This document shows positions 1 through 33,228 of a DNA stretch of 33,228 nt, in pieces (the stretch's first letter is position 1; the number at the start of each line of letters is the position of its first letter). The stretch is from Nitrospirota bacterium. GTDB taxonomy: Bacteria > Nitrospirota > Thermodesulfovibrionia > Thermodesulfovibrionales > JdFR-88. The notes beneath the pieces were generated by a model that saw only the letters and a list, made by a program, of their open reading frames with translations, was not told the DNA's origin and did not search any database. Made by a program: the position numbers and the translations under genes. The stretch lies in NCBI GenBank assembly GCA_021788025.1, contig JAJYLE010000006.1:1-33228 (forward strand). The letters run 5' to 3'.

Positions 1-6
1 ATCTAA

Positions 7-2394
7 GAAGAAGCCGAAAAGCGTCAGAACGACTATCTGGGCACAGAACACCTCCTGCTTGCACTCTTAAGAGAAGAGGATTCCCTTCCGGTTGTAATCA
101 TCAAGAAAATGGGGCTGTCCATCGATGAATTAAAACTCGAGGTTGAAAGGAACATCCCGGCGGGCAACAATGTGCTCACATTCAGCGATGTCCCGTTCAC
201 CCCAAGGGCCAAGAAAGTGCTGGAACTGGCAGTGGAAGAGGCCAGGCTGCTTGGGCACAATTACATTGGCAGTGAGCACCTGCTGCTTGGCATAATCCGG
301 GAGGACGAGGGTATTGCGGGCAAGATCCTGCGCACCTTCGGGGCCAACCTGCTTGGGGCCAGGCAACTTACAATAAACCTCTCCATGAAGGCTTACACGC
401 AGCCCAAGGAGAAGAAGAGCAGCACGCCCGCCCTTGATGAATTCGGCAGGGACCTTACCCAGATGGCGCGCGAGGACAAGCTTGATCCCGTTGTGGGCAG
501 GGAAGACGAGATAGAGCGCATCATGCAGATACTGGGCAGGAGGATAAAAAACAATCCAGCCATTATCGGCGAGCCCGGCGTAGGCAAAACGGCCATAGTG
601 GAAGGGCTTGCGCAAAGGATAGTTTCGGGCGATGTGCCTGAAAACCTGCTTGGCAAGCGCATAGTTGGCCTTGATCTGGGCGCGCTGATAGCCGGGACGA
701 AGTACCGCGGCCAGTTCGAGGAGCGGTTAAAGGTTGTAATGAAGGAGATCGCGGCTTCCGATAACGTGATCATGTTCATAGATGAGTTCCACACGATAAT
801 AGGAGCCGGTGCCGCTGAAGGGTCTGTAGACGCCTCCAGCATGCTCAAACCCGCCCTATCCAGGGGCGAGATACAGTGCATCGGGGCAACAACGCCCAAC
901 GAATACAGGAAGTATATCGAAAAGGATGGCGCGCTGGAGCGCAGGTTCCAGCCGGTTTATGTGGAGCCGCCCCAGATAGAGCAGGCCGTAGGCATACTGA
1001 AGGGGCTCAGGAACAGGTATGAGACCCATCACAGGGTGAAATACACCGACGAGGCCATCGAAGCCGCGGCAAAGCTGTCGGAGCGCTATGTGGCCGACAG
1101 GTTCCTGCCGGACAAGGCCATAGATGTTATAGACGAGACCGGGGCCAGGCTCCGGCTGAAAAGATACACGCCCCCGGCCGAGCTGAAAGAGCTGGAAGGC
1201 GACCTTGAAAGGCTTGCCAAGGAGAAGGGACTCTATGTAAGACTGCACGACCTTGAAAAGGCAGCTTCCGTCCGCAGCGAGGAGGAGCGCCTGAAGAAGC
1301 TTTACGACCAGCTCAAGACCCAGTGGCGGGCCAATCTCCAGAAGGAGATACCCGTTGCAACTGAAGAGGATGTGTCCTACACGGTTGCCAAGATGACCGG
1401 CATTCCCCTCATCAAACTTGAGGAAAAGGAGTCCGAAAAGCTCCTGCGCATGGAAGACGAGATGCACAAGAGGATAATCGCGCAGGACGAGGCCATAAAG
1501 GTGATCTCCAGGGCCGTAAGACGCTCCAGGGCGGGAATAAAGAGCAGGCGCAAGCCGATAGGCTCTTTCTTCTTCCTCGGGCCAACAGGCGTGGGCAAGA
1601 CGGAACTTGCCAAGGCACTGGCGGAGTTCCTCTTTAACGACGAGAACGCGCTTGTGAAGATAGACATGTCCGAGTACATGGAGAGGTTTAACGTCTCCAG
1701 GCTAACCGGCGCGCCCCCAGGGTATGTGGGGTACGAGGAAGGCGGCCAGCTTACGGAAAAAATCCGCAAGCGGCCCTACTCCGTAGTGCTCTTCGATGAA
1801 ATCGAGAAGGCGCACCCGGATGTGTTCAACATCCTCTTGCAGGTGCTGGACGAGGGCGTGCTCACGGACAGCTTTGGAAGAAAGGTGGACTTCAAGAACG
1901 CGGTTATCATCATGACCTCGAATCTCGGCGCCAGGTTCATAGACAAGGCAACGCCGCTTGGCTTCCAGGCGGGCACGAGCGACGAGACATACCTGAAGAT
2001 CAAGGACAGCGTGATGGACGCCCTTAAAAAGACGTTCAATCCCGAGTTCTTAAACAGGGTGGACGAGACCGTGGTTTTCCATCCGCTGGAGAAGAAGCAC
2101 CTGGTGGAGATAATAGACCTGCTTGTCTCCGAGACCAATAAGCAGCTTATAGAGCAGGAACTGATGGTGGAGCTTACGCCCGAGGTGAAAGACTGGCTGA
2201 TAGAGAAGTACTTCCAGCCCACCTACGGCGCAAGGCCGATGAGAAGGGCCATACAGAAAGAAATAGAAGACCCGCTCTCCGAGGAGATACTCAGAGGCAA
2301 GTTCAAGGAAGGCACCAAGATAAAGGTGACTCTTGAGGGCAACAACCCCGTCTTCGTGCCGGCTGAAGAGGACGTGCTGAGCGGAGTCAACTGA
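7..2394 (+). CDS. clpC: ClpC-type AAA+ unfoldase of the Clp protease (5' truncated)
   Basis: ATP-driven Hsp100 unfoldase that feeds proteins to ClpP in the cytoplasm. The reading frame is open from base 7, upstream of the ATG used in the ORF track, and the extra residues (YLGTEHLLLALL) are the first Clp_N repeat. A second repeat (YIGSEHLLLGII) follows, so the N-terminal domain is only partly cut by the window edge. The first AAA domain has Walker A GEPGVGKT, pore loop KYRG and Walker B VIMFIDE. A short middle region suits ClpC rather than ClpB. The second AAA domain has GPTGVGKT, GYVGYEEGG and a PLGF loop of the kind that docks on ClpP. An in-frame TAA occupies bases 4-6, just before the conserved EEA, so either the contig edge is wrong or the gene is interrupted there. 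No clpP or mcsAB lies in view. Confidence 0.93.
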   Translation, partial: EEAEKRQNDYLGTEHLLLALLREEDSLPVVIIKKMGLSIDELKLEVERNIPAGNNVLTFSDVPFTPRAKKVLELAVEEARLLGHNYIGSEHLLLGIIREDEGIAGKILRTFGANLLGARQLTINLSMKAYTQPKEKKSSTPALDEFGRDLTQMAREDKLDPVVGREDEIERIMQILGRRIKNNPAIIGEPGVGKTAIVEGLAQRIVSGDVPENLLGKRIVGLDLGALIAGTKYRGQFEERLKVVMKEIAASDNVIMFIDEFHTIIGAGAAEGSVDASSMLKPALSRGEIQCIGATTPNEYRKYIEKDGALERRFQPVYVEPPQIEQAVGILKGLRNRYETHHRVKYTDEAIEAAAKLSERYVADRFLPDKAIDVIDETGARLRLKRYTPPAELKELEGDLERLAKEKGLYVRLHDLEKAASVRSEEERLKKLYDQLKTQWRANLQKEIPVATEEDVSYTVAKMTGIPLIKLEEKESEKLLRMEDEMHKRIIAQDEAIKVISRAVRRSRAGIKSRRKPIGSFFFLGPTGVGKTELAKALAEFLFNDENALVKIDMSEYMERFNVSRLTGAPPGYVGYEEGGQLTEKIRKRPYSVVLFDEIEKAHPDVFNILLQVLDEGVLTDSFGRKVDFKNAVIIMTSNLGARFIDKATPLGFQAGTSDETYLKIKDSVMDALKKTFNPEFLNRVDETVVFHPLEKKHLVEIIDLLVSETNKQLIEQELMVELTPEVKDWLIEKYFQPTYGARPMRRAIQKEIEDPLSEEILRGKFKEGTKIKVTLEGNNPVFVPAEEDVLSGVN

Positions 2395-2403
2395 TAATGC
2401 CAG

Positions 2404-2447
2404 GGACAAGGGGCAAAATCCGCAGGATTTGTCCCTTGTCCTTTTAT
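2404..2447 (+). terminator. Rho-independent terminator after clpC
   Basis: The 18-base arm GGACAAGGGGCAAAATCC pairs with GGATTTGTCCCTTGTCC across a GCA loop, with one mismatch and one bulged base, and is followed by TTTTATT. It starts about 10 bases after the clpC stop codon. The ORF-track start for the next gene (2429) falls inside this stem, which argues for a later start for that gene. Confidence 0.75.
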
Positions 2448-2467
2448 TGTCCCCTGTTGCCCGGATA

Positions 2468-3001
2468 TTGAAAGCCAGCTTGAAGACCAAAGTCCTGAAA
2501 ACCGGATATCTTGCACTCCTGATAGTTCTTTGCGCGGCCCTTTTTTCCTGCCAGAAACAGCACCTGCCTCTGCAAACTGGAAAACCGGCCCCCGGCTTCA
2601 CTGTTATGGATGCGTCCGGGCAGAAGGTAACGCTTTCCAGTTTGAAAGGCAATGTGGTGCTTGTAAATTTCTGGGCCACATGGTGCGGAGTGTGCCAGGA
2701 TGAGACACCGTCGCTAAACGGCCTTTACAACAAGCTTAAGGCAAACCCTCACTTCCGCATGATCTCGATCCCTTTCAAGGACTCCACTGGGGCCGCCAGG
2801 CAATATCTGAAGGACAATTCTTCCAGCATCCCCGTGTATAAGGACCCCGGCGGAAAGGCCGCGCTTGATTACGGGCTTACCGGCGTGCCTGAAACCTACA
2901 TTGTGGACAAAAGCGGCATACTCAGGCAGAAGGTAATAGGCGGGATGAACTGGAGCGATCCGCGTGTCCTTTCCTACATGCAGGGACTTTTAAGCCAGTA
3001 G
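2468..3001 (+). CDS. TlpA/ResA-like thioredoxin-fold lipoprotein
   Basis: Membrane-anchored thiol-disulfide oxidoreductase of the TlpA/ResA family, which works outside the cytoplasmic membrane, often in cytochrome c maturation or disulfide reduction. The N-terminus has Lys residues, a hydrophobic stretch (YLALLIVLCAA) and the lipobox LFSC, so the mature protein should be lipidated at that Cys. The redox motif is WCGVC within FWATWCGVC, and GVPETYIVD carries the cis-proline loop. I placed the start at TTG 2468 because the track start (2429) lies inside the clpC terminator. TTG 2480 is equally possible, and neither has a strong ribosome binding site. It ends 4 bases before the DUF4416 gene, so the two are probably co-transcribed. 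Its specific partner is unknown, although a CXXCH protein is encoded elsewhere in the window. Confidence 0.85.
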   Translation: MKASLKTKVLKTGYLALLIVLCAALFSCQKQHLPLQTGKPAPGFTVMDASGQKVTLSSLKGNVVLVNFWATWCGVCQDETPSLNGLYNKLKANPHFRMISIPFKDSTGAARQYLKDNSSSIPVYKDPGGKAALDYGLTGVPETYIVDKSGILRQKVIGGMNWSDPRVLSYMQGLLSQ

Positions 3002-3005
3002 AAAA

Positions 3006-3548
3006 GTGAGCAAAAACGAGGCCTTTGCTTCACGTCCGGGGCCGGCGATGCTCCTGGCCGGGCTGCTTTACCGCGAACAATCCGCATTTGAATCAGCCAA
3101 AGAGAAACTTACCTCAAAATTCGGCCCCATCCTTCAGGAAACCGAAGGTTATGAATGGCATTGCAGGCATTACGAGGACGAGCTTGGCTGGCCGGTAACA
3201 AGGAAATTCCTCTTCTTTGAGCGCCTTGTGCCCCCCGAAGACCTGCCTTCAATAAAACAGGCCACAAACGCAATGGAGACGGCGCTTTCAAAGAACGGCA
3301 AGCGGGCTGTTAACATCGACCCCGGCTATCTTACGCTTGCCAATCTTGTCCTGGCCAGCACCAAAGGCTATGGCCACCGCATATTCATGGGCGGCGGAAT
3401 CTATGCCGAAGTGACCCTGCTTTATTCGAAGAAGGAAGGGCGGTATATCCCCCAGATGTTTACATACCGGGACTTTGCGGACGAAAGTAATATCATGGTG
3501 TTTACGGAGATGAGGGGGAAACTTAAAAGGAGGCTTGCAGCCAGATAA
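3006..3548 (+). CDS. DUF4416 family protein
   Basis: Conserved cytoplasmic protein of unknown function. The whole 180-residue length matches the DUF4416 pattern as I know it: an N-terminal LLAGLLY block, FGPI, KFLFFERLV, IKQATN, and the strongly conserved NIDPGYLTLANLVLASTK segment followed by HRIFMGGGIYAEVTLLY. There is no signal peptide or membrane segment. The start is GTG 3006, four bases after the TlpA-like gene. A weak AG-rich stretch precedes it inside the end of that gene. The spacing implies one transcript. The family is seen in several deep-branching bacterial phyla and its biochemical role is not established. Confidence 0.85.
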   Translation: MSKNEAFASRPGPAMLLAGLLYREQSAFESAKEKLTSKFGPILQETEGYEWHCRHYEDELGWPVTRKFLFFERLVPPEDLPSIKQATNAMETALSKNGKRAVNIDPGYLTLANLVLASTKGYGHRIFMGGGIYAEVTLLYSKKEGRYIPQMFTYRDFADESNIMVFTEMRGKLKRRLAAR

Positions 3549-3940
3549 AGGCATGTATGACATTCTTCCCATTGACTATGTCATGCATAACTGCGTTATG
3601 ATGGGCTACAGTGGGGCTCAGCCCCCTCTGGTGCCCTTTGAAAGCGGCGGCGGAAGGCTTCCTTAAAAATCCATTTGCTTTGCTTCCTTTTTGCTCTTTA
3701 ATACATCACCGATCCGCTTGGCATCCAACAGCAAATCAGCGGGGGAAAAAACAATAAAAACAAAGACTTGGCAAATGGAACAAACTTCAGGGGACGGAAA
3801 CCCCAAATCCTTTAAAATCATGCACTTAGACATACAACAAAGCTGGGAAAAATGGAACAGACGGAACAAAAATTATTACCCTAACCTGCTAAAAACAAAA
3901 GAAAATTCCGAAATGGCTGGAACATATAAAAAGAAAGGGC
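3549..3940 (-). repeat. Dispersed intergenic element, copy A
   Basis: This stretch fills most of the gap between the DUF4416 gene and rplI. Read on the minus strand it has the same ordered blocks as copy B at 16136-16645: TTCTTTTTATATGTTCCA, then GTTCC(G/A)TCTGTTCCAT, then TCTAAGTGCATGATTTTAAA, then a GCCGCTTTCAAAGGGCAC-like block, and finally GCATGACATAGTCAATGG. The distal end folds as ATGACAT-N14-ATGTCAT (3557-3584), immediately after the DUF4416 stop. The plus-strand ORF 3691-4017 in the track is a by-product. Its counterpart in copy B differs mostly at amino-acid-changing positions. Confidence 0.7.
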
Positions 3941-4013
3941 TTAAAATCGCGTCTCATTTTCGTTTTCCATGCCACGTATTTACGGCTTACGGCCCACGTA
4001 CACGGCTCTTTTC

Positions 4014-4042
4014 TTGAATAAAACCCGGTAAATAAATATACT
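4014..4042 (+). promoter_or_regulatory. Sigma-70 type promoter for rplI-dnaB
   Basis: TTGAAT (-35) and TATACT (-10) are separated by exactly 17 bases, with a plausible start point around 4050 and rplI starting at 4084. The spacing and a 5 of 6 match at the -10 box make this the best promoter match I saw in the window. A clear ribosome binding site (AAAGGAG, 4067-4073) follows before the rplI ATG. Confidence 0.7.
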
Positions 4043-4083
4043 ATTAGGCATCCCGAAAGGTTTTTGAAAGGAGATTTACGCCT

Positions 4084-4527
4084 ATGCAGGTGATACTTAA
4101 AGAGGACGTAGATAATCTTGGAAAGATGGGCGACACCGTCAACGTAAAGCTCGGCTATGCCCGGAACTTCCTTTTCCCGCGCTCCCTGGCCGTTGAAGCC
4201 AGCGCCAAGAACCTGCGCATGCTTGAGCAGGTGAAAAAGGAAATAGCGGCAAAGATTGCAAAGCAGAAGGCGGCGGCGCAGAAGATTGCCTCCGGCCTCT
4301 CCGGCGTAACGCTTACCATAAAGGCCAAGGCAGGCGAGGAAGGCAAGCTCTTCGGCTCCGTAACCAACATGGACATTGAAGAGGCCTTAAAGGCCCAGGG
4401 CTTTGAAGTGGACAAGAGAAAAATAGTCGTTTCCGAGCCGATAAAGAACCTTGGCAGCTACACGGTTACTGTAAAGCTGCCCCGTGAGGTTACGGCCAGC
4501 GTAACCGTAAACGTAGAAGCAGAATAG
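4084..4527 (+). CDS. rplI: 50S ribosomal protein L9
   Basis: Large-subunit ribosomal protein that binds 23S rRNA near the L1 stalk base. The N-terminal domain is canonical (MQVILKEDVDNLGKMGD, then VKLGYARNFLFPR), followed by the long connecting helix rich in Lys and Ala and a C-terminal domain containing GKLFGSVTNMDI. The length of 147 residues is normal. The start is ATG 4084, with AAAGGAG ten bases upstream. In many bacteria L9 follows rpsF, ssb and rpsR. Here the preceding gene is DUF4416 and those genes are not in the window, while the usual downstream partner dnaB is retained. Confidence 0.97.
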   Translation: MQVILKEDVDNLGKMGDTVNVKLGYARNFLFPRSLAVEASAKNLRMLEQVKKEIAAKIAKQKAAAQKIASGLSGVTLTIKAKAGEEGKLFGSVTNMDIEEALKAQGFEVDKRKIVVSEPIKNLGSYTVTVKLPREVTASVTVNVEAE

Positions 4528-4590
4528 AAACTGGAGACTGGAAACTAGAAGAGCATGGGTTTTTTTATCTGGTTTCCGGTATCTAGTTTC
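4527..4590. repeat. Inverted repeat between rplI and dnaB
   Basis: GAAACTGGAGACTGGAAAC and GTTTCCGGTATCTAGTTTC pair over 15 of 19 positions around a 26-base loop that contains a run of T. The left arm is itself internally repetitive (ACTGGAGACTGGAAACTAG). It could be an attenuator tuning dnaB relative to rplI, or simply one of the periodic inserts seen in other gaps here. Confidence 0.55.
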
Positions 4591-4601
4591 GGGAAGTAAG
4601 C

Positions 4602-5966
4602 ATGCGCCAGCAGGCCAACATAGAAAAACTTCCTCCTCAGAGCATCGAGGCCGAGCAGTCGGTGCTTGGCAGCGTCCTGATAGACGGCGAATCCATAGTG
4701 AAGGCCGTAGAGATAGTCAGCCCGGATGACTTCTACAAAGGCGCCCACAAAAAAATCCTCACAGTCATGCTCTCCCTGTTTGACCGCAACGAGGCGATTG
4801 ACATAATTACCGTTGCGGACGAACTCAAGAAAAATGGAGCTTTCGAGGAAACCGGCGGGCTTGATTACCTCACAACACTGGCAAACACAACGCCCACCTC
4901 CGCCAATATCATCTACTACGCAAAGATTGTAAAAGACAGGTCCCTCCAGAGGATGCTCCTTCGCACCGCAAGCGACCTGGCCGAAAAGGTATATATTGGC
5001 GACACGGAAACCGACGCCCTGATGGACATGGCCGAGCAGAAGATGTTCGAGATATCGGAGAAACGGGTGAAAAGCACTTTTGTCCCGATGAAGGCCGCCA
5101 TCAAGGACACGTTCAAGATGATAGAGAGCCTGTACGACCGCAACGAGGCCGTAACCGGAGTACCTACCGGTTTCAAGGATTTAGACGAGATTACGGCCGG
5201 CCTGCAGAAAGGGGACCTCGTAATAGTGGGCGGAAGGCCTTCGGCCGGCAAGACCGCCTTTGGTTTGAATATAGCCCAATACGTTGGAATAGAGTTAAAA
5301 GAGCCGGTTGCCATATTCAGCCTGGAGATGTCGCTGAGGCAGATAATATTAAGAATGCTCTGCGCCGAGGCAAAGGTGGACGCATCCTCAGTAAGGCGCG
5401 GGTACATAAAAAACAGCTTTACCAAACTTGCAACCGCTGCCGGAAAACTGATGGAAGCTCCAATTTTTGTTGATGAGACCTCCGGTATTTCGGCACTGGA
5501 GATGAGGGCCAAGGCACGGAGGCTGAAGCGCTCCAACAATATTAGCCTTATCCTGGTGGACTATCTTCAGCTTATGAAGGGTAGCGGCAATTACGAGCAG
5601 AGGGTGCAGGAGATATCGGAAATATCCCGGTCCTTAAAAGCGCTGGCCAAGGAGATAGACGTGCCGGTAATAGCGCTCTCCCAGTTAAACAGGTCTGTTG
5701 AAAGAGAGCGGCGCGCACCGAATATGTCTGACCTCAGGGAATCCGGCGCTATCGAGCAGGATGCCGATGTAATAATGTTTTTGTACAGAGACAAAGAAAA
5801 AAACCAGGAAGATGAACGCGGGGCTTCGGCTGTTGTAAATCTGGACATAGCAAAGCAGCGTAACGGCCCCACTGGCAGCTTAAAACTTACCTTCCTCGCC
5901 AAATATACCCGGTTTGAAAATTATTCCGCGGAGGACGCATCCTACATGGAGGAAGAGGCGTACTGA
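4602..5966 (+). CDS. dnaB: Replicative DNA helicase DnaB
   Basis: Hexameric 5'-3' helicase that unwinds DNA at the replication fork. The N-terminal domain begins PPQSIEAEQSVLGSVLID, the standard DnaB start, and is followed by a linker and a RecA-like domain with Walker A GGRPSAGKT (about residues 210-218), ILVDYLQLM (Walker B/H3) and the LSQLNRSVERE and DLRESGAIEQDAD blocks. Its 454 residues are typical and there is no intein. The start ATG 4602 lies about 75 bases after rplI, beyond an inverted repeat. Its stop codon overlaps the ATG of the Memo-family gene (TGATG), so those two are translationally coupled. Confidence 0.97.
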   Translation: MRQQANIEKLPPQSIEAEQSVLGSVLIDGESIVKAVEIVSPDDFYKGAHKKILTVMLSLFDRNEAIDIITVADELKKNGAFEETGGLDYLTTLANTTPTSANIIYYAKIVKDRSLQRMLLRTASDLAEKVYIGDTETDALMDMAEQKMFEISEKRVKSTFVPMKAAIKDTFKMIESLYDRNEAVTGVPTGFKDLDEITAGLQKGDLVIVGGRPSAGKTAFGLNIAQYVGIELKEPVAIFSLEMSLRQIILRMLCAEAKVDASSVRRGYIKNSFTKLATAAGKLMEAPIFVDETSGISALEMRAKARRLKRSNNISLILVDYLQLMKGSGNYEQRVQEISEISRSLKALAKEIDVPVIALSQLNRSVERERRAPNMSDLRESGAIEQDADVIMFLYRDKEKNQEDERGASAVVNLDIAKQRNGPTGSLKLTFLAKYTRFENYSAEDASYMEEEAY

Positions 5967-6790
5967 TGCGGCAAGCCGCAAGGCTGCCAGCCGCCGCCGG
6001 CAGGTTCTACCCGGCTGGCCGTCATGAGCTGGAATCGGCGGTAATGCAGGCCCTTGGCCAAGACAAAGCCAAACGTGAAAAAGCTGTTGCCGCCGTCTGC
6101 CCCCATGCCGGATACATCTATTCAGGGGCGGTTGCCGGTGCCGTATATTCCAGTCTGGAAATTTCAAAAACAGTGATATTGATCGGGCCAAACCATACTG
6201 GCTTCGGCCCGGAGGTGTCGATAATGGACCAGGGCTCCTGGCGGGTGCCCAATGGGGAGCTGAAGGTGGATACATCACTGGCAAAGGCCATAATGGGCCG
6301 CTCGGCGCTGTTTAAAGCCGATTCCTCAGCGCACGTCTACGAGCACTCGCTTGAGGTGCAGGTTCCGTTCATATGCCATTTGAGGCCGGATGCCATGATA
6401 GTGCCAATCACCATAATGCGGGCGGCAAGACAGGAACTTGAGACGATTGGCAAGAGCATCGCCGAAGCCGTCCGGGCAGCATATAACAAAAGGCCTGCCC
6501 CATTGATAATAGCCAGTTCGGACATGAGCCATTACGTTTCCGACAATGAGGCCAGGAATAAAGACGCCCTGGCGATAAGGGACATCCTGGCGCTGGATCC
6601 GGCAGCAATGCTTGAGACGGTCCACAGAAATAATATCTCCATGTGCGGCGTGCTGCCCGTTGCGGCTATGCTGTACGCCGCGATGGAACTTGGCGTCAAA
6701 GATGCCCGTCTTGTTAAATACGCCACTTCCGCCGAAACCAGCGGGGACTTCGAACATGTTGTGGGATACGCCGGGATAATCGTAAAGTGA
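5966..6790 (+). CDS. Memo-family protein (AmmeMemoRadiSam system protein B type)
   Basis: Member of the MEMO1 family, which has an extradiol-dioxygenase-like fold. The residues matching the human Memo metal site are present: His47 in CPHAGYIYSG, His77 in GPNHTGFG and Cys227 in SMCGVL. The conserved EHSLEVQVPF and SSDMSHY blocks are also intact, so the site looks functional. The 274-residue length is normal for the family, with no signal peptide. In many bacteria this protein accompanies an AMMECR1-domain protein and a radical SAM enzyme, but neither is in this window. The gene starts inside the dnaB stop codon, which implies coupled translation. Its biochemical role in bacteria is unsettled. 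Confidence 0.88.
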   Translation: MRQAARLPAAAGRFYPAGRHELESAVMQALGQDKAKREKAVAAVCPHAGYIYSGAVAGAVYSSLEISKTVILIGPNHTGFGPEVSIMDQGSWRVPNGELKVDTSLAKAIMGRSALFKADSSAHVYEHSLEVQVPFICHLRPDAMIVPITIMRAARQELETIGKSIAEAVRAAYNKRPAPLIIASSDMSHYVSDNEARNKDALAIRDILALDPAAMLETVHRNNISMCGVLPVAAMLYAAMELGVKDARLVKYATSAETSGDFEHVVGYAGIIVK

Positions 6791-6844
6791 GTTATTAAAC
6801 CGTTGCATTCACCGCCCACAGTAACACAAATGTTATCCTAGGTT

Positions 6845-7891
6845 ATGGCTCTTTCGGACATCCTTGGGCAGGCAAAGCCAATCGAACTCTTAAAGAAATC
6901 CGCCGCCTCCGGGCGGGTGGCATCGGCATATCTCTTCCACGGCCTCTCCGGCATCGGAAAGCGCCAGACGGCCTTGAATTTTGCAAAGGCCCTGAACTGC
7001 GCGCAGCCTGTCAGCACAGCGGGCCAGACGGACGCGTGCGATGCATGCCCTTCATGCAGGAAAATAAACGCCGGGGTGCATCCTGATGTAATCATCATAG
7101 AGCCGGCAAAGGACGTAATAAAGATTGACGAGATAAGGCAACTTATCGAAACCCTTTCCCTGAGCGCGTTTGAAGGCAGGTTCAAGATCGCCATAGTGGA
7201 CGAGGCGCACCTTATGAACGACAGGGCCGCAAACGCATTCCTTAAATGCCTTGAGGAACCCCCGGCACAAAGCGTGATAATACTTGTAAGTTCCAGCCCG
7301 GAACGCCTCCCGGACACGGTCCGCTCCAGATGCCTGGCGGTAGCCTTCAAGCCGCTTTCAGCCGCCCAGGTGGAAGATATACTCAAAGCCAGGCTGGCTT
7401 CGGATGCAGCGCCGGGCGCTTCCGCCCGGGGGCGGAAAAAAACCGCGGCAGCGCATGATATTGACACCGCACGGCTGGCACGGCTTTCCATGGGCAGGCC
7501 GGGGCTGGCGCTTAAAGGCGAACTGCCGGGCGCTGGCGGGGAGGATTTCATTAACATCCTTTCCCGGATGGCCTCCGGGGTTACGCAACCCTCCTGGGAA
7601 GACAAGGCGGCCATGGCCTCGTTTCTGGACCAGATGGAGCTGTTCCTGCGGGACCTGCTGGTTATGAAAGCAACCGGACAGCCGGGCCTGCTTCTGGACC
7701 CGGAATTCGAGAAACCGTTGTCCCAGCTTGCGCGGTATGTCCCGGAAGAGGTTATAATAGAGACTTACGGCAACATGAACAAGGTCAGGGGCGCCCTGGT
7801 ATACAATCCCAACAAAGCGATCATCTGGAATTACATGGCCTGCCTGGCTCTTAAATTGAATATAAATAAAATAGCATCGAAAGGGTTTTAG
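6845..7891 (+). CDS. holB: DNA polymerase III delta' subunit
   Basis: Clamp-loader subunit that helps load the sliding clamp during replication. The AAA+ domain has a P-loop HGLSGIGKRQTA, a zinc module of four Cys (CAQP, then CDACPSC), the Walker B-like VDEAHLMND, the LKCLEEPP block and a VRSRC sensor region. The order and spacing match HolB/DnaX-type loaders, and the absence of a long C-terminal tail favours delta' over tau/gamma. The C-terminal half (collar) is poorly conserved, as usual. The start ATG 6845 follows a 54-base gap after the Memo gene. The ricT gene begins 8 bases after the stop, an arrangement also found in Bacillus (holB-yaaT). Confidence 0.9.
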   Translation: MALSDILGQAKPIELLKKSAASGRVASAYLFHGLSGIGKRQTALNFAKALNCAQPVSTAGQTDACDACPSCRKINAGVHPDVIIIEPAKDVIKIDEIRQLIETLSLSAFEGRFKIAIVDEAHLMNDRAANAFLKCLEEPPAQSVIILVSSSPERLPDTVRSRCLAVAFKPLSAAQVEDILKARLASDAAPGASARGRKKTAAAHDIDTARLARLSMGRPGLALKGELPGAGGEDFINILSRMASGVTQPSWEDKAAMASFLDQMELFLRDLLVMKATGQPGLLLDPEFEKPLSQLARYVPEEVIIETYGNMNKVRGALVYNPNKAIIWNYMACLALKLNINKIASKGF

Positions 7892-7899
7892 AACGGGAA

Positions 7900-9063
7900 A
7901 TGCCTGAAGTAGTGGGAATAAAATTCCGGCAATGCGGAAAGGTTTACGATTTCGATGCCGAAGGTTTGTCCCTGAAACCCGGCGACGTTGTGGTTGTGGA
8001 CTCTGATATGGGGCTGTCCCTGGGAAAGGTAGTTTCCCACTGCTCTCCCACCCCCGAAAAGGAATACAAAAAAGTACTCCGCGTGGCCACCGGCGAAGAC
8101 AGGAAAGAGGAGCAGGCAAACGCAGACCTCTGCCAGGAAGCATTCGCGTTCTGCCGGGAGCGGATAATGGCCCGCGGACTGGAGATGAAGCTTATCCGCA
8201 CCGAGAGCACACTGGACAGGAAAAGGCTTGTCTTCTATTTCGTGTCAGACAAAAGGATAGATTTCCGCGAACTGGTTAAGGACATGGCCCAGAAATTCCG
8301 TACCCGGATAGAGATGCGGCAGGTCGGCGTACGGGACGAGGCAAAGATGACAGGCGGGCTTGGCCTTTGCGGAAGAAAGCTCTGCTGCTCGGAATTCCTT
8401 GTGGACTTCGCCCCCATCTCCATAAAGATGGCAAAAAAACAGGACCTGATACTGAACACTGGCAAGCTCTCCGGCGTATGCGGCAGGCTGATGTGCTGCC
8501 TGGGTTACGAATACAATAGCGAAAAATGCTGCCGGAAGGGAGCTGCCGCCGGTGAGAGTGCGGAAGAGGCCGGCATGGAAGAAACAAGCCTTGAAGAGGC
8601 CTCATTGAATGAGGCTTTAGCGGAAACGGAAGCGGCCAGCCCGGCAGTTGCTGAATTTCCCTCAAAAGAAAAAACGGAAGAAAAGCCGGCCGGCAGGGGA
8701 CAGATGGGGCGCCGGAGATGGCCACGCGACCGCAGGGGCGCACGGCGCGACCAGGGCCAGAACCAGCAGGGCCCGGTCCAAAGGCGCGAGGACAGAAGCC
8801 CTGACAACAAATTGGCTAACCAGCCCGGACATGACAATCCGGAAGAAAAACCGGCCCACACTAACAGGCCGCAAGCTCAAACCGGGCTGCCTGGAGGGCC
8901 GCAGAAGCAGGCAGAAGGGGAAGACGGGCAGGAAACGCCGAAAGATCCGGAATCACGCAAAAAAAGAAGGTGGCGCAAACGCGGACGCAGAAACAGGAAT
9001 AATAGACCCGGATCCAACGATGGCCCGGGCAACGGCAGCGGCAGCGAAGCCAATCAGGGTTGA
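7900..9063 (+). CDS. ricT: RicT/YaaT (PSP1-domain) protein with a long basic tail
   Basis: PSP1-domain protein. In Bacillus, RicT acts with RicA and RicF in an Fe-S complex that affects RNase Y-dependent mRNA processing. The core (about residues 1-210) has the PSP1 fold and paired Cys motifs LCGRKLCC (157-163) and CGRLMCC (194-200), which are the family's likely cluster ligands. After residue 212 comes about 175 residues of low-complexity sequence rich in Glu, Ala, Gln, Asn, Arg and Gly, with a strongly basic patch (KKRRWRKRGRRNRNN). That tail is unusual and looks disordered and RNA-binding. The start ATG 7900 is 8 bases after holB. RicA and RicF are not in the window, so the role here is inferred from the family. 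Confidence 0.88.
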   Translation: MPEVVGIKFRQCGKVYDFDAEGLSLKPGDVVVVDSDMGLSLGKVVSHCSPTPEKEYKKVLRVATGEDRKEEQANADLCQEAFAFCRERIMARGLEMKLIRTESTLDRKRLVFYFVSDKRIDFRELVKDMAQKFRTRIEMRQVGVRDEAKMTGGLGLCGRKLCCSEFLVDFAPISIKMAKKQDLILNTGKLSGVCGRLMCCLGYEYNSEKCCRKGAAAGESAEEAGMEETSLEEASLNEALAETEAASPAVAEFPSKEKTEEKPAGRGQMGRRRWPRDRRGARRDQGQNQQGPVQRREDRSPDNKLANQPGHDNPEEKPAHTNRPQAQTGLPGGPQKQAEGEDGQETPKDPESRKKRRWRKRGRRNRNNRPGSNDGPGNGSGSEANQG

Positions 9064-9081
9064 GGAAAGAAACCCGCGCCA

Positions 9082-11073
9082 ATGTCCCGGAACCCTGAAA
9101 AATTTTATGTAACTACGCCGATCTATTACGTCAACGACATTCCTCACATAGGGCATGCCTACACAACCATAGCGGCAGACATCCTGGCCCGCTATAACCG
9201 GTTTTCCGGCAGAAAGGTGTTTTTCCTTACCGGAACGGACGAACACGGGCAGAAGGTACAGAAGGCGGCGGAGCAGCGCAGCCTCAGCCCGAAGGAACAT
9301 GCCGATAAAATGGTTGTCAATTTCAAAGAGATGTGGCAAAGGCTGAACATCTCCAATAACGCCTTTATCCGCACCACGGATGAAGGACATAAGGCCAGAG
9401 TCCGTGAGCTGTTAAGCTCCCTTTGGGGAAAGGGCTTGATTGAAAAACGCTCCTACACAGGATGGTACTGCGTGCCTGATGAAAGGTTCTGGACTGAAAA
9501 AGACCTTGTAAACGGAAAATGTCCGGACTGCGGGCGTGATGTGGAGCAAATAGAGGAGCAGAACTATTTCTTCCTGATGTCCCGTTATCATGACGCGCTG
9601 ATAAAGCACATCGAGAAAAATCCATCGTATGTGCAGCCGGATACCAGAAGAAACGAAGTGCTGGGGTTTTTAAAATACCAGCCGCTTGGAGACCTTTGCA
9701 TATCCAGGCCTAAAAAACGCCTGCCCTGGGGCATCCCCCTGCCCTTCGACGAGGAGTTTGTCACTTATGTATGGTTTGACGCCCTGGTGAATTATTATTC
9801 CGGGCCTCAATACCTTGCCTCTGCTGATACGGCATGGTGGCCCGCGGATGTACATATAATCGGGAAAGACATACTGACCACCCATGCCGTGTACTGGTCC
9901 ACAATGCTCATGGCCCTGGGGCTTCCGCTTCCGGGGACTATCTTTGCGCACGGCTGGTGGACAATCGAGGGCAGGAAGATGTCCAAGTCCCTGGGCAACG
10001 TGGTGGACCCGGCGGATGTAGTTAGGGCTTTTGGGGAACGTGGGGTAGATACGTTCAGATATTTTCTTTTCAGAGAGATACCATTTGGTCATGATGGAGA
10101 TTTTTCCAAAAAAGCGTTAGAAATTAGAAATAACAAGGAACTTGCTAATGATCTTGGGAATCTGATTTCAAGAACGTTTACCATGACATCCAAGTATTTC
10201 AGTGGCCTAGTGCCTCAGGCGGAAATAGAGCCCGAAATGAAGACCCTTGCGCATTCCATTCCTGAAAAAGTGGAACTCCACCTTAAATCGCTCCAGTTCC
10301 AGAAGGCCCTTGAAGAGATATGGAATCTGGTCTCTTATACGAACAATTACATTCAGTCCAATGAACCCTGGACACTTGCCAAATCGCCCGAAATGCACGG
10401 CAGGCTTGCGCAGGTCATTTATTCATCATTAGAGGCAATAAAACTTTTAGCTGCATACCTGTATCCCTTTATGCCATCCTGGTCAGAAGCGCTGTGGAAG
10501 GCCCTGGGTTATACGGATGCGCTTACAAAAAACAGTCTTGGGAATTTGATTAAAACGCCTTTGCCCGCCGGCAGAAAATTGGAGGAGTTTAAGACACTGC
10601 TTTTCCCGATTGCATCTTATGCGGAGACGGCGCACGATGTGGACGTAGTTGCCGGTTACGCCTTTGTAGGGAAAAAAGAAGAAAGGAAAAAGAAAGTGGA
10701 GGAAAAACCAGCTGCAAAGCCGAAAATTGAACAGCCCATAAATGAGGGGCTTATCGGCATAGAGGACTTTGCAAAGGTAAAACTGAGGACTGCCAAGGTG
10801 CTTTTGGCCGAGCCGGTGAAAGGCTCCAATAAATTAATAAGGCTTGAAGTTGATCTGGGAGACGAAAAAAGACAGATCGTTGCCGGGATAGGCAAGAGCT
10901 ATTCCCCGGAAGAATTAATTGGAAAGACCGTTGTAATCGTGGCCAACCTTAAACCGGCAAAACTCATGGGCGTGGAATCCAACGGTATGCTGCTTGCCGC
11001 CACCGATGCAGAAGGTACGCTTTCAGCGCTCACAACCGAAAAGGAAGTAAAACCGGGGGCGTCGATAAAGTAA
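9082..11073 (+). CDS. metG: Methionyl-tRNA synthetase with C-terminal tRNA-binding domain
   Basis: Charges tRNA(Met) with methionine. The class I signatures are HIGH (residues 22-25) and KMSKS (299-303). The zinc-knuckle region reads YCVPDERFW and later CPDC, so one expected CxxC pair is reduced to a single Cys and only one knuckle may remain. A Lys/Glu-rich linker leads to a C-terminal OB-fold tRNA-binding domain of the Trbp111 type (KVKLRTAKVL to GVESNGMLLAA), giving 663 residues, normal for the long form. The start ATG 9082 lies 18 bases after ricT. A stretch around 10021-10200 is clearly AT-richer than its surroundings yet keeps the frame and conserved residues. Confidence 0.96.
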   Translation: MSRNPEKFYVTTPIYYVNDIPHIGHAYTTIAADILARYNRFSGRKVFFLTGTDEHGQKVQKAAEQRSLSPKEHADKMVVNFKEMWQRLNISNNAFIRTTDEGHKARVRELLSSLWGKGLIEKRSYTGWYCVPDERFWTEKDLVNGKCPDCGRDVEQIEEQNYFFLMSRYHDALIKHIEKNPSYVQPDTRRNEVLGFLKYQPLGDLCISRPKKRLPWGIPLPFDEEFVTYVWFDALVNYYSGPQYLASADTAWWPADVHIIGKDILTTHAVYWSTMLMALGLPLPGTIFAHGWWTIEGRKMSKSLGNVVDPADVVRAFGERGVDTFRYFLFREIPFGHDGDFSKKALEIRNNKELANDLGNLISRTFTMTSKYFSGLVPQAEIEPEMKTLAHSIPEKVELHLKSLQFQKALEEIWNLVSYTNNYIQSNEPWTLAKSPEMHGRLAQVIYSSLEAIKLLAAYLYPFMPSWSEALWKALGYTDALTKNSLGNLIKTPLPAGRKLEEFKTLLFPIASYAETAHDVDVVAGYAFVGKKEERKKKVEEKPAAKPKIEQPINEGLIGIEDFAKVKLRTAKVLLAEPVKGSNKLIRLEVDLGDEKRQIVAGIGKSYSPEELIGKTVVIVANLKPAKLMGVESNGMLLAATDAEGTLSALTTEKEVKPGASIK

Positions 11074-11207
11074 GCCCGTCGTCCGGTTTCCGTTTACGTG
11101 TAGCAAATCACGGACACGTTGTTATTAAAGAACGTGAATTTTACCTTTACCCCCAAAGAGGTTATTGTTATATTGATTTCAGGGAAAGCGCGTCAGGGTG
11201 GGGTTAA

Positions 11208-11241
11208 GGGGGCGGGAGATGGTAAAACATCCCCTGCCCCC
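11208..11241 (+). terminator. Possible terminator hairpin downstream of metG
   Basis: GGGGGCGGGAGATG pairs with CATCCCCTGCCCCC over 12 of 14 positions around a GTAAAA loop and is followed by TGGTTTTC, a weak T-tract. It lies 134 bases after the metG stop inside a 281-base gap. The rest of that gap holds only a possible extended -10 (TGTTAATAT, 11308-11316) ahead of the crp-like gene. I see no gene there. Confidence 0.45.
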
Positions 11242-11354
11242 TGGTTTTCAGTAAAAATCATTAGGTCCCTGCCACAAACCATTCCTCTTTTTATCCGTTT
11301 CATCCTGTGTTAATATACCTTCAATATTTTGGTTAACTGGCAGTAGGGGAGCTA

Positions 11355-12053
11355 ATGGACGTCCGGAATTTACAGAAAACTGTTTTAGAAGTCCTGAAGA
11401 AACTTGAACTGTTTAAGAATTTATCCAATGATTATCTTGTCCAAATAGCATCTTCCTGCGTCAGAAGATCACACCCAAAGGGCGCGGTCCTCTTCTATCA
11501 GACAGAGATGTCCAGCGACCTCTTTGTAATTCTCTCCGGAAAAGTAAAGGCCACTCTCACAGGCGATGACGGCAATGAGGTAGTCCTTTGTTTCTTCAAC
11601 GATGGCGATTTCTTTGGCGAAATGAGCCTTTTCGATAATCAGGGCAGGTCCGCTACCGTAACGGCGGAGACGGACTGCGAGATGGCCGTTCTGGAGCGGG
11701 ACAAATTCATCGGCCTGCTTATGGACAGCCCCGAAATAGCCATTGAGCTTATAACCACTTTGTCAAAACGCCTCAGAAAGACAAATGAGATGGTTGAATC
11801 CCTGGTATTCCTGGATGTAAGGGAGAGGCTGCTCAAGGAATTCTCCGGGATGGCCGGCCCCGGCGGCGCGGCAGGCAAGGTTTTAAAAGTAGACAAGAAA
11901 ACCCATCAGGAACTGGCCTGCCGCATAGGCGCATCAAGGGAATCTGTATCGAAATGCATGAAGGCCCTTATACATGAAGGCGTAATCGATGAAAAGAAAG
12001 ACCATTTCCTGGTAAACTTGCCGAACGTTAAACCGCGCTGCCCCGGAATTTGA
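11355..12053 (+). CDS. Crp/Fnr-family transcriptional regulator
   Basis: DNA-binding regulator with an N-terminal cyclic-nucleotide-binding-like beta barrel (about residues 20-140, including FGEMSLFDNQGRSATVTA) and a C-terminal winged helix (HQELACRIGASRESVSKCMKALI). There is no N-terminal Cys cluster, so it is not an oxygen-sensing FNR. The RSATV stretch resembles a phosphate-binding cassette but does not by itself fix the ligand. The start ATG 11355 follows a good AGGGGAG ribosome binding site. It sits between metG and ppdK on the same strand. The gap to ppdK contains a perfect palindrome and a hairpin, so ppdK or the gene itself is a natural candidate target, although that is inference. 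Confidence 0.9.
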   Translation: MDVRNLQKTVLEVLKKLELFKNLSNDYLVQIASSCVRRSHPKGAVLFYQTEMSSDLFVILSGKVKATLTGDDGNEVVLCFFNDGDFFGEMSLFDNQGRSATVTAETDCEMAVLERDKFIGLLMDSPEIAIELITTLSKRLRKTNEMVESLVFLDVRERLLKEFSGMAGPGGAAGKVLKVDKKTHQELACRIGASRESVSKCMKALIHEGVIDEKKDHFLVNLPNVKPRCPGI

Positions 12054-12122
12054 GCCGCTGCCGGCAAAAAACCCCTCGCCGCAAAAAGCCTGTTTAAAAA
12101 CATTGCCACATCAAACTTTTAC

Positions 12123-12138
12123 CCATATACTTATATGG
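12123..12138. promoter_or_regulatory. Perfect palindrome, candidate operator
   Basis: CCATATA-CT-TATATGG is a perfect 7-base inverted repeat with a 2-base spacer, about 70 bases after the Crp-type gene and 196 bases before ppdK. Its symmetry suits a dimeric regulator, but it does not match the E. coli CRP consensus (TGTGA-N6-TCACA). Confidence 0.4.
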
Positions 12139-12196
12139 AAAATCCATAAATAACCGGGCCTACCCTGCATGCCGGGGCGGTTTTAAAGCGTGAAAC

Positions 12197-12226
12197 TTGA
12201 AATTTACTCTTATTATGGATTAGATT
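12197..12226 (+). promoter_or_regulatory. Weak candidate promoter for ppdK
   Basis: TTGAAA and TAGATT are separated by 18 bases, upstream of the leader hairpin and the ppdK start. The -10 box matches only 4 of 6 positions. It is the best match I could find in this gap. Confidence 0.35.
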
Positions 12227-12255
12227 AAACGTCCAGACTACAATCATTTCCGGAA

Positions 12256-12279
12256 GGCTGTGGTGAAAAACCGGCAGTC
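12256..12279 (+). promoter_or_regulatory. Leader hairpin upstream of ppdK
   Basis: GGCTGTGGT and ACCGGCAGTC pair, with two G-U pairs and one bulge, around a GAAAA loop. No T-tract follows, so it is not a simple terminator. The local string GGTGAAAAACCGGCAG faintly recalls the core of cobalamin riboswitches, but the flanking conserved boxes of that family are not evident. Confidence 0.4.
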
Positions 12280-12318
12280 TGCAAGGGGATGGGATTAATT
12301 TCGACGGAGGGTCTCTTC

Positions 12319-15066
12319 ATGGCTAAGGCAGCGGTGGTTAGGAAAGGGAAAACCCCACAAAAAGCAAAGGCGGTTTCGGGCAAAGCCAGCGCGGGGAAAA
12401 AGGCAAAAGGCCCGAAATACGTCTATTTCTTCGGCATGGGCAAGGCCGACGGCACCGGGCAGATGAAAGACCTGCTTGGCGGCAAGGGGGCAGGCCTGGC
12501 CGAGATGAGCAGGCTGGGAATGCCCGTCCCGGCGGGCTTCACAATCACTACCGAGGCCTGCAACGCGTTTTTCAAAAGCGGCAAGAAATACCCGGCCGGC
12601 ATGTGGGACCAGGCGCTGGAGAACCTGGCCAAGGTGGAAAAGGCCATGGGCATGAAATTCGGCAACCCGTCCAATCCGCTTCTGGTTTCAGTGCGCTCCG
12701 GGGCAAAATTCTCTATGCCGGGCATGATGGACACAGTCCTCAACCTCGGGCTCAACAATGAAACGCTGGCAGGCATCATTAAAAAAACCGGCAATGAGCG
12801 TTTCGCCTACGACGCCTACCGCCGTTTCATAACCATGTTCGGCAACATTGTGATGGACGTAAACAGAAGGAAGTTCGATGATGCCCTCGAAGCGGTCAAA
12901 AAAGAAAAGGACTATAAGGAAGACACTGAGCTTACTGTTGACGACCTGAAGGGGCTTGTTGAGGAATTCAAGAGGATATACAGGGCCGAGACCAGCTCCG
13001 ATTTCCCGCAGGAGCCGCTCAAGCAGCTGCAGATGGCCATAAACGCCGTCTTCGGCTCCTGGTTTGGTGACAGGGCCGTAAAATACCGGAAATTAAATGA
13101 CATCCCGGACAATCTTGGCACCGCCTGCAATGTGCAGACGATGGTATTTGGCAACATGGGCGACAGTTCCGGCACAGGCGTTGGCTTCACCAGAAACACT
13201 TCCACCGGCGACAGAAAGTTGTTCGCCGAGTGCCTTATAAATGCGCAGGGTGAAGACGTTGTGGCCGGTATCCGCACGCCGCTTCACATAGACGAACTTA
13301 AAAGAAGGCTTCCCAAGGCGTATAAAGAGCTTGATTCAATCTACAAAAAGCTCGAAAAGCATTACAGGGACATGCTGGACATCGAGTTCACGGTGCAGGA
13401 AGGCAAGCTGTACATGCTCCAGTCCAGGATTGGAAAGAGGACTGCCAAGGCAGCCCTCAAGATTGCCATAGACCTGGTCAAGGAAAAACAGATAGACAGG
13501 AACACGGCCCTACTGCGGATAGACCCCGCCCAGCTGGACCAGCTTCTGCATCCGATGGTGGATCCCAAGGCCCAGGTAAAAGTGCTTGCCAAGGGACTTC
13601 CGGCATCGCCCGGCGCGGCAGTTGGCAAAGTAGTGTTTACGGCGGAGGACGCCGAGAACTGGGCCGCCAAAGGCGAAAAGGTAATACTGGTAAGGCCTGA
13701 GACCTCGCCGGAAGACATCGGCGGGATGCACGCGGCGCAGGGAATACTCACCGCCAGGGGCGGCATGACCTCCCATGCGGCCGTTGTGGCCAGGGGCATG
13801 GGCAAATGCTGCGTGGCTGGCGCGGGCTCGCTGAATATAGACGAGCACGCAAAAGAGTTCAGCGTGAACTCCACGGTTATCCGCGAGGGCGACCACATCA
13901 CCATCAACGGGACCAACGGCCAGGTTATCATTGGCGAGGCCCCGCTTATCCAGCCGGAGCTTACAAAAGAATTCGGCGTGATAATGAAGTGGGCCGACGA
14001 GGTCAGAAAAATCGGCGTGCGGGCCAATGCGGACACCCCCAAGGATGCATCGGTTGCCATGGGCTTCGGTACGCAAGGCATAGGGCTTTGCCGCACCGAG
14101 CACATGTTCTTCGAAACAGACAGGATAAAGGCCGTAAGGGAAATGATCCTTGCCGACGATACCGAAGGCAGGGGAAAAGCCCTCGCCAAGCTCCTGCCGA
14201 TGCAGAAGGAAGACTTCATAGGCATATTCAGGGAGATGAAGGGCCTGCCTGTCACCATCAGGCTTCTGGATCCCCCGCTCCACGAGTTCCTGCCCCACAC
14301 CGACGAGGAACTTCAGGAACTTTCGCTGGAGATGGGCGTGCCGGTTGACAAGCTGAAGGCCCGGAACAAGATGCTGCATGAGTTCAACCCTATGCTTGGG
14401 CACAGGGGATGCAGGCTTGGCATAACCTATCCCGAGATATACGAAATGCAGGTAAGGGCCATCATGGAAGCCGCTTGCGAACTCAAAAAACAGAAGGTAA
14501 AAGTTACCCCTGAGATAATGATCCCGCTGGTTGCGCACGTAAGGGAGCTTAAAACCCTCCGTGAGATGACCGTAAGGGTAGCCGGCGAAGTACAGAAGGA
14601 GTGCAAGGTAAAGGTGGACTATACCGTTGGCACCATGATAGAGGTTGCCAGGGCAGCTATCACCGCGGACGAGATTGCAACCCAGGCAGACTTCTTTTCC
14701 TTCGGCACCAACGACCTTACGCAGACTACGTTCGGGCTTTCCAGGGATGACGCCGGGCGCTTCCTGCCCACATATGTTGAAAAAGGCATACTTGATGACG
14801 ACCCGTTCGTAACCATAGACCAGGGCGGCGTTGGCCAGCTGATGCAGATTGCGGTGGAAAAAGGCCGCAAGACCAAAAAAGGCCTGAAGATGGGCATCTG
14901 CGGCGAGCATGGCGGCGAGCCGAAGACCGTCGAGTTCTGCCACAGGATTGGCCTTAACTATGTAAGCTGTTCTCCATACAGGATACCGCTTGCCAAGCTC
15001 GCGGCAGCCCAGGCGGCGGCAAAAGAAAAGACAAAAGGCAAGGACCTCTCCAAGTCCACCGTCTAG
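12319..15066 (+). CDS. ppdK: Pyruvate, phosphate dikinase
   Basis: Interconverts pyruvate, ATP and phosphate with PEP, AMP and pyrophosphate, linking glycolysis and gluconeogenesis. Domains in order: the nucleotide-binding region starting YVYFFGMGKADG and LLGGKGAGLAEM; the phosphohistidine domain with GGMTSHAAVVARGMG (His near residue 486); and the C-terminal PEP/pyruvate barrel with GICGEHGGEP (Cys near 861). I chose ATG 12319 over the track start at 12289 because GGAGGG lies just upstream at the right distance, giving 915 residues. The first 33 or so residues are a Lys/Ala-rich extension not usual for PPDK. The gene follows a Crp-type regulator on the same strand and ends at a strong hairpin. 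Confidence 0.96.
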   Translation: MAKAAVVRKGKTPQKAKAVSGKASAGKKAKGPKYVYFFGMGKADGTGQMKDLLGGKGAGLAEMSRLGMPVPAGFTITTEACNAFFKSGKKYPAGMWDQALENLAKVEKAMGMKFGNPSNPLLVSVRSGAKFSMPGMMDTVLNLGLNNETLAGIIKKTGNERFAYDAYRRFITMFGNIVMDVNRRKFDDALEAVKKEKDYKEDTELTVDDLKGLVEEFKRIYRAETSSDFPQEPLKQLQMAINAVFGSWFGDRAVKYRKLNDIPDNLGTACNVQTMVFGNMGDSSGTGVGFTRNTSTGDRKLFAECLINAQGEDVVAGIRTPLHIDELKRRLPKAYKELDSIYKKLEKHYRDMLDIEFTVQEGKLYMLQSRIGKRTAKAALKIAIDLVKEKQIDRNTALLRIDPAQLDQLLHPMVDPKAQVKVLAKGLPASPGAAVGKVVFTAEDAENWAAKGEKVILVRPETSPEDIGGMHAAQGILTARGGMTSHAAVVARGMGKCCVAGAGSLNIDEHAKEFSVNSTVIREGDHITINGTNGQVIIGEAPLIQPELTKEFGVIMKWADEVRKIGVRANADTPKDASVAMGFGTQGIGLCRTEHMFFETDRIKAVREMILADDTEGRGKALAKLLPMQKEDFIGIFREMKGLPVTIRLLDPPLHEFLPHTDEELQELSLEMGVPVDKLKARNKMLHEFNPMLGHRGCRLGITYPEIYEMQVRAIMEAACELKKQKVKVTPEIMIPLVAHVRELKTLREMTVRVAGEVQKECKVKVDYTVGTMIEVARAAITADEIATQADFFSFGTNDLTQTTFGLSRDDAGRFLPTYVEKGILDDDPFVTIDQGGVGQLMQIAVEKGRKTKKGLKMGICGEHGGEPKTVEFCHRIGLNYVSCSPYRIPLAKLAAAQAAAKEKTKGKDLSKSTV

Positions 15067-15075
15067 GCATATACC

Positions 15076-15096
15076 GGGGGGCCGTTCCGGCCCCCC
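15076..15096 (+). terminator. Hairpin terminator after ppdK
   Basis: GGGGGGCCG and CGGCCCCCC form a perfect 9-base stem with a TTC loop, starting 10 bases after the ppdK stop. No T-tract follows, so it may act by pausing or as an RNA 3'-end stabiliser. Confidence 0.6.
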
Positions 15097-15297
15097 AATC
15101 CCCTCACTCAGCTTATAATTCAGCGCCCCCCTTGCTTCTGTCATCTCTCTTTACATTTGGCCATCGTCAGTTGCCCTCTAATTTTTTTGCGGGGACGGTA
15201 TTCGCCTCCGCTTCCCCAGATACGGCAAAAGCAAAGGTAATTCTGTAATGATTTAAATAAGCAACATGACGCTATTTTGGGCTCTTCAGGCTTCCCT

Positions 15298-15400
15298 GTG
15301 GGTAAAAAGGGCCCTTGTATTAGCCGTTTGGGTTTGTCTTTGAAGCACCTGGCAATGCGGGAGCGGTTAGTGAGTGCAGTGGGCCGCGCGTGCGTGCGTC
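15298..15400 (+). repeat. Second dispersed repeat family, copy 1 (diverged)
   Basis: Shares GTGGGTAAAAAGG, TTAGCCGTTTGGGTTTG and AATGCGGGAGCGG followed by TGAGTGCAGTGG with copies at 21581, 28310 and 29358. It lies in the 464-base gap after ppdK. The rest of that gap shows nothing else I can name. Confidence 0.6.
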
Positions 15401-15530
15401 TGCAAGCGCCCTACCATAAACAGCTCCGGCGCGAGTAATGCCGCAGCTATTTTGAGACAAGTTCTAACATTTCTGATAATTAAAATTTGAAGTTGACAGG
15501 GCCTTGCCATTTCTGGTTTTTTATAAGCTG

Positions 15531-16112
15531 ATGACGGACCTGGCACAGGCTAGAAAATATATCACCGAACTGCACAGGAAGCAGAACGACCCTTATTGCT
15601 GGCCGGACTATCTTACCGGGCTTCCGGGCCAGAACGCCATAATCCGGAAGTTGGAAAAGATATACCCCATGCTTGGCACATACGGGATCGCCTACGCTAG
15701 AATATCCAACATCTACCCTTACCTGATCAAGTATGGCTACAAGCACCACGCGGACATCATCGAATGGTCGGCGGCCATATTCAAGACAGCGTTCGATGAC
15801 GTAAAAGACTCTTTCGTTGGCGCAATCGATACGCACGGCTATGTAATAATGGCAAAGTCCAGGGACTTAGACCCGGTTCTGTCGGAATGCGCCAGATTAT
15901 TCGGAAAAAAAACCGGAGCGTATTACTCGCCTGAAGACAGAAAGAAAGGCTCCATACTTTCCTTCCATGCTGAGGGCAAGTGCGTGAGCGTGGGGCTGAT
16001 GGACATAATTTACAGCACAGTCAGGGAGAAGACCAAGATTCCAAGGGGCGATCTGGTCCCGCACCTGGCCTCGATGTGCTCAAAGCTGGAAAGCGAATCC
16101 CTGCAATCATAA
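15531..16112 (+). CDS. Degenerate GGDEF-domain protein, probably without cyclase activity
   Basis: A stand-alone protein of 193 residues that follows the GGDEF (diguanylate cyclase) layout. It opens with YLTGLPGQNAIIRKLEK, like the DxLTGLPN entry of the family, and continues through an IAYARISNIYPYLIKYGY segment where active enzymes carry the metal Asp and DxFKxxND. Where the GG(D/E)EF signature should be it reads DTHGY. A later YYSPEDRKKG and CVSVGLMDII match the C-terminal half. Losing both the signature and the metal ligand argues against c-di-GMP synthesis, so a binding or scaffolding role is more likely. I chose ATG 15531 over the track's TTG 15504. Neither has a good ribosome binding site. 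There is no sensor domain. The neighbours are ppdK upstream and a repeat element downstream. Confidence 0.65.
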   Translation: MTDLAQARKYITELHRKQNDPYCWPDYLTGLPGQNAIIRKLEKIYPMLGTYGIAYARISNIYPYLIKYGYKHHADIIEWSAAIFKTAFDDVKDSFVGAIDTHGYVIMAKSRDLDPVLSECARLFGKKTGAYYSPEDRKKGSILSFHAEGKCVSVGLMDIIYSTVREKTKIPRGDLVPHLASMCSKLESESLQS

Positions 16113-16135
16113 CCGCATCCGCACCAGCCTTCATT

Positions 16136-16645
16136 GCCTTTTCTTTTTATATGTTCCACCCATTTCGGGATTCCCTTTTGTTTCCAGCCACTTAGGAGCA
16201 AATTTTTGTTCCATCTGTTCCATCTTTCGCGCTTGTTCTTCACATCTAAGTGCTTGATTTTTAAAGAATTGAAGTTTTTAGTTGAATCAAGCTGGGACCA
16301 AACCTGGAACAGCGCCAAATACCTGTTTTTACGTAGTTTTTTGGTTTTGTGATCTTCACTTTTTACTTTTGCCGCCACCCCGGCGCAGGGCCGGTGCGGA
16401 TCTCCGCGAAAAGCCGCTTCCACCGGGATCCAGCAACTTTGCCACCGGCCGCCATTGCGAGGCCCAATCGACCACGTCAATCCCGCAGTTTGCCGTTTTT
16501 ACTTTCGCAGCCGTTTTCAAAGAGCACATGTGGAGTCCCATCTTGGGAAAAGGTGGCCGAAAGCCGGGGTGTTGCCCTCCCCTACCCCGCCCATCTTAAC
16601 CCGGCACTGCATGACATTGTCAATTGGCGCGATGTCATGGCCTGT
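16136..16645 (+). repeat. Dispersed intergenic element, copy B
   Basis: Longest of three diverged copies. It begins 23 bases after the GGDEF-like gene with TTCTTTTTATATGTTCCA, then TTTGTTCCATCTGTTCCATC, TCTAAGTGCTTGATTTTTAAA, GCCGTTTTCAAAGAGCAC and finally GCATGACATTGTCAATTGG. Its distal hairpin, CATGACAT-N14-ATGTCATG (16610-16639), has the same loop length as the one in copy A. About 185 bases in the middle (roughly 16320-16505) have no clear partner in copy A. Confidence 0.7.
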
Positions 16646-16922
16646 TAGATACCCTTCTCCAAACGGAGTTATGCTGTACGCCGCACACATTCAGTGTGGC
16701 GGCAGGTTGGGCCGCGTTTTCGTTTCCCTGGATTCATCCGAGCCGCCGGGACCCCGTTTTTAAAGACTTGGAGGGGTAATGCGCCAACCGGACCCCGGCC
16801 TGTAAAAGCGTTGCTTTCGGGTAGTAATCCTCGCTTTTGCGGGTCTGCGTTGTGCAGCACCTGGCTGCCGGGGCAAACCTGGACGCAGATGGCAGGTAAA
16901 ATTTTCAACGCCGCTTAATACT
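16646..16922. other. Intergenic stretch with no recognised gene
   Basis: The remainder of the 810-base convergent gap between the GGDEF-like gene and the universal stress gene. It contains a weak imperfect hairpin near 16680-16702 (CCGCACAC with GTGTGGCGG). The short track ORFs here have no ribosome binding sites or recognisable motifs. Confidence 0.5.
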
Positions 16923-17822
16923 TCAGGGCACAACACACAACTTGCCAATCAGGACCGCGCATTTCGAATGGTGCAGGACATTCCTGGAAACGCTTCCGAT
17001 CATCCCTTTAAGCCCGGTCAGCCCACGGCAGCCCACGGCTACCAGGTCTGCTTTCATGCCTTCGGCCCCGGCAAGTATTTCACCGGAGGCGTCACCTTCA
17101 ACGGTTGAAACTTCCACTTCGGAAAATCTGTTCTCCAATTTCTGCCGGGCTTCAGACAGGATGCGGGCCGACTCCTGCTTTTCTTTTTCCCTGGCATCCC
17201 GGATTAATCCTGCAAATTGCTCATTTATTTCGGGGACTATGGTAATTGGAAAATCCCATGTCACCGGCCGGATTACGTTCAGCACGGTCAGCCGGGAGTT
17301 TTGCGGAAACGGCATGGAAGCCAAGAGCTCACATGTTGCAGAAGAGTAAGCTGAGCCGTCCGTGGCAAACAGTATCCGCATCCCGCCGCGCTTCACGTTC
17401 AGAGGCGTTTTGACAACCAGCACCGGCACATGGGATTTAATGCTTACAGTCCTGCTTACGCTGCCAAGAAGAACCGATTCTACGCCCTTGGTGCCCCTGG
17501 CCCCCATCACTATCAAATCCATGCCGGCCTCCGCCGCCTTTTCCACAATCACCTGCTTGGCCGGGCCTTCGATAACGGCTGTGCATACCTTCGCCTTAAC
17601 GGGTTTCAGTATCTCCAGCGCAGGGGCAAATATCCCCGGCTCAAACAGTTTTTTGATTTCTTTCAGGGTACTCTGGAAGGCCGCCTCGTTTCTAAGCAGC
17701 CGCCCCACATCAAGCGCATGGAAAACGGTTATCTCGTCTTTTTCAGATAGATCAAGAAAACCCAGAAAACCGGCCGCAGCCTCGGAATACTTTGAACCGT
17801 CAACGGCAAGCAATATCTTCAT
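16923..17822 (-). CDS. Tandem-domain universal stress protein
   Basis: UspA-superfamily protein with two Usp domains, about residues 1-140 and 147-299. Each begins with a KILLAVDGS-type strand (second: RILFATDGS). The nucleotide-binding motif G-2x-G-9x-G(S/T) is complete in the first domain (GARGTKGVESVLLGSVS). In the second (GCRGLTGLKGMIGSVS) the spacer is one residue short, so the first domain is the likelier ATP binder. The start ATG 17822 has a strong ribosome binding site, GGGGAGGAC. It lies 44 bases downstream of the aldehyde dehydrogenase gene on the same strand and is probably co-transcribed with it. Its particular stress role cannot be read from sequence. Confidence 0.92.
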   Translation of the reverse strand: MKILLAVDGSKYSEAAAGFLGFLDLSEKDEITVFHALDVGRLLRNEAAFQSTLKEIKKLFEPGIFAPALEILKPVKAKVCTAVIEGPAKQVIVEKAAEAGMDLIVMGARGTKGVESVLLGSVSRTVSIKSHVPVLVVKTPLNVKRGGMRILFATDGSAYSSATCELLASMPFPQNSRLTVLNVIRPVTWDFPITIVPEINEQFAGLIRDAREKEKQESARILSEARQKLENRFSEVEVSTVEGDASGEILAGAEGMKADLVAVGCRGLTGLKGMIGSVSRNVLHHSKCAVLIGKLCVVP

Positions 17823-17866
17823 ATTGTCCTCCCCGCCAGACAGATTATAGAAAGCAATGGTGAAAC

Positions 17867-19306
17867 CTAGAAGCGCAGATCCAGGGCCATCAGGCGGGGC
17901 TCAGTCATCTCCTCTATCGTGTACCTCACGCCTTCCCTGCCGAAGCCAGACTGTTTCACGCCGCCGTAAGGCATGTGGTCCACCCTGTATGAAGGCACAT
18001 CATTGATAATAACGCCGCCAACCTCCAGCGTTTCAAACGCGGCGAAAGCGTGCTTGAGATTATTCGTAAATATACCCGCCTGAAGACCGTAAACCGAATC
18101 GTTAATGGCCTTCAGCCCGTCCTCAAAACTGTCCACCCTGGTTACGGTTACCACCGGCGCAAACACCTCCATGCAGCTTACCTTCATCTGTGGTGTTGTG
18201 TCTGCAATGACGGTTGGCTCGAAAAAATCGCCCTTGCGGTTCCCGCCGACAAGCGCCTTTGCGCCTGCGGCCATCGCCTCGCCCACCCACGCTGAAACCC
18301 TTGCCAGGTTGTTCTCGTCTATCATGGGGCCTATCCGCACCGATTCGTCCAGGGGGTCTCCCATCTTGAGGGCCTGCACCTTCGGGATGAAAATTTGCAT
18401 GAAGGCGGCATGGATGTTCTTGTGGGCATATACCCTTTGCACCGATATGCACACCTGCCCGGCATATGAAAACCCGCCAGCCAGAACACGGTTTGCAGCG
18501 TATTCCAGATCGCAGTCCTCATCTATCAGCACCCCGGCGTTGCCGCCCAGTTCAAGTATAACCTTCTTGTCGAATGCCGTCTTTTTGAGTTTCCAGCCAA
18601 CGGGGGCGCTGCCTGTAAACGAGAGCACTTTGACGCGCGCGTCCGTGATGGCCGACTGTATCGCATCCACGCTTGTTGGGATAACGGAAAGCCCGCCTTC
18701 AGGCAGCCCCGATTCCATCAAAATCCCGCCCAGCACAAGGGCGGAAACAGGTGTAGAGGAAGCGGGCTTGAGAATTACCGGGTTGCCTGCCGCTATCGCA
18801 GGCGCTATCTTGTGGGCAACAAGATTTAGCGGGAAGTTAAACGGGGTGATGCCAAGCACCGGCCCCGCCGGAAACCGCCTGGTAATGCCCCATCTGCCTT
18901 CAGATGTCTTGTTCCTGTCCAGCGGAATGAATTCCCCGCCTATCCGCACCGCCTCCTCGGCAGCAATCCCGAACGTAAGCGATGCCCTTTCGGCTTCGCC
19001 TCTGGCATCGGCAACCGGCTTGCCGCATTCAAGGCTGATTATTTTTGCCAACTCGTCCCTGTGCGCCAGGATAGTATCGGCCGTTTTGCGGAGTATGCCC
19101 GCCCTCTGGTATGAGGGAATCCCGGCCATTACCGGACGTGCCTTTTCCGCGGCGGCCAGAGCATCTTCCACATCCGCCGGGGCAGCCTGGCAGACCTCGG
19201 TGATTACTGTGCGCCCATATGGGTTGGTTATCTTTACCTTTCCGGCGGTCTCTTTCCATCTGCCCGCCAGAAGCAGGGGATATGAATTTTTTACCTTAAA
19301 ATCCAT
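17867..19306 (-). CDS. NAD(P)-dependent aldehyde dehydrogenase
   Basis: Oxidises an aldehyde to the acid with NAD(P). The full catalytic set is present: Asn157 (PFNFPLN), Glu252 (LELGGN) and nucleophile Cys286 (GQVCISVQR), along with the cofactor-binding FTGSAPVG loop. Its 479 residues are standard. The C-terminal block (YGGVKQSGFGREGVRYTIEEMTEP) and overall look place it near the lactaldehyde / non-phosphorylating glyceraldehyde-3-phosphate / succinate-semialdehyde branch, but I cannot fix the substrate. The start ATG 19306 has only a weak ribosome binding site. It is followed 44 bases later by the universal stress gene, and its upstream region holds repeat copy C. Confidence 0.9.
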   Translation of the reverse strand: MDFKVKNSYPLLLAGRWKETAGKVKITNPYGRTVITEVCQAAPADVEDALAAAEKARPVMAGIPSYQRAGILRKTADTILAHRDELAKIISLECGKPVADARGEAERASLTFGIAAEEAVRIGGEFIPLDRNKTSEGRWGITRRFPAGPVLGITPFNFPLNLVAHKIAPAIAAGNPVILKPASSTPVSALVLGGILMESGLPEGGLSVIPTSVDAIQSAITDARVKVLSFTGSAPVGWKLKKTAFDKKVILELGGNAGVLIDEDCDLEYAANRVLAGGFSYAGQVCISVQRVYAHKNIHAAFMQIFIPKVQALKMGDPLDESVRIGPMIDENNLARVSAWVGEAMAAGAKALVGGNRKGDFFEPTVIADTTPQMKVSCMEVFAPVVTVTRVDSFEDGLKAINDSVYGLQAGIFTNNLKHAFAAFETLEVGGVIINDVPSYRVDHMPYGGVKQSGFGREGVRYTIEEMTEPRLMALDLRF

Positions 19307-19390
19307 AAGAAGATTAAATCACAGTGGGAAGACGGTTTCAAGGGTACCCGGTACTTTTTATTTTTTGCCCTCAGTTTTCCGGCAGGCCAG

Positions 19391-19642
19391 CCCCTTTTTT
19401 TATATGTTCAAATGAAAATTTTGAAACCCGCGTTTTTAAATTATTTTTGGATTTTTCTCGTTCAAACCGTTCAAAACCGCCGCTTCTTTTGCAAACCCAT
19501 ACCTTTAAAAATCCAGGGCAGATACCGTCCGCCCCCTTTCAAAGATTTTCGCCAGGTCCATTGCTGGAGGGTGGCTGGAGACCGGGGTGGGTTTCCCCCT
19601 CCACCCGTCATCATAAAACTCTTTACCAGTGCATAATAGTGG
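19391..19642 (+). repeat. Dispersed intergenic element, copy C (most diverged)
   Basis: Keeps the order of blocks in A and B but with altered words: TTTTTTTATATGTTCAAA, then CGTTCAAACCGTTCAAAAC, then CCTTTAAAAATCC, CCCCCTTTCAAAG, GGGGTGGG with CCCTCCACCC, and an AGTGCATAA end. Where A and B use GTTCCA three times, C uses GTTCAA three times. The terminal hairpin of A and B is not preserved. It fills most of the 450-base gap before the DUF2249 gene. Confidence 0.55.
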
Positions 19643-19756
19643 AGGCAATCAATAAGGCATAAAGGATATTGAAAATCCAGGCAGGCTGCCGCATTCCACT
19701 TAAGGACACCCGGTGATAGACTTCAGGTAAAGCTGAAAAAGGAGGCAAAACACAAA

Positions 19757-19996
19757 ATGCCGGAAAACATTATGAAAGAGCTTGATGTATCCAAACTTCT
19801 TCCCCCCCAAAGACATCCCCTTATATTCCAGACCTTCGACGGACTCCAGAAAGGAGATTCATTCCTGCTCATAAACGACCACGACCCCAAACCCCTCTGG
19901 TACCAGTTTCTTCATGAGAGGGAAAACATGTTCTCGTGGGAGTACGTTCAGCAAGGCCCTGACCTGTGGAAGGTAAAGATTACGAAAAAGGCCTGA
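19757..19996 (+). CDS. DUF2249 domain protein
   Basis: A 79-residue single-domain protein matching DUF2249: LDVSKLLPPQRHPLIFQTFDGL, then the characteristic LLINDHDPKPLWYQF and FSWEYVQQGPDLWKVKI. Members often sit with haemerythrin, nitric-oxide or other respiratory genes, or fused to Fe-S assembly proteins. None of those is adjacent here. The start ATG 19757 has AAAAAGGAGG about 11 bases upstream. It is the only rightward gene among leftward neighbours and converges on fumC. The function of the family is not firmly known. Confidence 0.85.
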   Translation: MPENIMKELDVSKLLPPQRHPLIFQTFDGLQKGDSFLLINDHDPKPLWYQFLHERENMFSWEYVQQGPDLWKVKITKKA

Positions 19997-20110
19997 AGAA
20001 ACAGGGACACGTTTTCAGTATGTATTTGACGGCGGGAAATGAAAAACACTGGCCCCGTTTGCACAGAGTGTCTGCCAAAAACAAAAAGGCTGGGTTAAGC
20101 CGGAAATATT

Positions 20111-21514
20111 TTATCCCCGTTTTCCCGGCCTGGTCATCTTGCCAGGTTTTAAAATCCCGTCCGCCTTCTTCCTTTCGAGAAAGCCCAGCTCCACCACCAC
20201 CTGCCTGATGGGTTTTTTGTCCCTGAACGCCTTCTTGACGGCCTCGGCTGTTTTGTCATAGCCGATAACAGGGGCCAGTGGGGTGGCGATAACCGGGTTC
20301 ATCTCTAAAAATTCCGCCATGTGCTCCGTGTTGGCCTCAAAGCCCTCAACAGTTCTGGTTAATAGAAGCGCGGCATTGGCAAGAAGCGAAATTGAAACAA
20401 GGATATTAAATGCGATAACCGGCAGCATCGTGTTAAGCTCGAACTCGCCCATAGAATTTGCGGCGGCTATCGTTGCGTCACACCCGATTATCTGGGCGCA
20501 CATCATCCTTGCGGCCTCCGGCAGCACCGGGTTTACCTTGCCCGGCATGATAGAGGAGCCCGGCTGAAGCGGCTTGAGCCTTATCTCGTTCAGGCCGGAA
20601 ACGGGGCCGCTGTTCATCAACCTCAAATCATTGGAAATCTTTATAAAGGAGGTTGCGGCCGTCCTTAACTGCCCGGAAAGCTCCGCAACGGCGTCCTGGC
20701 AGGCCTGCGCCTGGAAGTGGTTCCTGGCCTCAACGAATTTTATCCCGGTCAGTTGTTTAAGCACCTTGCAGACCTTTGCGCCAAATCCGGCGGGCGTGTT
20801 TATCCCTGTGCCCACCGCAGTGCCGCCTATGGCAAGCTCTGAAAGCCGGGGCAGGGCCGCCTTTATCCTTTCAATCGAGTAGTCCGCCTGGGCCGCCCAT
20901 CCGGACATTTCCTGCCCAAGGGTGACGGGCACGGCGTCCATCAGGTGGGTCCGGCCTGTCTTTACAGTTTTTGCGTAAGGGGCGGCCTTCGATTTTACGG
21001 CCTTTGAGAGCCTGGCAAGCGACGGCATAAGGTTTTCATTCACCAGCATATATGCTGAAACATGTATTGCCGAAGGGATTACGTCATTGGAGGACTGGCC
21101 CAGGTTAACGTGATCGTTTGGGTGCACAGGGGATTTGGTGCTTTTCCTGCCGGTAAGCATCTCGTTTGCGCGGGTGGCTATGACCTCGTTTGCATTCATG
21201 TTGGTGGACGTGCCGGAGCCGGTCTGAAAAACATCCACGCGGAATTCGCTGTCCAGCTTACCGCTGATCACTTCACCGGAGGCCCGCATGACGGCTTTTG
21301 CGATTTTTGCAGGCAATAATCCAAGCCCCAGGTTTACCGATGCGCAGGAAAGCTTGATCTGCCCCAGGGCGCGATAGAAAACCGGGGGAAATTCCAGCCC
21401 GTTTGCCGGGAAATTATCCATGGCCCTCTGGGTGCTTGCTCCCCAGTAAGCCCCGGAGGGGACTTTAACCTGCCCCATGGAATCAGACTCTGCCCTGAAA
21501 TCCCTGCCCGCCAT
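20111..21514 (-). CDS. fumC: Class II fumarate hydratase
   Basis: Iron-independent fumarase converting fumarate to malate in the TCA cycle. The signature GSSIMPGKVNP is intact, with GSGTSTNMNANEV, HPNDHVNLGQSSND and TGRTHLMDAVPVTLGQE, the three conserved regions that form the composite active site. Its 467 residues match the family. Aspartase is a close relative, but the motif spelling and the neighbouring sdh genes favour fumarase. The start ATG 21514 has AAGGAGAT just upstream. It lies about 200 bases after sdhD on the same strand, with a repeat copy and a possible promoter between them, so it may be transcribed both with sdh and alone. Confidence 0.95.
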   Translation of the reverse strand: MAGRDFRAESDSMGQVKVPSGAYWGASTQRAMDNFPANGLEFPPVFYRALGQIKLSCASVNLGLGLLPAKIAKAVMRASGEVISGKLDSEFRVDVFQTGSGTSTNMNANEVIATRANEMLTGRKSTKSPVHPNDHVNLGQSSNDVIPSAIHVSAYMLVNENLMPSLARLSKAVKSKAAPYAKTVKTGRTHLMDAVPVTLGQEMSGWAAQADYSIERIKAALPRLSELAIGGTAVGTGINTPAGFGAKVCKVLKQLTGIKFVEARNHFQAQACQDAVAELSGQLRTAATSFIKISNDLRLMNSGPVSGLNEIRLKPLQPGSSIMPGKVNPVLPEAARMMCAQIIGCDATIAAANSMGEFELNTMLPVIAFNILVSISLLANAALLLTRTVEGFEANTEHMAEFLEMNPVIATPLAPVIGYDKTAEAVKKAFRDKKPIRQVVVELGFLERKKADGILKPGKMTRPGKRG

Positions 21515-21553
21515 CAGATCTCCTTTTTAACGCATCGATTTCAAACCGTTTTA

Positions 21554-21562
21554 ATAATAACA
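21554..21562 (-). promoter_or_regulatory. Possible extended -10 for fumC
   Basis: On the minus strand TGTTATTAT fits an extended -10 (TG-n-TATTAT), about 40 bases ahead of the fumC ATG. No recognisable -35 box lies at the usual distance. Confidence 0.35.
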
Positions 21563-21580
21563 GGTTATTCAGGCATTCGT

Positions 21581-21705
21581 GTGGAGAAAAGGGGTTTTCC
21601 TCATAAGCCGTTTTGTTTGTTTTTGAAGTACAGGTTAATACGGGAGCGGCAAGTGAGTGGAGCGGCCTGACGAGCCATACCGGACGTTTGGCGCAGAGAT
21701 GGCCC
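21581..21705 (+). repeat. Second dispersed repeat family, copy 2
   Basis: GTGGAGAAAAGGGG, AAGCCGTTTTGTTTGT, CGGGAGCGGCAAGTGAG and CCATACCGGACGTTTGGCGCAG align with copy 5 at 29358. The repeat lies between sdhD and fumC. Similarity may start about 20 bases earlier. Confidence 0.7.
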
Positions 21706-21712
21706 AAACCAT

Positions 21713-22144
21713 TTATTGAAATATTCTCAGCGCCCTGCCCGATGGAATGGCCCCCGCCGCACTGCCGGCCTTGTGGCATTTGTAGCACGGGGCGGGCGGA
21801 CTGGCCAGAAGCATCTGTGTATCCGAAAGTATCCATACACCGGCAATTACCATTATTGCCGAAAGTATTATCAAGGCGGATTTTACCGCTGAAAGCACAC
21901 GCTCCTTTTTTAAATACTCAAGCGCAATGCCCCACAATCCGTAAGCGGCATGATAGATAATCGCCAGAAGGAATACGGCATAAAATGCCATCCACCCGGG
22001 GTGGGACAATCTCATCATCACCACCCCATGCTCCGAGGCGTCCGGGCGTTCGAAGTGGTTTGCAAAAAAATGCACCGCCAGCCCGGCCACAAGCACAACT
22101 GCGCTTGCCCTGCTTAATAACCATCCAAAGGCCGTCTTCTTCAT
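21713..22144 (-). CDS. sdhD: Succinate dehydrogenase membrane anchor (SdhD-like) with C-terminal CXXCH motif
   Basis: Second membrane subunit of succinate dehydrogenase. Three transmembrane helices are visible (about residues 7-29, 50-74 and 86-106), with His25, His30 and the YHAAYGLWG block (His65) as possible haem b ligands. The positive charges (MKK, and LKKER between helices 2 and 3) place the C-terminus in the periplasm. There the protein continues with PAPCYKCHKAG: Cys120, Cys123 and His124 form a CXXCH haem c attachment motif (bases 21773-21787), which is not a normal feature of SdhD. I chose ATG 22144 over the track's GTG 22156 because it overlaps the sdhC stop as ATGA, matching the sdhB/sdhC junction. 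The protein is 143 residues long. Confidence 0.8.
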   Translation of the reverse strand: MKKTAFGWLLSRASAVVLVAGLAVHFFANHFERPDASEHGVVMMRLSHPGWMAFYAVFLLAIIYHAAYGLWGIALEYLKKERVLSAVKSALIILSAIMVIAGVWILSDTQMLLASPPAPCYKCHKAGSAAGAIPSGRALRIFQ

Positions 22145-22485
22145 CTTGCGCCCCACATCATATGGGGAATGGAAATCAGCAATATCAGGGCACCCGCTGA
22201 AAGGGCTGTCCAGAAGAAGACTTTTTGCAGCCTTGTGGGAGCGCCGGCCTCAAGAAGAATCAGCCTTATGCCGTTTAATCCGTGGGCAAGCACTATGCCA
22301 AGAAGCGCCAGCTCGGAAAACCGCATAACAGGCGTATTGTAAAAGTCCCTTATCGCCTCGTAGCGGGCCGCGTCCCCGATGAAATAAAGGCTGAAAAAAT
22401 GCGGTATGAGGAAAACGGCCAGGATTACACCGGAGAGCCTGTTTAAGATAAATGCGAAAAACCCGGTGGTAAGCCTGTATCTCAT
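22141..22485 (-). CDS. sdhC: Succinate dehydrogenase cytochrome b subunit (SdhC-like)
   Basis: Membrane anchor subunit of 114 residues. Three hydrophobic helices are apparent (around 9-34, 54-78 and 89-110). His29 and His68, the latter in the conserved AHGLNGIRL block, are candidate haem b ligands. The track ORF starts further upstream at 22596, but that extension runs through sdhB coding sequence. ATG 22485 overlaps the sdhB TGA as ATGA and has a GGGGGG-rich stretch upstream, so it is the better start. Both anchors together imply a haem b-containing quinone-reducing complex. Confidence 0.88.
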   Translation of the reverse strand: MRYRLTTGFFAFILNRLSGVILAVFLIPHFFSLYFIGDAARYEAIRDFYNTPVMRFSELALLGIVLAHGLNGIRLILLEAGAPTRLQKVFFWTALSAGALILLISIPHMMWGAR

Positions 22486-23192
22486 CGCGCCCCCCTTAAC
22501 CCGCGCTTTAACGTCTGGCGCTTGAGTATCGCGATGTGCCTGGTTACATCTATGTCCCTTGGGCACGCCTCCACGCAGTTGTATATCGAATGGCACCTGG
22601 CGGCGCCATGCGCCCCGGATACCAGATCCAGCCTTGCCTTGCCCCCCCTGTCCCTGGAATCCAGGACAAACCGCGCGGCCTTCACAAGGGCCGCCGGGCC
22701 AAGGTACTGCTTATCGCCCCAGTAAACCGGGCAGGAGGACGTGCAGCAGGCGCATAATATGCACCGTATTGAATCCAGTATCTTTTCCATCTCCTCGGGG
22801 CTCTGGGGGCGCTCACGGCTGGGAAGTGGCTCATCATTTACAAGATATGGCATCACGGACTTTATTTTTTCAAAAAACGGTTCCATGTCCACTACTAAAT
22901 CCTTTATCACCGGGAATGCCGGCAAAGGCTCAAAGACAACCAATTCAGGCATGTCACCGGCAAGCGTCTGACAGGCCAGCCTGCTTCTGCCGTTTATCTT
23001 CATCGCGCAGCTGCCGCACATCCCGTGCGCACAGGACCGCCTGAATGTAAGGCTGCCGTCGGTAAACTCCTTTGTCCTTACAAGCCCGTCCAGAAGCCGC
23101 TCGTGGGGGCCAAGCTCCACGGGAAAATCCTCCCACCTGGCAGCGTTGTCCTTTTCCGGATCAAACCTCTTTATCCTGAATATCTTGTCCAT
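22482..23192 (-). CDS. sdhB: Succinate dehydrogenase iron-sulfur subunit
   Basis: Carries electrons from the flavin subunit to the quinone site. The ligands for three clusters are visible: SCAHGMCGSC with a later LAC for [2Fe-2S]; CILCACCTSSCP for [4Fe-4S]; and CHSIYNCVEACP for [3Fe-4S]. The second and third motifs share outer Cys residues in the usual way. The length of about 236 residues is normal. I chose ATG 23192 over TTG 23195. It starts 6 bases after the sdhA stop and overlaps sdhC at its end, so the operon is tightly coupled. Confidence 0.95.
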   Translation of the reverse strand: MDKIFRIKRFDPEKDNAARWEDFPVELGPHERLLDGLVRTKEFTDGSLTFRRSCAHGMCGSCAMKINGRSRLACQTLAGDMPELVVFEPLPAFPVIKDLVVDMEPFFEKIKSVMPYLVNDEPLPSRERPQSPEEMEKILDSIRCILCACCTSSCPVYWGDKQYLGPAALVKAARFVLDSRDRGGKARLDLVSGAHGAARCHSIYNCVEACPRDIDVTRHIAILKRQTLKRGLRGAR

Positions 23193-23198
23193 CAAGTT

Positions 23199-24920
23199 CT
23201 AGTATTGCCGCTTTTCAGGCTTGAATTTTGTGATGCAAACGGGTTTGAAACTGAAACGTATTTCCCCGTCCTTTTTTCTTATGAAAGTATGCTTCAGCCA
23301 GTTTTCATCGTCCCGCTCCGGATAATCCTGCCTGCAATGGGCGCCTCTGGACTCGGTCCTCTGAAGCGCGGAATGGACGATTGCCTCACCAAGGTTCACA
23401 AGGTGAATGGCCTCGATAGCCTCAAGCAATTCCGTGTTGAATTGTTTACCTTTATCATCAATCGAGATATTGCCCGCCTTCTGCCTGATGGTCTCTATCT
23501 CTTCAGCGGCCGCCTTCAGGCCCGCATCGGCCCGGAACACGGAGCATTTGTCCATCATCAATTCCTGGAGCTCCTTCTTTACGGCCCCCGCGCGTACGCC
23601 GCCTTTATTGTTCAGAAGCGCGGAAACCGCTTCCCTTGCCCGTTCCATTGCGCCTGGCGGCATGCCCGGGCCGCTTTTGTCCTTTTGCTCCGCCGCTTTC
23701 ATGCCTGCACGCCTGCCAAAAACCACCGTATCCAGAAGCGAATTGCAGCCAAGCCTGTTTGCCCCGTGCACGGATACGCAAGCGCATTCCCCCGCAGCAA
23801 ACAGGCCATCAACCACCGCGCCGCTTTCGGTTATCAGCACCCTGCCGTCCCTGTCAGTAGGTATGCCGCCCATGGCGTAATGTGCGGTGGGCGCAACCGG
23901 AATGGGTTTTTCGGATGGGTCCACACCCATATAAATATTCGAGAACGTCATTATCTCCGGCAGCCTGGTCTCAAGAGTTTTTTTAGGGACGTTTCTTAAA
24001 TCCAGGTATACGTAATCGTTGCCGCCGATGCCCCTGCCTTCCTTTATCTCGGTAATTATCGCCCTGGACACCATGTCCCTTGGCGCAAGGTCCTTTATCC
24101 TCGGGGCGTACCTCTGCATGAAAGTCTCCCCGTTGCCGTTTACAAGCACGCCGCCTTCTCCCCTGGCCCCCTCGGTTACAAGTATCCCAAGCCCCAGAAG
24201 CCCGGTTGGGTGGAACTGAAAGAACTCCATATCCTCAAGCGGCATCCCCTTTGAATAAAGAATCCCAAGCAGGTCGCCGGTGCTTGCCATCGCGTTGGAT
24301 GTGGTTTTAAAAACTCTCCCATAGCCTCCCGTGGCTATAATGGTGGCGCCTGCCTCAAACGCACAAATCTCGCCGGTCTTTAATTCCAGGGCAACGGCCC
24401 CCAAACACCTGCCGTCTTCTATCACCAGATCCAGCACGTGATATTCTGGGAAGAACATCACCGGCTGTTTTTCGCATTGCTCGTAAAGCGTGTTTACCAT
24501 CGCAAGCCCCGTCCTGTCAGCCGAATAGCAGGCGCGCCTTACCGGGGCCGCGCCAAAATCCCTTGTGTGCCCGCCAAAACGTCTTTGGGCAATCTTGCCT
24601 TGCGGTGTGCGTGAAAAGGGCACGCCAAGATGCTCCAGCCGGATAACGGTTTTTATGGCGTCTTCGCATAATGTTCCGGCTGCGTCCTGGTCCGTAAGAT
24701 AATCGCCGCCTTTAACGGTGTCGTAGACGTGCCATTCAATGGAATCCGGCTCCTCATTGCCAAGCGCGGCGGCTATGCCGCCCTGAGCAGCCGAGGAATG
24801 GCACCTTGTGGGATAAAGCTTTGCTATTACGGCAACTGTCCCCTGCAACGAGGCCTCGATGGCCGCGCTGAGGCCGGCAAGTCCGGAGCCGATTACAAGC
24901 GTATCGAAGCGGTGGACCAT
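23199..24920 (-). CDS. sdhA: Succinate dehydrogenase flavoprotein subunit
   Basis: FAD-containing subunit that oxidises succinate to fumarate, or the reverse. The N-terminal FAD fold is VIGSGLAGLSAAIEA. RCHSSAAQGGI contains His41, the expected covalent FAD attachment residue. FQFHPTG, GARGEGGVLVN and PTAHYAMGGI carry substrate-binding and active-site elements, and HGANRLGCNSLLD follows. The 573-residue length fits SdhA or FrdA. Sequence alone does not fix the direction, but the adjacent fumC supports a TCA role. ATG 24920 was preferred to the track start. No strong ribosome binding site is visible. It is the first gene of sdhABCD. Confidence 0.96.
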   Translation of the reverse strand: MVHRFDTLVIGSGLAGLSAAIEASLQGTVAVIAKLYPTRCHSSAAQGGIAAALGNEEPDSIEWHVYDTVKGGDYLTDQDAAGTLCEDAIKTVIRLEHLGVPFSRTPQGKIAQRRFGGHTRDFGAAPVRRACYSADRTGLAMVNTLYEQCEKQPVMFFPEYHVLDLVIEDGRCLGAVALELKTGEICAFEAGATIIATGGYGRVFKTTSNAMASTGDLLGILYSKGMPLEDMEFFQFHPTGLLGLGILVTEGARGEGGVLVNGNGETFMQRYAPRIKDLAPRDMVSRAIITEIKEGRGIGGNDYVYLDLRNVPKKTLETRLPEIMTFSNIYMGVDPSEKPIPVAPTAHYAMGGIPTDRDGRVLITESGAVVDGLFAAGECACVSVHGANRLGCNSLLDTVVFGRRAGMKAAEQKDKSGPGMPPGAMERAREAVSALLNNKGGVRAGAVKKELQELMMDKCSVFRADAGLKAAAEEIETIRQKAGNISIDDKGKQFNTELLEAIEAIHLVNLGEAIVHSALQRTESRGAHCRQDYPERDDENWLKHTFIRKKDGEIRFSFKPVCITKFKPEKRQY

Positions 24921-24959
24921 CAACACAATATATCACAACCAAAAAATTAATTTAAAAGG

Positions 24960-25106
24960 ACGGCTGGCGGGGCATCTTGCCGGAGTCCGGGCGACCGCCC
25001 GTCGCCGCTTGACTACCGGCAGGTTCGCCGCGCCCACTTCGCGAAACCGCCCGCTTTCCCAAGGTAAGGCAAACCAACAGCTAACAAACGGAGTCCTTTT
25101 AACTAC
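24960..25106 (-). repeat. Second dispersed repeat family, copy 3 (inverted, diverged)
   Basis: Read on the minus strand it gives AAAAGGACTCCGTTTGTTAGC, then TTGGTTTGCCTTACCTTGGGAAAGCGGGCGG, then CGCGAAGTGGGCGCGGCGAACC, which tracks copy 4 at 28310 (GGCTTGCCTTACCCTGGAGCAGCGGGGCGG). It fills the gap between the barrel-protein gene and sdhA. Confidence 0.5.
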
Positions 25107-25147
25107 AAAAATTCCTGATTTTTGGCTTTTGCAGGTTGCAACGCCAG

Positions 25148-26488
25148 TTAAAAGATGCTGCCCGCCACGCTGACAACTATCTCGCCGCCGCCGTAGCGGC
25201 CTTTTCGCACCACTGAAAAATTATAGTTATAGGCCAGTTGCAGGCGCGTGTGGAATAAAAACCCGGTGGTCAGCCTGGCGCCCAGAGAGGAGAAAAAATC
25301 GTTCTTGTCCACAGGCCCTCCGGCTTCCATCCGAAGGCGGTCCAGCCAGGCGGCCGAGGCGTCCAGCCCCAGGTACATGAAGAAGACCGGCTCCCACCGG
25401 TACTCGCCGGTGGCGATAATGTAGCGCTTCGGGAAAAACTCCTCCAGCGCTGCCCCAGGCAATACCGGCCTCCATGTGGAGCCGTACTCCTCTCCCATCG
25501 GGTTTAAGCCGCCGCCTATCCGCTGCACGGAAAAGCGGTCCAGCCCGATGCCGCCACCGCCATGCAGCGCACCTATAAGCCTGTGCCGGTCTGAATGCAA
25601 TCCAGGCACTCCGCCAGCGGCAACCAGATACCCTGTGAATAGATAATAATCACGCCCGCCGGCTTCAGCGCCGTTTATCCCCCAGCCGCTCCATTTAAGC
25701 CGGTGGCCGCAGATAATGTCCGCCCCGGCGGCAATCCCCCTGTGTGGAAGCTCCAGGATATTGCGCACCAGCTCATCCAGCCGGAACTGAAGATGGCCGC
25801 GCACCTCGAATGTATCGCCGGGGGCAACAAAATCCTGTGCGGTACGGGAGCCGCGGCCAAAAAACACATAGCCGGGCTCCGCGGTAAGGTCCAGTGCAAG
25901 CATGTTGTCCTGCTTGCCGGGGTAAACCTGCCTTCTGTACCCTATGCCAACCCCTGCCCTCGCGTAGCCCCACAAAAGTTCCTGCGATTTCAGGGCCGTG
26001 CCGTCCACAAGCTGCGCCTGGGGAAACGGGACCGTATAGTTTTCAAAGGTGGCCACCCATTCCAGCGGCCTGACAGAGGCCGGGGAGCGGGCCAGAAAAA
26101 GGTTATTGTCAAAACCCGCCAGCCTTGCCCGAAACAGCCTGAAGTCATCCGGATGCCGCCAGAGATAAATGCTGCCTATTGGCAGCACGGCGGAGCCTTC
26201 GGCCACGGGTTTGGCAAGCGCCGCCCCAATGTCCCAGGCGGTTTCGGAGCGCCGGTTGCGTGGGCGGACCGTAACTTTATGGCCCAGCACCATACCCTGA
26301 TAGCACTGCCCCGCAAGCGGCGTGTGATACGCGGCATCCTGGCAGCCCGCCGTTTTTGATATCACATTTGATATTCCGTCTGCTGATAGCGCCTGCCCCG
26401 GCACGCGTGAATTGCTTCCGGCATGCACTGGAAGCGCCCGGCAGAAAAAGGCAAGGGCAAGCGGCAGGAAGATGATGGCTTTTTTCAT
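25148..26488 (-). CDS. Predicted outer-membrane beta-barrel protein of unknown function
   Basis: A 446-residue exported protein. The N-terminus is a clear Sec signal peptide (MKKAIIFLPLALAFFCRALPVHA) with cleavage after VHA. The C-terminus ends in alternating hydrophobic residues and a terminal Phe (VVSVAGSIF), typical of proteins inserted by the BAM machinery. Many short alternating Tyr/Phe/Trp strands in the second half (IIATGEYRWEPVFFMYLGLDAS, LQLAYNYNFSVV) look like barrel strands. The pattern recalls surface-antigen / Omp85-type barrels, but I do not see enough to assign a family. It is the last gene of a co-directional run with a small secreted protein (33-base gap) and a pepsin-like lipoprotein, suggesting a shared envelope role. 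No strong ribosome binding site is visible. Confidence 0.7.
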   Translation of the reverse strand: MKKAIIFLPLALAFFCRALPVHAGSNSRVPGQALSADGISNVISKTAGCQDAAYHTPLAGQCYQGMVLGHKVTVRPRNRRSETAWDIGAALAKPVAEGSAVLPIGSIYLWRHPDDFRLFRARLAGFDNNLFLARSPASVRPLEWVATFENYTVPFPQAQLVDGTALKSQELLWGYARAGVGIGYRRQVYPGKQDNMLALDLTAEPGYVFFGRGSRTAQDFVAPGDTFEVRGHLQFRLDELVRNILELPHRGIAAGADIICGHRLKWSGWGINGAEAGGRDYYLFTGYLVAAGGVPGLHSDRHRLIGALHGGGGIGLDRFSVQRIGGGLNPMGEEYGSTWRPVLPGAALEEFFPKRYIIATGEYRWEPVFFMYLGLDASAAWLDRLRMEAGGPVDKNDFFSSLGARLTTGFLFHTRLQLAYNYNFSVVRKGRYGGGEIVVSVAGSIF

Positions 26489-26521
26489 AACTGAATCAAG
26501 GGGGGCTGTTATCAGCGGTGG

Positions 26522-26995
26522 TCATGGCTCAAGCGCCTTAGAATAGGCCTCAACATTGAAATTTCCCGGCAGTCCGAAGGACCTGTAAATAACCGCATTG
26601 GCGCCGGCGCCGTATTGCAGCGCAATGGCCCGCCTGGGTATTCTTGAAAGCACCTTTGGCCTGGTACCGGCCAGCCGCCCTACAAATATCGAAGCAGGGG
26701 GAAGCGTTCTGCTATGCAGTGCAACCATTCTGAAACATACGCCGCTGGAATTGAATGCGGCATACACGGTAAACCCTCCGATTTTAAAACTGTAATTTTT
26801 GGCCCCTGCGTTCCACAGCCTTTCCGCCTGCGCCGGGGCAAAGGCGCGCTTAAGCGGCACACGCGCCGGAGCGCCATATTTCTGCGCCATTACGTTATAT
26901 GTATCGCCCACTGCGGCCCATGCGCCGCACACCCCGCCGTACACACATATTTGCGCCAGCAATATTGAAAATAAAATTAACAGGGCCTTCTTCAT
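26522..26995 (-). CDS. Small secreted protein of unknown function
   Basis: A 157-residue protein with a signal peptide (MKKALLILFSILLAQICVYGGVCGAWAA) cut after AWAA. The mature part opens VGDTYNVMAQKYGAPARVP, a pattern reminiscent of small envelope proteins with a 'GDTY...v..ryG.P' repeat, but I recognise no specific family. The track ORF begins at 27133. ATG 26995 is preferred because AAAGGAGG stands just upstream at the right distance and the signal peptide starts there. It begins 19 bases after the stop of the pepsin-like lipoprotein gene and ends 33 bases before the outer-membrane barrel gene, so the three are likely one operon. Confidence 0.75.
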   Translation of the reverse strand: MKKALLILFSILLAQICVYGGVCGAWAAVGDTYNVMAQKYGAPARVPLKRAFAPAQAERLWNAGAKNYSFKIGGFTVYAAFNSSGVCFRMVALHSRTLPPASIFVGRLAGTRPKVLSRIPRRAIALQYGAGANAVIYRSFGLPGNFNVEAYSKALEP

Positions 26996-27014
26996 CACGC
27001 CTCCTTTTTTCAGC

Positions 27015-28229
27015 TCAAGGGAATTTGATTCCGATGCCGTAAGGCGATACCTGCCAGTACATAGGCTGGGTGAGCAGGTAAGGAAGCCCCATAAGCTCCA
27101 GCCCTCCATCGTCCGGCTGGGGATTGACTGCATTGCTAATCAGGATATACCCTCCGGACGGCACGCCCGTAAAGGCAGATGCCGGAAATTCAAAGTTCGC
27201 GCTGGAATCATTGGGGCTGGTAACAAAACTGGCCCTGCTGTCAAAGACGCTTCCGGTATAAAACCCAACGGAAAGATTAAGACCGCCTTTTACCAGGGTT
27301 ATGCTTCCTATTACAGGCGTGCTTGACGGCAACTGGTATTCGTGGCTGGCAAGGGCGTTCTCTCCTATTCCGGCAGCATTTGCGATAGCGCTGTTTTCCA
27401 TGAAGATGAAATTACTGCCCGTATCCAGAATGCTTTTGTACTTGTTTCCGGAGGGGTTTTTGGAAAGCCCTCCGGATTCCGAATCTATTACCGGATAGCT
27501 CTGCGTCTGGGACGGATCATTGGGGAAAAATGAAAACCCTGATGTGCTGTTGTCCGGCTGGGAATTCAGCCCGAATATAAGCTGTCCGGAGCCGCTGTAG
27601 CTGTAGCCATCGCCATTGAGGCCGGGGCTTAGCTGCATGAGAAACCCGTTATTGAAATTGCCGTTTTCAATCCCCTGCACCAGCGACGGGGTAGGCACGG
27701 CCCCCCCGCCAAAGAGGCCAAATGAAACGGAACTGGAAAGCCCCATCCCGAAGTCACCCTGCAAAGCGCTGCTTGAGGGAAACGCGTTGCCGCCGGTGTC
27801 CACCGCTATCTGAAAATTGCTTGTGGTTGAAAGCCCCCCCGAAGCCAGCGTAGAGACCTGGGCTCCGTTTACAAAACCCGAAAAAGTTGTGCCGTCGGCG
27901 AATGAGCCGCTGAAGGTATTGCTGTTTGGGGCCATATTGATTCCGGCGGCCTGCAGGGCGGACTGGTTTACAAGTATGCCGGTTACCCCGGTGTCCAGAA
28001 GAAGGTTAAAAGGCTTCCCGTCTATGTACACCGTAACGTAAGGAATGTCCGGCCCGTCCGCGCCGGAAAAGCATACGGGCATCGTGTTGGATGGACCAGC
28101 CGGCGAGTTGCAAATGGCCAGAGAAACGGGAGCTGGTGGCGTTCCTCCTCCGCCACCGCCGCCACCGCAGCCTGGCAACCAAAGAAACAATAGAAAGATG
28201 GCCGGGATAAGACGTATTAATCTTCTCAT
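27015..28229 (-). CDS. Pepsin-like aspartyl-protease-fold lipoprotein (DUF3443-like)
   Basis: A 404-residue lipoprotein. The lipobox is LPGC (Cys21), followed by a run of eight Gly acting as a tether. Two DTG motifs, FNLLLDTGVTG (Asp79) and SILDTGSNFIF (Asp269), are spaced as in two-lobed pepsin-type aspartic proteases. The layout and the C-terminal LELMGLPYLL segment resemble DUF3443. With both Asp present it could be catalytic, but DUF3443 proteins have no well-established activity that I know of. A third DTG (VDTGGN, near 144) lacks the strand context. The start ATG 28229 has AGGAGGAGG directly upstream. It is the first gene of the exported-protein trio. Confidence 0.75.
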   Translation of the reverse strand: MRRLIRLIPAIFLLFLWLPGCGGGGGGGGTPPAPVSLAICNSPAGPSNTMPVCFSGADGPDIPYVTVYIDGKPFNLLLDTGVTGILVNQSALQAAGINMAPNSNTFSGSFADGTTFSGFVNGAQVSTLASGGLSTTSNFQIAVDTGGNAFPSSSALQGDFGMGLSSSVSFGLFGGGAVPTPSLVQGIENGNFNNGFLMQLSPGLNGDGYSYSGSGQLIFGLNSQPDNSTSGFSFFPNDPSQTQSYPVIDSESGGLSKNPSGNKYKSILDTGSNFIFMENSAIANAAGIGENALASHEYQLPSSTPVIGSITLVKGGLNLSVGFYTGSVFDSRASFVTSPNDSSANFEFPASAFTGVPSGGYILISNAVNPQPDDGGLELMGLPYLLTQPMYWQVSPYGIGIKFP

Positions 28230-28309
28230 CCTCCTCCTCTATAAAAATTCTATAATGGCAAATAAGGCTGGCTAGTTCAGATATTGCGTTTTTATAAATG
28301 CCCTTTTCC

Positions 28310-28513
28310 GTGGTAAAAAGCTCCTTTATTGGCCGTTTGGCTTGCCTTACCCTGGAGCAGCGGGGCGGTGGTGAGCGAAGTGGCCGGGCGAGCCGTACCG
28401 GACCTTTGGCGCAGCGTTGGCAGTTTGCCGTATTCATGTGAGCCGCGCGGCAAAAACCCGAATTTAATCGACCAGAGACGGGGCCAAACGGAGGCGAACG
28501 CCGCCCGTGGGAA
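28310..28513 (+). repeat. Second dispersed repeat family, copy 4
   Basis: Contains an 86-base block (28371-28456, GTGAGCGAAGTGGCCGGGCG onward) identical to copy 5 (29429-29514), and a similar lead-in (GTGGTAAAAAG, GGCCGTTTGGCTTG). The 470-base gap it occupies, between the lipoprotein and HD genes, otherwise holds nothing I can identify. Confidence 0.85.
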
Positions 28514-28699
28514 AAAAACAGAAAGCAAACTGGCATTGGCAAACGAATCAAGGGTGACAGAACCGAAGCCTCTGGCCTCCGGCTTTCGCCGGGGTGAGTG
28601 CCATTGGGAGCACCACACATAACAACAGGAATCCCGGAAGAGCCTTATAAAGTTTGATACGGCAGGCAGAGGGGTGCGCCAAAGACGGGAACAGGCGGC

Positions 28700-29284
28700 C
28701 TATTTGCCCCTGATCCACCAATCGCTTTTGTCCGAAAACCACCACAGGGAGGAGTCCGTCTCCAGGATGTCTGCGGCCAGTTTCCTGGCAACGCCAGTCC
28801 GGAGGCGCTTCATTGAAAAGCCAAGCCATTCTTCGGCATAAGGCGAGCCGGTGTCCTTGTATTCCTTCAGGGCCAGGATCATTTCAAGCTGGTCGGCATC
28901 ATAGGCCAGCACGGCCTCCTTCGTCTGTCCAAGCTCGAATTCCTTTATAAGCAAGCTAAGCTCATCCCCAAACGGCACACCGGATGCAAGCTCAGCCAGG
29001 GCCTTTTCGTTGTCCACCTTAACGTATTTCTTGTTTACGTAGTTAAGGTCGCCGGTGCGGGCCTCAAGCAGGTCGTGAAAAAGGCACATCCTCAGAAGCC
29101 GGTCCCTGTCAATTGTCCCCTCTCCGGCCGCCTCGCTAAGAGAGCCTAGGACAAAGCCTATGCAGGCGGTGCGGAAGGCGTGCTCGGCAACCGATTCGGC
29201 CCCGGCCCCCAGGAACTGGAAGCCGCTTCTGGGCGTGCGCTTGAGCATGCCCACTTCAAAAAGGAAATTGGCAATGTTCTTCAT
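28700..29284 (-). CDS. HD-domain 5'-deoxynucleotidase (HDDC2/YfbR-like)
   Basis: Metal-dependent phosphohydrolase of the HD superfamily, closest in pattern to HDDC2/YfbR enzymes that remove the 5' phosphate of deoxynucleoside monophosphates. Metal and catalytic residues are visible: His35 in SVAEHAFR, His70-Asp71 in CLFHDLLEARTGDL, and the Asp pair in YDADQLEMIL (129/131). The N-terminal LKRTPRSGF block is also typical of that branch. It has 194 residues and no signal peptide. The start ATG 29284 has little ribosome binding site. It is flanked on both sides by near-identical repeat copies in the same orientation. Confidence 0.88.
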   Translation of the reverse strand: MKNIANFLFEVGMLKRTPRSGFQFLGAGAESVAEHAFRTACIGFVLGSLSEAAGEGTIDRDRLLRMCLFHDLLEARTGDLNYVNKKYVKVDNEKALAELASGVPFGDELSLLIKEFELGQTKEAVLAYDADQLEMILALKEYKDTGSPYAEEWLGFSMKRLRTGVARKLAADILETDSSLWWFSDKSDWWIRGK

Positions 29285-29357
29285 TGAAGCTATATTTTAA
29301 AACAAATACAAAAACAACGGCAGGAACAAAATAAAATTTGATTCCTCATGCTTTCTT

Positions 29358-29570
29358 GTGGATAAAAGGGATTTCTTTTAAAGCCGTTTTGTTTGCTTTT
29401 GGCGTACAGGGTAATGCGGGAGCGGCAAGTGAGCGAAGTGGCCGGGCGAGCCGTACCGGACCTTTGGCGCAGCGTTGGCAGTTTGCCGTATTCATGTGAG
29501 CCGCGCGGCAAAAAACCTTTCAATTAACGAAGCGAGACGAGGCCCAACCGTAGCGAACGCCGCCGCAAAC
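29358..29570 (+). repeat. Second dispersed repeat family, copy 5
   Basis: Fullest copy: GTGGATAAAAGGG, AAAGCCGTTTTGTTTGC, AATGCGGGAGCGGCAAGTGAG, then the 86-base block identical to copy 4, then CGAAGCGAGACGAGGCCCAACCG. It lies upstream of the HD gene in a gap of 289 bases. Confidence 0.85.
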
Positions 29571-29573
29571 CCA

Positions 29574-29822
29574 CTAATCCCCTTTTGTTTTCTTTTTACC
29601 TTTATGGCCGCCCACGTGCGCCTGGGCCATCTCTTCATGGCCGGTATGCCGGGGCTCTTTCTCCTGATAATGCGTTCCGGCTGGTCTGCCCTGTATCTCC
29701 TTGAGTATGCTCTGGATAAGCTCCGCCCTGCCCTTCACCATCGGCAGTTCCAGTTCCAGCGCAAGCTTACTCAGTTCCAGATCGTTCATCTTCTCAAGCT
29801 CTTTATGCCTTTTTTCTTCCAT
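29574..29822 (-). CDS. Small charged protein, possible SAP/Rho-N-like fold
   Basis: An 82-residue hydrophilic protein, starting MEEKRHKELEKMNDLELSKLALELELP. The first half (LSKLALELELPMVKGRAELIQSILKEI) has the helix-turn-helix spacing of SAP or Rho N-terminal domains, which bind nucleic acid. The second half is a His/Lys/Gly-rich tail ending KGKKKTKGD. The start ATG 29822 is supported by GGGAGGT about 10 bases upstream. It sits 77 bases after polA on the same strand. The family assignment is tentative. Confidence 0.55.
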   Translation of the reverse strand: MEEKRHKELEKMNDLELSKLALELELPMVKGRAELIQSILKEIQGRPAGTHYQEKEPRHTGHEEMAQAHVGGHKGKKKTKGD

Positions 29823-29899
29823 GGCGTTTTGACCTCCCGTGGAGATGGCCTCCGGTTAAATTATACACCTGTGTTCGAATTTCCAGAACCAGACAGGCT

Positions 29900-32545
29900 C
29901 TAGTGGGCCTGGGCCCAGTTTTTTCCGTACCCGGCATCCACAACTACGGGCACGGCCAGCCCGGCGGCCTTTTCCATCTCCTCCCGTACTATGGCGGCAT
30001 ACTCTTCGGGGCGGTCTTCCGGGCACTCGATTACAAGCTCGTCATGCACCTGGAGTATAAGCCGCGCCCTGCCGTTACACGAATATCGTTCGTCTTGCAG
30101 CCTGGCCGAAAGCCCGATCATAGCTTTTTTTATGATGTCCGCCGCTGTCCCCTGGATGGGGGAGTTCATTGCAAGCCGTTCGCCAAGGGCGCGTATGCGC
30201 CTGTCCTTGCTTTTTAATTCAGGGATTGGGCGTTTCCTGCCGCAGAGCGTGCGGCAATACCCTGTGCGCCTTGCCTCCCCAATGGCCGAAGCCAGATATG
30301 CTTTTACGCCCGGATGTCGCTCAAAATATTTTTCTATGTAGATCGCCGCCTCGCCTTTTTCCACCCCCGCCGATTCGCTGAGGCCAAAAGGCGTTATCCC
30401 GTACACTATCCCGAAGTTGATGCCTTTGGCCGCCCGCCTCATCTCCGGCGTAATGTCCGCCGTGGCAGCGCCGAATATCCCGGCGGCGGTTGTGGCGTGT
30501 ATGTCCGCCCCGGCCTTGAAAAGCCTTATCAGCTCTTCATCCCGGGACAGATGGGCAAGCACCCTTAACTCTATCTGCGAATAATCGGCTGAAAGGATAA
30601 GAAAACCTTCCTCCGGGACGAAAGCCTCCCTTATCTTCCTGCCCCATTCGCCTTTTATGGGGATGTTCTGGAGATTGGGGTCTGTTGACGATAGCCTGCC
30701 GGTTGCGGTTACCGCCTGCTGGAAAGACGTATGTATCCTCCCGGTTTTAGGGTTTACAAGATTGGGCAGCACGTCAACATAAGTGGATTTCAGCTTGAAA
30801 AGGGCGCGCCACTCCAGCACTTCGCGGGGCAGCTCATGGGATTTGGCAAGCTCCTCCAGAACGCCCACATCCGTTGAATAGCCCGTTTTTTTCTTCTTCC
30901 CAGGCGCAAGCCCAAGCACGTGAAAGAGAATGTGCCCAAGCTGCCTGGGGGAGTTTATGTTGAATTCGCACCCCGCATGGAAATATATCCTCTGTTTAAG
31001 GCCCTCCAGGGCGCGGCCCAGCTCGCCCGAGAAATTCTCCAGCCGCGGGCGGTCCACCTTCACGCCGGCCAGCTCCATCCGGGCCAGCACGTTTATAAGC
31101 GGCATCTCTATCGCGTTATAACAACCGTCCAGATTTTCTTCCGAAAGTTTTCCGAAAAGCACCGGCCTCAGCAAGGCCGCCAGGCCCGCCTCCTGGCAGG
31201 CAAACCCTGCCGCCTTGTCCACATCCACGCGGCCAAAAAGCCCGCCTTTGCCCCTTAGCTCGTCCATGGTCTGTTTTTTCATTCCCAAAAATTCAAGCAC
31301 GGCGCTCTCCAGGCCGTGCTCTCCCCTTACAGGGTTTGCAAGGTAAGAGGCAAGCATAGTGTCGTACAGCGGCCCTTTAAGCGTTACGCCTCTGGCGGCA
31401 AGGAATTCCGCCTCGCGTTTGAGGTCATGCCCGGTCTTTGGAACGGATTCATCCTCAAGCAAAGGCTTTATCAACTCAATCGCTTCGCAAGGCTCCATCA
31501 TGCCAGGATGCCCGAAAGGGACATAAAAATTTTCCGTTGCGGGCTCTGTATCCGCCGCAATCGCCAGGCCGGAGATCTGCCCGCTTATTGGCGGCAGGTC
31601 CGATTCTATCTTCAGTGCAAACCCCTTTTGCAGAAGCGGCAGGATGCGCCTCAGGTCTTCAGTGGCCCGGATAATCTGGCACCGGGCCTCCCTTGGCGCA
31701 GCGCCGGGGATGTATTTCATCAGGGAGGTAAACTCGAAGTCCTTGAACATCGGAAGCAACTGCCGCCAGTCCGGCTCCTGCAATTCAAGCTCGCTGGCGC
31801 GAATGTCCAGGGGCAGGGCCCTGTCCACGGTGGCAAGCCTTCTGGAGACCCTGATTGCCTCCATGCCCTCTTCTATCAGCTTCCTGGTCCTTTCCTTTTT
31901 TATCTGTTCCGGGTGCTCCATTATCCCGTCCAGGCTGCCAAACTGCGCAAAGAGAGCGCGCGCTGTCTTCTCGCCTATGCCCTTTACTCCGGGGATATTG
32001 TCTGCGGCGTCGCCCACAAGCGCCATGTAGTCCGGCACCTTCTCCGGCGGCACGCCGAAACGCTCCAGCACGTAACCCGCGTCAAAGACCGCGTTTTTCA
32101 CCGGGTCATAAACCTTGATATCTCCGTTTACAAGCTGAAGCAGGTCCTTGTCCGCTGAAACCACAAATACCTTGTTGCCCTCTTTCGAAAGCCTTTCGGC
32201 CAGCGTGGCTATAACATCGTCGGCCTCGCACCCCGGCAGCTCAAAACGCTTTATCCGGAACGCCTCCACTATTTTTTTTATTGCGGGTATCTGCACAACA
32301 AGGTCGCCTGGGGTCTCGGGCCTGTGCGCCTTGTATGCCTCGTAAATCCTGTGCCTTTCCGTGGGCTGGGGCGTGTCGAACACCATTGCCATGCCGCCCG
32401 GCTTCAAGTCCCTGATAACCTTTAAAAGCATGTTGGTGAAGCCGAATATAGCGTTTGTAGGGCGCCCGCCGGAGTCCGTCAATCCACGCACCGCAAAATA
32501 CGCCCTGTAGATATAGGAACTGCCGTCGATAAGATAAATGTCCAT
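29900..32545 (-). CDS. polA: DNA polymerase I, probably without proofreading
   Basis: Fills gaps and removes primers during replication and repair. The 5'-nuclease domain (1-290) keeps its acidic residues (CEADD, SADKDLLQLV, GDAADNIPGVKGIG). The polymerase domain has motif A (LSADYSQIELRVLAHLSRD), motif B (RRAAKGINFGIVYG) and motif C (LQVHDELVIE). The central 3'-5' exonuclease region is present in length but its catalytic residues are changed: the DTE of motif I is KIE (312-314), the motif II Asp reads Glu (GHDLKRE), and the motif III YxxxD reads FACQE. Proofreading is therefore probably lost, as in Taq-type enzymes. It has 881 residues. The start ATG 32545 has no clear ribosome binding site and lies 48 bases after a histidine kinase gene. 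Confidence 0.95.
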   Translation of the reverse strand: MDIYLIDGSSYIYRAYFAVRGLTDSGGRPTNAIFGFTNMLLKVIRDLKPGGMAMVFDTPQPTERHRIYEAYKAHRPETPGDLVVQIPAIKKIVEAFRIKRFELPGCEADDVIATLAERLSKEGNKVFVVSADKDLLQLVNGDIKVYDPVKNAVFDAGYVLERFGVPPEKVPDYMALVGDAADNIPGVKGIGEKTARALFAQFGSLDGIMEHPEQIKKERTRKLIEEGMEAIRVSRRLATVDRALPLDIRASELELQEPDWRQLLPMFKDFEFTSLMKYIPGAAPREARCQIIRATEDLRRILPLLQKGFALKIESDLPPISGQISGLAIAADTEPATENFYVPFGHPGMMEPCEAIELIKPLLEDESVPKTGHDLKREAEFLAARGVTLKGPLYDTMLASYLANPVRGEHGLESAVLEFLGMKKQTMDELRGKGGLFGRVDVDKAAGFACQEAGLAALLRPVLFGKLSEENLDGCYNAIEMPLINVLARMELAGVKVDRPRLENFSGELGRALEGLKQRIYFHAGCEFNINSPRQLGHILFHVLGLAPGKKKKTGYSTDVGVLEELAKSHELPREVLEWRALFKLKSTYVDVLPNLVNPKTGRIHTSFQQAVTATGRLSSTDPNLQNIPIKGEWGRKIREAFVPEEGFLILSADYSQIELRVLAHLSRDEELIRLFKAGADIHATTAAGIFGAATADITPEMRRAAKGINFGIVYGITPFGLSESAGVEKGEAAIYIEKYFERHPGVKAYLASAIGEARRTGYCRTLCGRKRPIPELKSKDRRIRALGERLAMNSPIQGTAADIIKKAMIGLSARLQDERYSCNGRARLILQVHDELVIECPEDRPEEYAAIVREEMEKAAGLAVPVVVDAGYGKNWAQAH

Positions 32546-32593
32546 ATTGTTTATATTAACTCTTTGTGAAATGCGGGAGGAAACTTTACAGGG

Positions 32594-33228
32594 CTATGCG
32601 CCCGGTATGGTCCGTATGGTGCAGTGTACCTCTCGCTCCTTGTTGCCCGCGTCCCCCATGGAAGACCCGCCAAACGGGAAATGCAGGCGGAAGGCAGTCC
32701 CCCGCCCTTCCTGGCTGTCAAAACAGATGAAGCCGCCATGGTCCTCAACTATCTTCTTGCTTATTGGCAGGCCAAGCCCGGTCCCGCGTCCAAGGGTTTT
32801 GGTGGTGAAGAAAGGCTCGAAGATCATGGCCGCCTTGTTTTCGGGTATCCCCGATCCGGTGTCCGCAATCTCCAGAATCAGGTACGGGATTTCATGGAAC
32901 TCTTCTTTTCTTGTGGATAATGAAAGGACCCCTCCGCCTTCCCGCATGGCCTCTATTGCGTTCAGTATGAAATTATTCAGGGCCTCTTTCACCTGGAAAC
33001 CGTCTATCATTACCTGCGGCAGGTCCGCAAAATTCTTTTTTACAGCTATGCCGTTGGTCGCGATCATCTCGCCGAAGGTCCTCAGGCATTCCTCCACAAT
33101 CTCGTTCATGTCCTTTGGCTCCAGCACCAGCCTGGCCTCCCTGGAGTAGGAAAGCACGCTCCGGAGTATCCTTTCAAGATTGCCGGCCTCGGAGGCTATA
33201 ATCCCGGCAAACTCGTTCTCCTCGGTGC
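32594..33228 (-). CDS. Sensor histidine kinase, C-terminal part (truncated by window edge)
   Basis: Catalytic part of a two-component histidine kinase. The frame stays open to the right edge, upstream of the track start (a GTG at 33157), so the N-terminus is outside the window. The visible part begins in the dimerisation region (EEFAGIIASEAGNLERILRS-like), then the ATPase domain with N box NNFILNAIEAM, G1 IADTGSGIP, FEPFFTTK and G2 GRGTGLGLPISKKIV. The phospho-accepting His and any sensor domain are not in view. The stop is TAG, 48 bases before polA. What it senses cannot be said, and no response regulator is adjacent in the window. Confidence 0.9.
   Translation of the reverse strand, partial: TEENEFAGIIASEAGNLERILRSVLSYSREARLVLEPKDMNEIVEECLRTFGEMIATNGIAVKKNFADLPQVMIDGFQVKEALNNFILNAIEAMREGGGVLSLSTRKEEFHEIPYLILEIADTGSGIPENKAAMIFEPFFTTKTLGRGTGLGLPISKKIVEDHGGFICFDSQEGRGTAFRLHFPFGGSSMGDAGNKEREVHCTIRTIPGA

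Follow-up and report, generated by a model that had tools for sequence, protein, structure and literature searches.

A clade-wide complex II variant in a family of Nitrospirota: an SdhD anchor that probably bears haem c

Members of complex II are classed by the number of membrane anchors and haem b groups that they contain, and those with two haems are reported to sustain electron transfer across the membrane (passages of PMC7447783). The nearest solved relative of both anchors considered here is Sdh2 of M. smegmatis (PDB 6LUM), a dihaem succinate:menaquinone oxidoreductase in which the proximal haem b (bP) is ligated by His D107 and His C87 and the distal haem b (bD) by His D65 and His C47 (passages of PMC7447783). 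Sdh2 also includes an SdhF helix, and the comparison made here is that of the SdhC and SdhD anchors. SdhD also shows weak similarity to part of the dihaem cytochrome b of the Wolinella succinogenes quinol:fumarate reductase (2BS2-2BS4, type B; E 0.02-0.3), but this protein is a single fused anchor polypeptide and the match stops at profile position 77, before the tail described below. No description of a succinate dehydrogenase (SDH) with a haem-c tail on its anchor was found in the literature searched, which included passages of PMC7447783 and PMC10238741. Here we describe a clade-wide variant of complex II, previously unreported in that literature, with a probable haem c on the anchor.

The window, that is, the whole stretch of DNA analysed (33,228 nucleotides; contig JAJYLE010000006.1 of assembly GCA_021788025.1), belongs to a Nitrospirota genome of 2.5 Mb in 221 contigs with an estimated completeness of 97.75%. 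It contains the genes sdhABCD followed by fumC, all on the minus strand, and fumC occurs in the same order at 4/5 of the loci that carry the tail. The genes are as follows.

23199..24926, minus strand: sdhA, flavoprotein subunit, 575 aa
22482..23195, minus strand: sdhB, iron-sulfur subunit, 237 aa
22141..22485, minus strand: sdhC, first membrane anchor, 114 aa
21713..22144, minus strand: sdhD, second membrane anchor with a C-terminal haem-c-like tail, 143 aa
20111..21514, minus strand: fumC, class II fumarase, next gene 3' of sdhD after a gap of 198 bases

The assignment to complex II rests on both catalytic subunits, which score above curated cut-offs: SdhA with the NCBIfam model TIGR01816 sdhA_forward (E 1.2e-234, 779.8 bits, cut-off 727.35) and SdhB with PRK05950 (299.4 bits, cut-off 228) as well as TIGR00384. 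The anchors are separate open reading frames (ORFs), and both exceed the cut-off of Pfam Sdh_cyt, SdhC with E 1.5e-11 and SdhD barely (26.3 bits, cut-off 25.8). In the NCBIfam anchor models they fall slightly short, with 46.5 bits for SdhC in TIGR02970 (cut-off 52.3) and 40.0 bits for SdhD in TIGR02968 succ_dehyd_anc (cut-off 41.8); SdhC aligned with chain C of 6lum at E 2.5e-12 and SdhD with chain D at E 7.4e-05. The hydrophobic maxima of SdhD, corresponding to three helices, lie at residues 9-27, 57-75, and 89-107, and the helices of SdhC were judged from the alignment. The best match of FumC was TIGR00979, at 528 bits under the cut-off of 664.75. The overlaps of a few bases between sdhB and sdhC and between sdhC and sdhD are the usual mark of an operon. 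Upstream of sdhA, two minus-strand ORFs (25148-26488 and 26522-27133) had no Pfam match and stand beside a gene for an aspartyl-protease-like/DUF3443 protein (27015-28229).

Alignment with Sdh2 identified four candidate haem b ligands in the two anchors.

22070..22072, minus strand: SdhD His25, proposed bD ligand, aligned to His D65 of Sdh2
21950..21952, minus strand: SdhD His65, proposed bP ligand, aligned to His D107 of Sdh2
22399..22401, minus strand: SdhC His29, proposed bD ligand, aligned to His C47 of Sdh2
22282..22284, minus strand: SdhC His68, proposed bP ligand, aligned to His C87 of Sdh2

Each of these positions is histidine in 38/38 sequences, a set composed of the five SdhC-SdhD pairs of the family and 33 from elsewhere, from which 12 duplicate loci had been dropped before counting and tree building (L017, L026, L027, L028, L031, L034, L038, L044, L045, L047, L062, and L063). 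Because the four invariant histidines align with the haem b ligands of Sdh2, the complex II of this family is predicted to be a dihaem, two-anchor, type-A-like enzyme. Where the two systems part is the C-terminus, as chain D of 6lum matches profile positions 6-108 only, which excludes the tail. Residues near the quinone sites are also conserved in SdhD (E76 in 38/38 sequences, Y77 in 37/38). The quinone-site tryptophan of SdhB is kept in three of the five tail-bearers (the window, L002, and L003) and replaced by arginine in the two g2 genomes, and every tail-less SdhB spanning the position has tryptophan. We considered the loss of this tryptophan as a sign of quinone independence, but its retention in 3/5 tail-bearers makes it indecisive.

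The sequence-only reading of the window had drawn attention to a CXXCH motif in a tail past the third helix of SdhD, and this tail is real. SdhD ends in ...ILSDTQMLLASPPAPCYKCHKAGSAAGAIPSGRALRIFQ, an extension of 35 residues beyond helix 3, with the following features.

21716..21826, minus strand: SdhD tail, residues 107-143, similar to one half of the doubled-CXXCH haem module and continuing with GS..IPSGRALRIF (alignment of five homologues, PF09699 match, tail profile, and module comparison)
21773..21787, minus strand: CYKCH, residues 120-124 of the 143-aa SdhD, proposed haem c attachment site; C120, C123, and H124 invariant in 5/5

CYKCH is the sole CXXCH among the 24 window proteins counted (9206 residues), in which 0.024 occurrences would be expected by chance, or about 0.0004 in SdhD. 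The expectation that close relatives would share the motif and the tail was borne out: SdhD was found in 5 of the 12 genomes of the family, SdhB in exactly the same five, and all five SdhDs carry both, so that every detected SDH of the family is tailed. The five represent three genera and show 49-90% protein identity to the SdhD of the window (49-55% for the more distant ones). Their common pattern is PPxxCYxCHxxGS…IPSxRA, with Q110, L112, L113, P116, P117, C120, Y121, C123, H124, G127, S128, I133, P134, S135, R137, A138, and F142 unchanged in 5/5; the conserved IPSxRA end gave no match. A chance motif is ruled out by this conservation together with the expectation of 0.0004 per SdhD, and an artefact of a single metagenome assembly by the presence of the tail in five separate genomes from three genera. 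Two of these loci showed disrupted frames. In genome G002 (L092, 8051-7458, minus strand; the gene of L005), the sdhD frame continues beyond the tail into remnants of fumC and an aldehyde dehydrogenase gene, the fused remnant being 57.8% identical over 45 aa (E 2.7e-12) to the aldehyde dehydrogenase encoded downstream in the window; apparently, a deletion fused sdhD to two gene remnants and left the CXXCH tail intact. In genome G008 (L003, G008:C40:14564-15301), sdhB has an in-frame TAG between two well-matching halves, reflecting either a sequencing error or decay.

An SdhD-like match was present in 45/176 genomes of the order and in 54/395 genomes of a phylum sample that overlaps with the order set, and in both searches the five family SdhDs were the only ones to span the tail without a stop. 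The SdhCD of other families of the order share the two anchors and the b-haem ligands with those of the window, but their SdhD stops at about residue 107: all 33 SdhDs from other families that were examined over their whole length (one per genome, 30 of them in the order and another 3 in the class) finish at the end of helix 3 without a CXXCH. Among the 40 order genomes outside the family with an SdhD match, these 30 were examined in this way and the other 10 were judged from alignment limits alone. A read-through artefact was considered for several order members (G084, G151, G097, and G132), in which the tail region is matched only in part and across stop codons; the DNA 3' of the sdhD stop in L029, L039, and L040 had no CXXCH of the tail kind. 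In many relatives (L007, L016, L036, and other order members), the sdhC-sdhD pair had no SdhA or SdhB match within 1.5 kb flanks, and such anchors may therefore work with different catalytic subunits or be encoded away from their own. In a tree of SdhC and SdhD calculated with the tail columns left out, the five tail-bearers formed one clade with a support of 1.00 and a long stem. The tail thus looks like a single gain in the family, and other traits common to the five consequently count as one event and not five.

When the isolated tails were compared with Pfam, the doubled-CXXCH family PF09699 was the sole family matched, by four of the five tails (best E 1e-4), the exception being that of L003. 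With whole SdhDs, four of the five matched at E <= 1, the best E-value was 0.0011 and the best scores were 19.0 and 18.5 bits, under the cut-off of 20.6, so that no tailed SdhD reached the gathering threshold. The corresponding NCBIfam model TIGR01905 matched 2/5 tails (best E 0.0022). In a search of the 176 genomes with a profile of the tail, the five SdhDs came first, with E-values of 1e-23 to 1e-25, followed by many weaker matches from 8e-7. Of the latter, those examined at the DNA level (L082-L089) comprised the top matches from other families as well as the ones in the genome of the window and in its congener, and each lay within a cytochrome of 11-21 CXXCH. In such doubled-CXXCH multihaem cytochromes (PF09699/TIGR01905), it is the second half of the module, of the SDNEKMLLSSPPDLCYNCH type, that matches the SdhD tail SDTQMLLASPPAPCYKCH; the likeness around the second haem is seen when the tails LSDTQMLLASPPAPCYKCH and LANSQMLLANPPALCYKCH are set beside the cytochrome second halves SDNEKMLLSSPPDLCYNCH and SKNAKLLKAEPPELCYNCH. 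Compared with a matrix of 49 second halves, all five tails fitted this class better than that of the other haem sites, with scores of 2.9 to 19.6 that lie under the median of real second halves (26.4) and inside their range. When the tails were shuffled 50000 times with the CXXCH cysteines and histidine held fixed, scores as high arose 115, 152, 469, 8, and 2 times for the respective proteins. In contrast to the cytochromes, SdhD combines a single half module and a single haem site with a three-helix anchor, and it lacks the first CXXCH and the PH histidine. PF09699 is defined by two CXXCH about 23 residues apart; because SdhD has the second half only and scores below the threshold, its tail is best said to resemble the second half of such a module, as found in multihaem cytochromes, not to belong to the family.

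A haem c would be attached on the periplasmic side, where the sequence-only reading had placed the tail from its charge pattern. The location stands, on other grounds. The tail has four K/R and one D/E, and its K/R count equals that of the cytoplasmic loop, so that the positive-inside rule alone does not place it. The helices and the four haem b ligands align with Sdh2, and this homology to complex II anchors puts the SdhD C-terminus in the predicted periplasmic position, given the orientation of the E. coli and mycobacterial complex II anchors. The predicted bD likewise lies towards the periplasm, the side at which helix 3 of SdhD gives way to the tail. An AlphaFold2 model built from a two-row alignment was poor (mean pLDDT 58, tail below 50), and only the helix limits were taken from it.

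Regarding maturation, the genome encodes what the proposal calls for: genes for ResB (PF05140) and CcsB (TIGR03144, above cut-off) lie side by side on contig C159 and represent a system II haem-c synthase, C159 also encodes a second CcsB, and C36 carries another ResB/Cytochrom_C_asm pair. A ResA/TlpA-like thioredoxin, cited earlier as an additional hint, is indeed encoded in the window (2429-3001, plus strand, WCGVC motif; best NCBIfam match ResA, E 2.3e-26, with 92.8 bits under the cut-off of 170), but it is encoded on the opposite strand at a distance of about 19 kb and is unlinked to sdh. As to possible redox partners, contig C18 carries two adjacent genes for doubled-CXXCH cytochromes with 19 and 13 CXXCH (L087 2120-4732, G000:C18), a cluster that is possibly an outer-surface electron conduit. 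Before them lies a gene for a propeller-like repeat protein and after them an ORF resembling an outer-membrane barrel, both named by inspection. Contig C169 encodes an aa3-type oxidase composed of COX1, a subunit III, and a subunit-II-like frame, the latter two named by inspection. The C18 cytochromes and the C169 oxidase are possible partners of the haem c. Across the 12 family genomes, COX1 was considered as a correlate of the tailed SDH and showed no correlation. Sulfite-reductase domains of the DsrAB kind and a cytochrome b whose N-terminal domain is of the bc1 type are each present in 12/12 and are uninformative in this respect; the latter means that a quinol-to-cytochrome-c route may exist anyway.

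Two residues on the periplasmic side were identified as candidates for the sixth ligand of the haem c.

22028..22030, minus strand: SdhD His39, periplasmic loop, candidate sixth ligand; H in 5/5 tail-bearers and in 8/33 tail-less SdhDs
22159..22161, minus strand: SdhC Met109, periplasmic C-terminus, rival candidate; M in 5/5 tail-bearers and L/I/F in 33/33 tail-less sequences

Either of them could be the ligand, neither being certain, and the common descent of the five tail-bearers weakens the assignment. Bis-His ligation would resemble that of multihaem modules.

From the tail, its conservation, its likeness to a haem module, the b-haem ligands, and the maturation genes, all of which are read from the sequences, we infer the attachment of the haem, its partner, and the direction of flow. 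Very probably, the SdhD anchor of this family carries a covalently attached haem c. A half-module-like stretch of a multihaem cytochrome would have been added to the anchor of a dihaem type-A-like SDH, the SdhD C-terminus would be exported, and the ResB/CcsB (system II) synthase would attach the haem at Cys120 and Cys123. With two predicted haem b groups, the haem c would be the last member of a redox chain that crosses the membrane from FAD through three Fe-S clusters, bP, and bD to the periplasmic surface, giving it the role of electron exit or entry that the sequence-only reading had suggested. Counting both directions, direct electron exchange with periplasmic cytochromes is reasonably to fairly likely. 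Within this, we somewhat favour a complex II with three haems (b-b-c), the haem c of which passes succinate electrons to periplasmic cytochromes, alongside or instead of menaquinone; the most likely route would lead through periplasmic c-type cytochromes to the aa3-type oxidase or to outer-surface multihaem cytochromes. Menaquinone is a poor acceptor for succinate electrons. As electrons would move outward while the protons of succinate stay inside, succinate oxidation would use the membrane potential, which would aid the reaction when the acceptors at hand are low-potential only. Menaquinone may still be reduced, perhaps as the main reaction, considering that SdhD E76/Y77 are kept and that the SdhB tryptophan is present in 3/5.

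Sequence alone cannot set the direction of electron flow, and the chain geometry is equal both ways. The haem c could therefore be attached and yet receive electrons, which would pass from periplasmic or extracellular cytochromes through bD and bP to cytoplasmic fumarate, either as a fumarate respiration that generates proton motive force or as part of a reductive TCA cycle; run in this way, fumarate reduction by cytochrome electrons would build membrane potential. The transmembrane electron transfer described for dihaem complex II (passages of PMC7447783) is compatible with such a reversal, and the DsrAB-kind domains of all 12 genomes, together with the two multihaem cytochromes, fit a largely anaerobic life. 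SdhA, however, scores above the cut-off of a model of the succinate dehydrogenase type (sdhA_forward), and the adjoining fumC and the oxidase fit oxidative use; reversed flow is unlikely. We regard as distinctly unlikely that an attached haem c has a structural or auxiliary role, such as keeping the tail in place, docking a partner, or tuning bD, with electrons leaving only through menaquinone as in Sdh2. Such a role would agree with the identity of E76/Y77 and of all b-haem ligands with those of tail-less relatives, with an IPSxRA... end as conserved as the CXXCH itself, which suggests a binding surface, and with the finding that no other cytochrome gene lies close to sdh, either in the window or in four other neighbourhoods analysed. 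Against it, a haem placed a few residues past helix 3 should be close enough to bD for electron tunnelling, and the module that the tail resembles is one for electron transfer.

The motif might also bear no haem at all and instead bind zinc or another metal, form a disulfide with a redox or structural function, or be a remnant in decay. A single CXXCH is a short motif, two of the five tails match the NCBIfam DnaJ model weakly (E 0.045), and in one close pair of congeners the tail appears less constrained than the SdhD body (dN/dS 0.52 versus 0.16, the tail value resting on just 3 synonymous and 5 non-synonymous changes). These observations are opposed by the invariance of CXXCH, including its histidine, in 5/5 sequences from three genera, by a likeness to haem modules that reaches upstream of the motif, and by the encoded ResB/CcsB synthase, which is of the kind acting on exported CXXCH; a zinc site would, moreover, require more ligands. 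A tail without haem is accordingly very unlikely. Returning to the haem-bearing anchor, we put forward tentatively that this complex II works as a succinate:cytochrome c oxidoreductase or a cytochrome c:fumarate reductase with a continuous b-b-c wire, a bypass of menaquinone being possible.

Few respiratory enzymes have been studied as thoroughly as complex II, and a covalently bound haem c on its periplasmic side would be a new cofactor for it. If true, the family would possess a wired complex II in which electron transfer is directly coupled to the membrane potential. Joining half a haem module to the end of one helix would represent a simple evolutionary route from a quinone-linked to a cytochrome-linked dehydrogenase, and the tailed SDH offers a clean test of how organisms that use menaquinone cope with unfavourable succinate oxidation.
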